From: Xanthomonas bonasiae
GTDB lineage: Bacteria; Pseudomonadota; Gammaproteobacteria; Xanthomonadales; Xanthomonadaceae
Direction: 5' to 3'
DNA length: 64,000 bases
Assembly (NCBI RefSeq): GCF_017163705.1
Contig: NZ_JAFIWB010000002.1
Coordinates: forward strand, 1 to 64,000
Shown: positions 1 to 64,000 of the stretch, piece after piece
How positions within the stretch are numbered: the stretch's first letter is position 1
Layout of the letters: the number at the start of each line of letters is the position of its first letter
Program-made: the position numbers and the translations under genes
Notes under the pieces: generated by a model
The model's database searches: none
What the model saw: only the letters and a program-made list of their open reading frames with translations
What the model was told of the DNA's origin: nothing

Positions 1-28
1 CCCAATCCCCAATCCCCAATCCCCAATC
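1..28. repeat. Heptamer repeat, four CCCAATC units
   Basis: The window opens with four head-to-tail copies of the heptamer CCCAATC, followed by CCGG, just past the 3' end of the superoxide dismutase gene. It belongs to the same loose family of GC-rich heptamer repeats seen in other intergenic gaps of this window (near 57861, 57995, 61035, 63045 and 63128). The array may continue to the left of the window. Confidence 0.8.
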
Positions 29-34
29 CCGGCC

Positions 35-613
35 TCACCGCATATTCGCCGCCACGAACTCCCAGTTCACCAGCTTCCAGAACGCTTCCAGGTAGCGCGC
101 ACGGTCGCCGCGGTAATCGATGTAGTAGGCGTGCTCCCACAGGTCGCAGGCCAGCAACGGGAGGTCCTCGCCGGTCAGCGGCGAGCCGGCGTTGACCGTG
201 GCGAGCAACGCCAGCGTGGCGTCCGGGCGCTGCACCAGCCAGACCCAACCCGAGCCGAACACGGCCAGCGCCATGCGTTCGAACTCGGCCTTGAAGCGGG
301 CGACGTCGCCGAAGCTCCTGGCGATGCGCTCGGCCAGCTCGCCGCCCGGCTCGCCGCCGCCGCGCGGACGTAGCCCGCGCCAGTAGAACTCGTGGTTCCA
401 GACTTCGGCCGCGTGCTGGAACAGGCGGCCCTGGCTGCGGCGCACCAGGTCCTGCAACGGCAGGTCGGCGAATTCGCTGCCGGCGATCTGCGCATTGAGG
501 CGTTCGACCAGCGCGCGCTGGTGCCGGCCATGGTGCTGGTCCACGGTCTCGGCGGACAGGTGCGGCGCCAGCGCCGCGCGGTCGTACGGCAGGGGAGCGA
601 GTTCGATGGCCAT
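35..613 (-). CDS. sodB: Fe/Mn-type superoxide dismutase with altered active site
   Basis: The protein has 192 residues, against 193 in E. coli FeSOD, and aligns with it end to end. The four metal ligands are present: His27, His74, Asp157 and His161, the last two within DLWEHAYY. The family converts superoxide to hydrogen peroxide and oxygen. Two second-sphere residues that are nearly invariant in the family differ. The gatekeeper Tyr34 (E. coli numbering) is Leu35 here, and the glutamine that hydrogen-bonds the metal-bound solvent (Gln69) is Glu70. The histidine at E. coli position 31 is Gln32. I checked these codons on the reverse strand (CTG for Leu35, GAA for Glu70). Fold and metal binding look intact, but normal catalytic rate is doubtful. 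The ATG is preceded by GAGG. The gene is divergent from grxD across about 130 bases. Confidence 0.9.
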   Translation of the reverse strand: MAIELAPLPYDRAALAPHLSAETVDQHHGRHQRALVERLNAQIAGSEFADLPLQDLVRRSQGRLFQHAAEVWNHEFYWRGLRPRGGGEPGGELAERIARSFGDVARFKAEFERMALAVFGSGWVWLVQRPDATLALLATVNAGSPLTGEDLPLLACDLWEHAYYIDYRGDRARYLEAFWKLVNWEFVAANMR

Positions 614-741
614 GGATCCTCGGGAGCGGTTTCGGGGGCGCGTTTCGGTACTGCCGTGCGCAGGGCTTACACTATGCGGCTACGCGAAAGTCTAGCCGAC
701 CGCCGAGGTCCGTTTTTTCGCCCCAGCAGGAGAAATCCCCC

Positions 742-1062
742 ATGCAGGTGATGGAGCGCATCCAGGCCGACGTCGAACACCACCCCATCGTGTTGTTCAT
801 GAAGGGCACACCGCAGTACCCGATGTGCGGCTTTTCCAGTCGCGCGCTGCAGGCCCTGTTGGCCGCCGGCGCCGACCGGCTGCACACCGTCAACGTGCTC
901 GACGAACCGGAGATCCGCGCCAATCTGCCGCGCTATTCGAACTGGCCGACGTTCCCGCAGCTGTTCATCCATGGCGAACTGATCGGCGGCTGCGACATCA
1001 CCATGGAACTGTTCGAATCCGGCGAGTTGCAGCGCATCGTGGCCGAGGCCTACCAGCCGTGA
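742..1062 (+). CDS. grxD: Monothiol glutaredoxin, Grx4 family
   Basis: This is a 106-residue single-domain protein with the CGFS active-site motif at residues 29-32, preceded by a lysine in KGTP (21-24) as in monothiol glutaredoxins. Family members bind and transfer [2Fe-2S] clusters, often together with BolA proteins, in the cytoplasm. The conserved WPTFPQLF and GGCD motifs that contact glutathione are both present. The next gene, a short-chain dehydrogenase, starts at a GTG that overlaps the stop codon (GTGA), so the two are probably translationally coupled with the MarC gene behind them. Confidence 0.95.
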   Translation: MQVMERIQADVEHHPIVLFMKGTPQYPMCGFSSRALQALLAAGADRLHTVNVLDEPEIRANLPRYSNWPTFPQLFIHGELIGGCDITMELFESGELQRIVAEAYQP

Positions 1063-1799
1063 CAGCGGAGGCGACGCCGCACGCGGGCGCGCTGGCGCAG
1101 CGCGTGGTGCTGGTGTGCGGTGCCGCCGGCGGGCTGGGCAGCGCCGCGGCAATGGCCTGCGCCCAGGCCGGCGCCACGGTGGTGCTGCTCGGGCACAAGC
1201 CGGCGCGCCTGAACCGGGTCTACGACGCGATCGCCGCCGTCGGCGCGCAGCCGCTGCTGTATCCGCTGGACCTGCTCGGCGCCACGCCGGAAGACTATGC
1301 GACGCTGGCCGAGCGGGTGCAGGCCGAGCTCGGGCGGCTGGACGGGGTGCTGCACTGCGCCGCCGATTTCGTCGGCCTGACCCCGTTCGAGCACGCCGAC
1401 CCGGCGCAGTTCGCGCGTGCCGTCCACGTCAACCTGACCGCCCCGGGCTGGCTGACCCAGGCCTGCCTGCCGCTGCTGAAGCAGGCGCCGGACGCGGCGA
1501 TCGTGTTCGCGCTCGACGACCCGGCGCGCGTCGGCCAGGCCTACTGGGGCGGCTACGGCGTGGCCCAGCATGGCCGCCGCGGCCTGCTGGCGACCCTGCA
1601 CGGCGAACTGGCCGCCTCGACGGTGCGCGTGGCCGGATTGCAACCCGGACCGATGCGCACCGCGCTGCGCGCACGCGCCTACACCCACCAGGAAGACCTC
1701 GACGCGGTCGATCCGGCGCACTACGCCGCCGCCTGCGTGGAACTGCTGTCGTCCGCCGGCGCCGCGCACCGCGGCGCGATCTGGAATCCCCTGGCATGA
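1059..1799 (+). CDS. Short-chain dehydrogenase/reductase family protein
   Basis: I place the start at the GTG that overlaps the grxD stop, giving 246 residues. This is the usual SDR length and puts the dinucleotide-binding motif GAAGGLGSA near residues 21-29. A later YGVAQHG segment corresponds to the YxxxK catalytic region, but the lysine position is glutamine, and the usual catalytic serine is not obvious (ALDD in its place). The protein resembles YciK-like oxidoreductases of unknown substrate. The missing Lys of YxxxK makes it doubtful as a classical dehydrogenase. Its stop overlaps the MarC start (ATGA). Confidence 0.8.
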   Translation: MTAEATPHAGALAQRVVLVCGAAGGLGSAAAMACAQAGATVVLLGHKPARLNRVYDAIAAVGAQPLLYPLDLLGATPEDYATLAERVQAELGRLDGVLHCAADFVGLTPFEHADPAQFARAVHVNLTAPGWLTQACLPLLKQAPDAAIVFALDDPARVGQAYWGGYGVAQHGRRGLLATLHGELAASTVRVAGLQPGPMRTALRARAYTHQEDLDAVDPAHYAAACVELLSSAGAAHRGAIWNPLA

Positions 1800-2395
1800 C
1801 CATCCTGTCGGCAGCACTGCTGCTGTTCCTGATCCTCGACCCGCTGGGCAACATCCCGGTGTTCCTCAGCGTGCTCAAGCCGCTGCCGGCCAAGCGCCAG
1901 CGCGTGGTGCTGGCGCGCGAACTGCTGATCGCGCTGGGCGTGCTGATGGCATTCCTGTGGGGCGGCAAGTACGCGCTGGAAGTGATGCACCTGCGCCAGG
2001 AATCGGTGGCGATCGCCGGCGGCATCGTGCTGTTCCTGATCGGCATCCGCATGATCTTCCCGCGCCCGGAAGGGCTGATGGGCGAGATTCCCGACGGCGA
2101 GCCGTTCATCGTGCCGCTGGCGATTCCGCTGGTGGCCGGGCCCTCGGGCATGGCCGCGGTGATGCTGATGGGCAGCAACGAGCCCACCCGCCTGGGCGAA
2201 TGGAGCCTGGCGCTGATCCTGGCCTGGATCGGCACCTCGGCGCTGCTGTTCTCCGGCACGCTGCTGTACAAGCTGCTCGGCATGCGCGTGCTGATCGCGG
2301 TCGAGCGGCTGATGGGCATGTTGCTGGTGGCGATCTCGGTGCAGATGTTCCTGGACGGCCTCAGCGCCTATCTGAAGCTGCCGGTCGCCGGCTGA
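1796..2395 (+). CDS. MarC/YhgN family integral membrane protein
   Basis: The 199-residue protein has about six hydrophobic segments and the family's N-terminal signature LILDPLGNIPVFL. MarC-family proteins sit in the inner membrane and their substrate is not settled; the MarC name from multiple antibiotic resistance is historical. The ATG overlaps the stop of the upstream dehydrogenase gene, so it is the last gene of a grxD-SDR-marC unit. Confidence 0.9.
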   Translation: MTILSAALLLFLILDPLGNIPVFLSVLKPLPAKRQRVVLARELLIALGVLMAFLWGGKYALEVMHLRQESVAIAGGIVLFLIGIRMIFPRPEGLMGEIPDGEPFIVPLAIPLVAGPSGMAAVMLMGSNEPTRLGEWSLALILAWIGTSALLFSGTLLYKLLGMRVLIAVERLMGMLLVAISVQMFLDGLSAYLKLPVAG

Positions 2396-2701
2396 GCGGA
2401 CGCGCGCCCTGTTGCGCGCGCGTACGCCGCCGCACCCTTGCCGTGCCTGTCGCTACGCGCCAACGCTGCGACATCCCGGGCGTTTGCGGCAATTCGATGA
2501 CATTTGCGGCGCTTTTTTGTGCCGCCGCGTGTCGATGCGTGGCGTCATCTTAAGTTTTTGTAAACCCTCGAGGCATACGCGGGCGAAATAGCCCGCCTAC
2601 CGTAGCGCCTTCCGAAGCGGTGGGCGCGCGTGCGCCGTGTCCATGCCAGTCGTTCCGCCGCTCTCTGCCGCTCCCACGTTAGCCACAGAGGCGTTTGCCC
2701 G
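2396..2701. other. Intergenic gap before TonB-dependent receptor
   Basis: These 306 bases hold no gene I can support. The 3' half is less GC-rich than its surroundings (TTAAGTTTTTGTAAA around 2550) and probably carries the receptor promoter and leader, but no clear sigma-70 boxes or operator stand out. Confidence 0.5.
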
Positions 2702-5083
2702 ATGAAGTCCCGTTCCGCACACCGTATTTCCACTCTTTCCCTGGCGCTGGCGACCGCGCTTTCGGCGCATCCGGCCCTGGCCCAGGACGCCGGTACCGAC
2801 AGTGCCGAGCAGCGCGTCACGGCCTCCAGCACTTCCAATACCACCGCTGCCTACGAGACCAAGCGCGTGCAGCAGCTGGACAAGGTCAACGTCAATGCCG
2901 ACAAGAGCGGCTACGTGCTCGGCGGCGGCAACATGACCGTGCAGACCGCCAGCAAGGCGATTTCCACGGTGACCCGCGAGGCCATCGCGCAGGCGTCCGG
3001 CGGCAGCAACTTCACCCAGATGATCGATGCGATCCCGGGCGTGGACGCCGCCACCAGCGACGTGACCGGACTCAACAACGGCAACTACAGCCTGCGCGGC
3101 TTCGACTCCTCGGCGATCGGCGTCACCGTCAACGGCGCGCCGGTGACCGACAGCGGCAGCTACTCGGTGTACGCCACCGAATACGGCGATGCCGAGAACT
3201 ACAACGACATCACCGTGACACAGGGCACGCCCAACGTGGACCAGCCGGAGATGGGCGCCACCGGCGGCCAGATCGCCTGGTCGACGATCGATCCGAGCCA
3301 CACCTTCGGCGTGGACTTCACCCAGAGCTTCGGCAGCAACGACTATCGGCGCACCTTCGTGCGCGTGAACACCGGCGATACCGGCGCGGTGCGCTCGTGG
3401 GTGTCGTTCTCGACCAACAGCGCCGACAAGTGGAAGGGCAACGGCGACATGTCGGTCAACAAGATCGACGGCAAGAGCGTATGGGACATCAGCCCGGGCA
3501 ACTCGATCAGCGCCTCGTTCCAGTACAACCGCCAGTCCAACTATTCCTACAACACCGCCAGCAAGACCCAGCTGGCGAGCGATTACGAGTACGACTACAA
3601 CGACACCTGGGGCGGCGGCACGACCTCGGCCGACCAGTCCTACTGGAAGTTGCGGCGCAACCCCTACAAGAGCCTGCTGGTCAGCCTGGACGGCGAGTTC
3701 ACCTTCAGCGACAGCCTGCGTCTTTCGGTGGTGCCGTATCTGTGGTGGGGCAAGGGCGGCGGTTCCAGCGCCGCGTCGGTATACCCGTCCACCAGCAGCG
3801 GCAACGTCTATGGCTACTCCAGCGGCGTGAGCGGCAGCCGCGACGTCGACTACACCTATTCCTACTCCAGTACGGTGCGTCCGGGCGTGGTCGCCAAGTT
3901 CTTCCAGGACATCGGCATGGACCACAATCTGGTCTACGGCCTGTGGTACGACCGTTCGCGCAAGAGTCAGAACAACAGCATCGTCAAGACCGACCAGAGC
4001 ACCGGCGAGGCGTGCGACGTGTGGGCCGACAGCGACGATTGCTTCCTGACCTACGCCGATGGCCAGGTGCAGCAGAGCTACCGCACCTACACCGTGACCG
4101 ACGTGCAGAAGTACTTCATCCAGGACAACTGGACCCCGGCCGACGACTGGGCGGTCAACTACGGCGTGTCCTGGATCCATGCCACGCGCAAGGGCCACAA
4201 CTACCAGTGGCCGGATACCGCCAAGGAGATCGGCGTGGACTTCGACAACAGCTACAGCAAGCTGCTGCCGGCGTTCGGCATCAAGTACGCGCCCGACAGC
4301 CGTAACCAGTTCTATTACGGCGTGGCCAAGACCTTCCGCGTGCCGGCGACCAATTCGATTTCGTTGAACCTGTCGGCGGCCCAGGAGATCCCGCAACCGG
4401 AATCGGCCTGGACCAACGACCTCGGCTGGCGCTACTACGGCGACCGCTTCTCGCTGTCGACCATGCTGTACCAGAGCAACTACAGCAACAAGCAGATGTC
4501 CAGCTACGACCAGACCACGGCGCTGACCACCTACATCTCGATCGGCAAGGTGCGCATGCGCGGCTTCAACAGCGAAGCCAGCTACAACATCACCGACAAT
4601 CTCAAGCTGTACGGCTCCTACACCTATACCCAGGCCAAGATCCTGAGCGACACCCTGGCGGTGGGCACCTCCAAGGGCACCTACGACTATGCGGTCGGCG
4701 GCAAGCAGTTGGCCAATACGCCGAAGAACCTGGCCAACCTGCGCCTGAGCTACAGCATCGGCGACTTCTGGGTCGCGCTGAAGGGCCGTTACTCCGGCTC
4801 GCGTTACGGCGACTACATGAATACCGAACGGGTAGGGGGCTACACCACCTTCGGTGCCGATGCCGGTTACGCGTTCGCCGACTGGGGCTGGCTGAAGAAG
4901 CCGTCGATCAAGCTCAATCTGTACAACCTAACCGACAAGCAGGCCGTCACCTGGGCAAGCACCACGCAGGTGCTGGCGGCCTCCGGCGCCAGCGAGTACC
5001 CGGACGTGGTGTCCACCGGCACCCCGTACTACTCGGTGCTGGAGCCCCGCGCGTTCGCGGTGACCTTCGGCGGCTCGTTCTGA
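2702..5083 (+). CDS. TonB-dependent outer-membrane receptor
   Basis: The 793-residue protein starts at an ATG that gives a clean signal peptide ending ALAQ (about residues 1-25). A plug domain follows at about 60-200, with SLRGFDSS and VTVNGAPV as in TonB receptor plugs, then a beta-barrel rich in aromatic alternating strands, ending in an AVTFGGSF-type terminal strand with a C-terminal phenylalanine. Such receptors import scarce ligands (siderophores, sugars, others) using TonB energy. No neighbouring enzyme or transporter points to the ligand, so it stays unassigned. A strong intrinsic terminator follows. Frames further upstream would only add an unlikely 24-residue lead. Confidence 0.9.
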   Translation: MKSRSAHRISTLSLALATALSAHPALAQDAGTDSAEQRVTASSTSNTTAAYETKRVQQLDKVNVNADKSGYVLGGGNMTVQTASKAISTVTREAIAQASGGSNFTQMIDAIPGVDAATSDVTGLNNGNYSLRGFDSSAIGVTVNGAPVTDSGSYSVYATEYGDAENYNDITVTQGTPNVDQPEMGATGGQIAWSTIDPSHTFGVDFTQSFGSNDYRRTFVRVNTGDTGAVRSWVSFSTNSADKWKGNGDMSVNKIDGKSVWDISPGNSISASFQYNRQSNYSYNTASKTQLASDYEYDYNDTWGGGTTSADQSYWKLRRNPYKSLLVSLDGEFTFSDSLRLSVVPYLWWGKGGGSSAASVYPSTSSGNVYGYSSGVSGSRDVDYTYSYSSTVRPGVVAKFFQDIGMDHNLVYGLWYDRSRKSQNNSIVKTDQSTGEACDVWADSDDCFLTYADGQVQQSYRTYTVTDVQKYFIQDNWTPADDWAVNYGVSWIHATRKGHNYQWPDTAKEIGVDFDNSYSKLLPAFGIKYAPDSRNQFYYGVAKTFRVPATNSISLNLSAAQEIPQPESAWTNDLGWRYYGDRFSLSTMLYQSNYSNKQMSSYDQTTALTTYISIGKVRMRGFNSEASYNITDNLKLYGSYTYTQAKILSDTLAVGTSKGTYDYAVGGKQLANTPKNLANLRLSYSIGDFWVALKGRYSGSRYGDYMNTERVGGYTTFGADAGYAFADWGWLKKPSIKLNLYNLTDKQAVTWASTTQVLAASGASEYPDVVSTGTPYYSVLEPRAFAVTFGGSF

Positions 5084-5126
5084 GGCAAGGCCAGGCCCCG
5101 CCTCGGGGCTGGACAACGGAAGCGAT

Positions 5127-5165
5127 GCAGACGGCCGGGGCCTAGCCCCGGCCGTCTGCGTTTGG
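5127..5165 (+). terminator. Intrinsic terminator of TonB-dependent receptor gene
   Basis: A perfect 14-bp stem (5127-5140 with 5146-5159) with loop CCTAG is followed by GTTTGGGCTTT. It lies 43 bases after the receptor stop codon. The T-tract is weak but the stem is very strong. Confidence 0.8.
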
Positions 5166-5273
5166 GCTTTCGTCATTGCCGCGACGGGTTGGTGCAACTG
5201 TGTGCGCTACGGCCATCCTCGCCGAAGGCGAGCGCCGTCCAGGCCCTGCCTTCGGTGGGGTTGGGGTTTGGCG

Positions 5274-5411
5274 TCCGATTCCGATTCCGATTCCGGGTCC
5301 GGGTCCGGGTCCGGGTCCGGGTCCGGGTCCGGGGCCAGGGCCAGGGCCAGGGCCAGGGCCAGGACTAGGACTAGGACTAGGACTAGGACCATGGCTAGGG
5401 CTAGGGCTAGG
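5274..5411. repeat. Stepwise-changing hexamer array (23 units)
   Basis: Twenty-three hexamers run in one unbroken phase: TCCGAT x3, TCCGGG x7, GCCAGG x5, ACTAGG x4, ACCATG x1, GCTAGG x3, 138 bases in all. The unit changes in blocks without losing the 6-base register. It lies between two TonB-dependent receptors and is not within a credible gene. Confidence 0.95.
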
Positions 5412-5758
5412 GATGCCTGCTGCGCCTGGCGGAGCTACAAGTTCGGCATACGGACGCGGTGCTCGCAGATGTCAGGGCGGCGGTGGGGTAGCGGGGCGGG
5501 CTAGGCTAGGGCCGCTCAGCGCCCGGATCTCCTGCGCCGCGCGGACGCCGGCCCCGCCATTCGCGTTTGCCCGAGCGGTGCCTGAGCGAAATATGGCCGG
5601 TGGTTTTCTGTCCGCCGCGACCTGCGCCCGCAGCTGACCCGGGTGCCAGTCGTGCCCACGCCTGGCCGGGAGCGTCCGCGCCGGTGCCACGCGATGACCA
5701 ATGGCCGCCAGGAAACTGCGATCCATGTCGTGTCATGTCCGTTTGTGCCAGCTTGTCA

Positions 5759-5803
5759 CGTTTTGGCAACAAAACGGCCCTATGGTGTTAAACTCACGTT
5801 AAC
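5759..5803 (+). promoter_or_regulatory. Candidate operator/promoter of Oar-like receptor
   Basis: Two short inverted repeats adjoin here: CGTTTT/AAAACG with a 6-base spacer, and GTTAA/TTAAC with a 7-base spacer. TTGGCA (5763-5768) and TGTTAA (5786-5791), spaced by 17, could be weak -35 and -10 boxes. No regulator can be named. Confidence 0.3.
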
Positions 5804-5910
5804 CCTTGCGGGGGATCCAGCAAGGGGGCATGAACCCACATTCCGCTGCCGTGCGCGCACCAGGACGGCTAGCTATGCGCATTTCGCCAAACTCCATCGA
5901 GGCTATTGCA

Positions 5911-8900
5911 ATGACTCAACCCCGCCGTCTCCGGATGTCCAAGCTCACCCTTGGCCTCGTTGCTGCGCTCGCCGCCGCCCCCGTGTTCGCCCAGAGCACC
6001 TCCGCCGGCGTCGGCGGTCTGGTCACCCACGATGGGCAGCCTGTCGTCGGCGCCGAAGTGACCATCACCCATGCCGAATCGGGAACGGTCAGTCGCGCCA
6101 CCACGGACGCCAGCGGCCGCTACAACGCACGCGGCCTGCGCGTCGGTGGCCCGTACACCATCACCATCACCAAGCCCGGCGAAGGCACCAAGACCGAAGA
6201 CGGCGTGTACCTGAGCGTGAATCAGACCGCCAGCGTCAACGCCGCGCTGAGCGGCGACGTGACGACGCTGCAGACGGTGAACGCGGTTGCCGTCGCCGGC
6301 GGTTCCGACATGTTCAGCGCCACCAAGATGGGTGCGGGCACCAACGTCGGCCGCGAGCAGATCGAGTCGCTGCCGTCGGTCAACGGCAATATCCAGGACT
6401 ACATGCGCCTGGATCCGCGCGTAGCCTTCGTCGATCGCGCGTCCGGCACCATCAGTGCCGGCGGCCTGAATCCGCGCTACAACTCGATCAACATCGACGG
6501 CGTCTCGGCCAGCGACACCTTCGGCCTGGAAGGCAACAACATGACCACCCGGCGCCAGCCGGTGTCGATGGAAGCCATCGAAGCGCTGGACGTCAACCTT
6601 TCCAACTACGACGTCAGCGTCGCCAGCGCCGCCGGCGCCACCGTCAATGCGGTGACCAAGTCCGGCACCAACGAGTTCCACGGCTCGGTCTACGGCTATA
6701 TGCGCGATGGCGACTGGTTCGGCGACAACCCGGACGGCAGCAAGTTCAACGGTTTCACCAAGGAAAAGACCTACGGCGCCACCTTCGGCGGCCCGATCGT
6801 CAAGGACAAGCTGTTCTTCTTCGCCAATTACGAGAAGTTCCAGCAGGACGCGCCGGGCATCGATCTGGGCAGCACCGCGTTGGGCAAAGCCAACGCCAAG
6901 TACACCCTGGCGGACGTGACGCGTGCGCAGCAGATCGCGCAGAACACCTATGGCTTCGACGCCGGCTCGCTCGACAGCAACGGCAATACCGATCTCGAGG
7001 AATACGCGCTCAAGCTCGACTGGAACATCAACGACAACCACCGCGCCAGCTTCCGCTACAGCAAGCTCGACCAGAGCAAGTTGCGCATCAATGGCGCCAG
7101 CAGCACCAGCCAGGCGTCGCTGAGTTCGTACTGGTACCAGCACGAGAAGAGCGTGGAGAGCTACGTCGGCCAGCTGTTCAGCGACTGGTCCGAGAACTTC
7201 TCCACCGAGTTCAAGGCATCCTACCGCGATTACTCCGCGATCCGCGTGGTGCCGACCAATGCCCCCAGCATCGCGATCTACTTCGACGGCACCGTCGCCG
7301 CGCCGACCGGCGATGTGCTGTATCTGGGTACCGAGACCAACTCGCAGGGCAACATCCTCACTACCAAGACCTGGAACTACTACGGTGCCGGTACCCTGAC
7401 CCTGGAAAACCACGACCTGAAGTTCGGCGTCGACTACACCACCAACGACATCTACAACCTGTTCGGCCGCAACAGCTGGGGCGTGTACACGTTCCTGGGC
7501 CTGGACAACTTCGCCAACGGCCGCTGGAGTTCCTACCAGCTCAACAGCGAGCGCACCCCGGGTTCGATCGCGGCCGATTACAAGAACGACAATCTCGGCC
7601 TGTTCATCCAGGACACCTGGTATGTCAACAGCAACCTGACCCTGACCCTGGGCCTGCGCGGCGACCGCCCGGGCGTCAGTCCGGATCCGACCTACAACGC
7701 GGCCGCCCAGGCGTACTTCGGTTACGACAACAGCAAGGTGCTCGGCGGCGATTTCCTGATCCAGCCGCGCTTCGGTTTCAACTACACCTTCGACACCGAG
7801 CGTCCGACCCAGCTGCGCGGCGGCGTTGGTCTGTTCCAGGGCGACGCACCGCAGGTGTGGATCGGCAACAGCTATTCCAACACCGGGTTCAACTACAACG
7901 CCTACAGCTACACCGCCTACAACCCGGCGCTGCCGTTCAGCCCGAACAAGGACACGCAGCCGATCCCGACCACGCCCGGTTCGGCGACCCAGGGCGTGAG
8001 CTTCGTCGGCGACGACTTCAAGCTGCCGTCGCTGTACAAGGCCAACATCGCGCTCGACCACGAGCTGCCCTGGTACGGCATCGTTGCCTCGGCAGAGCTG
8101 CTGGTGACCAAGGTCAAGGACGGCCTGTACTACAAGAGCCTGAACATCGGCCGCGTCAACGCCGCCGGCGAAGATCCGAGCCCGGCCTACTACGGTCCGG
8201 ACGGCCGCGCGCTGTACTGGAACCCGGCCCGCACCGGCCGTCCGTGGGCGACCGGCGACAACCGCTACAACCGCAACACCGCCTACAGCGACGTCTACCT
8301 GATCGAGAACACCGACAAGGGCAAGACCGAGCAGTTCACGGTGTCGCTGTCCAAGCCGTTCAGCGAAGGCGGCGACTGGTCGTGGAACCTGGGCTACACC
8401 TACACCCATGCCACGGAAGTCGGCCCGCTGACCAGCTCCACCGCCAGCTCGGGCTGGGGCTACCAGTACGCCTTCAACGCCAATTCGGAAACCGAGAACA
8501 CCTCGCGCTACGAGATCAAGGACCGCATCTCCGGTTCGTTGAATTGGAAGCACATGTTCTTCGGCGACTACGAGACCCGCGTCGGTCTGGTCTACGAAGG
8601 CCGCAGCGGCCGTCCTTACAGCTACGTGTACAACGGCGACGCCAATGGCGACGGCCGTACCACCAACGACCTGTTCTACGTGCCGAAGGGCCCGGGCGAC
8701 GTGCTGTTCGGTACCCTCAGCAGCACCGGCGCGTTCACCGCCAACCCGGCGCTGGAGAAGCAGTTCTTCGACTGGCTGGCGCAGAATCCGCAGCTGGCCA
8801 AGTACGCGGGCAGCTACGCTCCGGCCAACGGCTTCCGTTCGTCCTGGATCAACACCTTCGACGTGCACATCAGCCAGCAGCTGCCGGGCTTCTTCAAGGG

Positions 8901-9150
8901 CCACAAGTCCGAGGTGTGGCTGGACATCCAGAACGTCGGCAACCTGCTGAACAAGAAGTGGGGCCAGATCTACGACTACGGCTTCTTCGCCGATGCGCGG
9001 GTGGCCAATCTGCAGGGCATCTACAACGGCAAATACGTGTACAACACCCTGTACACCGACCAGCCGTCCGCCGCCAATGCCGATGCCGACGGCTTCAATA
9101 CGGGCGTTTCGCAGTGGTCGCTGAACCTGGGCTTCCGTTACCAGTTCTGA
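5911..9150 (+). CDS. Oar-like TonB-dependent receptor with carboxypeptidase-regulatory domain
   Basis: From the ATG at 5911 the protein has 1079 residues. GAGG lies eight bases upstream, and the start gives a good signal peptide ending VFAQ near residue 27. An ATG at 5875 is an alternative. After the signal comes a carboxypeptidase-regulatory-like (transthyretin-like) domain at about 30-110, seen as GQPVVGAEVTITHAESG and ASGRYNARGLRVGGPYT. A plug (about 125-240; NIDGVSASDTFG, GATVNAVTKSGTNEFHGS) and a large barrel ending FRYQF follow. This is the Oar/OmpA-like TonB receptor layout common in Xanthomonas; the ligand is unknown. A perfect terminator follows, and a copy of that terminator reappears 2.7 kb downstream beyond a low-GC island. 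Confidence 0.9.
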   Translation: MTQPRRLRMSKLTLGLVAALAAAPVFAQSTSAGVGGLVTHDGQPVVGAEVTITHAESGTVSRATTDASGRYNARGLRVGGPYTITITKPGEGTKTEDGVYLSVNQTASVNAALSGDVTTLQTVNAVAVAGGSDMFSATKMGAGTNVGREQIESLPSVNGNIQDYMRLDPRVAFVDRASGTISAGGLNPRYNSINIDGVSASDTFGLEGNNMTTRRQPVSMEAIEALDVNLSNYDVSVASAAGATVNAVTKSGTNEFHGSVYGYMRDGDWFGDNPDGSKFNGFTKEKTYGATFGGPIVKDKLFFFANYEKFQQDAPGIDLGSTALGKANAKYTLADVTRAQQIAQNTYGFDAGSLDSNGNTDLEEYALKLDWNINDNHRASFRYSKLDQSKLRINGASSTSQASLSSYWYQHEKSVESYVGQLFSDWSENFSTEFKASYRDYSAIRVVPTNAPSIAIYFDGTVAAPTGDVLYLGTETNSQGNILTTKTWNYYGAGTLTLENHDLKFGVDYTTNDIYNLFGRNSWGVYTFLGLDNFANGRWSSYQLNSERTPGSIAADYKNDNLGLFIQDTWYVNSNLTLTLGLRGDRPGVSPDPTYNAAAQAYFGYDNSKVLGGDFLIQPRFGFNYTFDTERPTQLRGGVGLFQGDAPQVWIGNSYSNTGFNYNAYSYTAYNPALPFSPNKDTQPIPTTPGSATQGVSFVGDDFKLPSLYKANIALDHELPWYGIVASAELLVTKVKDGLYYKSLNIGRVNAAGEDPSPAYYGPDGRALYWNPARTGRPWATGDNRYNRNTAYSDVYLIENTDKGKTEQFTVSLSKPFSEGGDWSWNLGYTYTHATEVGPLTSSTASSGWGYQYAFNANSETENTSRYEIKDRISGSLNWKHMFFGDYETRVGLVYEGRSGRPYSYVYNGDANGDGRTTNDLFYVPKGPGDVLFGTLSSTGAFTANPALEKQFFDWLAQNPQLAKYAGSYAPANGFRSSWINTFDVHISQQLPGFFKGHKSEVWLDIQNVGNLLNKKWGQIYDYGFFADARVANLQGIYNGKYVYNTLYTDQPSAANADADGFNTGVSQWSLNLGFRYQF

Positions 9151-9179
9151 TCCAGTCCGAACCGCAGCGCTACAGGACA

Positions 9180-9204
9180 ACGGCCGGGGCAACCCGGCCG
9201 TTTT
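9180..9204. repeat. Left direct repeat flanking low-GC island
   Basis: These 25 bases (the terminator hairpin, the preceding A and the first four T) recur exactly at 11920-11944. A second shared block, GGCTGACGCT, follows at 9221-9230 and at 11955-11964. Together they form an imperfect direct repeat of about 45-50 bases around the island. Confidence 0.85.
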
Positions 9205-9207
9205 TTT
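9181..9207 (+). terminator. Intrinsic terminator of Oar-like receptor gene
   Basis: An 8-bp GC stem (CGGCCGGG with CCCGGCCG) and GCAA loop are followed by seven T. The same hairpin occurs again at 11921-11940, on the far side of the low-GC island. Confidence 0.9.
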
Positions 9208-9542
9208 GTTGGGGGGAGGGGGCTGACGCTTACGACGCGCCGTGCGTCACCAACCCCAATGCTAGCGGTCTCGACATGGCATCTTATTAGTCGCTACATT
9301 GGAACTGCGTTACAAGTTTAGCTAGCATAGGTCGGGGCTACTAGATAGCTCGGCGGTTTTTCGAAATTAGACTTTGAACACAAAATCGGCGTTCAAAATT
9401 CTGGCTTTTTTTTTGAGTTCACGTATATTCAAAAAAAGCTGGAGAAGATCTGCGCCGCATTGGTAATTCGTGGATTATTGAATTATTGGTGGCAATAAAT
9501 TGCCAATTATTCCGAAGGGTGGTTTGATAGACAAGGAGTGTT
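9208..9542. promoter_or_regulatory. AT-rich leader of Fic operon with inverted repeats
   Basis: Base composition drops sharply here compared with the flanks. It contains TTTGAAC (9373-9379) facing GTTCAAA (9391-9397), a 7-bp inverted repeat with an 11-base spacer that looks like an operator. Next comes a longer A/T hairpin, with the T-run and GA at 9406-9416 opposite TC and the A-run at 9429-9437. The Fic gene start at 9543 is preceded by AAGGAG. I see no gene here. The regulatory role is inferred from position. Confidence 0.45.
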
Positions 9543-10340
9543 ATGGCTCTCACCATGCTGGGTGTGCCACAGGAAATGATGCCTCCAGTTTTTCAAGTGT
9601 CGCGAGCCCATTGCGAGAGACTTATTGAGTTCAATTCTCATCAGGAGCCTCGTGTTTTACCCAGTGTGGTAATGGAGCGTGAAAGACTGTTTGAGATCGT
9701 TCGACGCCTTGTTCCCTTCAAAGTGCATGATCCAAGTTCCTCCAGTGGTTATAGGAGGGAGCTTATCTCAATGGCGGAGGTTGATCGCCTCTTTAAATCA
9801 GGATTTTTTGGTCCGAAGCGTGTAGATATTGGTGTAGTGCTCGAAACTCATCGGGCTTTAATGGAAATGACGGGACGGCCGAGCGCGCGATCTGTGTTTC
9901 GTAATATAGAGGTCATGGTTGGGGTTAATGCGTTCAATTCGCACGGTTTTGTTGCCCCAAAATGCGAAATCCGTGATGAATTGCGGTGGCTAATAGCCCG
10001 GGTCATGGCTCCGGAATTGATGCCGTTGCCTTTTGTCGCGGCATTTCTTTGGTTCTTTTTACATCTGCATCCGTTTAGGGATGGGAATGGGCGCTCCTCG
10101 CGTGTCATCTTGCTCAGGTTGATTTCTTGGCGGTGGGGGCTGGAATCGCAAGTGTTTCATGCGGCAGTCTCCGCCCTTTGGTATATGGAGCAAAAGAAGA
10201 CTGAGTTCGTATACGCAATGCATAGGGCCCGGTTGGGGTATGGCGCAGATTTGTATGGCGTCATTATGGATGGAATGGCTTCCTCTCAAGATCAAGGGCT
10301 CGATGAATTGGGGGCTTTTAAAGTCTGTGGTGTGACATGA
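9543..10340 (+). CDS. Fic domain protein (predicted AMPylase/nucleotidyl transferase)
   Basis: The 265-residue protein carries the complete Fic motif HPFRDGNGRSSR at residues 176-187, with the catalytic histidine, the phosphate-binding GNGR and the terminal arginine all present. Fic enzymes transfer AMP or related groups from nucleotides to protein side chains, and act as toxins, effectors or housekeeping modifiers. About 120 residues precede the Fic core and I recognise no second domain. I do not see a clear (S/T)xxxE(G/N) inhibitory helix, so autoinhibition is uncertain. Codon use and composition are AT-rich, unlike the neighbours, which points to horizontal acquisition. AAGGAG precedes the ATG, and the next gene overlaps by ATGA. 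The gene could be a toxin with the following proteins as partners, but nothing proves that. Confidence 0.85.
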   Translation: MALTMLGVPQEMMPPVFQVSRAHCERLIEFNSHQEPRVLPSVVMERERLFEIVRRLVPFKVHDPSSSSGYRRELISMAEVDRLFKSGFFGPKRVDIGVVLETHRALMEMTGRPSARSVFRNIEVMVGVNAFNSHGFVAPKCEIRDELRWLIARVMAPELMPLPFVAAFLWFFLHLHPFRDGNGRSSRVILLRLISWRWGLESQVFHAAVSALWYMEQKKTEFVYAMHRARLGYGADLYGVIMDGMASSQDQGLDELGAFKVCGVT

Positions 10341-11284
10341 CACCTCGTCGAAAAATTGCGATCAGAATTTTTTGTTTGGCCTTATTTGTCGTCTTGGTTG
10401 TCGTGATTTTTCTTAATGGGATGAATAACGGGAATGTGGATGTGGTCATTCCTGCTGGCGCTTATGAAGTCGTTTCTCAAGCAAAGTCGCGGGACTTTGT
10501 GGGTGAAAAAAATTGGGAGGCGCCAGAAGCAAAAAATTTTTCAACCGCTACCTTTGCCGTCAAGGCGCTCGCTCGACATGCTGATGCCGGGCATGGTTTG
10601 GCAGCATGTGAATTGGCTTCAATATACATTTATTGTGCCTCATTGGATCAGGAGGGTGCGCGAGTTCAACAACTCACTCTTCAGGCGCGGGACCACACTG
10701 ATCTCAGCATTGTTTCTAAGTTGGAGAGCTCTTGGAAGAAGAAGGCTGATTATTGTCTGGGGCTGCCGCCTGCCTCAACGGCAAAGATCATTGACTATCT
10801 TAGGGTTTCCGCCGACTCGGGAAATAGTTATGCTCAAAACCTCTATCTTTCGGGGGTGCTTTTTTCTGGGGATACGCTTGGTAGTATTAATCAGCTTGTC
10901 GCGTATCGTAATGGAGCAGAAGGCTTAGCCCTTCAGGCTGTGGGTCAGGGTAATGTAGATGTCATGCTACAGCTTGGTGATGCGTATTCCGGGAGGCCTC
11001 GGGCTTCTAAAGCGCTTCTATACGAAGCGGTAAGGCCGAATCCTGCGCGAGCTCTGGCGCTATTTCAAAACGCTTTACTTCGAATTGATGCAGGTACGAG
11101 AGGTGAGCCTTTGCGCATAGCTATCGGTGGTCGGATAAAAGCGTTGAACGCTTCTTATCCTGGTTTGGTTGCAGATAATAAATTTATTCCTAATTTAAAT
11201 AATTTGGATTTGTCGGGCATGCATTCTAGTTATGCGCGTCTGTATGACCCTAAAGGAAAATCGCTAGGTGAGTGTCGCCATTAG
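10337..11284 (+). CDS. Membrane-anchored Sel1/TPR-like protein of unknown function
   Basis: The 315-residue product has one N-terminal transmembrane helix (about residues 9-27, with arginines and lysine before it) and a soluble helical region outside the cytoplasm. Segments such as AVKALARHADAGHGLAACELA and YLRVSADSGNSYAQNLY look like degenerate Sel1/TPR repeats, which usually mediate protein contacts. Its start overlaps the stop of the Fic gene, so the pair is translationally coupled. It is AT-rich like its neighbours. It could be a partner or regulator of the Fic protein. I do not recognise the family with confidence. Confidence 0.7.
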   Translation: MTPRRKIAIRIFCLALFVVLVVVIFLNGMNNGNVDVVIPAGAYEVVSQAKSRDFVGEKNWEAPEAKNFSTATFAVKALARHADAGHGLAACELASIYIYCASLDQEGARVQQLTLQARDHTDLSIVSKLESSWKKKADYCLGLPPASTAKIIDYLRVSADSGNSYAQNLYLSGVLFSGDTLGSINQLVAYRNGAEGLALQAVGQGNVDVMLQLGDAYSGRPRASKALLYEAVRPNPARALALFQNALLRIDAGTRGEPLRIAIGGRIKALNASYPGLVADNKFIPNLNNLDLSGMHSSYARLYDPKGKSLGECRH

Positions 11285-11338
11285 TGAAGTGGTCACTAAG
11301 TGTCGTGGAGTAGTATTACTATAAATGGAGGTTAAGTG

Positions 11339-11860
11339 ATGAAGCTAGAAAATGCTGTCCGATTGGTGCTTGGCGTTGCGATGGTATTTGGTGCATATGT
11401 TAACGATGCAAGTGCATCGTCCTGTATAGCGGAATCGACAGTTATAACTATTATTAATTGCCCTCCTGGCAGTACAAATCCAAATCCCGAGTGGCCTTTC
11501 CCAGATGTGACTCCACCAGATTCTACCTGGTATGCAACTATCCTTGTTCCAGATGCTCCTGCTAATCCATATTATGTCACGTGTGGATCGCCGGTGGAAG
11601 ATCGAGTGAATCACGCTCGATATGCTTTGACGTATTATATGGCTGATCAGGACGCCAAGAATGGCGCGCACTACGACACGATGCCAAACACTTTTTGGTA
11701 CGTTAGATACAATGATGGCAAGTATCAGGTGTTCATGGATAATGATGCGTATAGCGCAGGAACGCCAGTCAATCCTGGCAATATAGAGATCGCTCCTTGG
11801 CAGCCGCCCAGTCAATGTGATGTTCTTGAGGACAATTTGCTTCCTTGGCCAACGTACTGA
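11339..11860 (+). CDS. Small secreted protein of unknown function
   Basis: The ATG at 11339 has GGAGG seven bases upstream (a GTG three bases earlier is possible) and gives 173 residues. There is a signal peptide ending about ASA (residues 25-27), and the mature part has four cysteines, many Pro/Tyr/Asp residues and a WYVRYNDGKYQVFMD segment. No lipobox or membrane segment follows the signal, so it should be periplasmic or secreted, perhaps with disulfides. It is the third gene of the low-GC island, 54 bases after the membrane protein, and lies just before the duplicated terminator. I do not recognise the family. Confidence 0.7.
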   Translation: MKLENAVRLVLGVAMVFGAYVNDASASSCIAESTVITIINCPPGSTNPNPEWPFPDVTPPDSTWYATILVPDAPANPYYVTCGSPVEDRVNHARYALTYYMADQDAKNGAHYDTMPNTFWYVRYNDGKYQVFMDNDAYSAGTPVNPGNIEIAPWQPPSQCDVLEDNLLPWPTY

Positions 11861-11919
11861 GTCATTGGCACTATGGAGGCATCTGAGGAGTTGTGTAACC
11901 CTCTGAGAGATGGCAAGAG

Positions 11920-11944
11920 ACGGCCGGGGCAACCCGGCCGTTTT
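11920..11944. repeat. Right direct repeat flanking low-GC island
   Basis: This is an exact 25-base copy of 9180-9204, followed as on the left side by GGCTGACGCT after a short variable spacer (11955-11964). Composition returns to high GC immediately beyond it. Confidence 0.85.
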
Positions 11945-11950
11945 CTTTTG
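11921..11950 (+). terminator. Duplicated terminator at right edge of low-GC island
   Basis: The hairpin is identical to that at 9181-9200 (8-bp stem, GCAA loop) and is followed by TTTTCTTTT. It ends the island's transcription unit. Confidence 0.85.
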
Positions 11951-12000
11951 CGGAGGCTGACGCTAAAGTCGCCGTTGACGACAACGACAAGAATTCCGAT

Positions 12001-13389
12001 ATGACGACGAGCAATACGGCAGCGCGGGCGCTGCCGGTAGTGGACGCGCGGATCTACCCGCGCGGCGGCCTGGACATCCTCTCGCGCGCCGAAGTGGCGC
12101 GCCTGCGCGACGCCTCCAGCGGCGGCCTGCACGAGCTGCTGCGGCGCTGCGCGCTGGCGGTGCTGACCAGCGGCAGCGCCTCGGACGACCCGCGCGCCGC
12201 GCGCGACCTGTACCCCGACTTCGACATCCAGGTCGCCCAGCGCGACCGCGGCGTGCGCATCGACCTGCTCAACGCGCCGGCGATGGCGTTCGTGGATGGG
12301 GAGATCATCAACGGCGTAGCCGAACTGCTGTTCGCCGTGATTCGCGACCTGGCCTACATGGCCATCGAACTCGGCCCGGACTCGGCCGCCGACCTCGACT
12401 CCACCGAAGGCATCACCAGCGCCGTGTTCGGCCAACTGCGCAACGCGCGCATCCTGCAGCCTGCCGATCCGAACCTGGTGGTGTGCTGGGGCGGCCATTC
12501 CATTTCGCGCGACGAGTACCTGTACACCAAGCAGGTCGGCTACGAGCTGGGCCTGCGCGGGCTGGACATCTGCACCGGCTGCGGCCCGGGCGCGATGAAG
12601 GGGCCGATGAAGGGCGCTACCATCGCCCATGCCAAGCAGCGCAAGCGCGACAACCGCTACATCGGCATCACCGAGCCGGGCATCATCGCCGCCGAGTCGC
12701 CGAACCCGATCGTCAACCATCTGGTGATCATGCCGGACATCGAGAAGCGCCTGGAGGCCTTCGTCCGCATCGGCCACGGCATCATCGTGTTCCCCGGCGG
12801 CGTCGGCACCGCCGAGGAAATCCTGTACCTGCTCGGCATCCTGCTGCGCGAGGAGAACCGCGGCCTGCCGTTCCCGCTGATCCTGACCGGCCCGACCATC
12901 GCCGCGCCGTACTTCGAGCAGATCGACCGGTTCCTGCGCCTGACCCTGGGCGAGGCGGCCACCTCCCGCTACCAGATCATCGTCGGCGACCCGGTCGCGG
13001 TGGCGCGCAAGATGGCCGAGGGCATCCAGCAGGTGCGTCTGTACCGCAAGGACCAGAAGGACGCGTTCTACTTCAACTGGTCGGTGGACATCCCGCTGGA
13101 GTATCAGCGTCCGTTCGTGCCCAGCCACGAGGCGATGGCCGCGCTCGACCTGCATCACGGGCGCCCGCCGCACGCGTTGGCGGCGGACCTGCGCCGCGCC
13201 TTCTCCGGCATCGTCGCCGGCAACGTCAAGGAAGACGGCATGCGCCGCATCGAGGAGTACGGCCCGTTCGAGATCCACGGCGACGCGGACATGATGCAGG
13301 CCCTGGACGAACTGCTGCGCGCCTTCGTCGAGCAACGCCGGATGAAGATTTCCGGTGAGTACCGGCCTTGTTATCGGGTCATGGCCTGA
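12001..13389 (+). CDS. ppnN: Nucleotide 5'-monophosphate nucleosidase, LOG family
   Basis: The 462-residue protein matches the E. coli PpnN (YgdH) layout of about 454 residues. An N-terminal PpnN-type domain (about 1-140) precedes a LOG-type Rossmann core with GGHSISRDEY and the signature PGGVGTAEE (near residue 265), followed by a C-terminal extension. PpnN cleaves purine and pyrimidine nucleoside monophosphates to base and ribose 5-phosphate and responds to (p)ppGpp in E. coli. It is cytoplasmic. Its 3' end overlaps the convergent histidine kinase gene by 11 bases, so the two transcripts are complementary at their ends. Confidence 0.9.
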   Translation: MTTSNTAARALPVVDARIYPRGGLDILSRAEVARLRDASSGGLHELLRRCALAVLTSGSASDDPRAARDLYPDFDIQVAQRDRGVRIDLLNAPAMAFVDGEIINGVAELLFAVIRDLAYMAIELGPDSAADLDSTEGITSAVFGQLRNARILQPADPNLVVCWGGHSISRDEYLYTKQVGYELGLRGLDICTGCGPGAMKGPMKGATIAHAKQRKRDNRYIGITEPGIIAAESPNPIVNHLVIMPDIEKRLEAFVRIGHGIIVFPGGVGTAEEILYLLGILLREENRGLPFPLILTGPTIAAPYFEQIDRFLRLTLGEAATSRYQIIVGDPVAVARKMAEGIQQVRLYRKDQKDAFYFNWSVDIPLEYQRPFVPSHEAMAALDLHHGRPPHALAADLRRAFSGIVAGNVKEDGMRRIEEYGPFEIHGDADMMQALDELLRAFVEQRRMKISGEYRPCYRVMA

Positions 13390-14413
13390 GTTCGATCCGG
13401 ATCGTCGCCACGAACAAGGCGTCGTCCTCCAGGCCCGTGCTCAGGACGCCGCCCTGCATGCTTTCCAGGCGGGTGCGCAATGCCGACAAGCCGACCCGGT
13501 GGCCACGACCCAGATGAGGCGTGGAACCGGCCGGGGGCAGCGTATTGCTGACGTCGATCTTCAGTTGGTTGTGTGCTTCGCCGATGGCGATGCGGATTTC
13601 GCCGCCATCGGGCGAGCATTCGATGCCGTGATGCACAGCGTTCTCGACCAGGGGTTGCAGCGAAAGCCGCGGGACCCTGGCCTGCGGCAGCGGCGACGGT
13701 AGCGCCCAGTGCACGCGCAGGCGCGTTCCGAAACGAATGGCTTCGATGTCGAGGTAGCGCCTTGCCAGGTCGATTTCGTCGTCGAGGTTGACCAGGTCGG
13801 GCGTTGCCAGCGCAGCGCGGAACAGATCGGATAGATCCATCAGCAACTGTTCGACTTGCTGCGGTTGGCGATGCACCAGCATCACCGCGGTGTTGAGCGT
13901 ATTGAACAGGAAGTGCGGTTGCACGCGCGCGGTGAGCGCGTCGATTTCCGCCTGTTTGGCGCGTTCGACCAACTGCTTGATGCGGATATGGTTGTTCAAC
14001 GCAGCCATGCCGAGCAGGCCGATCAGCAATGCGATGCCGGACAGCTGCAGCGAGAGTGTCAGCCATGCCGCGGTCGATAGCTGCCAGTAGTCGCCGAACG
14101 CGGACAGGATCACCCAGCTGATCAACCAGGTCAGCAATTGCATCAGGCCAAGCGTCGCGGCGGTGATCAGCAGGATGCCTCTTCCGGCCAGGGCGCGGCG
14201 CAGCATCAGCAGGCTGGCCAGGGTCAGCAATGCCACCCATTGGATGCCGAGCGACGCCAGGCCGAAATAGACCCAGCGGTTTCCCCCCGGACCCTGACTC
14301 GGGGTCAGCGCCAGGATGGCGGCGATGCATTCGCCGGCCATCACGATCCAGATCAGGGTGGATGGCTGCTTGAGCACCTGCAACTGGTCGTTCGAGTACG
14401 CGGGGGAGGGCAT
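13379..14413 (-). CDS. algZ: AlgZ/FimS-type (LytS family) sensor histidine kinase
   Basis: The 344-residue protein has about four transmembrane helices within residues 20-150, a coiled linker, and a His_kinase domain whose phosphoacceptor lies in VQPHFLFNTLN (about residues 175-185). An HATPase domain with an N-box (LVENAVHHGI) and a degenerate G region completes it. This is the AlgZ/FimS/LytS architecture. In Pseudomonas the FimS/AlgR pair controls the fimU-pilVWXY1Y2E operon. Here the kinase gene lies directly divergent from that operon, but no algR response regulator is beside it. Its downstream neighbour is the convergent ppnN gene. Confidence 0.85.
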   Translation of the reverse strand: MPSPAYSNDQLQVLKQPSTLIWIVMAGECIAAILALTPSQGPGGNRWVYFGLASLGIQWVALLTLASLLMLRRALAGRGILLITAATLGLMQLLTWLISWVILSAFGDYWQLSTAAWLTLSLQLSGIALLIGLLGMAALNNHIRIKQLVERAKQAEIDALTARVQPHFLFNTLNTAVMLVHRQPQQVEQLLMDLSDLFRAALATPDLVNLDDEIDLARRYLDIEAIRFGTRLRVHWALPSPLPQARVPRLSLQPLVENAVHHGIECSPDGGEIRIAIGEAHNQLKIDVSNTLPPAGSTPHLGRGHRVGLSALRTRLESMQGGVLSTGLEDDALFVATIRIELRP

Positions 14414-14569
14414 CGAGGGCGGGCGGAGGAGGGTAGACGCGCATCATGCCGGCAACGGCGTCGGTCCGCACGATCCGTTCAGTCCCCGATATCTGCCATC
14501 CGTCGGCGATGGCTGGCGCGGCGGCGCTACTCCCGTTAGCGTTCGCTTGGGGAAATTTGGGGAGACGAT

Positions 14570-15142
14570 ATGTGCGTTCCTGAGCAGCGTGACCTTGCCG
14601 GATCGGGGCAGCGCGGGTTCACGCTGGTAGAACTGATGGTCACGGTCGCCGTGCTGGCGATCATCATGGCGCTGGCGTTTCCCAGCTTCACCATGCTGAT
14701 CCGCAGCAACCGACTGACCAGCACCGCCAATGAGCTGGTCGCTGCCTTGCAGGCGTCCCGTTCCGAGGCGGTGCGCCTGAATGGCGGAGTCAGTCTGTGC
14801 CGCAGCGACGACGGCAGCACCTGCGCCAGCGGCGGCGACTGGACCCATCTGCTGACGGTGACGCGCGACGGCACCGTGCTACGGACCACAACGCTGCGCA
14901 CCGGCCTGTCGGTGTCGAGTCCGGCGCTGGATGCGTCGGGCGACAAGATCACGTTCGGTGCGGATGGCATCGCCCGTGACAGCAACGGTGCATCGCTCAA
15001 CACCGATGAAATGATCGTCGTCTGCATGCCGGTCACCAGTCCCTCCGACAACGTGCGCACCGTGTCGATGAGCGGAGGCAGTCGGGTTTCCATCTTGCGC
15101 AGTTCGAACGGCGGCCAGTGTTCGGCCCAGACCGCTCCTTGA
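14570..15142 (+). CDS. fimU: Type IV pilus minor pseudopilin FimU/GspH family
   Basis: The 190-residue product has the class III prepilin signal RG|FTLVELMVTV, with PilD cleavage after Gly16, glutamate at mature position 5, and a hydrophobic helix that packs in the pilus core. The rest is a GspH/FimT-type globular domain with cysteine pairs. It opens the fimU-pilV-pilW-pilX-pilY1-pilE operon, whose products prime assembly of type IV pili. It lacks the C-terminal GRxR motif found in the fimT gene at 21513, which supports calling this one FimU. Confidence 0.85.
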   Translation: MCVPEQRDLAGSGQRGFTLVELMVTVAVLAIIMALAFPSFTMLIRSNRLTSTANELVAALQASRSEAVRLNGGVSLCRSDDGSTCASGGDWTHLLTVTRDGTVLRTTTLRTGLSVSSPALDASGDKITFGADGIARDSNGASLNTDEMIVVCMPVTSPSDNVRTVSMSGGSRVSILRSSNGGQCSAQTAP

Positions 15143-15156
15143 AAAGCAGAGGCGCT

Positions 15157-15621
15157 ATGAAACGGCTCCACAGTGGCAGGAACATCGCCGGCGTCACCCT
15201 CATCGAGGTGATGATCTCCGTGCTGATACTCGGGATCGGGATGCTCGGCGTCGCCGCAATGCAGACGACAGCGTTGCGCAACAACCAGAGCGCGATGCAG
15301 CGCAGCCAGATCGTGATGCAGACCTACACCATCCTGGATGCGATGCGCGCCAACCGTGACGCCGCGCTGATTGGCGGCTACAACACCTCGGGGATGGTCT
15401 GTACGGCGCCCACTGGCGGCAGCCTGATCGAGAATGACCAGGCCGCGTGGCTGGCTGGCCTGAAGGACGCTGTCGGTGGTGATCCCGAGACCACATGCGG
15501 TTCCATCGCCTGTCTCGATGGGAATTGCACAATCGGCGTCCAGTGGGACGACAGCCGTGCAAAAGACGCCGCCGATAATGGCAGTGCCACGCAAAAGCTG
15601 GAAACGGTGACGCAGCTGTGA
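15157..15621 (+). CDS. pilV: Type IV pilus minor pilin PilV
   Basis: I chose the ATG at 15157 because AGAGG precedes it and it places the prepilin site AG|VTLIEVM at residues 11-19. The protein has 154 residues, with a hydrophobic N-terminal helix and a small cysteine-containing C-terminal domain. It is part of the priming complex for pilus assembly. The stop overlaps the GTG start of pilW. Confidence 0.85.
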   Translation: MKRLHSGRNIAGVTLIEVMISVLILGIGMLGVAAMQTTALRNNQSAMQRSQIVMQTYTILDAMRANRDAALIGGYNTSGMVCTAPTGGSLIENDQAAWLAGLKDAVGGDPETTCGSIACLDGNCTIGVQWDDSRAKDAADNGSATQKLETVTQL

Positions 15622-16580
15622 GAATCATCTTCTTTCGTACGTCACCGTCGCGCCAATCCGGCTTCAATCTGGTCGAGTTGATGATCTCGATGCTGCTCGG
15701 CCTGCTGGTGGTCGGCGCGGCCGTCGGTATTTTCCTGTCCAATCGCAAGACCTATGCAGCTACCGAAGGCCTCAGCCGTGTCCAGGAATCGGCCCGCATC
15801 GCCTTCGAGATGATGGCGCGGGACATCCGCGAGGCCGGCGGCAATCCTTGCGATTCGGGACTGCCCGTGGCCAACGTGTTGTCCGACCCTACCGCGACCT
15901 GGTGGAAGGACTGGGCGCAGCCGCTGCAGGGGTTCGACAACAGCAGTCCGCCTGGCATCACGTCCAAGAGCGGCACCGATGCGATTCAGGTGCTGTCCGC
16001 CAGCACCGGCGGCGCCACAGTCACCGCGCATAACGCCGGCACCCAGACCCTCACCCTCAACGCCGCCGCCCCCGATCTGCATGCCAATGCGGTGATGTTG
16101 CTGTGCGACCGGCAGCAGGTCGCGGTGTTGCAGGCCGATGGGGTCTCCGGCACCAGCGTGACCTACGCAAGCGGTTCCTTGAACGCATGCAATCGGTTGG
16201 GTCGCCTGCCCGGCGTCTGCGTTGCCGGTTCCAACAGTTACACCTACGAAATGAACTCCCTGCTGACCGAACTGCGCGCAGTACGTTGGTATCTGGCCGA
16301 CAACACGCGCGGCGGCACGTCGTTGTACCAGGCCGTGGTCGGGCCGGGCGGCACGATCACCGTCAACGAGATCACCGAAGGCGTCTCGAATCTGCAGTTC
16401 GAGTATCTGTTGACAGGGGCCAGCACCTATGAACCCGGCACTGCAGGCCTGAACTGGGCCAACGTGGTGGCGGTCAAGGTCGTCATGACGGTCAATTCCG
16501 CAGATGCCGTCAGTAGCGACAATACGCAGCTGTCGCGCGAGGTGACGACGATCGTGAGCATCAGGAACAGGAATTCGTGA
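15618..16580 (+). CDS. pilW: Type IV pilus minor pilin PilW
   Basis: It starts at a GTG overlapping the pilV stop and gives 320 residues. The prepilin motif SG|FNLVELMISM has the conserved Glu at mature position 5. A long variable C-terminal part carries several cysteines, typical of PilW. It acts in the inner membrane and pilus tip complex with FimU, PilV, PilX and PilY1. Confidence 0.85.
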   Translation: MRIIFFRTSPSRQSGFNLVELMISMLLGLLVVGAAVGIFLSNRKTYAATEGLSRVQESARIAFEMMARDIREAGGNPCDSGLPVANVLSDPTATWWKDWAQPLQGFDNSSPPGITSKSGTDAIQVLSASTGGATVTAHNAGTQTLTLNAAAPDLHANAVMLLCDRQQVAVLQADGVSGTSVTYASGSLNACNRLGRLPGVCVAGSNSYTYEMNSLLTELRAVRWYLADNTRGGTSLYQAVVGPGGTITVNEITEGVSNLQFEYLLTGASTYEPGTAGLNWANVVAVKVVMTVNSADAVSSDNTQLSREVTTIVSIRNRNS

Positions 16581-17152
16581 GCATGAATTCGCCCATCCAT
16601 CGGCAATCCGGTATCTCCCTCATCATCGTATTGATGCTGTTGCTGGTCATGACCTTGCTGGGTCTGGCGGTGCTGCGCAGTACCCTGCTGGAAGAGCGCA
16701 TGTCGTCCAACATGTACGACCGCAGCCTGGCATTCCAGGCGGCGGAAGGCGCGCTGCGCGACGCGGAGAAAGTCATCCAGGGCGCCGCCGCAAGCGGCAA
16801 TCCCGTGGGGTTCAACTGTTCCTCTGGTACGACGGTATGTCCTGCGGTGCCGAGCAATACCTATACCGGCAATGTCAACGGGTGTGCGCTGGGGGCCCAG
16901 GAGTGCTGGGTGGATGCCGCCGTTACCCAGAAGCTCCAGTCCAGTGCTGCGCAGTACTACATCCAGTACATGGGGCAGCGTACCAGCGAAGACCAACTTG
17001 GCCTGGGCTCCAGCATCAACCAGAACCAGTACGGCGGTACCGGCGGTACCTCGCTCGAACACTATTACCGCGTCATCGCGCGTAGCGCCAACCCCACCGC
17101 GGCAGGTGGGCGCGCGATCGTCGTGCTGCAAACCAACGTCACCGTCAAGTAA
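16577..17152 (+). CDS. pilX: Type IV pilus assembly protein PilX
   Basis: This 191-residue protein starts at a GTG overlapping the pilW stop; an ATG six bases later is an alternative. The N-terminal segment [13 protein letters not shown] matches PilX_N, in which the usual position-5 glutamate is absent. The remainder is soluble and Ser/Gly-rich. It works with PilY1 at the pilus tip. The gene is followed after 11 bases by pilY1. Confidence 0.85.
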
Positions 17153-17163
17153 GGGCCTTCACC

Positions 17164-20100
17164 ATGACCAGTCGAGCAAAGAATGCGACGCGCAAGGACT
17201 CGTTCCTCGCCGTGGCGGCGGGTCTCCTGATCGGGACGATCGGTAGCGCTGGCGCGGACGTCGACGTGTCGCAGTCTCCGCTGTACGTGGGCAGTACGGT
17301 GCCAGGCAATCTGGCGATCGTGCCCTCTGTCGAGTTTCCTACCGTCATCAGCAAGGCGAACCTGTCCGATACGTATTCGGCGACCTCCAAGTTCGTCGGC
17401 TACTTCGATTCTAAGAAGTGCTACAAATACAACTACAGCACCACCGAGACGGATCGCTATTTCTATCCGGTCAGCAGTCTCGGCAGCAGTCCGACAAATT
17501 ATTCCTGTGCCGGGACGCAGGGCGCCTGGTCGGGCAATTTCCTCAACTGGGCGGCTACCCAGACTATCGATCCGTTTCGTTCGGCCTTGACCGGAGGCTA
17601 TCGCGTGCGCGATACCGCGACCGAGACGATTCTGGAGAAGGCGGTGGCAGACCGCGCCAGTACTCAGAACTTCCCGCGGCGCGTGATCACTAACAATGCC
17701 ACGCTCATCACCGGCGGCACGTCGGCGACGTGGCAGAACCTGAACATGCGCATCGATGGGCTTGGCAACAAGATGCGATTCAGCTACGGCGCGACCACGG
17801 ATACGGTGGTCGCATACGATCCTTCCGTCCATGCCTTGAACGGCAGTTACCTCAATCCAAACGGAACCGCGTGTACTGCTCAGGGTAACAGAGGCTGCGT
17901 CCTGGATACCACGCTTACCTTTGAAGTGTCGGTTCGCGTCAAGGTGTGCGTCAGCGGCTTCCTGGAAGACAACTGCGTCGCCTATCCGAACGGGGGATAC
18001 AAGCCAGAGGGCTTGATTCAGCAATATGCGACCCGCATTCGCTACAGTATCTTCGGGTACAAGAATATCGATAACAATGGTGTCGACACCGGAATTTTGC
18101 GTGCCAAGCAGAAGTTCGTTGGTCCCTATAGCTACAATCCAGATCAAGGGCGTCTCGCCAACACTGCACGCGAATGGGATCCCCAAACCGGTATCCTGTA
18201 TCAAAATCCCGACTCTGCCGATGCCGACGCTACGACGGCGGTGATTGGAAATGGCTATCCGATCGTCAATAGTGGTGTCATCAATTACCTGAACAAGTTC
18301 GGCCAGCTCAATACGGGCAAGAATGTCAAGTCGTACGATGACGTAAGTGAGCTCTATTACGCTGCGATTCGCTATTTCAAGCATCAGGGTAATGTGGCCG
18401 CTTATTCCGCCCTTAGCGGGGATTCGCTCAGTAAATACAGGCAGGCCGACGGCTTTCCGGTGATTACCAGCTGGAATGATCCGATCTCGTATCGGTGTCA
18501 GGTCAATGTCATCCTGGGTATTGGCGACACCAATACGCATAACGACAAAAACCTGCCGGGCAATACCGCGAATTTGAATGGGGAGCCGACCCAGCCTGCC
18601 GAGGTGAGCAGCGACAAGTCCGTGAACGTCATCACCAGGATGACCCAGATCTGGCGCAAAGAGGGACAGAATGCGGCGAATGCGGCGACCAAGGCTTCGG
18701 CAAGTCAATTCAATGGCGACGGCAATTCGGCCTACATCGCGGCGCTCGCCTACGATGCGCACACCAAGGACATGCGCCCGGATACCGCAAGCGACGGATT
18801 TCCAGGCAAGCAGACGCTTTCTACCCATTGGGTGGACGTGGTTGAGTACGGTGACTACAAGTCGCCTAGTACCAATCAGTATTGGCTGACGGCCAAATAC
18901 GGCGGTTTCCAGGTGCCCGAGGGTTACGATCCGGATACCAATTTGGACGCTTTGGCGGATGGCACCTGGTGGAATGGCACGTCCTATGTCAACGGCAACA
19001 ATACCTATAAGCAGCCGGACAACTACTACATCGCCGCCGATGCGGAGAAGATGATTGCCAGCCTGCGCAAGGCATTCGAGCGCATCCTGGACGAAATGAA
19101 GGGTTCCGCCGCATCGTTGGCCAGCAATACGACCAAGCTCGAGTCGGGTGCTCGCACCTACCAGTCCGTCTTCTACAGCGGCACCTGGCGCGGCGATCTG
19201 ATTGCGTACAATGTCAACCAGACCACAGGTGCGCTTACCCAGGCATGGAGCGCCAGTGGCCAGTTTCCGGCATGGAATGCGCGGACCATCAAGTTTGCCA
19301 GCGGCGCCACTACGCTTTCGAATTTTGCCTATGGCAATCTGACCAGTACGCCATTGTCTTCCGCCACCCAGCAGCAGATCGACTACCTGCGGGGTGATCG
19401 CACGAACGAGAAGGCCAACGGCGGTGCTTTGCGCACCCGCACCGGGTTGATGGGCGACATCGTCAATTCGCAACCGGTCTATGTGGGCTCGCCGAATGCG
19501 CGGCTTTACACCACCGCGACCTTTACCGGTGCCAGCGCCTACGCGTCGTTCGCTGCTGCCAAGGCGACGCGCACGCCGATGCTCTACGTGGGCGCCAACG
19601 ACGGCATGTTGCACGGTTTCAACGCCAGCTCTGGCGCGGAGACGTTCGCTTTCGTGCCGAAGGCGGCGATGACCGGGCTGCTGAACTACACCAGTCCCGA
19701 CTATGAGCATCGCTACTACGTGGATGGAGAGCTCACCGTTTCCGACATCTACGATACGGCGACAGCGAGCTGGCGTTCCATTCTGATCGGGACAATGGGG
19801 CGTGGCGGCAAGGGCATGTTCGCGCTGGACGTCACCGATCCGGACAACATTTCCTTGCTGTGGGACAAGACGTCCACAGACCTCACTACGCTCGGTAACA
19901 ATCTGGGCAAGCCGATCATCGGCCAGCTTGGCAATGGCCAGTGGTACGCGATGGTCGGCAATGGTCCCAACAGCAGTGGAGACTCTGCCGATCTGGTGTT
20001 GGTCAATATCCTGAGTGGCGTCTCTAGCGACATCTCGACCGGTGCGACTGGCGACAATGGCCTGTCTTCCGTGCTGGCCTGGTCCTCGAACAACGACTAC

Positions 20101-20886
20101 ATCGTCGATCGAATCTATGCCGGCGATTTGAACGGCAACTTGTGGCGTTTCGACATGACCGGCGCGTCCGGCACGGCCACCCGCCTGTTCACTGCGCAGT
20201 ACGGTTCCAAGACCCAGCCGATCACGGCAGCGCCCACCGCCGCGAAGGACCCATCGACCGGATTGACCTGGGTGTTCTTCGGTACCGGCAAATACCTGTC
20301 CGATGGCGACCTTTCCAACAAGGACGTGCAGACTTGGTATGGCTTGATCGACCGTGGCCGCGCGATCGCTTCGGATCGCTCCAGCTTGAACAAGGTCGAT
20401 ATCGAGCAGCAGGGCACCGTGAACGGGTACACCGTGCGCGTCATCGAAGATCAGCCAAGTCCCGGCTTGGATGGGTGGTATATGGACTTGGTGCCGCCAT
20501 CGGGAACTGCCCAGGGAGAGCGCATGGTCGTCTCCAACTTCTTCCAGGGAACCGCCTTGATCGGTACCACGCGCATACCCGACTCGGGCGATGTCTGCAG
20601 CCCAAGTGGCAAGGGCTTCGTGATGGCGATCAATCCGTTCACGGGTGGGCGTATGCCGCAGTCGTTCTTCGACCTGGATGGCAGTGGTGGCTCCAGCACC
20701 GGTGATACCCTGAACGGCAAGCCCGCCTCTGGCATCGGGCTGGACAGCAGTCCCAACAGCCCCATCTTCATCGGCAATCAGATGCAGATCGGGCTGGACA
20801 ATGCCAGCACCGTCGGCATCGGCACCAATAGCAGCGCGCTCAGTATGAAGCGCGTGTCCTGGCGTGAACTCCTGAGGAACGATTGA
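17164..20886 (+). CDS. pilY1: Type IV pilus tip adhesin/assembly protein PilY1
   Basis: The product has 1240 residues with an N-terminal signal peptide (ending around AGA, residue 31). A variable N-terminal half follows, and then a C-terminal seven-bladed propeller domain typical of PilY1 (from about residue 740; [13 protein letters not shown]-like and [14 protein letters not shown] blades). The segment [11 protein letters not shown] near residue 985 corresponds to the calcium-binding loop of the propeller. PilY1 caps the pilus, adheres to surfaces and tunes extension/retraction. The stop overlaps the pilE start (TGATG). Confidence 0.92.
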
Positions 20887-21305
20887 TGCGTCCCCTTCTT
20901 TGTGCTCCCTCGCGGCAGCGTGGCTTCACCCTCATCGAGATCATGATCGTGGTGCTGATCGTGGGCATTCTTGCGGCGATCGCCTTTGCCAGCTACGAAT
21001 CCTATGTTGTGAAGTCGCGGCGTTCCGCTGCGGCTGTCTGCCTGCAGCAGGGTGCGCAGTTGGTGGAGCGTTTCTATACGACCAACATGACCTACGTCGG
21101 TGCAACCGCGCCCACATGCGATGCGGATCTGTCACAGTTCTATACGATCGCGTTCGATGGCACTCCAAGCGCAAGCGCTTTCAAGCTCACCGCGACTCCG
21201 AAGGGAAGGCAACTGGCGAAAGACACCAAGTGCGGCACTCTTGGGCTGGATCAGAAGGGCGCACGGACGACCTCGACGGGTGCGCTCGAAACTGACTGCT
21301 GGTGA
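20886..21305 (+). CDS. pilE: Type IV pilus minor pilin PilE
   Basis: It begins at an ATG overlapping the pilY1 stop and gives 139 residues. The prepilin site RG|FTLIEIMIVV (cleavage after Gly13, Glu at mature +5) is canonical. A short C-terminal domain with cysteines follows. It is the last gene of the minor-pilin operon. Confidence 0.9.
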   Translation: MRPLLCAPSRQRGFTLIEIMIVVLIVGILAAIAFASYESYVVKSRRSAAAVCLQQGAQLVERFYTTNMTYVGATAPTCDADLSQFYTIAFDGTPSASAFKLTATPKGRQLAKDTKCGTLGLDQKGARTTSTGALETDCW

Positions 21306-21356
21306 TCCGGTTGCCGGCCTTGTGCTGGCGGGGAAGATGAGCGCTTGGCGACCCTC

Positions 21357-21385
21357 TTGCCATGCCCCCGAGGCCTCTATACAAT
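21357..21385 (+). promoter_or_regulatory. Sigma-70 promoter of tRNA-Asn
   Basis: TTGCCA (21357-21362) and TACAAT (21380-21385) are separated by exactly 17 bases, each matching the consensus at five of six positions. The tRNA begins 11 bases after the -10 box. Confidence 0.8.
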
Positions 21386-21395
21386 GCGCCTCCCC

Positions 21396-21472
21396 GCCCG
21401 AATAGCTCAGCCGGTTAGAGCACTTGACTGTTAATCAGGGGGTCGTTGGTTCGAGTCCAACTTCGGGCGCCA
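21396..21472 (+). tRNA. tRNA-Asn (anticodon GTT)
   Basis: The 77-base gene folds into the cloverleaf. The acceptor arms are GCCCGAA and TTCGGGC, the anticodon loop CTGTTAA carries GTT at 21430-21432, and the T arm is GTTGG-TTCGAGT-CCAAC. The CCA end is encoded. Confidence 0.97.
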
Positions 21473-21477
21473 AATCT

Positions 21478-21513
21478 GCAAAGGCCGCGAGCGATCGCGG
21501 CCTTTGCTTTTTT
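21478..21513 (+). terminator. Intrinsic terminator after tRNA-Asn
   Basis: A perfect 13-bp stem (21478-21490 with 21495-21507), GCGA loop and six T follow the tRNA. The T-run meets the 3' end of the convergent fimT gene. Confidence 0.9.
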
Positions 21514-22049
21514 CAGCTTTTCGGTTGGCAGGCCTGACTTGCCGCCGACCTGGCCAAGCGGGTCCGGCCGGCGTTGTTCACGACCACCTCGGCCAGCAGG
21601 CGTCCCTTCCCGCAGATCCTGATGCTGAGGTTGCTGCCCGCGCTGCGGCCATCAGGAAGAAAGCGAACGGCGCCCCTGCCACTGTTTGAAATGACGGTCA
21701 TGGAGGCTGCCGCCGGTGCGGTTTCCAGGCCCAGAACGCTGCCAGGGTCGGTCGGTTGCGACTGTCGGTCCAGGTCGCGGTAGACCATCCATCCGTGGCT
21801 CCAGTCATTGTCCTCGCGGCATTTCCCGCCGCCACTGGATGGGCATACGCTCACCGGCACGCCGTAGCTGATGGCGCTGCTGCGCGCCAGGGCGAGTTGG
21901 GAACTGAGCCGATAGCTGGTGACGGATAGGCGCTGGCGCATGACGAGGTCCTGGAAGGCCGGTATGCCGATCGCGGTCAGTACGCAGATCATCGCCATCA
22001 CGACTGCCAACTGCAGCAATGTGTAGCCTTGAGCACTGGATTTCCTCAT
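21513..22049 (-). CDS. fimT: FimT-type pseudopilin with GRxR motif, lacking Glu5
   Basis: From the ATG at 22049 the protein has 178 residues (another ATG lies nine bases upstream). The prepilin signal is QG|YTLLQLAVVM. Cleavage after Gly is expected, but mature position 5 is glutamine (CAG codon) instead of the near-invariant glutamate. The GspH domain follows with a cysteine pair, and the C-terminal tail has NNAGRTRLAR, matching the GRxR motif reported for FimT proteins that bind DNA during natural transformation. It therefore probably acts in DNA uptake, separate from FimU of the operon on the other side of tRNA-Asn. Confidence 0.8.
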   Translation of the reverse strand: MRKSSAQGYTLLQLAVVMAMICVLTAIGIPAFQDLVMRQRLSVTSYRLSSQLALARSSAISYGVPVSVCPSSGGGKCREDNDWSHGWMVYRDLDRQSQPTDPGSVLGLETAPAAASMTVISNSGRGAVRFLPDGRSAGSNLSIRICGKGRLLAEVVVNNAGRTRLARSAASQACQPKS

Positions 22050-22199
22050 GGAAGCCATCCTTCGATGGGGAGGGCTGTCAGTTTCGATCCCTTGACATGG
22101 GGGCTTGAATGAGAGGGTTCACCGTTCCCATGTAAGGAATCATCCCGGCGGTGCGTCAGCCGAGGCTCGCTCCACTCAAATTCATCTCGAGGCCCGTTC

Positions 22200-24221
<2,022 letters not shown>

Positions 24222-24253
24222 CCGCACGGCAGCTGGCCTCGTCCTCGCGGCTA

Positions 24254-24282
24254 TTGTTCTTGGCCGCAAGGTGGGCTAAGAT
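24254..24282 (+). promoter_or_regulatory. Candidate promoter of tRNA-Val
   Basis: TTGTTC (24254-24259) and TAAGAT (24277-24282) are spaced by 17 bases and lie 35 bases before the tRNA. The match to consensus is moderate. Confidence 0.45.
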
Positions 24283-24317
24283 TCGCGCCCCTGCAGCGGT
24301 ATGTCCGCAGCAGCGAT

Positions 24318-24392
24318 GGGCGGTTAGCTCAGCGGTAGAGCACTACCTTGACATGGTAGGGGTCACAGGTTCGAACCCTGTACCGCCCACCA
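24318..24392 (+). tRNA. tRNA-Val (anticodon GAC)
   Basis: The 75-base cloverleaf has acceptor arms GGGCGGT and ACCGCCC, anticodon loop TTGACAT with GAC at 24350-24352, T arm CACAGG-TTCGAAC-CCTGT, and an encoded CCA end. Confidence 0.97.
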
Positions 24393-24427
24393 CGACATGC
24401 AGACGATGCACTCGTGGAACACAACAG

Positions 24428-24449
24428 GCCGGCGCTCGCCGGCTTTTTT
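24428..24449 (+). terminator. Intrinsic terminator after tRNA-Val
   Basis: The stem GCCGGC/GCCGGC with loop GCTC is followed by six T, 35 bases after the tRNA. Confidence 0.9.
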
Positions 24450-24559
24450 GTTGCCCATCGTCCAGCGCAGGGCAGGGCGATCGCGTGCTGGCGGCGGGTG
24501 GCCCTGGCGCCCGGCTTGCTTTAGCATCAGGCCGACGATCAGGCGAGGAGGCCGTACGC

Positions 24560-24817
24560 ATGATGGAATATCATCATACGATTCAAGTCAAAGGACGTTA
24601 CCAGCTGGTGGCGTTGACGCGCGAACCGGAATACAGCCCCGCCAACGTGGTCGGCTATACCGTCACTACCGCGGGTGGCGCGCGCCTGGACTCGCACGAC
24701 ATGTCCTGGGACGAGGCGCGGGTCTGGATGGATACCCTGGTCGAGCAGGACGGCGGCGGCGTCAGCGTCGAAAAAAAGCCGTCGAAGAGCAAGCCGAGCA
24801 CCCGGCGCCGAAGCTAG
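24560..24817 (+). CDS. Small hypothetical protein upstream of virD4
   Basis: An 85-residue soluble protein starts at an ATG with GAGGAGG nine bases upstream. It has a beta-rich N-terminal part (HHTIQVKGRYQLVAL), a SWDEARVWMDTL helix, and a strongly basic tail (KKPSKSKPSTRRRS). It lies 35 bases before virD4 on the same strand and could be cotranscribed with it. I do not recognise a family, and any link with secretion rests on position alone. Confidence 0.7.
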   Translation: MMEYHHTIQVKGRYQLVALTREPEYSPANVVGYTVTTAGGARLDSHDMSWDEARVWMDTLVEQDGGGVSVEKKPSKSKPSTRRRS

Positions 24818-24852
24818 AATAGCCGCCAAGGTGCATCAGGGAGGATAGGGGC

Positions 24853-26526
24853 TTGTCGAATCGTAAGATCGTTGCGGCTGTGGTCGTCGTCGCACTCACT
24901 GCCGTTGTCGGCTATTTCCTGTCCGGCTACCTGGTGCTGCTGCTGCTCAAGCTGGATACGCGCCTGTTCGGACTGGGCACCTATTACGAATACGTGCATG
25001 CCATCGGCTTGCCGCAGGTCGCGCCCTTCGTCGGCAAGATCAAGTGGGCCGGCTACCTGGGCTTTGGCTTGCCCGGGTTGCTGTGCCTGCTGACGCTGGT
25101 ACTGATGTTCAAGCCGCGCAAGCAGGCCTTGCACGGCGACGCCCGTTTCGCCGGTGCCGCCGACCTGGCCAAGCACGGCCTGTTCAAGCAGAGCGGCAAC
25201 GGCATCGTGGTCGGCAAGTTCCGCGGCAAGCTGGTGCGCCTGAGCGGTCAGCAGTTCGTCATCCTGGCCGCGCCCACCCGTTCGGGCAAGGGCGTCGGCG
25301 TGGTGATCCCGAACCTGCTCGAATACCAGGAATCGGTGGTGGTTCTGGACATCAAGCAGGAAAACTTCGATCTCACCAGCGGTTGGCGCGCCAGCCAGGG
25401 ACAGGAGGTGTTCCTGTTCAACCCGTTCGCCGAGGACCGGCGCACGCATCGATGGAATCCGCTCAGCTACGTGTCCGACGACCCCGCGTTCCGCGTCTCT
25501 GACCTGATGAGCATTGCCGCGATGCTGTATCCGGATGGATCGGACGACCAGAAATTCTGGGTCAGCCAGGCGCGCAACGCGTTCATGGCGTTCGCGCTGT
25601 ACCTGTTCGAGAACTGGGACGACGAACGCAACATCGGCTTCCCGGGCGGCCTGGGCACCCCGACGCTGGGGGCGATCTACCGGCTGTCCTCGGGCGATGG
25701 CAGCGACCTGAAGAAATACCTGAAATCGCTGTCGGAACGGCGCTTCCTCAGCAGCAACGCCAAGTCGGCGTTCTCCAACATGCTGTCGCAGGCCGAGGAG
25801 ACCTTCGCATCGATCCTGGGCACGTTGAAGGAGCCGCTCAATGCCTGGATCAACCCGGTGCTCGACGCGGCCACCAGCGACAACGACTTCCTGCTGACCG
25901 ACCTGCGCAAGAAGAAGATGACCATCTACATCGGCATCCAGCCCAACAAGCTGGCCGAGAGCCGCCTGATCATCAACCTGTTCTTCAGCCAGATCATCAA
26001 CCTCAACACCAAGGAACTGCCCAAGAGCAATCCGGCGTTGAAGTACCAATGCCTGCTGCTGATGGACGAGTTCACCGCGATCGGCAAGGTCGACATCATC
26101 GCCTCGGCGGTGTCATACATGGCCGGCTACAATGTCCGGCTTCTGCCGATCATCCAGAGCATGGCGCAGCTGGACGCAACCTACGGCAAGGACGTGTCGC
26201 GGACCATCATCACGAACCATGCACTGCAGATCCTCTACGCTCCGCGCGAGCAGCAGGACGCCAACGACTACTCGGAGATGCTCGGCTACACCACCTTCCG
26301 CAAGAAGAACATCACGCGCGGCAAGGACGTGACCCGCAGCGTGTCGGAAGAGAGGAGGGCGCTGATGCTGCCGCAGGAACTGAAGGCGATGGGGAACGAT
26401 CACGAGGTGTTCCTGTACGAGGGCATCCCGCATCCGGTGAAGTGCGACAAGATCAAGTACTACAAGGACCGGCACTTCACCGCGAGGCTGAAGCCGAAGG
26501 TCAATGTGCCGACGCTTTCCTTGTGA
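24853..26526 (+). CDS. virD4: Type IV coupling protein VirD4
   Basis: It starts at a TTG behind GGGAGG and encodes 557 residues. Two N-terminal transmembrane helices (about 5-28 and 60-85) precede the ATPase domain with Walker A APTRSGKG (about 140-147) and Walker B LLLMDE (about 401-406). VirD4 recruits substrates and feeds them to the VirB channel. In the Xanthomonas bacteria-killing system it recognises effectors through their C-terminal XVIPCD domain. No effector with such a domain is evident in this window. A 408-base gap separates it from virB7, so the virB genes probably have their own promoter. Confidence 0.95.
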   Translation: MSNRKIVAAVVVVALTAVVGYFLSGYLVLLLLKLDTRLFGLGTYYEYVHAIGLPQVAPFVGKIKWAGYLGFGLPGLLCLLTLVLMFKPRKQALHGDARFAGAADLAKHGLFKQSGNGIVVGKFRGKLVRLSGQQFVILAAPTRSGKGVGVVIPNLLEYQESVVVLDIKQENFDLTSGWRASQGQEVFLFNPFAEDRRTHRWNPLSYVSDDPAFRVSDLMSIAAMLYPDGSDDQKFWVSQARNAFMAFALYLFENWDDERNIGFPGGLGTPTLGAIYRLSSGDGSDLKKYLKSLSERRFLSSNAKSAFSNMLSQAEETFASILGTLKEPLNAWINPVLDAATSDNDFLLTDLRKKKMTIYIGIQPNKLAESRLIINLFFSQIINLNTKELPKSNPALKYQCLLLMDEFTAIGKVDIIASAVSYMAGYNVRLLPIIQSMAQLDATYGKDVSRTIITNHALQILYAPREQQDANDYSEMLGYTTFRKKNITRGKDVTRSVSEERRALMLPQELKAMGNDHEVFLYEGIPHPVKCDKIKYYKDRHFTARLKPKVNVPTLSL

Positions 26527-26934
26527 CATAGGGTGACGTGGTTCGCAAAATTATTGGCAATCTGGCTGGATTGAACGCTTTTTTGCCAAAAGCTTGACGT
26601 GAGCATGGCCCTGCGGCACATTCTCGCGATGCTGGTGCGGGGCAATTGGCAATAGGAACAGGGGCGTGTGTTCCCAGGACGCACGCGAGGGTGACATGGA
26701 AAGTTTTCTGACAAATTCCGTTTTTCTCGGCGCTGAAAGCCTGTCCTCGGACGTCCTTCGTCTGCAGGAGCGCGTGCGTGCGCCGGATTTACGCGATCCC
26801 CGACGCTGTCATCGGGCTCTTGCGCCGACTGTGCATCGCGCCGTGCCGTCCCTGTGGCGAAACCTGCAGTTCTCAGACCGTCGGCCGTTTGCCGGCCGTC
26901 CATCAAAAAACGTTTCCGCAATTTAGAGGCTCGC
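26527..26934 (+). promoter_or_regulatory. Gap and probable promoter region of virB operon
   Basis: No convincing gene lies in these 408 bases. A weak candidate promoter is TTGACG (26594-26599), 17 bases, CACATT (26617-26622). Several GGA triplets occur in the presumed leader, which would suit CsrA/RsmA-type control, but I cannot show a site. A 76-codon open frame from 26696 was not accepted. Confidence 0.4.
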
Positions 26935-27378
26935 GTGAAAAGAACGCATATGTTTCGGATGATCGCCACTCTGAGCGCCGTTGCGCTGCTGAGCGCCTGT
27001 GCCACCAGGCCGGCGCCTGATTTCCGCGGCAGGTGGAAGCCGGTCAACCGGTTCTCCGAGTCGACGATGGAGATCCCGCTGTACTCCTCGTACGTGTACC
27101 AGGCGGTGCCGATGGACGGCACCCTGAAGACGATGCTCGAGCGCTGGGCCAAGGACTCGAACATGCAGTTGAGCTACAGCATCCAGTCCGACTACACGCT
27201 CTATGCGCCGGTGGCCAAGATCAACACCACGAGCATCCAGCAGGCGGTCGCCGAACTCAGCGTGGTCTATGCGCAGGAAGGCGTCACCGTCTCCGCTGCG
27301 GGCAACCGCATTCTCGTGCAGCCATCTTCTTCGCTGAGCGGGACTGCGGCGCCGGCCGGCGACGGCAACGCGAAGTGA
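26935..27378 (+). CDS. virB7: T4SS lipoprotein VirB7 with extra C-terminal domain
   Basis: I take the GTG at 26935 (GAGG five bases upstream), giving 147 residues; an ATG at 26950 is possible. The signal ends in a lipobox LLSAC with the acylated Cys22. After a linker that should bind VirB9 comes a globular domain of about 85 residues (MDGTLKTMLERWAKDSNMQL...). Classical VirB7 proteins are about 50 residues. The long form with an N0-type secretin-like domain was described for the Xanthomonas citri T4SS that kills other bacteria, and this gene has the same plan. It anchors the outer-membrane core complex with VirB9 and VirB10. Confidence 0.9.
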   Translation: MKRTHMFRMIATLSAVALLSACATRPAPDFRGRWKPVNRFSESTMEIPLYSSYVYQAVPMDGTLKTMLERWAKDSNMQLSYSIQSDYTLYAPVAKINTTSIQQAVAELSVVYAQEGVTVSAAGNRILVQPSSSLSGTAAPAGDGNAK

Positions 27379-27440
27379 CTTTACTTTCGGAGGCCGTCCA
27401 TGTGCCTCCGCAGCCACATTACGTAACCTGGTGAAGTCTG

Positions 27441-28466
27441 ATGTTCGGTAAAAAACCAGTTGAGAGCGAAAGCGTCAACAAGGCGGTTGCAAAGGCTGTC
27501 AACTACGAGATCAGCATCGCTGATCTGGCGCGGCGCAGCGAGCGCCGCGCGTGGTGGGTCGCGTTCGGCGCGATCGTCATGTGCCTGCTGTTGGGCGGCG
27601 GCTATTACTACATGCTGCCGTTGAAGGAGAAAATTCCGTACATCGTGATGGCTGACGCCTATACCGGGACGTCCACCGTGTCCGTTCTGCGCGATCCTGG
27701 CGAAATACGCAGCATCACCGCGAGCGAGGCATTGGCCAGAAGCAATGTGGCGCGCTTCATTACCGCCCGCGAGTCCTACGATTACGAGATGATGGGCCTC
27801 AACGACTGGAACACGGTGTTCTCCATGGCGCCATCAGATTCCGCTGTGGGCAGCGAGTACAGGGCGCTCCACGCGCCCAACAATCCATCGGCGCCTTACT
27901 TCACCTATGGCAAGGTCCGGTCCATTCGCGTGAATATATTGAGCATCACCTTGCTTGGCGGTGGCGCTCAGCCCTACACCGGTGCGAATGTCCGTTTCCA
28001 GCGCAGCATCTACGACAAGAAGACCGGGCAGACGACACTGCTGGACAATAAGTTCGCGATCATGGGTTTTCGCTATAGCGCCGATCTGGTGATGAAAGAG
28101 GACCTCCGCGTCGAGAATCCGCTGGGTTTCCAGGTCACCGATTATCGCGTCGACAACGATTACGCCGCGATTCCGGCGCCGCCGCCGTCAGCGCTGCAGC
28201 AGACGCCGGTTGCCACGCCCAACCAGCAGCTTGCGCCGGGACAAGTGCCTGCGCCAGGCCAGGTGCCGGTACCCGGCCAGGTGCCAGCGCCGCAGGTTCC
28301 CGGTCAGCCGATGTCACCCGGGGCGGTACCCCAGACCAACGGCGCGATGCCCATGCAGCAGGCGCCCGCGGCGGCACCTGTCTATCCGGAAGCGCAGCCT
28401 GCCGCCGCGCCTCCCGCGCCCAACGTTGCACCTCAGAACAATGGCAATGGAGCGAACGTTCGATGA
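27441..28466 (+). CDS. virB8: T4SS inner-membrane protein VirB8
   Basis: The product has 341 residues: a cytoplasmic N-terminus, one transmembrane helix (about 38-58), the periplasmic NTF2-like VirB8 domain (about 75-230), and an unusual C-terminal extension of about 100 residues made of Pro/Gln/Ala. The extension carries near-repeats of PGQVPAP. VirB8 is a hub of the inner-membrane complex. Its stop overlaps the virB9 start. The Pro-rich tail is longer than in the family norm of about 230-240 residues. Confidence 0.92.
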   Translation: MFGKKPVESESVNKAVAKAVNYEISIADLARRSERRAWWVAFGAIVMCLLLGGGYYYMLPLKEKIPYIVMADAYTGTSTVSVLRDPGEIRSITASEALARSNVARFITARESYDYEMMGLNDWNTVFSMAPSDSAVGSEYRALHAPNNPSAPYFTYGKVRSIRVNILSITLLGGGAQPYTGANVRFQRSIYDKKTGQTTLLDNKFAIMGFRYSADLVMKEDLRVENPLGFQVTDYRVDNDYAAIPAPPPSALQQTPVATPNQQLAPGQVPAPGQVPVPGQVPAPQVPGQPMSPGAVPQTNGAMPMQQAPAAAPVYPEAQPAAAPPAPNVAPQNNGNGANVR

Positions 28467-29224
28467 GTTTCATGACGAAAACCGGTTCGGCGTGTGCCGC
28501 GATGCTGGCACTGGCCTTGTTCGCGCCGCTTGCCTCGGCGCAGGTGGTCCAGCAGTATGAGTACGAACCCGACAAGATCTACCAGGTGCGGACCGGCCTC
28601 GGGATCACGACGCAGGTCGAACTCAGCCCGAACGAGAAGATCCTCGATTACAGCACCGGTTTCACCAGTGGCTGGGAGCTCAGTCGTCGCGAGAACGTCT
28701 TCTACCTGAAGCCGAAGAACGTCGACGTCGACACCAACATGATGATCCGCACGGCCACCCATTCCTACATTCTGGAATTGAAGGTGGTCGCCACGGATTG
28801 GCAGCGTCTGGAGCAGGCCAAACAAGCCGGCGTGCAATACAAGGTGACGTTCACCTATCCGAAGGACACCAGCTTCGCTGCAGCCAGCGATGAGGTGAAG
28901 GACGAGTCGCAACTCGATACGCGCATGTCCAAGGATCGTCATTACTATTTCGATTACGACTACTCGACGCGCTCGAAGCAGACATGGATCGTGCCGAGCA
29001 GTGTCTATGACGACGGCAAGTTCACGTATATCAAGATGGACCTGACGCGCTTCCCGACAGGTAATTTCCCGGCCGTGTTCGGCCGCGAAAAGGAAAATGA
29101 CGAGGATTTTCTGGTCAATACCACAGTCGAGGGCAATACCCTGATTGTCCACGGGACCTATCCTTTCCTGGTTGTCCGCCACGGCAAGAATGTTGTCGGC
29201 TTGCGTAGGAATAAGCAAAAGTGA
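28463..29224 (+). CDS. virB9: T4SS outer-membrane core protein VirB9
   Basis: The 253-residue protein has a signal peptide ending LASAQ, an N-terminal domain (ILDYSTGFTSGWE), and a C-terminal beta-sandwich that binds VirB7 (ending FLVVRHGKNVVGLRRN). It forms the outer-membrane core ring with VirB7 and VirB10. The ATG overlaps the virB8 stop, and the virB9 stop overlaps the GTG start of virB10. Confidence 0.93.
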   Translation: MSFMTKTGSACAAMLALALFAPLASAQVVQQYEYEPDKIYQVRTGLGITTQVELSPNEKILDYSTGFTSGWELSRRENVFYLKPKNVDVDTNMMIRTATHSYILELKVVATDWQRLEQAKQAGVQYKVTFTYPKDTSFAAASDEVKDESQLDTRMSKDRHYYFDYDYSTRSKQTWIVPSSVYDDGKFTYIKMDLTRFPTGNFPAVFGREKENDEDFLVNTTVEGNTLIVHGTYPFLVVRHGKNVVGLRRNKQK

Positions 29225-30393
29225 ACTCGAACATACCTCCGTCTGACGAAAATAACGGCAACGAGCGGGACCAGCCGCGTTCTCCGCAAGCGGGCGACGC
29301 GGGTAAGGAGAATCCTTATTTCGCCCGCCAGCGCCAGGCTGGCGAGCCGGATCTGGATGCCAACGAGCCAGTGCTGCGCTCCAGCGATGTGCAGAAGCTC
29401 AATCGCAAGGCGCTGATCTTCCTTGGTGGCATCGCGCTGCTGCTGATCCTGGTCATTTTCTGGGTGGTGGGGAGCAGCGGCTCCAGTGAGCCGAAGCCGA
29501 AACCGCGGCAGGAAGCGGTCGTGGCGCCCGCATTACCTCAGACCACGGCGCCTCCGCCGCAGCAGCCGGTCGAACCGGTGCAACTGGCGGAACAGCCGAG
29601 CTTGCCGCCGTTGCCGCCGATGCCCACCGACACCGAGATACAGGACTCGCAGTCCTTGCGGCAGGAGCGCGGTCCCTCGCTGCTGGAGCGACGCATGGTC
29701 GGGGTGCAGGATCCCGCTGGCGGCGGACAGCAGGGAATGCCTGGCTTGCAGCCGGGCATGCCAGCGCAGCAGGAGGAGCAGCAGACCTCGGCCAAGCCCA
29801 TCGCCAATCCGGACGGCTTGCTGGTGCGCGGCACCTATATCCGTTGCGTGCTCGAGACGCGGATCATCACCGATTTCCCGGGCTTCACTTCATGCATCAT
29901 CACGGAGCCGGTCTATTCGATCAACGGCAGGCGCTTGCTGTTGCCGAAGGGATCCAAGATGCTCGGTCAGTACGGTGCGATGGAGCCGACCGGCCCGCGG
30001 ATGCAGGTCGTTTGGGACCGCATCACCACGCCGACCGGCATCGATGTGACGTTGATGGGTCCTGGCGTGGACAACCTCGGCAGCGCCGGTCACCCTGGCA
30101 AATACAGCGCGCATTGGGCGAGCCGGATTTCTTCGGCATTGATGATCAGCATGCTCAGCGATGCATTCAAATGGGCGGCGGCAGAACACGGTCCCTCGAC
30201 GACCACGGTGGGCCTCAATTCCGGCGTTGTGACCGAGCAGCCGTTCGAAAGCAACACGGCGCAGTCCATCCAGCGCTTGTCGGAGCAGGCGTTGGAGCGC
30301 CGCCGTCCTGCCACCGTGACCATCAACCAAGGCACCGTCGTCAATGTCTATGTGGCAAAAGACGTCGACTTCACCGCCGTGCTGCCCCGTTGA
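29221..30393 (+). CDS. virB10: T4SS core protein VirB10
   Basis: A GTG start overlaps the virB9 stop and gives 390 residues. A cytoplasmic N-terminal tail, one transmembrane helix (about 62-82, LIFLGGIALLLILVIFWVV) and a proline-rich periplasmic linker precede the TrbI-type beta-barrel domain (about 195-390). That domain includes the antenna region that lines the outer-membrane pore. VirB10 spans both membranes and couples ATPase activity to gating. Confidence 0.94.
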   Translation: MNSNIPPSDENNGNERDQPRSPQAGDAGKENPYFARQRQAGEPDLDANEPVLRSSDVQKLNRKALIFLGGIALLLILVIFWVVGSSGSSEPKPKPRQEAVVAPALPQTTAPPPQQPVEPVQLAEQPSLPPLPPMPTDTEIQDSQSLRQERGPSLLERRMVGVQDPAGGGQQGMPGLQPGMPAQQEEQQTSAKPIANPDGLLVRGTYIRCVLETRIITDFPGFTSCIITEPVYSINGRRLLLPKGSKMLGQYGAMEPTGPRMQVVWDRITTPTGIDVTLMGPGVDNLGSAGHPGKYSAHWASRISSALMISMLSDAFKWAAAEHGPSTTTVGLNSGVVTEQPFESNTAQSIQRLSEQALERRRPATVTINQGTVVNVYVAKDVDFTAVLPR

Positions 30394-30411
30394 TCGCGTA
30401 GAGACAGCCTC

Positions 30412-31455
30412 GTGACCCTCGACGACTCCCCGACCGCGCAGATCTCCACGGACTTCCTGGATTACCAGTACTCGGTGCTGGGCATCCTGGATTACCTGAA
30501 TTCGCCGGAAGTGACGGAAATCTGCATCAACCGTCCCGGCGAGTTGTACCTGGAGACGCTGCGTGGCTGGCAGAAGATGGACATCCCGTCGCTGACGTTC
30601 GATCGGGCTCGCCAGTTCTGTACGGCGGTGGTCAACGAAAGCAACACCGGCCAGCGCATCACCGATACCGATCCGGTGGTGTCGCTGACCTTCCCGACCG
30701 GGCAGCGTGCGCAGTTCGTCATTCCGCCTGCATGCGATGCGGGCAAGGTGTCGATCACGATCCGCCTGCCGTCCAAGCACACGAAGACCCTGGAGCAGTA
30801 CAAGGAAGACGGATTCTTCGAGGAGATCCTGGAGCAGAAAGCGGGCATCAGCGATCAGGATCGCGAGCTGCTCGAGCTCAGGCGCGAACGGAACTACGCC
30901 GAGTTCTTCAAGAAGGCGGTGCTGTTCAAGAAGAACGTCGTCGTTGCCGGCGCCACCGGCAGCGGCAAGACCACGTTCATGAAGTCGTTGGTGAACCATA
31001 TTCCCAACGAGGAACGCCTGGTCACCATCGAGGACGCGCGCGAGCTTTTCATCAGTCAACCCAATTCCGTGCATTTGCTCTATTCGAAAGGCGGACAAAG
31101 CACGAGTAACGTGACGGCCAAGAGCTGCATGGAGGCTTGCCTGCGCATGAAGCCGGATCGGATCATCCTGGCGGAGTTGCGCGGCGATGAATCGTTCTAC
31201 TTCATCCGTAACTGCGCCTCTGGTCATCCCGGCTCCATCACCAGCTGCCATGCTGGCAGCATCGGCCAGACCTGGGATCAGTTGGCGTTGATGGTGAAGG
31301 CTTCGTCCGAAGGTTCGGGTCTTGAGTTCTCGGTCATCAAGCGCCTGCTGATGATGACCATCGACATCGTGGTGCACATCAAGTCGCATGCCGGCCGTCG
31401 CTATATCACCGGCATCGATTTCGATCCGGAGCGCACGCTCCATGGGGGTCAATGA
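30412..31455 (+). CDS. virB11: T4SS hexameric ATPase VirB11
   Basis: A GTG start 18 bases after virB10 gives 347 residues. The N-terminal domain is followed by the RecA-like core with Walker A GATGSGKTT (about 180-188), Asp box, Walker B and the GHPGS..SCHA motif. VirB11 powers pilus assembly and substrate transfer at the cytoplasmic base, switching between VirB4 and VirD4. Confidence 0.95.
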   Translation: MTLDDSPTAQISTDFLDYQYSVLGILDYLNSPEVTEICINRPGELYLETLRGWQKMDIPSLTFDRARQFCTAVVNESNTGQRITDTDPVVSLTFPTGQRAQFVIPPACDAGKVSITIRLPSKHTKTLEQYKEDGFFEEILEQKAGISDQDRELLELRRERNYAEFFKKAVLFKKNVVVAGATGSGKTTFMKSLVNHIPNEERLVTIEDARELFISQPNSVHLLYSKGGQSTSNVTAKSCMEACLRMKPDRIILAELRGDESFYFIRNCASGHPGSITSCHAGSIGQTWDQLALMVKASSEGSGLEFSVIKRLLMMTIDIVVHIKSHAGRRYITGIDFDPERTLHGGQ

Positions 31456-31589
31456 ATATGTTCATTAAGGTGAGTTCCCATACCTCGTCGTATTGACTTT
31501 GATTTTCCCTTCGAACACGATTGTTTGCGTCATTTGCGACCCGCCAGCTATTCGCCGGCACGGTCGATGGACACAGGAGTAAGCGAGGC

Positions 31590-32483
31590 ATGTTGCCAGG
31601 CATGGAACTATTGAGTTGCCCCGAAATGGCGGTTCCGGCCGAAGTGATGCAGCACGTCGTGCGCGTCGAGTCGTCGCATAATCCTTTTGCGATCGGTGTG
31701 GTCGGCGGCCGTCTGGTGCGACAGCCGCAGAACCTTTCCGAAGCCGTCGCCACCGCACGCATGCTCGAAGAAAAGGGCTACAACTTCTCGCTTGGCCTGG
31801 GGCAGGTCAACCGCTACAACCTGGTGAAGTACGGGCTCGATTCCTACGAGAAGGCCTTCAAGACCTGCCCGAACCTGCAGGCGGCCTCCAGAATCCTCGC
31901 GGAATGCTATAGCCGTTCGGGGGGCAATTGGGGGAAATCCTTCAGCTGCTACTACTCGGGCAATTTCGAGACCGGCTACAAGCACGGCTACGTGCAGAAG
32001 GTCTATGCCTCGATCAACCAGGGGCGCGTGCAGGCGGACATTCCTGCAGGGGCGATTCCGCTGGTTTCATCCGGTGTACGCCGCACTGCTGGCGAAACCG
32101 CGAAAGCGGCGGTGGTCCGCGAACTCGATTCGGTCGTGTCGCGACGCATCGAAGCCGCCAATCAACTGGCCAACCAACTCGCCACGCAGCAACAGCCGTC
32201 CGCGCTCTACCAGGCGGCGACGCTTCCGGCAACGCAGGCACAGCAGCCCCGTGCAATTGGCGGCAACGCGAGTGCCCCAGCGCAGGCGGCCGCGGCCAGC
32301 AATCCGGATCTCTATGTAATACGACCGACAGGCACCGGCAAGGGAGTGGCGGTGCCTGCCGGCGGCGGAGCCGATCCAGCTTCGCACGCCCCTGCGAGCA
32401 ATTCCCAGTTCGTCGCAGGGGCGGCCGTTCCTGGCTCGAACTCGCCGCCGCCTCCCCCTGGCGACGGGGCTTTCGTGTTCTAG
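31590..32483 (+). CDS. virB1: T4SS lytic transglycosylase VirB1
   Basis: From the ATG at 31590 (GAGG just upstream) the protein has 297 residues. The SLT domain covers about 10-150, with the catalytic glutamate in VVRVESSHNPFAIG and the motif SLGLGQVN. It locally opens peptidoglycan for channel assembly. No Sec signal peptide is visible before the enzyme domain. The C-terminal 110 residues are Ala/Gln/Pro/Ser-rich low complexity. It lies 134 bases after virB11. Confidence 0.9.
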   Translation: MLPGMELLSCPEMAVPAEVMQHVVRVESSHNPFAIGVVGGRLVRQPQNLSEAVATARMLEEKGYNFSLGLGQVNRYNLVKYGLDSYEKAFKTCPNLQAASRILAECYSRSGGNWGKSFSCYYSGNFETGYKHGYVQKVYASINQGRVQADIPAGAIPLVSSGVRRTAGETAKAAVVRELDSVVSRRIEAANQLANQLATQQQPSALYQAATLPATQAQQPRAIGGNASAPAQAAAASNPDLYVIRPTGTGKGVAVPAGGGADPASHAPASNSQFVAGAAVPGSNSPPPPPGDGAFVF

Positions 32484-32555
32484 CCAGTTGAAAGTAGCAC
32501 TGCCATGCGAATGGCGTTTTCGATCACCCCTCTGTTCCAAATCAGGAGATACATC

Positions 32556-32969
32556 ATGAAGTTCAAGAAAATCGAGATGACTGCCGGCGCCAAGGTTGCG
32601 GGCATGGCCGCGCTGAAATCCGCGCTGTTCGTGACGGCGCTGCTTGCCGCCAATATCGCGATGGCGACGGACGGCGGCTACGCAGGTGCCGACAAGAAGG
32701 TCTGCGGCTTCCTCAGCAACGTCAACAATATCCTGAACATGGGCTCGGTCGCGGTCGTGACCATCGCCGTTGTCGTGGCCGGATACCAGATCGCATTTGC
32801 GCACAAGCGCATCTCCGAGGTATCGCCGATCCTGATCGGTGGCGTGCTGATCGGTGCGGCAGGACAGCTGGCCAACATGCTGATCGGCGACACCGGCCAG
32901 ACTTCGTGCATCAAGACCACCACCACTGGTGCGCTGATGATCCAGAACGCTCTTCAGTACTATGCATAA
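32556..32969 (+). CDS. virB2: T4SS major pilin VirB2
   Basis: The ATG at 32556 has AGGAG nine bases upstream and gives 137 residues. A long signal sequence ends about IAMA (residue 38). The mature pilin has two hydrophobic helices (VAVVTIAVVVAGYQIAF and ILIGGVLIGAAGQLANML) separated by the basic loop HKRISE, as in VirB2/TrbC pilins. It forms the pilus and lines the channel. Its 3' end overlaps virB3. Confidence 0.9.
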   Translation: MKFKKIEMTAGAKVAGMAALKSALFVTALLAANIAMATDGGYAGADKKVCGFLSNVNNILNMGSVAVVTIAVVVAGYQIAFAHKRISEVSPILIGGVLIGAAGQLANMLIGDTGQTSCIKTTTTGALMIQNALQYYA

Positions 32970-33273
32970 GAACGTCCTTTTCCGCGGCTGCACCCGTCCT
33001 GCAATGTTCTTGGGGGTGCCTTACATTCCCTTTTTCATCGGGGCGGGCGGCGGCTTGCTGATGGGGATGTACTTCGATCTGTGGTTTTTGCTGCTTATCC
33101 CGGTGATCATTTTTTTCATGCAACAGATGACCAAACGGGACGAGATGATATTCAGGATGCTTGGGCTTCGCTGGAGGTTCAGGATGCGCGTGCGCAACCT
33201 GCAGCGCTACTCCGGGATGTGGGTATTTTCTCCCAATGAATATCGAAGGAATGTGCCGGGCGCCAAGCCTTAA
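32962..33273 (+). CDS. virB3: T4SS inner-membrane protein VirB3
   Basis: The 103-residue protein has two hydrophobic segments (about 14-36 and 40-56) and the VirB3 signature RGCTRPAMFLGVP. It associates with VirB4 at the inner membrane. The ATG overlaps the virB2 stop. A 176-base gap containing a strong hairpin separates it from virB4. Confidence 0.93.
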   Translation: MHKNVLFRGCTRPAMFLGVPYIPFFIGAGGGLLMGMYFDLWFLLLIPVIIFFMQQMTKRDEMIFRMLGLRWRFRMRVRNLQRYSGMWVFSPNEYRRNVPGAKP

Positions 33274-33296
33274 TTCGACTTGGCATGTGTGCCTCG

Positions 33297-33332
33297 ACCC
33301 CATGCACGAACGGTTCGTTTCGTGCATGGGGT
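33297..33332 (+). promoter_or_regulatory. Strong intra-operon hairpin between virB3 and virB4
   Basis: ACCCCATGCACGAA (33297-33310) pairs perfectly with TTCGTGCATGGGGT (33319-33332), a 14-bp stem with the 8-base loop CGGTTCGT. Only a poor T-tract follows. It could be a partial terminator, a processing site, or an mRNA stabiliser that sets pilin (virB2-B3) levels above those of virB4 onward. Confidence 0.6.
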
Positions 33333-33449
33333 TGTTCGGTTTTCCGAGGCGCGGTAGCTGAACGCTCGTAGACGAATAATTGTTCGACTGTTCCCGCCTC
33401 AACCGAGTCGGGCCTTGGCAAGACGAAATGGATTCAGAGTCATCCCACT

Positions 33450-35921
33450 ATGTTCATTCCAGATACTTCGATCAGCGAATTCATCTCCATCTCCACGCAT
33501 GTAGCGCCTTCGGTGCTCAAGACGACGGGGGGAGACTTCATGTTGACCTGGCATCTGGGAGGGCTGCCGTTCGTCGGCCGCGAGGAGTGGGAGATCGAGC
33601 ATCGCCACAATACGTTCAACCGGATGCTGCAGACCCTGCGCGCACCGGATTTCGCCAACGTGGCCTTCTGGGTGCATGACGTTCGCCGCCGCCGGCGCAT
33701 CAAGTCGAGCGGCAAGTTCCGCCAGGCCTTCAATCAGGCGCTGTCGGACGAATACTACGGCGCGCTTTCGTCGCAGAAGATCATGCAGAACGAGTTGTAT
33801 CTGACCATGATCTACCGCCCCGTGGTCACGGGAAAGCGGCTGATGGACAAGTCGTCCAACATCGCGCAGCTGCAGACCGAGCAGGATCAATCGATCATCA
33901 AGATCCTGGAGTTGGCCGGCAACGTCGAGGCCGTGTTGAAGGACTATTCGCCTTACCGGCTCAGCATGTACGAAGCCAGCAATGGCGTCGTATTCTCCGA
34001 GGCGCTCGAATTCTTCGGCTATCTGATCAACCGCATCGACGAGCCGGTGCCGGTGCTGCAGGCGCCGATTCCCGCATACCTGCCGGTCAGCAAGCACATG
34101 TTCGCCAACAAGACCGGCGACTATGTGATCAAGACGCCCGAGGGCTTCAATCACTTCGGCGCAATCCTGAACATCAAGGAATATACCGACGGAACCTATC
34201 CCGGCATCCTGAACGGCCTGAAGTATCTCGATTTCGAGTACGTGGTGACCCACTCCTTCAGCCCGATGGGGCGTCACGACGCGCTGAAGGTCCTGGACCG
34301 TACCAAGGGCATGATGATCTCGTCGGGCGACAAGGCGGTCAGCCAGATCCACGAACTGGACCTGGCGATGGATCAGCTGTCGTCGGGCAACTTCGTGCTG
34401 GGCGAATACCATTTCACCATCGCCGTCTATGCCGACACCCAGGAAAAGCTGTCGCAACAGGTCGCGACCACCCGTGCGGAGTTGTCCAACGCCGGGTTCG
34501 TTTCCACCAAGGAGGATCTGGCCATCGCGTCGTCCTTCTATGCGCAGCTTCCGGGCAACTGGAAGTACCGCACGCGCCTGGCCAACGTCAGTTCGCTGAA
34601 CTTCCTTGGCCTGTCCCCGTTGCACAATTTCGCTCAGGGCAAGCGCGACAACAATCCGTGGGGCGAGTGCGTCACTACGTTGCAGACCACCAACGGGCAG
34701 CCTTACTACTTCAATTTCCACGCGACGCATCCGGCGGAGAATTCTCTGGGCGAAAAGGCGATCGCCAATACCATGGTGATCGGCAAGTCCGGTACGGGTA
34801 AGACCGCACTGATCAACTTCCTGCTCAGCCAGGTGCAGAAGTTCGACCCGATTCCGACCATCTTCTTCTTCGATAAGGATCGCGGCGCAGAAATCTTCGT
34901 GCGCGCCTGCGGCGGAAACTATCTGGCCCTGGAAAATGGCCGCCCGACCGGCTTCAATCCGTTCCAGTGCGAGCGCAGCGAGGCCAACGTGCAGTTTCTG
35001 GCCGACCTTGTCAAGGTTCTGGCCGGCAAGCTCGAGTACACCTCGCGCGAGGAAGAGGACATCTTCCGCGGCGTCGAAGGCATGCTGGATACGCCGATGC
35101 ACTTGCGCAGCATGACCAACTTCCGCAAGAGCCTGCCCAACATGGGCGACGACGGCCTGTATGCACGCATGCGCAAATGGACCGCGGGCAACTCGCACGG
35201 TTGGGTGTTCGACAACCCGGTCGACACCATCGACCTGGAAAAGGCCAGCATCATCGGCTTCGACTACACCGACGTCATCGACAACCCGGAAGTGCGGGTA
35301 CCGGTCATCAACTATCTGCTGCACCGCCTCGAGGCCTTGATCGACGGACGCCCGCTGATCTACGTCATGGACGAGTTCTGGAAGATCCTGGACGGCAAGG
35401 GCGGCCTCAAGGAATTCGCCAAGAACAAGCAGAAGACCATCCGTAAGCAGAATGGCCTTGGCATCTTCGCCACGCAGAGTCCGGAAGACGCGCTGGCCAG
35501 CGATATCTCGGCGGCGCTGGTCGAGCAGACCGCCACCATGATCCTGTTGCCCAACCCCAACGCCAGCAAGGAAGACTACATGGAAGGACTCAAGCTCACC
35601 GAAGCCGAGTACCAGGTGGTGGTCAATCTGGACGAACGCTCGCGCTGCTTCCTGGTCAAGCAGGGCCATGGCTCGTCGGTATGCCAGCTCAATCTGCGCG
35701 GCATGGACGATGCGCTGGCCGTCATCTCGGCGTCTACCGACAATATCGAAATCATGCACCAGGTGCTCGAGCAAAAAGCCAAGGCGCATGGCGTGGCGCC
35801 GGATGATCTGACGCCCGAGCAATGGCTCAGCGAGTTTTATGCCAAGCGCAAGGGGTCCGGAAAATCGGCAGCCGGGAAACCGTCGTCTTCGGATAGCCGC
35901 GGTACTGCCACTGTCGTCTGA
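33450..35921 (+). CDS. virB4: T4SS ATPase VirB4
   Basis: The 823-residue protein contains the CagE/TrbE/VirB4 N-terminal domain and a C-terminal RecA-like ATPase with Walker A GKSGTGKT (about 445-452) and Walker B IYVMDEF (about 637-643). VirB4 is the main assembly ATPase, located at the cytoplasmic face. No ribosome site is better than the one before the ATG at 33450. The length matches the family (about 790-830). Confidence 0.96.
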   Translation: MFIPDTSISEFISISTHVAPSVLKTTGGDFMLTWHLGGLPFVGREEWEIEHRHNTFNRMLQTLRAPDFANVAFWVHDVRRRRRIKSSGKFRQAFNQALSDEYYGALSSQKIMQNELYLTMIYRPVVTGKRLMDKSSNIAQLQTEQDQSIIKILELAGNVEAVLKDYSPYRLSMYEASNGVVFSEALEFFGYLINRIDEPVPVLQAPIPAYLPVSKHMFANKTGDYVIKTPEGFNHFGAILNIKEYTDGTYPGILNGLKYLDFEYVVTHSFSPMGRHDALKVLDRTKGMMISSGDKAVSQIHELDLAMDQLSSGNFVLGEYHFTIAVYADTQEKLSQQVATTRAELSNAGFVSTKEDLAIASSFYAQLPGNWKYRTRLANVSSLNFLGLSPLHNFAQGKRDNNPWGECVTTLQTTNGQPYYFNFHATHPAENSLGEKAIANTMVIGKSGTGKTALINFLLSQVQKFDPIPTIFFFDKDRGAEIFVRACGGNYLALENGRPTGFNPFQCERSEANVQFLADLVKVLAGKLEYTSREEEDIFRGVEGMLDTPMHLRSMTNFRKSLPNMGDDGLYARMRKWTAGNSHGWVFDNPVDTIDLEKASIIGFDYTDVIDNPEVRVPVINYLLHRLEALIDGRPLIYVMDEFWKILDGKGGLKEFAKNKQKTIRKQNGLGIFATQSPEDALASDISAALVEQTATMILLPNPNASKEDYMEGLKLTEAEYQVVVNLDERSRCFLVKQGHGSSVCQLNLRGMDDALAVISASTDNIEIMHQVLEQKAKAHGVAPDDLTPEQWLSEFYAKRKGSGKSAAGKPSSSDSRGTATVV

Positions 35922-35981
35922 TGGCGCTCGTTTGGATTGTGATCGCTACGTTCTCCTACAAGTTTCAGTGTTGAGGTGTTT

Positions 35982-36773
35982 ATGGACAGGACTATGAAAT
36001 CTTCCAATCGGTTCCGCATCGTCTTTGCCTTGTTCGCGCTGTGCGCGTTGTCGCCTGCCACTGCGCTTGCGCAGTGGGAGGTGGTCGACAATAAGCAGAT
36101 TGACGAAAATGAAAAGAATACGGACAAGCTGAAGGACAAGCTTGACGAAATTCGCAAGGCGAACCTCGTTGGCGCTAAAGACAAGGACAAGGCGAGCGGT
36201 GACGAAGTCGAAAAGCCAAAGGAAGAACTCAAGAAGGTCGACGACAGCTACGGCGTTTCCCAATGTGCAAGCAGCACGTCTGGTACGTCTGTTTCCAGCG
36301 AACAACAGAAGACCTGCGAACTCATCCAGCGCACACGCAACTCGCAGTACAACTACATGGTGGCCATGTACGACATCACGGCCAAGCGGTTGGAGCGCTT
36401 GCGCGCGATCGAGAAAGAGCGCCAAGACATCAAGCCGGAAGAGATCGGCAAGCTCGAAGACAACACCAATAAGCTGATTGCGCTGAAGACATTGATGGAC
36501 ATCGATCGTCAGCAGACCGAGTCGGCCATGTTTGCCTATGAAAAGCGGCTTTCCTTTCTGACGCAGGTGCAGTCCGCTGGAGCCCGGGCCGCGATGACCG
36601 GCCAGACGCCGCCATCGGCGACGGAGACCGGGGGCGGTGGCTTGTTCCCTGGTTGGAGCGGGCTGGGAGATATAGCCAGCAAGTTGGTTGGCGGTGCAGT
36701 CATGGAAGGTGCATTGCAGGCGGCAAAGACATCGAAGCCCGATGGCTTCAAACGATTGAGTATCGACGACTAG
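35982..36773 (+). CDS. virB5: T4SS minor pilin VirB5-like protein
   Basis: The ATG at 35982 is preceded by GAGG; ATG 35994 or GTG 35976 are alternatives. The 263-residue protein has a signal peptide ending TALAQ, a highly charged helical region (KLKDKLDEIRKANLVG...), a loop with two cysteines, a second helical hairpin and a Gly/Thr-rich C-terminus. Identification rests on position (between virB4 and virB6), secretion signal and helical content rather than strong similarity. VirB5 sits at the pilus tip. Confidence 0.8.
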   Translation: MDRTMKSSNRFRIVFALFALCALSPATALAQWEVVDNKQIDENEKNTDKLKDKLDEIRKANLVGAKDKDKASGDEVEKPKEELKKVDDSYGVSQCASSTSGTSVSSEQQKTCELIQRTRNSQYNYMVAMYDITAKRLERLRAIEKERQDIKPEEIGKLEDNTNKLIALKTLMDIDRQQTESAMFAYEKRLSFLTQVQSAGARAAMTGQTPPSATETGGGGLFPGWSGLGDIASKLVGGAVMEGALQAAKTSKPDGFKRLSIDD

Positions 36774-36831
36774 TCAGCATTGTTCCGGAGCCTTTCTAAA
36801 AGGCCTCGGTTCGCAGGGATAGAGCTCAGCG

Positions 36832-37962
36832 ATGAGCGCGCCGCGCTATGGAGCAGTCATGGATTTTTTGAATAATTTAGGTAACTACGCGTTCTTCACG
36901 CTCATCAACAATTTTCTGCGTGATGAGATCGACTATTTTCAATGGTCGTTGCTGATCCGGATGTCGTGGTGGGTGACGGTGACGGCGATGAGCGCGCTGA
37001 CGCTGTGGGTGCTGTTCAAGGGTTTCCGCGTGGTGACTGGCCAGTCGCGCGAGATTGCCATGGACTTGGTGGTGACGGCGCTGCGTTCGGTGCTGATCAT
37101 TGGCGTGGCGATGAGCATGGTGTCTGCTGCCAGGCCCGGTGCAACAGAGAGCGACGGTTTGATGAGCGGTCTGTATTGGCGGCTGACCGACGGGCTGAGC
37201 AGCGCGATCGTCAAGACTGTGACTGGCGACTCGGATAGTCCGTACGAAGCGATCGACAAGAATTTGGCGCTGATGCAGATCGCGCTGACGAGCATCGATC
37301 AGATCAACACGGCCGGCGATGCGGAGCGCGAGAAGGAGAAGGATCGCGCTCGCCTGTTCACGGGTCTGGGAATGGCCGGCCCGGGCGTGGTGGGCGGTTC
37401 GCTGCTGTTGCTGAACAAGCTGGCGATGGCACTGTTCATCGGCTTTGGGCCGCTGTTCATCCTGTGCCTGCTATTTGATGCAACGAAGTCGCTATTCCAG
37501 AAGTGGCTGCTGTACGGGATCGGGACGATGTTCTCGTTGTCGGTATTGAGTTTCACGGTGGGTTTGGCGACGAAGGTGATTGCCGCGGTGGCGGCGGGTT
37601 TTCTGGCCAAGTGGATGGCAGCCAACGGCACCGGCGAAGGCGTAAGCAGCATGGCGTTGCAGCAGGGAGGAATCGGTTTGGTATTGAGTACGCTGATCAT
37701 CACTGCGCCGCCGATGGCGGCATCGTTCTTCCAGGGCACGCTTGGGCAGTTCACGCCGTACTCGGGCTTCGGTTCGCTGGGCAAGGATCCGGCATCGGGG
37801 AAGCCTTATACGCCGCAGGCGCCGACGGCTGGCGATGATGGGAGGTCGAATCGAGTTAATGATGCCACAATGAATACTTATGCAAATATGAATAGAGGGG
37901 CGGAAGGGCAGAACGCGACTTCATCGCCGGGTAGCCGTGGCGCACATAACGATAGGGTTTGA
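36832..37962 (+). CDS. virB6: T4SS inner-membrane channel protein VirB6 with variable tail
   Basis: The 376-residue protein (an internal ATG at 36859 is an alternative start) has several transmembrane helices. These lie near 45-65, 80-102 and four or more between about 175 and 315, as in VirB6/TrbL. VirB6 forms the inner-membrane channel base. Residues up to about 331 (ending PYTPQAP) make a conserved framework, and the last 46 residues are hydrophilic, Asn/Gly/Ser-rich and less GC-rich. Fragments of the same framework recur downstream with different tails (38480, 39392, 40420). The next gene, DUF4189-like, starts five bases after the stop. Confidence 0.92.
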   Translation: MSAPRYGAVMDFLNNLGNYAFFTLINNFLRDEIDYFQWSLLIRMSWWVTVTAMSALTLWVLFKGFRVVTGQSREIAMDLVVTALRSVLIIGVAMSMVSAARPGATESDGLMSGLYWRLTDGLSSAIVKTVTGDSDSPYEAIDKNLALMQIALTSIDQINTAGDAEREKEKDRARLFTGLGMAGPGVVGGSLLLLNKLAMALFIGFGPLFILCLLFDATKSLFQKWLLYGIGTMFSLSVLSFTVGLATKVIAAVAAGFLAKWMAANGTGEGVSSMALQQGGIGLVLSTLIITAPPMAASFFQGTLGQFTPYSGFGSLGKDPASGKPYTPQAPTAGDDGRSNRVNDATMNTYANMNRGAEGQNATSSPGSRGAHNDRV

Positions 37963-37967
37963 CATCT

Positions 37968-38450
37968 ATGAAGAACCGGATTGCTTACACAATCATAGCT
38001 ATGGCAACTCTGGGGGCGCCCTTCACCCTGTTCGGTCAGACTCGTTGTCCTGTGGGAACTCAGGCGGGGAGTGCCCAATGCCTTCCTGACGATGATGTTG
38101 CGCCTTCACGCCCCACCGGCGAATGGATCAAAACTTGGGGGGCTTTGGTTCGATCCAACCAAAGAGGCGGTGCATGGTCTTCTCAGGGGGCCTTCAGTGA
38201 GAATGATGCACGTCAAGACGCTTTAAATAAATGTAGGGCTACCGGTGCTTCCGATTGCGTTGCAGATGCGACCTATTTTAATCAATGTATTGCCGTTGCT
38301 GCATCTAATGAGCCTGGTGTTAATATAAATACGGGTAAAGACAAGGCGACGGCCGGTAAAAGGGCTGTTGCAGATTGTGGAAAGGTTTCAAGCTCTCAGT
38401 GTGTTGTCGTATTTTCAGAGTGCACTGATCCCGTATTTAAGAAGTATTGA
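37968..38450 (+). CDS. Secreted DUF4189-type protein, copy 1
   Basis: The 160-residue protein has a signal peptide ending LFGQ, a Cys motif TRCPVG...SAQCLPDD, and a DUF4189-type domain. In that domain WGAL, a run of residues with regular alanines and cysteines, and NQCIAVA match the family pattern. Eight cysteines suggest a disulfide-bonded periplasmic protein; there is no lipobox. It follows virB6 by five bases and so is the distal gene of the virB operon. DUF4189 has no settled function. Two more copies lie downstream, each after a VirB6-tail fragment. Copy 1 is closer to copy 3 than to copy 2. The composition is lower in GC than virB6. Confidence 0.8.
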   Translation: MKNRIAYTIIAMATLGAPFTLFGQTRCPVGTQAGSAQCLPDDDVAPSRPTGEWIKTWGALVRSNQRGGAWSSQGAFSENDARQDALNKCRATGASDCVADATYFNQCIAVAASNEPGVNINTGKDKATAGKRAVADCGKVSSSQCVVVFSECTDPVFKKY

Positions 38451-38479
38451 TGTACCGGGTTTTAATTATTTAGATTCCG

Positions 38480-38899
38480 TCTTGAGCTTCACGATTGGTT
38501 TGGCGACGAAGGTGACAACTGCGGTGGCGCGGCGGGTTTCGTTGCGAAGTGTGCCGCCCCCAAGGCGAGGGCGTGAGCGCCATGGCCTTGCAGTAATGAG
38601 GGGTCGCGTTGGTTTCGACCGAGCTGACCCTTACAGCCCCGCCGATGGCAGCCGTGTTCTTCCAGGGCACGCTGGGACATTTCAATGCGTATTCGGTCCT
38701 TGGCCAGATTGGCAAGGATCCGGCGACGGAGTGGCCGATGACGCCGCAGGCACCGAATTACGATTCGTCTTCAAGAACCGGTAACGATTATAACACGTCC
38801 CAAAAAACCACTAATCATAGCTCGAGACAGCCGCAATTTGCATCCGACTCTGGATCTCACGCGGGTGGCGGAAAGGTGGGAAAGGTCGATTTGAGCTGA
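38480..38899 (+). pseudogene. virB6 fragment, degenerate, with distinct tail (copy 2)
   Basis: Homology to virB6 begins at the codons for SVLSFTVGLATKV, about 30 bases after the stop of the first DUF4189 gene. It continues, with internal frameshifts and deletions, to the junction TPQAP (38741-38755). A different 47-residue tail then reads in frame to TGA at 38899 (NYDSSSRTGNDYN...GKVGKVDLS). There is no start codon or N-terminal half. The last 290 bases stay open (VSTELTLTAPPMAAVFFQGTL...). It looks like an orphan C-terminal cassette that has decayed in its framework but kept its tail. Confidence 0.85.
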
Positions 38900-38921
38900 T
38901 GTAATTTAGGAGGGGATTGCA

Positions 38922-39395
38922 TTGAAATTTATAATTTATATTTTTTTATGTTTATCTTTTGAGGCTGGTGCGCAAACCGCATGTCCTGTGGGCGTTGCCC
39001 CAGGTAGTGTTCAATGTCTGCCAGATTCGGAATCATCTTCTCAGCCGTCCGGGCCAATAGGTGAATGGATTAAGGCATGGGGAGCTATTGCAAGCTCTTC
39101 TAATGGAGATGTTGGAAGCAGTACAGGTAAATTTTCGGAGCAAGAAGCTAAAGATAACGCGCTGAAAATATGCACTAATCTCGGCAACTCTGATTGTAAA
39201 GTTATGTTTACCTATAAAAATCAGTGCGTAGCCGTTGTTAAAGCCGAGGCGGGTCGCACCGGTGGGAAAATTGTCAGTGGTGCAAGTGTAGAAGATGCTA
39301 AAAAAAAGGCTCTTAATCAGTGCAAAAATTCTTCTGGCGCGGAATGTTCAGTGGTTGGTGCTGACTGCTCAAAGCCTTTCTTTAAGAAGTATTGA
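38922..39395 (+). CDS. Secreted DUF4189-type protein, copy 2
   Basis: The start is a TTG with a strong ribosome site AGGAGGGG six bases upstream. The 157-residue protein has a short signal peptide ending AGAQ and the same layout as copy 1: TACPVG...SVQCLPDS, GEWIKAWGAI, YKNQCVAVV and a C-terminal KPFFKKY. The sequence is clearly more diverged from copies 1 and 3 than they are from each other. It lies 22 bases after the tail of the second virB6 fragment. The gene is AT-rich. It appears intact and expressible if transcription reads through from virB6. Confidence 0.78.
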   Translation: MKFIIYIFLCLSFEAGAQTACPVGVAPGSVQCLPDSESSSQPSGPIGEWIKAWGAIASSSNGDVGSSTGKFSEQEAKDNALKICTNLGNSDCKVMFTYKNQCVAVVKAEAGRTGGKIVSGASVEDAKKKALNQCKNSSGAECSVVGADCSKPFFKKY

Positions 39396-40009
39396 TTCCT
39401 CTCTCTATATTGTTTGATGCAACGAAGCCGCTGTTCCAGAAGTGGCTGCTGTACGGGATCGGGACGATGTTCTCGTTGTCGGTATTGAGTTTCACGGTGG
39501 GTTTGGCAACGAAGGTGATTGCCGCGGTGGCGGCGGGTTTTCTGGCCAAGTGGATGGCAGCCAACGGCACCGGCGAAGGCGTAAGCAGCATGGCGTTGCA
39601 GCAGGGAGGAATCGGTTTGGTATTGAGTACGCTGATCATCACTGCGCCGCCGATGGCGGCATCGTTCTTCCAGGGCACGCTTGGGCAGTTCACGCTGTAC
39701 TCGGGCTTCGGTTCGCTGGGCAAGGATCCGGCGTCCGGGCAGCCTTATACGCCGCAGGCGCCGGCTTGCGATAATTCCACTGCCGATGGTCATGCCACCA
39801 CGGCTCATGTTAATACTAGAAATACTGGTGGCGATTCGAATAACTTTAATGTAGCAAATGCAGGCTCTCGTGGCATAGCTGCTACTGATAAAATATATGA
39901 TCTCAGAGGGTGGGAAGTTGAAAATTATTTTCTTTTTTGCGCTTTCTTTGACTTGGGCGGGCGTTGCTCAATCGCAAACGCGATGCCCAACTGGTTCACA
40001 GGCCGGTAG
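39392..40009 (+). pseudogene. virB6 C-terminal half with third, different tail (copy 3)
   Basis: An open frame (a TTG overlapping the stop of DUF4189 copy 2 could start it) encodes the VirB6 segment from LFDATKPLFQKW onward. By eye it differs from virB6 at only about eight of some 350 bases up to the junction PYTPQAP (39763). The tail then changes completely (ACDNSTADGHATTAH...). The frame runs on into the start of the next DUF4189 gene, probably because an indel near the A/T-rich stretch around 39890 removed the original stop. The N-terminal half of VirB6 is missing, so it is unlikely to work alone. Confidence 0.85.
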
Positions 40010-40393
40010 CGCTCAGTGCTTGCCTGATGATGAAGGCTCTGCTCCACCTCGTCCCACGGGGGAGTGGATTAAAACTTGGGGTGCCATTGCGAACGCTGAT
40101 AATACTACTGAGGCTTGGGCTTCAGTTAAAATGTTGTCAAAAAAGATGCGGAAGATGACGCCCTTGATCAGTGTAGGTCGGCTGAATATAAGGGGTGTGT
40201 GATAACTTTTACTTATAAATCAATGCGTTGCTATAGCTGCTCCTGATAATGGAAGAACACAGGGAGGTGTGGCTGGTAGAGGGGATTTGGCGCTGGCAAA
40301 GTCATCTGCTATCGAGATATGTAAAAAAATGGTGGTTCTGGATGTTCCATAATTTACAGTGAGTGTACGGATCCAGTATTCAAAAAATTTTAA
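39918..40393 (+). pseudogene. DUF4189-type gene, copy 3, frameshifted
   Basis: It probably starts at TTG 39918 behind GAGGGTGGG, as copy 2 does at TTG. The signal peptide ends AQSQ, followed by TRCPTGSQAGSAQCLPDDE and GEWIKTWGAI, close to copy 1. The frame then breaks three times. One base is lost in the A-run at about 40139-40144, two bases in the AAA at about 40216, and one base in the A7 run at about 40322. Correcting these restores the full DUF4189 pattern to a TAA at 40391. All breaks fall in A-tracts, so decay or assembly error are both possible. Confidence 0.8.
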
Positions 40394-40419
40394 ATCTGAC
40401 ACTTGAGCGTTTTGGGCGT

Positions 40420-40790
40420 TCAATGGTCTCTGTTTATGCGTATGCCCTGCTGGGTAACGGTAAGGGAGATGAGCGCGCTGGCGTTGTGTATGCTGTTCAA
40501 GGCTATGATGTGTTGACGGGCCAGTCGCGCGAGATCGCGATGGATCTGTTGATGACGGCGCTGCGTTGGATGCTGATCATCGACCAGGCGATGAGCATGA
40601 TGTCTGCTGCCAGGCCTGGTGCAACATAGAGCGACGGTCTGATGAGCGGTCTGTATTGGCGGCTGACCGACGGGCTGAGCAGCGCGATCGTCAAGACTGT
40701 GCCTGGCGACTCGGACAGTCCGTACGACGCGATCGAAAAAGAACCTGTTTATGGTGCAGATTGCGATAATGAGCGCCGACTCCATCCAAG
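40420..40790 (+). pseudogene. virB6 N-terminal fragment (copy 4)
   Basis: The DNA matches virB6 from the codons for QWSLLIRM (36939) through TGQSREIAMDL, MSAARPGAT and SGLYWRLTDGLSSAIVKTV to about MQIA. It carries a one-base deletion near 40500 and an in-frame stop (TAG for GAG at about 40627). It is the mirror of the other fragments: N-terminal part only, located last. It marks the right end of the cassette array. Confidence 0.85.
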
Positions 40791-40881
40791 CGCCCGTTAA
40801 CGCGCTCGAGCGGCGCTGCGGGCCGTGGTGATCCAATAGTTGCCTGCTTGCTATTTCCCAATTCATAGGCGCCGTGTGCGC

Positions 40882-40895
40882 TGAATACGTATGCA
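40882..40895. promoter_or_regulatory. Putative LacI-family operator, site 1
   Basis: TGAATACGTATGCA, a near-palindrome centred on ACGT, lies 93 bases before the GH13 alpha-glucosidase start. Two further perfect copies occur in this window, both before maltodextrin genes. Confidence 0.75.
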
Positions 40896-40987
40896 AGCGC
40901 CTGTTCGATTCGCACATCGACGTTACCCTAACGCAGCTTTCCGCGTGCCCTCTGCGCACGCGATCTCTGCCCGAAGGGGGGCGTTGC

Positions 40988-42598
40988 ATGACTCAGGCTC
41001 CATGGTGGCGCGGTGCCGTCATCTATCAGATCTATCCGCGTAGCTTCCTCGATGCGAACGGCGATGGCATCGGCGATCTTCCGGGCATCGTGCGCAAGCT
41101 GGACTACATCGCGGCGCTTGGCGTGGATGCGATCTGGATCTCGCCGTTCTTCAAGTCGCCGATGGCCGATTTCGGCTACGACATTGCCGACTATCGCGAG
41201 GTCGATCCGCTGTTCGGCACCATGGACGACTTCGATCGCTTGCTGGCCAAGGCGCATGCGCTGGGGCTGAAGGTGATGATCGATCAGGTGCTCAGCCATA
41301 CGTCGGTGGAGCATGCGTGGTTCAAGGAAAGCCGCCAGAGCCGCGACAATCCCAAGGCCGATTGGTACGTGTGGGCGGATGCGCGCGAGGATGGCACGCC
41401 GCCGAACAACTGGATGTCGATCTTCGGCGGCGTCGCCTGGCAGTGGGAGCCGCGTCGCGGCCAGTACTACCTGCACAACTTCCTGTCGTCGCAGCCGGAC
41501 CTCAACTTCCACAATCCCGAGGTGCAGCAGGCCACGTTGGACAATGTCGAGTTCTGGCTCGCGCGCGGGGTGGATGGGTTCCGGCTGGATGCGATCAATT
41601 TCTGCTTCCACGATCCGTTGCTGCGGGACAATCCGCCAAAGCCCCCGGAAAAGCGCGTGGGGCGGGGCTTCAGTCCCGACAATCCGTATGCGTTCCAGTA
41701 CCACTACTACAACAACACGCAGGCGGAGAACCTGCCGTTCCTGCAGAAGCTGCGCGGTCTGCTCGATCGCTATCCCGGGACGGTGAGCCTGGGCGAGATC
41801 TCGTCCGAGGACTCGCTCGCCACCACCGCCGAATATACGCGGGCCGGGCATCTGCACATGGGCTACAGCTTCGAGCTGTTGACCGACGATTTCAGCGCAC
41901 GCTACATCCGCGAGACGGTGTCGAGTCTCGAAGTGGCGATGACCGAAGGTTGGCCGTGTTGGGCGATTTCCAACCACGATGTGCAGCGTGCGGTAACACG
42001 CTGGGAGCGGGGTGCGCAGACGCCTGCGTTCGCGCGGCTTCTGATCGCGTTGCTGTGCTCGTTGCGCGGTTCGGTGTGCGTCTATCAGGGCGAGGAGTTG
42101 GGCCTGGGCGAGGCCGAGGTGCCGTTCGAGGCGCTGCAGGATCCGTATGGCATCGCATTCTGGCCGAGCTTCAAGGGCCGCGATGGATGCCGTACGCCGA
42201 TGCCGTGGGACGACAGCGCGCAAGCCGGCTTCAGCACCGGGAAGCCATGGCTACCGGTGGCGCCAGCGCATCGCGCGCAGTCGGTGGCGGCGCAACTGGC
42301 CGATCCGCATTCGGTGTTGATCGCGTTCCAGCAGTTCCAGGCCTGGCGCAAACGGCATGCGGCTTTGCGCGAAGGCGATATCGCGTTCGTCGAGACCGCC
42401 GAGCCGGTGTTGATGTTCCAGCGCCGGCATGCGCGGCAGACGCTGCTGTTGGCGTTCAATCTGTCGGCGCAAGCCACCCAAGTGGCGCTGCCCGCGGGGC
42501 AATGGCGACAGCTGGCAGTGCCTGGCATCGACCCAGGCAAGGTCGAGGGCGGCCTGCAGCTGCCCGGTTACGCGATGGTGTGTCTGGAAGGCGTGTAG
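40988..42598 (+). CDS. GH13 alpha-glucosidase
   Basis: From the ATG at 40988 (AAGGGGGG upstream) the protein has 536 residues and no signal peptide, so it is cytoplasmic. The GH13 catalytic triad is in place: nucleophile Asp201 (GVDGFRLDA), acid/base Glu270 (SLGEIS) and Asp331 (ISNHD). The order and length fit the oligo-1,6-/alpha-glucosidase group, to which the Xanthomonas alpha-glucosidase/glucosyltransferase belongs. It should hydrolyse maltose and short maltodextrins imported by the neighbouring receptor and MFS transporter. It has its own operator site upstream. Confidence 0.92.
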   Translation: MTQAPWWRGAVIYQIYPRSFLDANGDGIGDLPGIVRKLDYIAALGVDAIWISPFFKSPMADFGYDIADYREVDPLFGTMDDFDRLLAKAHALGLKVMIDQVLSHTSVEHAWFKESRQSRDNPKADWYVWADAREDGTPPNNWMSIFGGVAWQWEPRRGQYYLHNFLSSQPDLNFHNPEVQQATLDNVEFWLARGVDGFRLDAINFCFHDPLLRDNPPKPPEKRVGRGFSPDNPYAFQYHYYNNTQAENLPFLQKLRGLLDRYPGTVSLGEISSEDSLATTAEYTRAGHLHMGYSFELLTDDFSARYIRETVSSLEVAMTEGWPCWAISNHDVQRAVTRWERGAQTPAFARLLIALLCSLRGSVCVYQGEELGLGEAEVPFEALQDPYGIAFWPSFKGRDGCRTPMPWDDSAQAGFSTGKPWLPVAPAHRAQSVAAQLADPHSVLIAFQQFQAWRKRHAALREGDIAFVETAEPVLMFQRRHARQTLLLAFNLSAQATQVALPAGQWRQLAVPGIDPGKVEGGLQLPGYAMVCLEGV

Positions 42599-43119
42599 CC
42601 ACCGCGCGATCCGCTGGTCCGGCTGCCTGCGTGACAGGCAGCCGAAAGCGGCATGGATGCCAACGTCGGGCTATGGGAGTGTAGATTTCCTCCCTGGCAC
42701 AGAACGTTCGCTTGTCTCCTGGATGTCACCGCGCTGGATGTACACGAACCGCTTGCTACTCGCGGTTCCATATCCAAAATCCGCATGTTGCCGCCATGGC
42801 GGCGCCTAGAGCGCGACCAGGTTGCGAAGCATCGGCTCGCGTTGCCCTACAGTGCACAAAAGCCGTTGCCCTGATTGAAGCGCGCGTGTCCATGATCCAT
42901 GGGTGAACGCGTTTCTTGCGGCACCTATGGCCGTTTCGTTGCGAACGACACCGGCACTGGTACTGACACAACCCTGGGCATTGGTGCGTGTGGCATGGGC
43001 AACGCATGCGCGCCACTCGCTACGTCATTCAGTGTTCGTGCGTGGGCATTGCCGTTTGCGCAGCTGGGCTGGCAGGCCGATGCGTTTTGCCGGGCGCCGC
43101 TGCGCAGCGCACTGGGCAC
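42599..43119. other. Convergent intergenic gap with a hairpin
   Basis: No gene is supported here. A 10-bp hairpin (42620-42629 with 42635-42644, loop CGTGA) 21 bases after the glucosidase stop may end its transcript, although no T-run follows. The rest shows nothing recognisable. Confidence 0.5.
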
Positions 43120-43153
43120 AAAAAAAGCCCGCCGGCATCACGCCGACGGGCTT
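43120..43153 (-). terminator. Intrinsic terminator of maltodextrin TonB receptor
   Basis: Read on the minus strand, an approximately 12-bp stem (one mismatch; arms at 43126-43136 and 43142-43153) is followed by seven T (A-run 43120-43126). It lies about 20 bases after the receptor stop. Confidence 0.85.
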
Positions 43154-43175
43154 GCTGCAGGCACGGAGGGTTGGC

Positions 43176-45929
43176 CTAGAACTTGTAGTTCACCCCGAGC
43201 ACGTAGGTGCGGCCCCACTCGGTGTATTCCAGTGGGCGGTCCTTGGTCTCGGCATAGGTGCGGTAGGGCGAGTTGCTCAGGTTGCTCGCCTGCAGCAGCA
43301 GGCTCAGGCCTTTCAGGCTGCTGAGGTCGCCGAAGGTATAACTGATCTGCGCGTCGGTGATGTTCTCGCCGACCACGTAGCGCAGGGTGCGGTTGCCGTT
43401 GAAGTTGCCGATCTCGCCGATGAAGTCCGAGCGCCGGCGCTGGCTGACGCGTGCTTCGAAGCCGTTGCGCTCGTAGTAGGCGGTGAGGTTGTAGACGCGC
43501 TTGGACAGGCCGGGCAGGCTGATCTCGCCGTCGCCCACGCTTGATGCGCTTTCCGGGTCGCGGATCTTGACGTCGCTGTCGTTGAAGGTGGCGCTGGCCT
43601 GGATGCCGAATCCTTCCAACGGGGCGAACAGCATGTCCAGTGGCAGCGAGGCGGTCAGTTCCAGGCCGCGAAGTGTGCCGCCCTTGCCGTTGAACGGCGC
43701 GCTGAAGGTGCCGGTGGTCTGCACCGGCGCCGAGCCCGGCGGCGGCACGTAGCCGGCGACCAGGGTGGAGAAGTCGTAGTCGTCGCGGGTCTGGGTGTAG
43801 ATGTAGCTCTTCAGGTCCTTGTAGAAGAACGCGGCCGCGACATAGGCCTTGGCGCCGAAGTACTTCTCGTAGGAGATGTCCAGGGCGTTGGCGCGCCACG
43901 GATCGAGGGTGGGGTTGCCGCCGCTGGCGCCGGGCTTGCCGGTGGCGTTGTCCACGCCGAATTCCAGCGAGGCGCGCAGCTGGTCCACGCGCGGACGCGC
44001 GACCTGCTTGGCCAGCGCGAAGCGCAGGGTCTGCTCGTGCGGGAACTGGAAGGCCAGATTCAAGCTCGGCAGCCAGTCGTTGTAGGTCTTGCCTTCGTCG
44101 ATCGGCCGCACTTCGCTGCCGACTGGCTGCGAGGCATCCCAGTAATTCGCCTGCGACGACTGGTCGGCGTGCTGCAGCTGTACGCCGATGTTGCCGCGCA
44201 CGCCCACCGCGCCCCATTCGGTGTCGATGTTGGCGCGCATCCAGGCAGTAGTGATTTTTTCCTGCACAGTCCAGGCCTTGGAGACCAGGTACGAGGCATC
44301 CTCGCTGGGATCGAACACCATGTAGCGCGAGACCGCGCCCGGCACGTTCCAGGCGGGGATGTAGCCAATGCCGGCGAAGCCCAGGTTCACCGGCGCGTAC
44401 TGCAGGTCGGAGGCGATGGTGGTGTCGCCTTGCGCGCCCAGGGTGATGTTGCCTTCGGGCTGGTGCTTTTCCTTCTCGCGGTTGGCGTAGTTCACGCCCA
44501 CGTCCAGATCGGAGAACCAGCGCAGCGCTTCGGGCATCGGGAAGCTGGCCTGCAGGCGCGCGCCCTTCAGCACGTCCTCCACGCGCGGCGCCTTGCCGTA
44601 GCCGGAGCCGTAGATGGTGTTGGTGATGTACAGCGCATCCGGGTTGGAATAGTCCAGCCCGGGCGAAAGCTGCGAGAAGCCGTTGTTGCGGTAGGCCAGG
44701 CCGACCGTGTCCAGCTGCGGCATCGGCGTCAGCTGCAGGTTGTTCTCGAGATTGAGCTCCTTGCGCGTAGCCTTGGAGTAGTTCACGTCGGTGATGATCC
44801 GCACGGCGCCGGCGTTGATTTCGTTGTTCCAGCCGAACGCGTCGATCTTGTCCTCGCGCTTGTTGTACATGCCGCGTACCAGCGGATAGACACCGCTGGC
44901 GGTGCCACCGGTGAAGGTGCCGTTGCCGTTGACCTGGGTGCCGGCGATGGCCAGACCCGGGGTGTAGCCGCCGTTGTAGTTGCTGAGGTTGAGCTCGAAC
45001 TGGTTGGCGGTGTCGATCTGCTCGGCTTCGGTGTGGAAGGCATCGAGCGTGCTGGTCCAGGCATTGGAAGGGCGGTACTGCAGGGTCGCCATCACGCCGT
45101 CGCGCTTGGAGTCGCCGGTGCGGCGCAGCGCCTTGATGCCGTCGGAGAAGTAGGTGCCGGCGGCGACACCCGGACGCGCGCCGCTATCGGTGTTCTGTGT
45201 GCTCCAGGGTTCGTACAGGCCGACCTGGTTCTCCTGAATGGGCGTGTCGGTATGCGCGTAGCCGATCGCCAGGCCGATGGTGCGATCGGCGAACTGGTCG
45301 ATGTAGCTGGCGCTGAAACGGTTGCCATAAGGATCGGTATCGGCGGCCTTGCCCAGCGAATTGCGCTGGTAGCGGCCGCCGATCGCGATCACCCGCTCGC
45401 CGAAGCTGAGCGGGCGCGCGGTCTGCATGTCCACCGTGCCCGACAGGCCCTGACCGACCAGGCCGGCATCGGGTGTCTTGTAGACGGTGACGCCGCTGAC
45501 CAGTTCGGACGGGTACTGGTCGAATTCGACGCTGCGGTTGTCGCCGGTGCTGACCACCTCGCGACCGTTCAGCAGGGTGGTGGAGAAGTCCGGCGACAGG
45601 CCACGCACGCTGATGACCTGGGCGCGGCCGGCCACGCGCTGCGCGGCCAGGCCGGGTAGGCGCGCCAGCGATTCGGCGATGCTGACGTCGGGCAGCTTGC
45701 CGATGTCCTCGGCCGAGATCGCCTCGACGATGGACGTGGAATCCTTCTTGATCGCGATCGCGTTCTCGATGCCGCGGCGGATGCCGGTCACCTCGACCTT
45801 GTCCAGATCGGTGACCTGACCTGCGGTGGCTGTGGTGGCGGACTGCGTCTCGGATTGTGCGGCGGCCAGCATCGGTGTCATGGCGATGGCTACGGCCAGC
45901 GTCAGCGCATTGCGCTTGTGGTTCAACAT
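43176..45929 (-). CDS. TonB-dependent receptor, probable maltodextrin importer
   Basis: The ATG at 45929 has GGGAGGGG directly upstream and gives 917 residues. A signal peptide ends MLAAAQ. A TonB-box-like VDKVEVTGIR region and plug (about 60-180; ISVRGLSPDFSTTLLNGRE) precede a large barrel ending YVLGVNYKF. The family is the TonB-ExbBD-coupled receptor class that Xanthomonas uses for plant carbohydrates. Its place among alpha-glucan enzymes and the operator at 46065 point to maltodextrins. It is the only outer-membrane route seen in this locus. Confidence 0.9.
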   Translation of the reverse strand: MLNHKRNALTLAVAIAMTPMLAAAQSETQSATTATAGQVTDLDKVEVTGIRRGIENAIAIKKDSTSIVEAISAEDIGKLPDVSIAESLARLPGLAAQRVAGRAQVISVRGLSPDFSTTLLNGREVVSTGDNRSVEFDQYPSELVSGVTVYKTPDAGLVGQGLSGTVDMQTARPLSFGERVIAIGGRYQRNSLGKAADTDPYGNRFSASYIDQFADRTIGLAIGYAHTDTPIQENQVGLYEPWSTQNTDSGARPGVAAGTYFSDGIKALRRTGDSKRDGVMATLQYRPSNAWTSTLDAFHTEAEQIDTANQFELNLSNYNGGYTPGLAIAGTQVNGNGTFTGGTASGVYPLVRGMYNKREDKIDAFGWNNEINAGAVRIITDVNYSKATRKELNLENNLQLTPMPQLDTVGLAYRNNGFSQLSPGLDYSNPDALYITNTIYGSGYGKAPRVEDVLKGARLQASFPMPEALRWFSDLDVGVNYANREKEKHQPEGNITLGAQGDTTIASDLQYAPVNLGFAGIGYIPAWNVPGAVSRYMVFDPSEDASYLVSKAWTVQEKITTAWMRANIDTEWGAVGVRGNIGVQLQHADQSSQANYWDASQPVGSEVRPIDEGKTYNDWLPSLNLAFQFPHEQTLRFALAKQVARPRVDQLRASLEFGVDNATGKPGASGGNPTLDPWRANALDISYEKYFGAKAYVAAAFFYKDLKSYIYTQTRDDYDFSTLVAGYVPPPGSAPVQTTGTFSAPFNGKGGTLRGLELTASLPLDMLFAPLEGFGIQASATFNDSDVKIRDPESASSVGDGEISLPGLSKRVYNLTAYYERNGFEARVSQRRRSDFIGEIGNFNGNRTLRYVVGENITDAQISYTFGDLSSLKGLSLLLQASNLSNSPYRTYAETKDRPLEYTEWGRTYVLGVNYKF

Positions 45930-46531
45930 TTTCCCCTCCCAGGCAATGTTGTCGTGCAAATTTTCTGATCCGGAAAATCGGCCGGATGTAGGGATCGCGC
46001 TGCCGATGTTCGGTAACGCGACTGCGACGTATGGTAGACACGGCAATCCGCCGCGAACGCGGCCTGCATACGTATTCACTGGGTTTCATCGCATTGGAAT
46101 CGATTCCACGGTGGCGATGGCGTACGGCGATAAAACGTGGGCGCGTCGTGATCGCAAAGTCGGAGTGCGGGAATGTGCGGCGCAGCGCGCTGCGAAGTGC
46201 CTGGATGCGCGGCATGCAGGCAGTGGCGGCAGTCCGACGCATGCCGAAGGGGAGAGCAGATGCCTGGGAGACAGATGCGGATACCAGGCGCGACGAGCGT
46301 TATGGGCCAGGGCGGCACGCGTCCGCGCGCAGCATGCGCGGGGAACGGAAAAGGCGGCGCTGCACGGATGCGTCAGTCATCCGTCCGAAGCAGACCGTTG
46401 CCGATCGCCTGAGCCATTGCAGGCTGTTTGGCGGTTTGGGTCGTGGCGGGCCTTGTCGGTGAAGTCCGTCGCGGCCGAGGCCGCTCCTGCAGGTAACGTC
46501 ATCCAGCGACCCAGTCCGGAGCGGGAATGGG
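45930..46531. other. Intergenic region with receptor promoter and half REP
   Basis: This 600-base gap holds the leader of the TonB receptor, the operator at 46065-46078, and a single arm of a REP-like element around 46467-46491 (GCGGCCGAGGCCGCTCCTGC). I find no gene in it. Confidence 0.6.
46065..46078. promoter_or_regulatory. Putative LacI-family operator, site 2
   Basis: TGCATACGTATTCA is the exact reverse complement of site 1 and lies 136 bases upstream of the TonB receptor start, in the same orientation relative to its gene as site 1. Confidence 0.75.
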
Positions 46532-48643
46532 CTAGCGCCGTGCCGCTGGATCGCCGTCGGCGGCGGCCGCCGCCGCGTCCAGCGGCGTGAAGCGGATCGC
46601 CTGGCCGCCGCCCGGCGCCAGCTTCAGTTCCAGGGAATCGGCGCTGCCGACCTCGCGTTGCTCGCGTACGAAGTCGAACGGGTTGTGCCGGTAGTCGGCG
46701 GCGTCGCCGTCGCGGTAGATCTCAGCGCGGTAGCGCACGTCCGGCTCCAGGAACGACAGCGACACCGGCAGCACCCGGCCGTGTTCGTCGGTGATGCTGC
46801 CCAGATACCAGTCGCGGCTGTGGCGGTCCTTGCGCACGATGGTCACGTAGTCGCCGACCTCGCCGTCGAGGACGCGGCTGTCGTCCCAGTCCACCGCCAC
46901 GTCCTCGATGAAGCGGAACGCGTCGCGGTGCTGCAGGTAGTGCTCGGGCAGGTCGGCGGCCATCTGGATCGGGCTGTAGATCGCCACGTACAGCGCCAGC
47001 TGCCGCGCCAGCGTGCTCGGGATCGGCTGGCCGTCGCGGCCTTTCAGGCTGAGGATGCCCGGGGTGTAGTCCATCGGACCGGCCAGCATGCGGGTGAAGA
47101 CCAGGTTGACCTCGTGTTCGGGCGGGTTCGGCGGCTGCCCCCAGGCGTTGTATTCCATGCCGCGCGCGCCTTCGCGCGACAGCCAGTTGGGATAGGTGCG
47201 GCGCAGGCCGGTGTCCTTGATCGGCTCGTGCGCGTTGACCGATAGGTGGCGCGCCGCGGCTTCGCGCACCACCTTCAGGTGATGCTGCGCCATGAACTGG
47301 CCGTCGTGCCATTCGCGCCACAGCGGCCCGCCGGCCGGATTGCGCCGGTCCACCTGGCCGTCGTCGCAGACGTAGCCGGTCTTGAAGGTATCCACGCTCA
47401 GGCGTGCGTACAGGTCCAGGGCGGCATCGAGCTGGTCTTCGTAGTGCTGCACCGCGCAGCCGGTCTCGTGATGGCCGATCAGGTGCACGCCGCGCTTGGC
47501 GGCATAGGCGCTGAGCGCTTCGAGGTCGAAATCCGGGGTGGGCCGGGTGAAGTCGAAGCCGCCGCCGTTGCCGAACCATTCGCCGTTCCAGCCGGGATTC
47601 CAGCCTTCCACCAGCACGCCACGGAAGCCGTGCGCGGCGGCGAAGTCGATGTAGCGGCGGGTGTTGGCGGTGGTCGCGCCGTGCTTCGGTCCGGTCGCCC
47701 AGGTTTCCTGGTTCAAATGCATCGACCACCACACGCCCACGTACTTGGCCGGATGCACCCAGCTCACGTCGCCCAGCGCATTGGGCTCGTTGAGGTTGAG
47801 GATCAGATTGGAGTCGACCAGGCCGCCGGCGTGGTCGGCGATCTGCACGGTGCGCCACGGCGTGTCGAACGGCAGGCGGCGCTTGACCTTCCAGCCTTGC
47901 GCCGATGGCGACAGCTGCGCGTGCAGGCGCTGGCCGTCGCCGCGGCGCAGCCACATGCCCGCGTAGTCGACCAGGGCGGCTTCGTGCAGGGCGATGTGCA
48001 GCCCGTCGCGGCTGCGCATCGTGATCGGCGTATGCGCCAGCGCGACCTGGTTCAGCGGCGTCTGCCGGTACAGGTATTCGTAGTGGATCGGCTCGCCGGC
48101 AGGGATCCACCAGGCGGTGGCTTCCGGCGCGATGTCGAATTCGGTCAGTTCCTCATCGATGATCGCCTCGCGCAGGCCCGCTTGCTGCGGGAAGCTGTAG
48201 CGGAAGCCCAGGCCGTCGTCGTAGACCCGGAACACGACCGCGAAGCGCCGCCGCAGTCCGCTGCGCTCGCCCAGGTCCACGCGCAACTCGTTGTAATGGT
48301 TGCGCACGTAGCGGCGCTCGCCCCACGGCTGCTCCCAGGTTTCGTCCACGCTGCGCGTGGCCTGCGCCAGCACCGCCAGGTCGCGGTCCAGGCGCCCGTC
48401 GCGCAACTGGAAGCCCAGCCTGGATTCGCCGATCACGCTGTCGCCCAGGCGTTGCACGCGGTAGCTCGGCCTGCCGTCGTCCAACTGCAGCGCGACCTGC
48501 AGCACCTTGCCCGGCGAGTCCACGCTGGCCACGGTCCTGGGTTCTGCGCGCAGCAGAGGTGCGATGCACAACAATGCGGCCGCGAACAGCATCCTTAGAG
48601 GAGGCGATGGACGCACGCATGGCATGGCATGAAACTGCGGCAT
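46532..48643 (-). CDS. GH97 family alpha-glucosidase (SusB-like)
   Basis: The ATG at 48643 is preceded by GGGAGGGG and gives 703 residues with a signal peptide (LLCIAPLLRAEP). The N-terminal beta-sandwich, the central (beta/alpha)8 barrel and the C-terminal sheet follow the GH97 order. Glutamates fall at GHHETG (Glu393), NAHEP (Glu473) and GMEYNAW (Glu497). The 24-residue spacing of the last two equals that of the catalytic glutamates of Bacteroides SusB, so an inverting alpha-glucosidase is expected. It would act in the periplasm on maltodextrins. The promoter region with operator site 3 is shared with the divergent operon starting at 48885. Confidence 0.9.
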   Translation of the reverse strand: MPQFHAMPCVRPSPPLRMLFAAALLCIAPLLRAEPRTVASVDSPGKVLQVALQLDDGRPSYRVQRLGDSVIGESRLGFQLRDGRLDRDLAVLAQATRSVDETWEQPWGERRYVRNHYNELRVDLGERSGLRRRFAVVFRVYDDGLGFRYSFPQQAGLREAIIDEELTEFDIAPEATAWWIPAGEPIHYEYLYRQTPLNQVALAHTPITMRSRDGLHIALHEAALVDYAGMWLRRGDGQRLHAQLSPSAQGWKVKRRLPFDTPWRTVQIADHAGGLVDSNLILNLNEPNALGDVSWVHPAKYVGVWWSMHLNQETWATGPKHGATTANTRRYIDFAAAHGFRGVLVEGWNPGWNGEWFGNGGGFDFTRPTPDFDLEALSAYAAKRGVHLIGHHETGCAVQHYEDQLDAALDLYARLSVDTFKTGYVCDDGQVDRRNPAGGPLWREWHDGQFMAQHHLKVVREAAARHLSVNAHEPIKDTGLRRTYPNWLSREGARGMEYNAWGQPPNPPEHEVNLVFTRMLAGPMDYTPGILSLKGRDGQPIPSTLARQLALYVAIYSPIQMAADLPEHYLQHRDAFRFIEDVAVDWDDSRVLDGEVGDYVTIVRKDRHSRDWYLGSITDEHGRVLPVSLSFLEPDVRYRAEIYRDGDAADYRHNPFDFVREQREVGSADSLELKLAPGGGQAIRFTPLDAAAAAADGDPAARR

Positions 48644-48717
48644 ATCCCCTCCCAAGGCGGCCGTTGCCCGTGCGGCGACTATAGCGAGGCGCTGCGAGCC
48701 CGCCGTGGCCAAGGCGA

Positions 48718-48731
48718 TGAATACGTATGCA
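48718..48731. promoter_or_regulatory. Putative LacI-family operator, site 3
   Basis: TGAATACGTATGCA occurs here between the divergent GH97 gene (75 bases before its start) and the glycosidase-transporter-amylase operon (154 bases before its start), so one site could control both units. Confidence 0.75.
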
Positions 48732-48884
48732 GATGCACGCGGTGCGCTGCGGCGCGTCTACCATGTCCGCAGCGCTTCTCGAAGAAGAGGCCGCGACCGC
48801 GGTGCCGGCATGCCGGTGCGGCGAACCCACAATGCAGGCAAAGAGGGAGGGAGGCCGACGGGCGCGAGCCGGTCCGCCGCTTCG

Positions 48885-51086
48885 ATGCTGAAGATGATCT
48901 GCTTGGCCGCCACCTTGGGTGCTGCGGTGTCGGCGTCTGCGTGGCAGACGTCGTTGCAATGGCGCGGCCAGACCGCGCAGGCCGCGGCCACCGCCGACGG
49001 CGGCTTCGTGCTGCGTTCGGCGCAGGGCACGCGCACGCTGGCGGCGCAGCCGCTGCGCAGCGACACCGCCAGCCCGCTGTTCGATGCGCTGTTCGCGCTG
49101 GCGCAGCAGGAGTTGCGCGACGACCAGGTCGACGCGATCCGCGATCCTGCCTTCGACCACGGCAAGCCGCTGCCCTGCGACTGCTACCAGACCGGCGAAC
49201 GCTGGCCCTACGTGTGGACCCGCGACGTCAGCTATGCCGCCGATCTGGCGCTGGCGCGGCTGGACCCGCAGCGCACGCGGCGCTCGCTGCGCTTCAAGCT
49301 GTCGGCGATGCGCGGTGCGGATGCGCTGCCGGGCCTGTTCGTGGCCCAGGACACCGGCTCCGGCGGCAGCTGGCCGGTGAGCAGCGACCGCGTGGTCTGG
49401 TTCCTGGCCGCGCGGCATCTGCTCGACGATGCGCAGTTCGCCGCCGACACCCGCGCCGCACTCGATGCGACCCTGGCGCAGGATCGCGCATTCGCGTTCG
49501 ACCCGCGCATCGGCCTGTACCGCGGCGAGACCTCGTTCCTGGACTGGCGCGAGCAGACCTATCCGGCCTGGACCCGCAACGACGTGCGATTCATCGCCGA
49601 GTCGTTCGCGCTGTCCACCAATGTGCTGCACTACCAGGCGTTGCGCCTGGGGGAGCGGCTGGCGCGCGAGCACGGCGACACTGCGGCGGCGGCGCGCTAT
49701 GCCGGTTGGGCGGATGCGCTGCAGCAGGCGATCGCGCAGCGCTTCTGGCGCGAGGACCGTGGCACCTACGTCAGCTATCTCGGCAGCGCTGCGCATCCGG
49801 TGGCCTACGAAAGCTATGACCTGCTGGGGCTGTCGCTGGCGGTGCTGGCCGACGTGCTGCCGCGCGAACGCGCACGCCAGGCGCTGGCGCGCTATCCGGC
49901 GGTCGAGGCCGGCAGCCCGGTGGTCTGGCCGCAGCAGCAGGACGTGCCGATCTACCACAATCGCGCGATCTGGCCATTCGTCAGCGCGTATGCGCTGCGC
50001 GCGGCGCGACATACCGACGACAGCGCGCGCATCGCCTTCGAAGTGCGCTCGCTGCTGCGCGGCGCCGCGCTGGCCGGCTCGAACATGGAGAACTACGAAT
50101 TCCTGAGCCAGGCCGCACATGTGGACGATGGCCCGCTCAGCGGGCCGGTGGTCAATTCGCCGCGGCAGCTGTGGTCGGTGGCCGGCTACCTGGCGATGGT
50201 AATCGAAGGCGTGTTCGGGGTGGAGGACGACGGAACGGTGGCACCGAAGTTGCCGGTGGGCCTGGTGCCGATGTTGTTCGGCGAGCGCGACGAGATCGCG
50301 CTGCAGCTGCGCGAGCGGCGCATCGTGCTGCGGCGGCCTGCACAGCTGCATGGCGATCTGCTGGTGGCCGGCGACACGCGCACCCATGATGGCGTGACCA
50401 CCGTGCAATTGGTCGCGCGCGACACGGCGAGCACGCCGGTGCCGCTGCTCGCCGCCGCTGATGCGTTCGCCCCGCTCGCGCCGCCAGCGCCGCGCGTCGA
50501 GCGCGATGCGCAGGGCTGGCGCGTCGCGGCGGCCGCCGACACGGTGCTGTACGTCGATGGACAGCGCCAGCCAGGCGCCGCCGACGGCGTGCGCCTGCCG
50601 TTGCGCGAGGACGTGCAGTGCCTGAGCCTGACCCGCCGCGATGCGCATTGGGAGTCGCTGCACAGCCCCACGGTCTGCATCGGCGACGTGGTCCGCCTGC
50701 GCGGACCCGACGACTGGCGTTGGACCGCGCCGCGCGATGGCGAGTACCGGCTGAGCCTGCGCTACGTCAACGCGCACGGCCCGATCAATACCGGCGTCAC
50801 CGCCGCGGTGAAACTGCTGCAACTGCAATGCGGCGATGCCGCGCCGCAGCGCATGCCGGTGGTGATGCCGCACAGCGTCGGCGAACAGGAGTCCACTGCC
50901 GCCGTGTTCGCGCTCAAGGCCGGGCAGGCCTGCCGCATCCGCCTGGCGCCTGCGGCCAACATGAGCGCGTTGCAGCACTTCGCGCGCTATACCGGCGGCC
51001 AGGGCGGCGCCGACGGCGTGGTCAATGCGGCCGATGTCGCCGCGCTGCTGATCGCGCCGGCCGGCGCCGCGAAGGTGAGCCGATGA
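48885..51086 (+). CDS. Six-hairpin glycosidase-like protein (MGH1/GH15-type fold)
   Basis: I choose the ATG at 48885 because it opens a good signal peptide (MICLAATLGAAVSASA); no strong ribosome site helps, and ATG 48894 is close. The protein has 733 residues. The stretch from about 60 to 480 has the (alpha/alpha)6 glycosidase pattern, with PYVWTRDVSYAADLAL, LDWREQTYPAWT, NMENYEFLSQ and SPRQLWSVAGYLAMV. It is followed by a beta-rich C-terminal region of about 230 residues. It should be periplasmic and is the first gene of an operon with an MFS transporter and amylase, so an alpha-glucan-processing role is likely. The exact family and substrate are unknown to me. Confidence 0.75.
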   Translation: MLKMICLAATLGAAVSASAWQTSLQWRGQTAQAAATADGGFVLRSAQGTRTLAAQPLRSDTASPLFDALFALAQQELRDDQVDAIRDPAFDHGKPLPCDCYQTGERWPYVWTRDVSYAADLALARLDPQRTRRSLRFKLSAMRGADALPGLFVAQDTGSGGSWPVSSDRVVWFLAARHLLDDAQFAADTRAALDATLAQDRAFAFDPRIGLYRGETSFLDWREQTYPAWTRNDVRFIAESFALSTNVLHYQALRLGERLAREHGDTAAAARYAGWADALQQAIAQRFWREDRGTYVSYLGSAAHPVAYESYDLLGLSLAVLADVLPRERARQALARYPAVEAGSPVVWPQQQDVPIYHNRAIWPFVSAYALRAARHTDDSARIAFEVRSLLRGAALAGSNMENYEFLSQAAHVDDGPLSGPVVNSPRQLWSVAGYLAMVIEGVFGVEDDGTVAPKLPVGLVPMLFGERDEIALQLRERRIVLRRPAQLHGDLLVAGDTRTHDGVTTVQLVARDTASTPVPLLAAADAFAPLAPPAPRVERDAQGWRVAAAADTVLYVDGQRQPGAADGVRLPLREDVQCLSLTRRDAHWESLHSPTVCIGDVVRLRGPDDWRWTAPRDGEYRLSLRYVNAHGPINTGVTAAVKLLQLQCGDAAPQRMPVVMPHSVGEQESTAAVFALKAGQACRIRLAPAANMSALQHFARYTGGQGGADGVVNAADVAALLIAPAGAAKVSR

Positions 51087-52576
51087 GGACCGCGCCGCGC
51101 ACCAAGCCGGCGCTGTCGTTCTGGCAGATCTGGAACATGTGCTTCGGCTTCCTTGGCATCCAGTTCGGTTTCGCGCTGCAGAACGCCAATGCCAGCCGCA
51201 TCTTCCAGACGCTGGGCGCGGACATGGAGCAGGTGCCGGGGCTGTGGATCGCCGCGCCGCTGACCGGGCTGATCGTGCAGCCGATCGTCGGCTATCTGTC
51301 CGACCGCACCTGGAACCGCTTCGGCCGGCGCCGCCCGTATTTCATGGTCGGCGCGCTGTTCACCACACTGGCGCTGCTGGTGATGCCGAACTCGCCGGCG
51401 CTGTGGGTGGCCGCCGGCACGCTGTGGATCCTGGATGCGTCGATCAACATCTCGATGGAGCCGTTCCGCGCCTTCGTCGGCGACCAGTTGCCGCAACGCC
51501 AGCGCGCCAGCGGCTATGCGATGCAGAGTTTCTTCATCGGCGTCGGCGCGGTGGTGGCGAGCATGCTGCCTTGGCTGTTGGCGCAGTGGGGCGTGAGCAA
51601 TACCGCCGCGCCCGGCCACGTGCCGGCGACGGTGCGCTACGCGTTCTACCTCGGCGGCGCGGTGCTGTTCCTGTCCATCGGCTGGACCGTGCTGCGCACG
51701 CGCGAGTATCCGCCCGAAACGCTGCAGGAGTTCGACGACGCGCCGCCGTCGCACGCCGCCGAACACGCGACAGCCATGCCGCGTTCGGATGTCGCCGCGG
51801 CGATCTGGCTGCTGCTGGGCCTTGCCGGCGCGGCGGCGATCTTCTGGAGCCGCGGCGACCGCATGCTGTACGTGCTGGCCGGCCTGGTCGCCGGCTATGG
51901 ACTGTTGCAATGGCTGGCGCCGCGACTGAGGCCGCACCACATGCTGGCGGCGATCATGCGCGACGTGCAGGCGATGCCGCAGGCGATGCGACGCCTGGCC
52001 TGGGTGCAGTTCTTCTCCTGGTTCGCGCTGTTCGCGATGTGGATCTACACCACCGCGGCGGTGACGCAGACGCACTACGGCGCCACCGACACCGCCTCGG
52101 CGGCGTACAACGACGGCGCAAACTGGGTGGGCGTGCTGTTCGGTGCGTACAACGGCTTCGCCGCGCTCGCCGCGATCGCCATTCCGCTGCTGGTGCGCGC
52201 GGTCGGCCTGCGCGTCAGCCATCTGCTCAACCTGTGCCTGGGTGCGATAGGGCTGCTGTCGTTCCTGTGGATCCGCGATCCGCAGTGGCTGCTGCTGTCG
52301 ATGCTGGGCGTCGGCTTCGCCTGGGCCTCGATCCTGTCGCTGCCGTACGCCTTGCTGTCCGACAGCGTGCCGGCGGCGAAGATGGGCGTGTACATGGGCA
52401 TCTTCAATTTCTTCATCGTGATCCCGCAGCTGGTCGCGGTCAGCGTGCTGGGTTTCGTGCTCACGCACTGGCTCGGCGGCCGGCCGCTGTACGCGCTGGG
52501 CATCGGCGGCGCCAGCCTGCTGCTGGCGGCGCTGTGCGTGCTGCGGGTTCCCGCCGAACACGGAGCGACGCAATGA
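51083..52576 (+). CDS. MFS sugar transporter (maltose/maltodextrin type)
   Basis: The ATG overlaps the upstream stop and gives 497 residues with about 12 transmembrane helices. The loop between helices 2 and 3 has the GYLSDRTWNRFGRRRPY signature of the sucrose/maltose (SLC45-like, GPH-related) transporters. It should carry maltose or short dextrins from periplasm to cytoplasm, where the GH13 alpha-glucosidase acts. Its stop overlaps the start of the amylase gene. Confidence 0.88.
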   Translation: MRTAPRTKPALSFWQIWNMCFGFLGIQFGFALQNANASRIFQTLGADMEQVPGLWIAAPLTGLIVQPIVGYLSDRTWNRFGRRRPYFMVGALFTTLALLVMPNSPALWVAAGTLWILDASINISMEPFRAFVGDQLPQRQRASGYAMQSFFIGVGAVVASMLPWLLAQWGVSNTAAPGHVPATVRYAFYLGGAVLFLSIGWTVLRTREYPPETLQEFDDAPPSHAAEHATAMPRSDVAAAIWLLLGLAGAAAIFWSRGDRMLYVLAGLVAGYGLLQWLAPRLRPHHMLAAIMRDVQAMPQAMRRLAWVQFFSWFALFAMWIYTTAAVTQTHYGATDTASAAYNDGANWVGVLFGAYNGFAALAAIAIPLLVRAVGLRVSHLLNLCLGAIGLLSFLWIRDPQWLLLSMLGVGFAWASILSLPYALLSDSVPAAKMGVYMGIFNFFIVIPQLVAVSVLGFVLTHWLGGRPLYALGIGGASLLLAALCVLRVPAEHGATQ

Positions 52577-54252
52577 CGTATCGGATATCGCTGCTGGCGC
52601 TGGCCTTGTTGGGTGCCGTTGCGCCACCGGCGCGTGCGCAGGCAGCGGCGGAGTACTACGGCACGCTGGAACCGTTCGCCAGCGAGGCGGTGTATTTCGT
52701 GGTCACCGATCGCTTCGTCAACGGCGATCCCGGCAACGATCATCGCGACCAGGGCGGCGCGCACCGCACCTTCGACATCCCGCTGCCGGCGCCGCCGGGC
52801 GAGAGCGACAACATCGGCTACCTGGGCGGCGACTTCAAGGGCGTGGTCGACAACGCCGGCTATATCCGCGGGCTGGGCTTTGGCGCGGTGTGGATCACCC
52901 CGATCGTCGACAATCCGGACGAAGCGTTCACCGGCGGCAAGCCGATCAGTTGGGGCAGCAACCTGAGCGATCGCGGCAAGACCGGCTATCACGGCTATTG
53001 GGGCGTCAATTTCTACAAGCTGGACGAACACCTGCCCAGCCCGGGCCTGGATTTCGCCGGCTTCACCCAGGCGATGCATGCGCAGCGGCTGAAGGTGGTG
53101 CTGGACATCGTCGGCAACCATGGCTCGCCGGCGTACACGATGCCGAAGCGGCAACCGATGTTCGGCCAGGTGTTCGATCGCGACGGCAAGCTCGTCGCCG
53201 ATCACCAGAACCTGCCGCCGGCCAGGCTGGATCCGGCGCACAACCCGCTGCATGCGTTCTACAACACCGGCGGCGGCCTGGCCGAGCTGTCGGATTTCAA
53301 CGAGCGCAATCCGGCGGTGATGGAGTATCTGGTCGGCGCCTATTCGCAATGGCTGAGGCAGGGCGCGGACGCCTTCCGCATCGACACCATCGGCTGGATG
53401 CCGGACAGCTTCTGGCACGAGTTCGTGCGCCGCATCCGCGCGCAGCGGCCGGGCATGTTCATGTTCGGCGAGGCCTTCGACTACGACGCGCGCAAGATCG
53501 CCGGGCACACCTGGGCGCGCAACGCCGGGGTCAGCGTGCTGGATTTCCCGCTGAAGCAGGCGCTGTCCACGGTGTTCGGGCATGCGCGCGGCGGCTTCGA
53601 GCAATTGCAGGCGCCGCTGTACCTGGAGCGCGGCCCGTACGCCAACCCATACGAGTTGATGACCTTCTACGACAACCATGACATGGCGCGGCTGGACGCC
53701 AGCGACGCCGGCTTCATCGATGCGCACAACTGGCTGTTCACGGCGCGCGGCATCCCGGTGATCTATTACGGCTCGGAAACCGGCTTCATGCGCGGCCGCG
53801 CCGAGCATGCCGGCAACCGCAACTATTTCGGCCAGGCGCGGGTGGACGCGGCGCCGCAGAGCCCGATCTTCGCGCCGTTGCAGCGCATCGCGCTGCTGCG
53901 GCAACGCACGCCGGCGCTGCAGCGCGGGCTGCAGCTCGACCTGCGCCTGTCCGGCGACGAGGCGGTGTTCTATCGCGTGTTCCAGCATGCCGGCGGCACC
54001 CAGACCGCGCTGGTGCTGCTGAACAAGGGCGACGCGCCGAAGACGCTGGAAGTGCGCCGTTACCTGCAGCCGGGTACCTGGCGCGACGGCTTCGACGGCA
54101 GCGCGGTCGAGGTCGCGGACAGCTTGCGCGCCGAGGTGCCGGCGCACGGCGTGCGCGTGTTCCTGTCCGATGCGCCGATCGTTCGCTCGGATCTGCGCGC
54201 GCGGCTGGATTGGCTGATGGCGGCGAAGGACGGCGTGGAGCAGCCACTGTAG
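52573..54252 (+). CDS. GH13 alpha-amylase family protein, secreted
   Basis: An ATG overlapping the MFS stop encodes 559 residues with a signal peptide ending ARAQ. Catalytic residues are nucleophile Asp271 (FRIDT), acid/base Glu300 (FGEAF) and Asp370 (YDNHDM). The N-terminal VYFVVTDRFVNGDP and the domain order resemble cyclomaltodextrinase/CGTase-like amylases of Xanthomonas. It should work in the periplasm or outside, cutting starch or cyclodextrins to feed the transporter. A REP-like palindrome follows immediately. Confidence 0.9.
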   Translation: MTYRISLLALALLGAVAPPARAQAAAEYYGTLEPFASEAVYFVVTDRFVNGDPGNDHRDQGGAHRTFDIPLPAPPGESDNIGYLGGDFKGVVDNAGYIRGLGFGAVWITPIVDNPDEAFTGGKPISWGSNLSDRGKTGYHGYWGVNFYKLDEHLPSPGLDFAGFTQAMHAQRLKVVLDIVGNHGSPAYTMPKRQPMFGQVFDRDGKLVADHQNLPPARLDPAHNPLHAFYNTGGGLAELSDFNERNPAVMEYLVGAYSQWLRQGADAFRIDTIGWMPDSFWHEFVRRIRAQRPGMFMFGEAFDYDARKIAGHTWARNAGVSVLDFPLKQALSTVFGHARGGFEQLQAPLYLERGPYANPYELMTFYDNHDMARLDASDAGFIDAHNWLFTARGIPVIYYGSETGFMRGRAEHAGNRNYFGQARVDAAPQSPIFAPLQRIALLRQRTPALQRGLQLDLRLSGDEAVFYRVFQHAGGTQTALVLLNKGDAPKTLEVRRYLQPGTWRDGFDGSAVEVADSLRAEVPAHGVRVFLSDAPIVRSDLRARLDWLMAAKDGVEQPL

Positions 54253-54316
54253 GAGCGGCTTCAGCCGCGACCGGGCGTCACCGGTAACGCCTGGTCGAGG
54301 CTGAAGCCGCTCCTAC
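54249..54316. repeat. REP-type palindrome between convergent genes
   Basis: Two inverted arms of about 24 bases (54249-54272 and 54293-54316, starting GTAGGAGCGGCTTCAGCC) face each other around a 20-base centre. This is the common extragenic palindrome of Xanthomonas and Pseudomonas. It separates the convergent amylase and PepSY genes and may act as a two-way terminator. Confidence 0.85.
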
Positions 54317-54332
54317 AAGACGCTGGCAGTGT

Positions 54333-55904
54333 TCACGCGACCGACGGCTGCGGCTCGGCCCACACGCTGTTCGGTTCGCCATGCCGGGCGCGGCGCGCGG
54401 TTGCGCGTGCCAGCGCGGCGAAGCCCACTGCCATCGCCACGGCCATGCCGTCGACCCAGAACAATGGCCATTGCCCGGCGGCGGCGCTGCTCCACATCCA
54501 CCAGTCGCTGGCCAGGCCGTGCGCCAGCGGGATCGCCGCGGTCACCGCGGCGGCGGCCCACAACAGCTCGCGCGCGGCCTGCGCCGGCGCGCGCAGCGCC
54601 GCCCACAGCGCGCACAGCGCCCAGCTGCCGAAGCAGGTCCAGCGCATGCCGGCATCCACCGCGTCCGGCGCGATCCGTTCCAGCACCTGCACCGCGACGA
54701 ATGCCGCCGAGATCGCCACGCACAGGCCGATGCACACGCCGACCGTGGCCCGCGCCATGTTGATCTGCGCGCGGCCTTGCTGCGCCTGGCGGCGCTTGCG
54801 CCGCGATTCGATCCACAGCAGGTTGCCCGAGTAGAACAGGAACGCACCGCCGATGCCGAGCAGGAAATACAGCCACGGCACCAGCGCATTGCCGTATTCG
54901 CCGAAATGCAGCGCATAGGCCGAGGTCAGCGTGGCATGGTTGGCGTCGCGGCGGCCGGGCAGCTGGGTGGCGATCACCTTGCCGCTGGCCGCGTCCAGCG
55001 CCACCGTCCCGGTCGGTCCCAGCGTGCCGGGCGACTCGCCGCTGATTTCCACCGTGGCGTTGCGGTCGCCGGCGTGCTGCAGCTTCATGTACACCGGCGC
55101 GAAATCGTGCAGTCCTTGCCGCCGCGCCTCGGCGACGGCACGCGCGCTCCAGTCGGCCAGCGTGCCCACCGGCGCCGGCGTGCCGCTGGCGCTGCGCACC
55201 GGCGCGGTGTCCATCGCCACCGGCACCGCGTCCTGCACCTTGCCGTCGAAGACCAGCGGATTCAGCGCCGCCATCAGGACCAGCGACAGGCACAATACCG
55301 CGCCGGTCACCGCGAACATCAGGTGCAGCGGCAGGCTCAGCACCCCGACCACGTTGTGCGCATCCAGCCAGAACTGCTTGAGATTGCGGCCCGGGCGCAG
55401 CGCGAACAGGTCCTTGAGCAGCTTCGGCAGATGGATGATCACCCCGGACACGATCGCCACCGCATACAGCAGGCTGACGATGCCCATCAGATAGACGCCG
55501 GCCACCGGCAGGCCCAGCGTGTAGTGCAATTCGTTGACCAGGGTGGCCAGACCCGCCTGCGGCAGTTCCGGCCCGCCCTCCAGGTCGTCGAGCGTGGCCA
55601 TCTGCCACACGCCCTCGGCATCGGGCCAGTAGATCAGCGCCTTGGGAAATTCGCTGCTGGGGAACAGCATGCCGAGCATCGGCTTGGCTTGCGGATGCCG
55701 CGCCAACGTCGCGTCGAGCAGGCGCTGCGCATCGTCCATGGTCTGCACCGGCACCACCTGTTGCGATTGCCAGCGCGGCAGGTCGTGGTGAAACACGGTG
55801 ATCGCGCCGGCATAGAAGGCGACGAACAAGGCGAAGCCGGCGACCAGGCCCATCCAGGTGTGCAGGGCGGTGAAGGTACGCAGCGTGGCGGCTTGCAGTT
55901 TCAT
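54333..55904 (-). CDS. PepSY-associated transmembrane protein
   Basis: The 523-residue protein has an N-terminal helix with HTWMGLVAGFALFVAFYAGAI, a large periplasmic loop, three further helices around 130-225 with conserved histidines, a second periplasmic PepSY region, and several C-terminal helices. PepSY_TM proteins occur with siderophore uptake systems and some act as ferric-siderophore reductases. Here it is the third gene of a Fur-box-led operon with DUF3649 and DUF3325 proteins, 10 bases after the DUF3649 stop. No receptor is adjacent. Confidence 0.88.
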   Translation of the reverse strand: MKLQAATLRTFTALHTWMGLVAGFALFVAFYAGAITVFHHDLPRWQSQQVVPVQTMDDAQRLLDATLARHPQAKPMLGMLFPSSEFPKALIYWPDAEGVWQMATLDDLEGGPELPQAGLATLVNELHYTLGLPVAGVYLMGIVSLLYAVAIVSGVIIHLPKLLKDLFALRPGRNLKQFWLDAHNVVGVLSLPLHLMFAVTGAVLCLSLVLMAALNPLVFDGKVQDAVPVAMDTAPVRSASGTPAPVGTLADWSARAVAEARRQGLHDFAPVYMKLQHAGDRNATVEISGESPGTLGPTGTVALDAASGKVIATQLPGRRDANHATLTSAYALHFGEYGNALVPWLYFLLGIGGAFLFYSGNLLWIESRRKRRQAQQGRAQINMARATVGVCIGLCVAISAAFVAVQVLERIAPDAVDAGMRWTCFGSWALCALWAALRAPAQAARELLWAAAAVTAAIPLAHGLASDWWMWSSAAAGQWPLFWVDGMAVAMAVGFAALARATARRARHGEPNSVWAEPQPSVA

Positions 55905-55914
55905 GCGGATGTCC

Positions 55915-56181
55915 TCATTGCGCCCAGCCCAGTGCCTTCAGCGCCCACAGCAGGGCGAAGCCGGCCACTGCCAGCGCGCTCAACCAACTCCAGGCGCGGC
56001 GCCCGCTGGCGCAGCAATAGGCGCCGATCGCCACGCCCACCCACAGCGGCACGAACGCGATCAGCGCGGGGACCAGCGCCTGCTGCCACGGCCCCGGCGG
56101 CAGCCAGCAGACCAGGCCGGTCAGCGCGGCGGCCAGGAAGAAGCCGGGAATCAGCCCGGCAAGCCCGCGGCTCCACATCAT
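55915..56181 (-). CDS. DUF3649-type small membrane protein
   Basis: It is an 88-residue protein with two to three hydrophobic segments, from ATG 56181 (ATG 56178 is also possible). The sequence pattern GLIPGFFLAAALTG and AIGAYCCASGRRAW fits the DUF3649 family, which is found with PepSY proteins in iron-regulated operons. The start overlaps the end of the DUF3325 gene. Function is unknown, presumably in siderophore-iron handling at the inner membrane. Confidence 0.75.
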   Translation of the reverse strand: MMWSRGLAGLIPGFFLAAALTGLVCWLPPGPWQQALVPALIAFVPLWVGVAIGAYCCASGRRAWSWLSALAVAGFALLWALKALGWAQ

Positions 56182-56477
56182 CGCGGCCGGCTCCGTGTGG
56201 CATCGCCCGTCTCGCCGCGCAGGGCGCCGACGGTCGGTGCCAGCATCAGCGCCAGCATCCAGCTGGCGAGCATCGCGCACAGCCCGGCGCCGATGCCCAA
56301 TTGGGCGATCCAGGCTGCCAGCGAGGCGCCGGCCAGCGCCAGGCCCAGCCCGTTGCCGAACCGGCGCAGGCGCCGCAGCGGTGCCAGGCGGCAGTTCGGC
56401 GAGCCGGAGTACAGCGCCAGCGCGGACAGCGCCGCGCATACGGCGGCCAGGACAATCCCGGCAATGGCGGTACTCAT
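56178..56477 (-). CDS. DUF3325-type small membrane protein
   Basis: The ATG at 56477 gives 99 residues with about three hydrophobic segments (AIAGIVLAAVCAALSALALY first) and the conserved-looking SPNCRLAPLRR loop typical of DUF3325. A frame opening at 56612 would add an unlikely Arg/Pro-rich lead. It is the first gene after the Fur box at 56628-56648 and overlaps the DUF3649 gene. Confidence 0.75.
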   Translation of the reverse strand: MSTAIAGIVLAAVCAALSALALYSGSPNCRLAPLRRLRRFGNGLGLALAGASLAAWIAQLGIGAGLCAMLASWMLALMLAPTVGALRGETGDATRSRPR

Positions 56478-56627
56478 CGGGTGCCGCTCCATGCTGCCGA
56501 TCGCGGCGGCCTGCCGCCTGCGGCGGCTGCCGGCGGGAGGGCGGAGGTCGGGTGGGAAGCGGGACGGGCAGGGGGCATCGGCATTCCAGGCGGCGGCGTG
56601 CAGCCGCGGCAATCCGCGGCACTCTCT

Positions 56628-56648
56628 CGCGGATGATAATCATTCTGC
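56628..56648 (-). promoter_or_regulatory. Putative Fur box
   Basis: The palindrome ATGATAATCAT (56633-56643) extends to GGATGATAATCATTC, close to the core of the 19-bp Fur consensus. It lies about 150 bases upstream of the DUF3325-DUF3649-PepSY operon, which is expected to be induced by iron starvation. Confidence 0.8.
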
Positions 56649-56738
56649 TTTCGTAAGGAAAACGCGGCGGATGCGCGTGGGCGTGTCTGCCCGGCGCGAA
56701 TGGAGCGTCTGCGGCTGCGTCCGCGCGCCGGTGAGGGA

Positions 56739-57803
56739 TCAGCTGCGCAGCGAGGAGCCGCGCAACGCCAGCGTCACCGGCAGGGTGCGGCTCTCGACCG
56801 GTCGGCCGGCGATCTGCGCCAGCAGGGTCTCGACCAGCACCGCGCCGGCCAGCTTGGTGTCCTGTTGCACGGTCGACAGCGCCGGCGCCACACAGGCGGC
56901 GATCGGGATGTCGTCGAAGCCGGCCAGGGCCACGTCCTCGGGCACGCGCAGGCCGTGTTCGCGCAATGCCTTCAGCGCGCCGATCGCGATCAGGTCGCTG
57001 GCGGCGAACACCGCGTCGAAGCGCTCCCCGCCGCGCAGCAGCGCCTGCGCCGCTTCGTAGCCGGACTGCTCGGTGGTGATCGCGTCCACCTGCAGGCCGG
57101 GCGCGAGCTCCGATCCGGCCGCATGCAGCGCCTGGGCATGGCCGCGGTAGCGCTCCAGGAACTCGGGGTAGTGGTTCGAGGCGTCGCCAAGGAACGCGAT
57201 GCGCCGGCAGCCCTGTTGCAGCAGATGCGCGGTGATGTCGTGGCCGCCCTGGAAGTTGTCGCTGCCGATCGACACCCCCGGCTGCCCGGGCAGCACCGCG
57301 CCCCAGCGCACGAAGTGGGTGCCTTGCTCGACCAGATGCTGCAGCCGCTGCTGCGCCTGCAGATAGTCGCCATAGCCGAGCAGGATCAGGCCGTCGGCCT
57401 TCTGGCTGTCGCCGTAGTCGGCGCGCCAGTTGTCCGACAGCTGCTGGAACGACACCAGCAGGTCGTAGCCGTGGCGCGCGCAGGCGCGGGTGATCGAGCC
57501 CAGCATCGAGTGGAAGAACGGGTTGATCAGCGAGTCGTCGGTGGTCGGGTCCTCGAAGAACAGCAGCGCCAGCGTGCCGGCATTGCGCAGGCGCAGGCTG
57601 GAGGCGTGCTTGTCGACCTTGTAGTTCAGCTCGTTGGCGATCGCCAGGATCTTGCGCCGGGTCTGCTCGTTGACCGCCGGGCTGCCGCGCAGTGCGCGCG
57701 AGACGGTGGGCTGCGATACGCCCGCCAGGTAGGCGATATCGAGCGATGTGGCCTTGCCTTTGATGACGGGCGCTCGCAGTGCAGGGGAAACAGGCCGAAG
57801 CAT
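56739..57803 (-). CDS. LacI-family transcriptional regulator of maltodextrin genes
   Basis: From the ATG at 57803 the protein has 354 residues. The N-terminal helix-turn-helix (about 19-40, SLDIAYLAGVSQPTVSRAL) and hinge (NEQTRRKILAIANELNYKV) are canonical, followed by a periplasmic-binding-protein-like sensor domain (about 80-345). It probably binds the three TGAATACGTATGCA sites and responds to maltose or a related sugar. No site is seen before its own gene. The longer frame upstream covers repeat DNA and is not part of it. Confidence 0.88.
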   Translation of the reverse strand: MLRPVSPALRAPVIKGKATSLDIAYLAGVSQPTVSRALRGSPAVNEQTRRKILAIANELNYKVDKHASSLRLRNAGTLALLFFEDPTTDDSLINPFFHSMLGSITRACARHGYDLLVSFQQLSDNWRADYGDSQKADGLILLGYGDYLQAQQRLQHLVEQGTHFVRWGAVLPGQPGVSIGSDNFQGGHDITAHLLQQGCRRIAFLGDASNHYPEFLERYRGHAQALHAAGSELAPGLQVDAITTEQSGYEAAQALLRGGERFDAVFAASDLIAIGALKALREHGLRVPEDVALAGFDDIPIAACVAPALSTVQQDTKLAGAVLVETLLAQIAGRPVESRTLPVTLALRGSSLRS

Positions 57804-58122
57804 GCCATGGCGTACGGGATAGCACTTGCTGCGGCGCAGCGTGGGGTGGGGCGCGGGGCACGGGACTCGGGACTCGGGACTCGGGACCGGGGGACGCGGA
57901 AGAGCGCAGCCCGTGCAGCTTCTTGCCCACCGCGCTGCAGGCCTTGACCGTCGATTGCCACGCACACCATCAACGCCAGCCAAGCGCCTTTCCGAGTCCC
58001 CGGTCCCGAGTCCCGCGCTTCCACCCCTTCAAATCCACAAACCACCCAAATGCGTTACCATTTGGTCTCTCTTCAATGCGGAACTACGGGTGGCCCGCGG
58101 CAACGCCGGCCGAGCGTGCGAC
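57804..58122. other. Intergenic region with opposed heptamer repeats
   Basis: CGGGACT x3 plus CGGGACC (57861-57888) and an opposed copy (57995-58015, AGTCCCCGGTCCCGAGTCCCG) face each other about 100 bases apart and could form a long imperfect stem. No gene is supported in this stretch. Confidence 0.7.
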
Positions 58123-58149
58123 ATGAGCACTACCATCGCCCCAGCATGA
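58123..58149 (+). CDS. Possible leader peptide of thrS (MSTTIAPA)
   Basis: Eight codons, ATG to TGA, contain adjacent threonine codons (ACT ACC) and isoleucine, as in threonine-operon leaders. A terminator-like hairpin follows 24 bases later, and the threonyl-tRNA synthetase gene begins at 58280. The ribosome site is weak and only two Thr codons are present, so this is tentative. Confidence 0.35.
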
Positions 58150-58172
58150 AACCCCGTCCAAGGCTGTCCGAG

Positions 58173-58195
58173 CAGGCGCCCTTGTGGCGCCTTCT
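58173..58195 (+). terminator. Candidate attenuator in thrS leader
   Basis: The stem AGGCGCC/GGCGCCT (58173-58179 with 58185-58191), loop CTTGT and the tract TCTTT lie between the possible leader peptide and thrS. The T-run is short. Confidence 0.5.
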
Positions 58196-58279
58196 TTGTA
58201 TCCCGCGCCTTGCGCCGCCGGCTTCCGGCGCGCCGCGGGAAACGCCCGACCCGCCTCGCTTTCCTTCTTGCCGACTCCC

Positions 58280-60181
58280 ATGATCACGATCACGCTCCCC
58301 GACGGCAGCCGCCGCGAATTCGAACATCCCGTCAGCCCCATGGACGTGGCCCAGTCCATCGGCCCGGGCCTGGCCAAGGCGACCATCGCCGGCCAGGTCG
58401 ACGGCCGCCTGGTCGATGCCTGCGACCTCATCGAGCACGACGCCAGCCTGCGCCTCATCACCGCCAAGGACGCCGAGGGCGTGGAGATCATCCGCCACTC
58501 CTGCGCGCACCTGGTCGGCCATGCGGTCAAGCAGCTGTATCCCGAGGTCAAGATGGTGATCGGCCCGGTCATCGCCGAGGGCTTCTACTACGACATCTAC
58601 AGCGAGCGCCCGTTCACCCCCGAGGATATGGCGGCGATCGAGAAGCGCATGCAGGAGCTGATCGCGCAGGATTACGACGTGATCAAGAAGGTCACCCCGC
58701 GCGCCGAGGTGATCGAGCTGTTCCGCCAGCGCGGCGAGGACTACAAGCTGCGCCTGATCGAGGACATGGCCGACGTCACCGCGATGGGCCTGTACTACCA
58801 CCAGGAATACGTGGACATGTGCCGCGGCCCGCACGTGCCCAACACGCGCTTCCTCAAGGCGTTCAAGCTGACCCGCATCTCCGGCGCCTACTGGCGCGGC
58901 GATGCCAAGAACGAGCAGCTGCAGCGCATCTACGGCACCGCCTGGGCCGACAAGAAGCAGCTGGATGCCTACATCCTGCGCATGGAGGAAGCGGACAAGC
59001 GCGACCATCGCAAGATCGGCAAGCAGCAGGGCCTGTTCCATCTGCAGGAGGAGGGCCCGGGCCTGGTGTTCTGGCATCCGAAGGGCTGGTCGATCTGGCA
59101 GGTGGTCGAGCAATACATGCGCCGCGTGTACCGCGACAGCGGCTACGGCGAGGTGCGCTGCCCGCAGATCCTGGACGTGTCGCTGTGGCAGAAGTCCGGC
59201 CACTGGGACAACTACCAGGACAACATGTTCTTCACCGAGTCGGAGAAGCGCACCTACGCGGTCAAGCCGATGAACTGTCCCGGCCACGTGCAGGTGTTCA
59301 ACCAGGGCCTGCACAGCTACCGCGACCTGCCGATCCGCTACGGCGAGTTCGGCGCCTGTCACCGCAACGAGCCGTCCGGCGCGCTGCACGGCATCCTGCG
59401 CGTGCGCGGTTTCACCCAGGACGACGGCCACATCTTCTGCACCGAGCAGCAGATCGAGGCCGAGGTCACCGCGTTCCACCAGCAGGCGCTGAAGGTGTAT
59501 GCCGACTTCGGGTTCGACGACATCCAGATCAAGATCGCGCTGCGCCCGGAAAAGCGCCTGGGCGACGACGCGACCTGGGACAAGGCCGAGGCCGCGCTGC
59601 GCGCCGCGCTCGGCGCCTGCGGCGTGGAATGGCAGGAGCTGCCGGGCGAGGGCGCGTTCTACGGCCCCAAGATCGAGTACCACCTGAAGGACGCGATCGG
59701 CCGCACCTGGCAGCTGGGCACGATGCAGGTCGACTTCATGATGCCCGGCCGCCTCGGCGCCGAGTACGTGGACGAGAACAGCCAGAAGCAGCACCCGGTC
59801 ATGCTGCACCGGGCCATCGTCGGCTCGATGGAGCGGTTTATCGGCATCCTGATCGAACACCATGCCGGCGCGTTCCCGGCCTGGCTGTCGCCGGTGCAGG
59901 CAATGGTGATGAACATCACCGATGCCCAGGCCGACTATGTAGACAGCGTGCGGAAACTCCTTGCAAATCAAGGCTTCCGCATCGAGGCCGATTTGCGGAA
60001 CGAAAAAATCGGCTATAAGATTCGCGAACACACGCTGCAGCGGGTGCCGTACCTGCTGGTGGCGGGCGACCGCGAGAAGGAAAACGGCGCCATTGCAGTC
60101 CGCACGCGATCGGGGGAGGATCTGGGAACCATGTCGGTTGCCGCCTTCGCCGAACGGCTGCGCGCCGAGCAACTGGCGTAA
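58280..60181 (+). CDS. thrS: Threonyl-tRNA synthetase
   Basis: The ATG at 58280 gives 633 residues. The order is TGS domain (1-61), the editing domain with [11 protein letters not shown] and the CRGPH motif, the class II catalytic core with the zinc ligand motif MNCPGH, and the C-terminal anticodon-binding domain. It charges tRNA-Thr and edits Ser-tRNA-Thr. It is followed by infC, the usual order in gammaproteobacteria. Confidence 0.97.
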
Positions 60182-60244
60182 GACAACCCCGATGCGGGCG
60201 GAGCCTCCGCCCGCGTCGGTCCGATTCCCCTGGGAGATTGCAAC

Positions 60245-60769
60245 ATCAGTACCCCTGACAACAAACAGAACCGCAAGAACCAAGAGATCCGTGTCCCGCG
60301 CGTTCGCGTGATCGGCAAGGACGGCGAGATGGTCGGCGTGTTGACCCGCGACGAAGCGTTGGCGCTGGCCGAAGAGGATGGGCTCGACCTGGTCGAGATC
60401 CAGCCGCAGGCCGATCCGCCGGTCTGCAAGATCATGGACTTCGGCAAGTTCAAGTTCGAGCAGCAGAAGAAGGCGAACGAAGCCAAGAAGAAGACCAAGC
60501 AGGTCGAGATCAAGGAAATCAAGTTCCGTCCGGTCACGGACGAGGGCGATTACCAGATCAAGCTGCGCAACATGCGTCGCTTCCTCGAAGAGGGCGACAA
60601 GGTCAAGGTCAACATCCGTTTCCGTGGCCGCGAGATGAGCCACCAGGAACTCGGGCGCGAAATGGCGTCGCGGATCGAAGCCGACCTCGGCGAAGACATC
60701 GTCATCGAATCGCGTCCGCGCCTGGAAGGTCGGCAGATGGTGATGATGATCGCGCCGAAGAAGCGCTGA
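60245..60769 (+). CDS. infC: Translation initiation factor IF-3 with AUC start
   Basis: Standard start codons would drop the conserved N-terminus ([20 protein letters not shown]). That segment reads in frame from an ATC at 60245, with GGGAG eight bases upstream, giving 174 residues, the normal IF3 length. IF3 discriminates against non-standard start codons, and E. coli infC uses AUU to control itself by this. The AUC here should serve the same autoregulation. N- and C-terminal domains joined by the Lys-rich linker ([12 protein letters not shown]) are complete. Confidence 0.93.
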
Positions 60770-61262
60770 CCAGCAGTTCAGGATCGCGCCCCCGCCCATG
60801 TGCGGGAGCGCGGCCGCTGCCGGGCGCCTGCTGGCGCCCTTCGTGTTTTCCGATCGTCGCTTGCTGCCGCCGCCTGGCGGTAGCGGCGCGTGGATGCGCG
60901 CTGTCCGGGGGCAAGTCGCCCGCCATGCGGTCCGGTACCCATGCAGGGCGGGGCCGGCATCCGTTCGAGGCAGCAGCGCACTGCGAGCGCGTCCCCGTCT
61001 GATGGCGCAAGCACCCGCGATGCCGCAGCCTTTTCGATTCCCGATTCCCGATTCCCGGCGCCCGGGAAATCCATGATTTGCAAGGCATTCCAAGCCCTGG
61101 CATAATGCGCGGCCCAGTACATCGGGTTTGCCGTCAACGCGGCAATAGGACCCGCCCTGATTCTTTGAGGATCAAGGGCTTACAAGCCGGTACGGGCACG
61201 GACGGAAAGCGTGGCGCAGCCACCGCCCTGACCAGTGACAAAACACCATCAAGGACATTGCA
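60770..61262 (+). other. infC-rpmI intergenic region, hairpin and repeat
   Basis: These 493 bases contain a GGGCGCC/GGCGCCC hairpin (60822-60839, loop TGCT) with TTCGTGTTTT after it, which may terminate or attenuate. A heptamer repeat CGATTCC x3 (61035-61055) follows, then the leader of rpmI-rplT where L20 autoregulation would be expected. No gene is supported. Confidence 0.5.
61035..61055. repeat. Heptamer repeat, three CGATTCC units
   Basis: Three exact heptamers followed by CGG lie in the infC-rpmI gap. They are members of the heptamer family scattered in this window. Confidence 0.85.
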
Positions 61263-61460
61263 ATGCCCAAGATCAAGACCAACCGGGCGGCGGCCAAGCG
61301 TTTCCGCAAGACCGCCTCCGGCAAGTACAAGTGCGGCCACGCCAACCGTAGCCATATCCTCACCAAGAAAGCGACCAAGCGGAAGCGCAACCTGCGGCAG
61401 ACGAACCATGTTCGTGCCGAGGACGCTGGCCGTCTTGACCGTATGCTGCCTTACCTCTGA
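61263..61460 (+). CDS. rpmI: 50S ribosomal protein L35
   Basis: The 65-residue basic protein begins [14 protein letters not shown] and has the family's KRKRNLR motif. It binds 23S rRNA in the large subunit. It is cotranscribed with rplT, 10 bases downstream. Confidence 0.98.
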
Positions 61461-61470
61461 GGACTGAACC

Positions 61471-61830
61471 ATGGCTCGAGTAAAACGTGGCGTCCAGGCA
61501 CGCCGTCGTCACAAGAAAGTTCTGAACCTGGCCAAGGGCTACTACAACGCCCGTCGCAAGGTCTTCCGCGTCGCCAAGCAGGCGGTGATCAAGGCGCAGC
61601 AGTACGCCTACATCGGCCGCAAGCAGAAGAAGCGCGTGTTCCGTTCGCTGTGGATCACCCGCATCAACGCGGCGGCCCGCATCAATGGCCTGAGCTACAG
61701 CCGTTTCATGAACGGCCTGCTCAAGGCTGGCATCACCCTGGATCGCAAGGTGCTGGCGGACATCGCCGTGCACGACGCGCAGGGCTTTGCCGCCTTGGCT
61801 GAGAAGGCAAAGGGCGCGCTGGCGGCATAA
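61471..61830 (+). CDS. rplT: 50S ribosomal protein L20
   Basis: The 119-residue protein begins [16 protein letters not shown] and matches L20 throughout. It is an early assembly protein that binds 23S rRNA and in E. coli represses rpmI-rplT translation. A terminator with five T follows at 61902. Confidence 0.98.
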
Positions 61831-61901
61831 GTGCGAGGCCCTCGCAGGAGCCCGCGCATCCATGTGCGGGTGTTCGGCGAGGGAGCCATCGCAGACATGC
61901 A

Positions 61902-61930
61902 GGGGAAGGGCGCGAGTCCTTCCCCTTTTT
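61902..61930 (+). terminator. Intrinsic terminator or attenuator between rplT and pheS
   Basis: The stem GGGGAAGG/CCTTCCCC (61902-61909 with 61918-61925), an 8-base loop and five T lie 71 bases after rplT and 102 bases before pheS. No Phe-rich leader peptide is visible in front of it, so simple termination is more likely than attenuation. Confidence 0.8.
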
Positions 61931-62019
61931 GCGTTTTGTGCATCCCGATCGCGGGATCGATCCTGTCGCGGGGTGTCTCCCGGGCGCAGGATCCGGGTCG
62001 GGATGGTCGGCTGAAGTGA

Positions 62020-63027
<1,008 letters not shown>

Positions 63028-63044
63028 GGCTGGGAGTCGGGAAA

Positions 63045-63155
63045 CGGGAATCGGGAATCGGGAATGGGTAAAAGCAAGGCTGAAGCTCGTTTCCCGCATC
63101 TCCGTCCGTTCCAGTAAACCGCTCTTCCATTCCCCATTCCCCATTCTCGATTCCC
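63045..63155. repeat. Opposed heptamer repeats between pheS and pheT
   Basis: CGGGAAT x3 (63045-63065) faces CATTCCC x2, CATTCTC and GATTCCC (63128-63155). The arms are largely complementary, so the pheST transcript should fold into a long hairpin over the roughly 137-base gap, with about 60 bases in the loop. Confidence 0.8.
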
Positions 63156-63164
63156 GGCCCCTCA

Positions 63165-64000
63165 ATGAAATTCAGCGAAAACTGGCTGCGCAGCCACGTC
63201 CCCACCCAGGCCACGCGCGATGAACTGGCCGCGACCCTGACCGCCATCGGTCTGGAGGTCGAAGAGGTCACGCCGCTCGGCGAATCGCTGCAGCAGGTGG
63301 TGGTGGCGCGCATCGTCGAAGCGGTGCGGCATCCGGAAGCCGATCGGCTGCAGGTGTGCCAGGTCGATGCCGGGCAGGGCGGCTTGCTGCAGATCGTCTG
63401 CGGCGCGCCGAACGCGCGCGCCGGGCTGGTCGCGCCGCTGGCGCTGGTCGGCGCCCAGGTCGGCGGCATCGCGATCAAGGCGGCCAAGCTGCGCGGCGTG
63501 GAGTCCAACGGCATGTTGTGCTCGGCCAAGGAGCTGGGCCTGGACAGCGATGCGTCGGGCCTGTTCGAACTGCCCGACGACGCGCCGATCGGCCAGGCGC
63601 TGGCCGAGTACCTGGGCCTGCCCGACGCCAGCATCGAGATCAAGCTGACCCCGAACCGCGCCGATTGCTTCGGCGTGCGCGGCATCGCCTACGACGTGGC
63701 CGCGGCCTGCGCCAGCGAAGTGCTGCCGTTCGCGGCCGAGCCGGTCGCCGTCGCCAGCGAGCGCCACCTCGAGGTGCGCCTGCAGGCGGGCGGCGATGCG
63801 CCGCGCTACTGCGGCCGCGTCGTCGAGGATATCGACCCGGCGGCGAAGACGCCGCTGTGGATGGCCGAACGCCTGCGCCGCAGCGGCGTGCGCCCGGTGT
63901 CGCTGCTGGTCGATATCACCCAGTACGTGATGCTGGAACTGGGGCAGCCGATGCATGCCTTCGACCTGGAGACGCTGCGCGGCCCGGTCGGCGTGCGCCG
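63165..64000 (+). CDS. pheT: Phenylalanyl-tRNA synthetase beta subunit, 5' part
   Basis: The first 278 codons are present and the gene runs past the window edge. The N-terminal MKFSENWLRSHV, the EMAP-II-like tRNA-binding domain (about 40-148; VVARIVEAVRHPEADRLQVC, SNGMLCS), and the start of the B3/B4 region (LTPNRADCFGVRGIAYDVAA) identify it. It is cotranscribed with pheS. Confidence 0.97.
   Translation, partial: MKFSENWLRSHVPTQATRDELAATLTAIGLEVEEVTPLGESLQQVVVARIVEAVRHPEADRLQVCQVDAGQGGLLQIVCGAPNARAGLVAPLALVGAQVGGIAIKAAKLRGVESNGMLCSAKELGLDSDASGLFELPDDAPIGQALAEYLGLPDASIEIKLTPNRADCFGVRGIAYDVAAACASEVLPFAAEPVAVASERHLEVRLQAGGDAPRYCGRVVEDIDPAAKTPLWMAERLRRSGVRPVSLLVDITQYVMLELGQPMHAFDLETLRGPVGVR

What the first reader, a model, noticed from the sequence alone, without database searches (positions are those of the whole stretch)
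37800..40800. VirB6-tail / DUF4189 cassette array behind a type IV secretion operon
Seen: the order is full virB6 with tail 1, DUF4189 copy 1, virB6 C-terminal fragment with tail 2, DUF4189 copy 2, virB6 C-terminal half with tail 3, DUF4189 copy 3 (frameshifted), virB6 N-terminal fragment. Framework homology always stops at the same codons (TPQAP; 37824, 38755, 39763), and the three tails of roughly 45-50 residues are unrelated. Each is followed by its own secreted Cys-rich protein. The tails and partners are lower in GC than the framework. Known: polymorphic toxins (Rhs, CDI, Maf) keep orphan C-terminal modules with cognate partners behind a full-length gene, and recombination through shared framework swaps them. 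In F and SXT conjugation, entry exclusion works through a recipient protein matched to the donor channel protein TraG. Inference: this is a tail-switching reservoir for a secretion-channel subunit, each tail paired with a periplasmic exclusion, immunity or modulator protein. The tails look too short to be enzymes.
Basis: partly seen in the sequence, partly recalled or inferred. Interest (0 to 1): 0.92.

Follow-up and report, generated by a model that had tools for sequence, protein, structure and literature searches.

The report
Swappable recognition tails on secretion channel
Behind a bacteria-killing secretion system lies a row of spare tail ends for one channel protein, each with its own matching secreted partner; such tail-and-partner pairs are swapped as units between related species, which suggests a badge-and-reader system by which cells could spare their own kind.

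Summary
In detail: full virB6 with tail 1, DUF4189, 3'-virB6 piece + tail 2 + DUF4189, 3'-virB6 piece + tail 3 + frameshifted DUF4189, N-terminal virB6 piece. It is not a local oddity: DUF4189 follows virB6 in nearly all fetched loci of Xanthomonas, Stenotrophomonas, Lysobacter, Luteibacter and relatives, in 54 of 95 in two or more copies. Tail type and DUF4189 type co-vary even when partners are shuffled only within a locus (0 of 2000 shuffles); the virB6 stretch next to the tail does not. In at least three close pairs the tail+DUF4189 block at the full virB6 is replaced as a unit between conserved flanks. All three window cassettes match, in both parts, types carried by full-length virB6 of other Xanthomonas genomes. 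Orphan DUF4189 genes mostly stay intact with low dN/dS; orphan virB6 pieces are mostly 3' fragments, many broken. Best reading: a polymorphic badge/reader pair on the channel subunit, DUF4189 acting as periplasmic exclusion protein against systems with the matching tail, a candidate for the unidentified anti-fratricide mechanism reported for X. citri. Pairing and cassette exchange are shown by comparison; binding, direction (trans or cis) and exclusion are inferred.

The parts
36832..37962 (+). full-length virB6; conserved framework to about 37823, then hypervariable tail 1
   Evidence: Pfam TrbL E 3.2e-24; AlphaFold model matches R388 TrwI/VirB6 8rt9 (E 2.1e-6, prob 1.00); residues 334-367 pLDDT < 50
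37824..37959 (+). tail 1 (on the full-length virB6)
   Evidence: homology to related virB6 stops at 37823; best tail matches in L036, L038, L037, L040 (0.43-0.51)
37968..38450 (+). DUF4189 copy 1, secreted Cys-rich partner of tail 1
   Evidence: Pfam PF13827 E 2.9e-15; best DUF4189 matches are in the same four loci as for tail 1
38479..38754 (+). orphan virB6 3' piece 2, decayed on its 5' side
   Evidence: about 70% DNA identity to a related virB6; 7 stops in the wider protein match 38393-38755
38755..38899 (+). tail 2
   Evidence: matches the tails of full virB6 in L042 (0.48) and L039 (0.38)
38922..39395 (+). DUF4189 copy 2, intact orphan partner, TTG start behind an AGGAGG motif
   Evidence: Pfam PF13827 E 8.1e-22; best matches L042 (0.79) and L039 (0.65); motif read directly
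39392..39765 (+). orphan virB6 3' piece 3, nearly identical to the full copy
   Evidence: 99% over 300 nt; 94% protein identity
39766..39917 (+). tail 3, without a stop of its own
   Evidence: matches L043 full (0.43) and L040 orphan (0.40); ORF runs to 40009
39918..40393 (+). DUF4189 copy 3, frameshifted pseudogene
   Evidence: three HMM pieces in different frames; N part best matches L043 (0.72) and L040 (0.68)
40418..40743 (+). virB6 N-terminal piece closing the array
   Evidence: 80% identity over 40495-40743 with one stop, 56% over 40418-40513; direct repeats D3, D5

Best explanation
The block is a polymorphic recognition module of a bacteria-killing type IV secretion system (X-T4SS). The VirB6 channel subunit ends in a disordered, exchangeable tail, mostly 40-60 residues long. 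The gene behind it makes a matching secreted, Cys-rich DUF4189 protein. Shown by comparison: tail and DUF4189 are matched pairs; the pair is exchanged as one cassette between the virB6 framework and the downstream flank; other cassettes lie behind the operon as 3'-virB6 piece + tail + DUF4189; the DUF4189 part is mostly kept intact, the virB6 piece is mostly truncated and often broken. Inferred: DUF4189 sits in the periplasm, binds the matching tail of an attacking neighbour's VirB6 and stops delivery, as entry-exclusion proteins do against TraG/VirB6-like proteins in conjugation. The first DUF4189 would protect against siblings; orphan copies would protect against relatives with other tails. 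The array would be both a protection repertoire and a source for tail switching.
For: Co-variation: 37/37 pairs with tail score >= 0.42 have DUF4189 score >= 0.5 versus 221/7220 of all pairs; 26/27 pairs with DUF >= 0.7 have tail >= 0.35. Within-locus permutation over 24 multi-module loci: 0/2000. Control: the last 120 nt of framework do not track DUF4189 within loci, 360/2000. Cassette exchange with both flanks conserved: L041/L042, L037/L039, L052/L053, of 18 pairs compared. An orphan cassette in one genome matches the one on full virB6 in another: L096 orphan / L094 full (tail 1.00, DUF 0.98), L079 orphan / L080 full (0.93, 0.97). By HMM coverage the first DUF4189 is intact in 92/92 (one of them, L113, in fact has a stop near its end) and orphans in 120/160; of 62 virB6 pieces 52 reach the 3' end and 5 the 5' end (2 reach both); 18 loci have >= 3 DUF4189 and no HMM-detected 3'-virB6 piece. 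Median dN/dS of DUF4189 pairs: orphan-orphan 0.142 (40), first-orphan 0.134 (21), first-first 0.091 (11). Hydrophobic N-segment in 90/91 first and 112/117 orphan copies. Context: in X. citri xac2611, the gene after virB6, is on the virB operon transcript (PMC7286519, passages); exclusion genes typically sit beside virB6/trbL/traG (PMC8923210, passages); wild-type X. citri cannot kill sisters lacking several X-Tfe/X-Tfi pairs and the authors posit a still-to-be-characterized protection (PMC10933484, abstract and passages).
Against: No binding, localisation or protection data. T4SS-type DUF4189 is almost absent where virB6 is absent (1 weak case in 89 virB6-negative genomes); a repertoire against strangers might be expected in T4SS-less cells too, so if it acts in trans it looks like kin protection, or it acts in cis. 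In the one genome looked at with virB6 but no VirB10 hit and only distant partial VirB4 hits (G027, draft) the DUF4189 has an in-frame stop near its end. Topology is disputed: reporter work cited in PMC6536674 puts the VirB6 C-terminus in the cytosol in Agrobacterium and Brucella, while in the R388 structure only two helices cross the membrane and residues beyond 272 of 342 were not built. 13 of 69 virB6-positive genomes lack DUF4189. Over all pairs the tail-DUF4189 rank correlation is weak (0.06; 0.18 among 4095 full-full pairs); at DUF >= 0.6 only 36 of 61 pairs have tail >= 0.35 and 5 have < 0.25; with tails < 0.4 the permutation weakens to 10/1000. dN/dS of orphans also covers time before they were orphaned, many dS values are saturated, and one first-first pair with dS 0.03 (ratio 0.68) fell below the filter. 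Some of the 18 loci still hold short virB6 remnants at DNA level (L078, L124). Break rates of virB6 pieces and DUF4189 were counted by different methods.
Confidence: 0.5

Rival explanations
1. Cis partner: DUF4189 is an assembly factor, plug or gate of the producer's own channel that binds its own VirB6 tail; the pair co-evolves by contact, and orphan cassettes are passive leftovers of recombination.
For: Tight co-occurrence with virB6 (56 of 57 DUF4189-positive genomes); first copy intact in 92/92 by HMM coverage, 91 if the L113 stop is counted; co-transcription with the operon in X. citri; the L113 copy, in a genome without the X-T4SS VirB4/VirB10, is broken.
Against: 120/160 orphan copies intact with low dN/dS and a ribosome-site-like motif in 67/117; 18 loci carry >= 3 DUF4189 without an HMM-detected 3'-virB6 piece. 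A cis part alone explains neither retention nor the pressure to diversify; 13 of 69 virB6-positive genomes do without DUF4189.
Confidence: 0.28
2. Polymorphic toxin: the VirB6 tail is delivered into targets and is itself harmful, with DUF4189 as its immunity protein, as in CDI/Rhs/Maf.
For: Orphan modules behind a full-length gene with cognate partners and exchange next to a shared framework.
Against: Tails are short, rich in G/S/A/T/P and nearly free of Cys and Trp, predicted disordered for tail 1, without a Pfam domain; known effectors of the system carry XVIPCD and lie in separate genes.
Confidence: 0.08
3. Linkage only: the virB6 3' end is a recombination hotspot for effector/immunity pairs, and tail plus DUF4189 hitch-hike without a functional bond.
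For: X-Tfe genes lie between modules in L036 and L040 and a lipase gene in L114; tail and DUF4189 are mostly only tens of nt apart, so co-inheritance by closeness cannot be fully excluded.
Against: Gaps over 1 kb between modules occur in only 20 loci, and the window array has none. The framework next to the tail, also close, does not track DUF4189 within loci. No pair with DUF >= 0.7 has a tail score < 0.25.
Confidence: 0.08
4. Outside pressure such as phages using the T4SS drives tail variation, with DUF4189 as a shield for its own tail.
For: Joint hypervariability of tail and partner.
Against: No phage link was looked for; does not explain retained orphan DUF4189.
Confidence: 0.05

Closest known systems
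Entry exclusion of conjugative systems (F TraG/TraS; SXT/R391 and IncC TraG/Eex; IncP TrbK; IncN Eex)
   Same: A small cell-envelope protein encoded beside virB6/traG/trbL; cognate specificity towards the VirB6-like protein of the partner cell for TraG systems (PMC8923210 and PMC12624023, passages).
   Different: Here on a protein-secreting bactericidal T4SS; partner is a Cys-rich DUF4189 protein without membrane anchor or lipobox in most cases; tails and partners lie in cassette arrays; trans action untested.
Polymorphic toxin orphan modules (CDI CdiA-CT/CdiI, Rhs, Maf; traits recalled)
   Same: Full-length gene followed by orphan C-terminal pieces with cognate partner genes, exchanged next to shared framework.
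   Different: The carrier is a channel subunit and the variable end is a short disordered tail, not an enzyme domain.
[quoted passage not shown]
   Same: Some lie in the same loci; X-Tfi XAC2610 is also directed to the periplasm (PMC10933484, passages).
   Different: virB6 gives no XVIPCD hit; X-Tfi were reported as dedicated to cis-intoxication, not to siblings (PMC10933484).
Bartonella Trw amplification of trwJ-trwI-trwH (VirB5-B6-B7)
   Same: Tandem amplification that includes the virB6 homologue in a T4SS locus (PMC2883598, passages).
   Different: There diversification is mainly in trwJ and trwL for host-cell binding; no cognate secreted partner is described in the passages seen.
Rv1813c (DUF4189, Mycobacterium tuberculosis, 7nhz)
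   Same: Same Pfam domain by its authors' account; best Foldseek match of the model (E 0.013, prob 1.00, TM 0.46/0.60) and profile hit (E 5e-5).
   Different: Reported role concerns mitochondria of host cells, not a T4SS (PMC10269737, passages).

Membership tests
VirB6/TrbL | TrbL/VirB6 domain and fold | tested here: met
   Pfam E 3.2e-24; PDB profile hit TrwI E 1.9e-13; Foldseek 8rt9
DUF4189 (PF13827) | Pfam score over cut-off | tested here: met
   57 and 78 bits, cut-off 25
DUF4189 (PF13827) | fold of Rv1813c | tested here: met
   top Foldseek match, prob 1.00 but E 0.013; profile hit E 5e-5
Entry exclusion proteins (TraS, Eex, TrbK) | gene adjacent to virB6/traG/trbL | tested here: met
Entry exclusion proteins (TraS, Eex, TrbK) | membrane protein or lipoprotein | tested here: not met
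   one hydrophobic N-segment, signal-peptide-like, and a lipobox-like motif in only 9 of 206 (crude motif scan)
Entry exclusion proteins (TraS, Eex, TrbK) | sequence kinship to a known exclusion family | tested here: not met
   only DUF4189 found in Pfam; no NCBIfam hit
Entry exclusion proteins (TraS, Eex, TrbK) | acts in the recipient against a cognate donor | not testable with these tools
   needs a competition assay
Polymorphic toxin (CDI/Rhs/Maf) | orphan C-terminal modules with cognate partner genes | tested here: met
   52 of 62 virB6 pieces reach the 3' end; tail/partner co-variation
Polymorphic toxin (CDI/Rhs/Maf) | C-terminal toxin domain | tested here: not met
   no Pfam domain in virB6 beyond TrbL; tail predicted disordered; composition. 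Toxicity itself was not tested
X-Tfe effector | XVIPCD domain (PF20410) | tested here: not met
   not found in virB6 or its pieces; present in neighbouring effectors of L036 and L040

The most novel reading that the evidence does not exclude
The VirB6 tail is a molecular badge and DUF4189 its reader: a cassette-switched kin-recognition system that gates delivery of the whole effector cocktail of the killing T4SS. It would be the unidentified mechanism by which these bacteria avoid killing siblings independently of effector-specific immunity proteins, with orphan DUF4189 genes as a memory of past and neighbouring badges.
Probability: 0.42. Interest if true: 0.93.

Novelty: new variant of a known kind. 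Interest (0 to 1): 0.84.

Why it matters
It gives a context to DUF4189, a domain of unknown function, and a concrete candidate for a question left open in print in 2024: how X-T4SS cells escape killing by siblings when effector immunity is removed (PMC10933484). It would extend entry exclusion from conjugation to contact killing and show a secretion channel subunit evolving like a polymorphic toxin, with a repertoire readable from genomes. No paper joining DUF4189 with type IV secretion was found (0 papers; related searches; held open-access library only, no preprints).

Tried and rejected
Simple decay of a tandem duplication: rejected, because cassettes are replaced at the full virB6 with conserved flanks and the three window types match different genomes. 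Plasmid origin of virB6: no relative in 72,556 plasmid records at E 1e-5. DUF4189 kept as free-standing immunity in T4SS-less genomes: not found in the sample (G027 copy broken; G012 has VirB4 and VirB10 but no full virB6 in its assembly, and four intact DUF4189). Loss of tail together with DUF4189: ten of the thirteen virB6-positive, DUF4189-negative genomes were read; some virB6 end soon after the framework, others keep long tails, so inconclusive. Solved homologues by single sequence: none convincing; the profile found Rv1813c. A search of one effector in phages had no bearing.

Limits of the counts. L056, L057 and L115 were dropped as repeats of genomes already held. Tail statistics use 127 modules (virB6 piece reaching model position 300, DUF4189 covering positions 20-144, spacing -5 to 400 nt), which leaves out broken ones such as window cassette 3; tails of at least 30 aa. 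Pairs are not independent, and the 0.42 cut was set. 'Intact' means one frame over model positions 20-140. The start codon with the best ribosome-site motif was chosen for genes but not for the control codons, which favours the genes. dN/dS used pairs of at least 62% identity with dS > 0.05. Loci were found by virB6 similarity, so they say nothing of DUF4189 elsewhere.
Full report
Observation. The window lies in a Xanthomonas genome (G000:C22; genus from matching contigs) with a chromosomal virD4/virB operon that ends in virB6. Reading, repeat search and HMM scans confirm the reported array. virB6 with tail 1 (36832-37962) is followed by DUF4189 copy 1, a decayed 3'-virB6 piece with tail 2, an intact DUF4189 copy 2, a nearly identical 3'-virB6 piece with tail 3, a frameshifted DUF4189 copy 3 and an N-terminal virB6 piece. 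Framework GC is 0.59-0.63, tails 0.44-0.52 and DUF4189 genes 0.43-0.50. The one correction of substance is that tails share a semi-conserved end (G-x-[RKL]-[GFYAV]-(x)-A in 64 of 119 tails, mean 2.3 in shuffles).

It is general. In 20 Xanthomonas genomes 18 have virB6 and the same 18 have DUF4189. In 158 genomes of the family 69 have virB6 (some only as pieces), 57 have T4SS-type DUF4189, 56 have both, 13 have virB6 only and 1 has DUF4189 only, weakly. A genome-contig search gave 78 virB6 loci with flanks. DUF4189 follows virB6 at short distance in nearly all of them. Of the 95 loci with DUF4189 tallied, 41 have one DUF4189 gene and 54 have two to eleven.

Tail and DUF4189 are matched. Of the modules, 127 in 95 loci passed filters (36 orphan). 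Shuffling DUF4189 partners only within the 24 multi-module loci, which removes species kinship, never reached the observed agreement (0 of 2000; 0 of 1000 for four ways of trimming and with the conserved end removed). All 37 inter-locus pairs with clearly similar tails (>= 0.42) have similar DUF4189 (>= 0.5), against 221 of 7220 pairs overall; 26 of 27 pairs with DUF4189 >= 0.7 have tails >= 0.35. As a control for mere neighbourhood, the last 120 nt of the virB6 framework were tested the same way and do not significantly track DUF4189 (360 of 2000) or the tail (147 of 2000). With a tail partner of score at least 0.35 in a multi-module locus, that partner also has the best-matching DUF4189 of its locus in 35 of 40 cases, 18.1 expected; without a threshold 78 of 118, 52.3 expected; by framework 59 of 118, 51.8 expected. 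Limits: over all pairs the rank correlation is weak because most tails are mutually unlike (0.06; 0.18 among 4095 full-full pairs); at DUF4189 >= 0.6 only 36 of 61 pairs have tail >= 0.35; with tails < 0.4 only, the permutation gives 10 of 1000.

The pair moves as a cassette. Many virB6 pairs are 97-99% identical in the framework but about 50% in DUF4189 and unlike in the tail; among 128 pairs with framework identity of at least 0.85, tail and DUF4189 similarity correlate at rho 0.63. Eighteen locus pairs were compared by blastn. In L041/L042, L037/L039 and L052/L053 DNA homology of 93-95% runs to the end of the framework, is lost or weak over tail and DUF4189, and resumes at 90-92.5% within 106-327 nt behind DUF4189. 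Pairs of the same or a similar type (L037/L038, L114/L116, L096/L099, L124/L126, L046/L047) keep homology through the block; pairs with long arrays rejoin at varied places. An orphan cassette in one genome can be the one on full virB6 in another: L096 orphan and L094 full share tail and DUF4189 (1.00, 0.98) at 93.5% DNA identity over 1375 nt while the surrounding 10.8 kb are 81% identical; L079 orphan and L080 full behave alike (0.93, 0.97; 93.6% over 1211 nt). For the window, tail 1 and DUF4189-1 both match best in L036, L037, L038 and L040; tail 2 and DUF4189-2 in L042 and L039; tail 3 and the readable part of DUF4189-3 in L043 and L040. Tail scores are moderate (0.38-0.51), so these are diverged members of the same types. 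Each of the three types is carried by a full-length virB6 elsewhere.

What is kept. By HMM coverage the DUF4189 behind a full virB6 is intact in 92 of 92 cases, though one of these (L113) has a stop near its end, and orphan copies in 120 of 160. Of 62 virB6 pieces 52 reach the 3' end and 5 the 5' end, 2 of them both (broken near-full copies). Eighteen loci have three or more DUF4189 genes and no 3'-virB6 piece by HMM, though short DNA remnants remain in at least L078 and L124. Some loci hold a second full or near-full virB6 (L040, L076, L114, L122). Orphan virB6 DNA carries 67 frame disruptions in 22.3 kb, in 35 of 82 pieces. DUF4189 dN/dS medians are 0.142 for orphan-orphan (40 pairs), 0.134 for first-orphan (21) and 0.091 for first-first (11). 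Orphans keep a hydrophobic N-segment (112 of 117) and a ribosome-site-like motif (67 of 117; first copies 65 of 91; interior control codons 142 of 1014, a control that is not fully like for like). The DUF4189 part looks selected; the virB6 piece looks like a handle or relic.

Structure. The DUF4189 model (pLDDT 87) is nearest to Rv1813c of M. tuberculosis (prob 1.00, E 0.013). In an alignment of 68 members eight Cys and one Trp are invariant. The VirB6 framework matches R388 TrwI; the tail is predicted disordered. In the R388 structure residues 1-272 of the 342-residue TrwI chain were built and only two helices cross the inner membrane (PMC9259494, passages; length), which would leave the tail on the periplasmic side with DUF4189 (inference). 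Older reporter work on other systems placed the C-terminus in the cytosol (cited in PMC6536674, passages).

Mechanism. The favoured reading is tail-specific exclusion in the recipient periplasm. Arguments: the gene stands where exclusion genes stand (PMC8923210, passages), the partners are polymorphic and matched, orphan partners are retained, and xac2611 (DUF4189 by gene position; its sequence was not examined) is on the virB operon transcript in X. citri (PMC7286519, passages). X. citri strains lacking several X-Tfe/X-Tfi pairs survive wild-type siblings by a mechanism the authors call still to be characterized (PMC10933484, abstract and passages). Against it stand the near-absence of DUF4189 without virB6, the broken copy in G027 and the lack of any binding or assay data; a cis role is the main rival. 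Direction of action, binding and localisation are inference.

Relation to print. DUF4189 with type IV secretion: no paper. Four virB6 copies in X. euvesicatoria 85-10 were noted without comment on tails or partners in the passages seen (PMC10432156). Bartonella Trw shows amplification of a block that includes the virB6 homologue (PMC2883598, passages). In some loci effector genes lie between modules, so whole blocks may sometimes travel together.

Noticed in passing
L036, L040 and L114, between virB6/DUF4189 modules: Effector genes lie between modules: XVIPCD (PF20410) X-Tfe genes with peptidoglycan-binding domains in L036 and L040, a lipase gene in L114, each behind a possible immunity gene; an IS5 transposase in L040. 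Twenty loci have gaps over 1 kb, most not scanned.
   Followed up: partly
L137 (Rhizobium plasmid pMK-2, CP041205), 11252-13034: Three DUF4189 genes in tandem on a large plasmid without an annotated virB6 beside them.
   Followed up: no
G000:C17:64544-64792 (L003): A further, more distant DUF4189 gene outside the array; similar hits with 254-aa frames occur in G002 and G007.
   Followed up: no
G000:C89, about 112471-117716: A second, distant VirB4/VirB10-type T4SS in the same genome (36% and 29% identity).
   Followed up: no
L124 (G026) and G012: virB6/DUF4189 modules appear to lie far from the virB4 gene of the same genome, so the module can be unlinked from the rest of the operon.
   Followed up: partly
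L101 and L111: Arrays of eleven and nine DUF4189 genes behind a virB6 with a short tail (21 and 25 aa) and no HMM-detected virB6 pieces between them.
   Followed up: no
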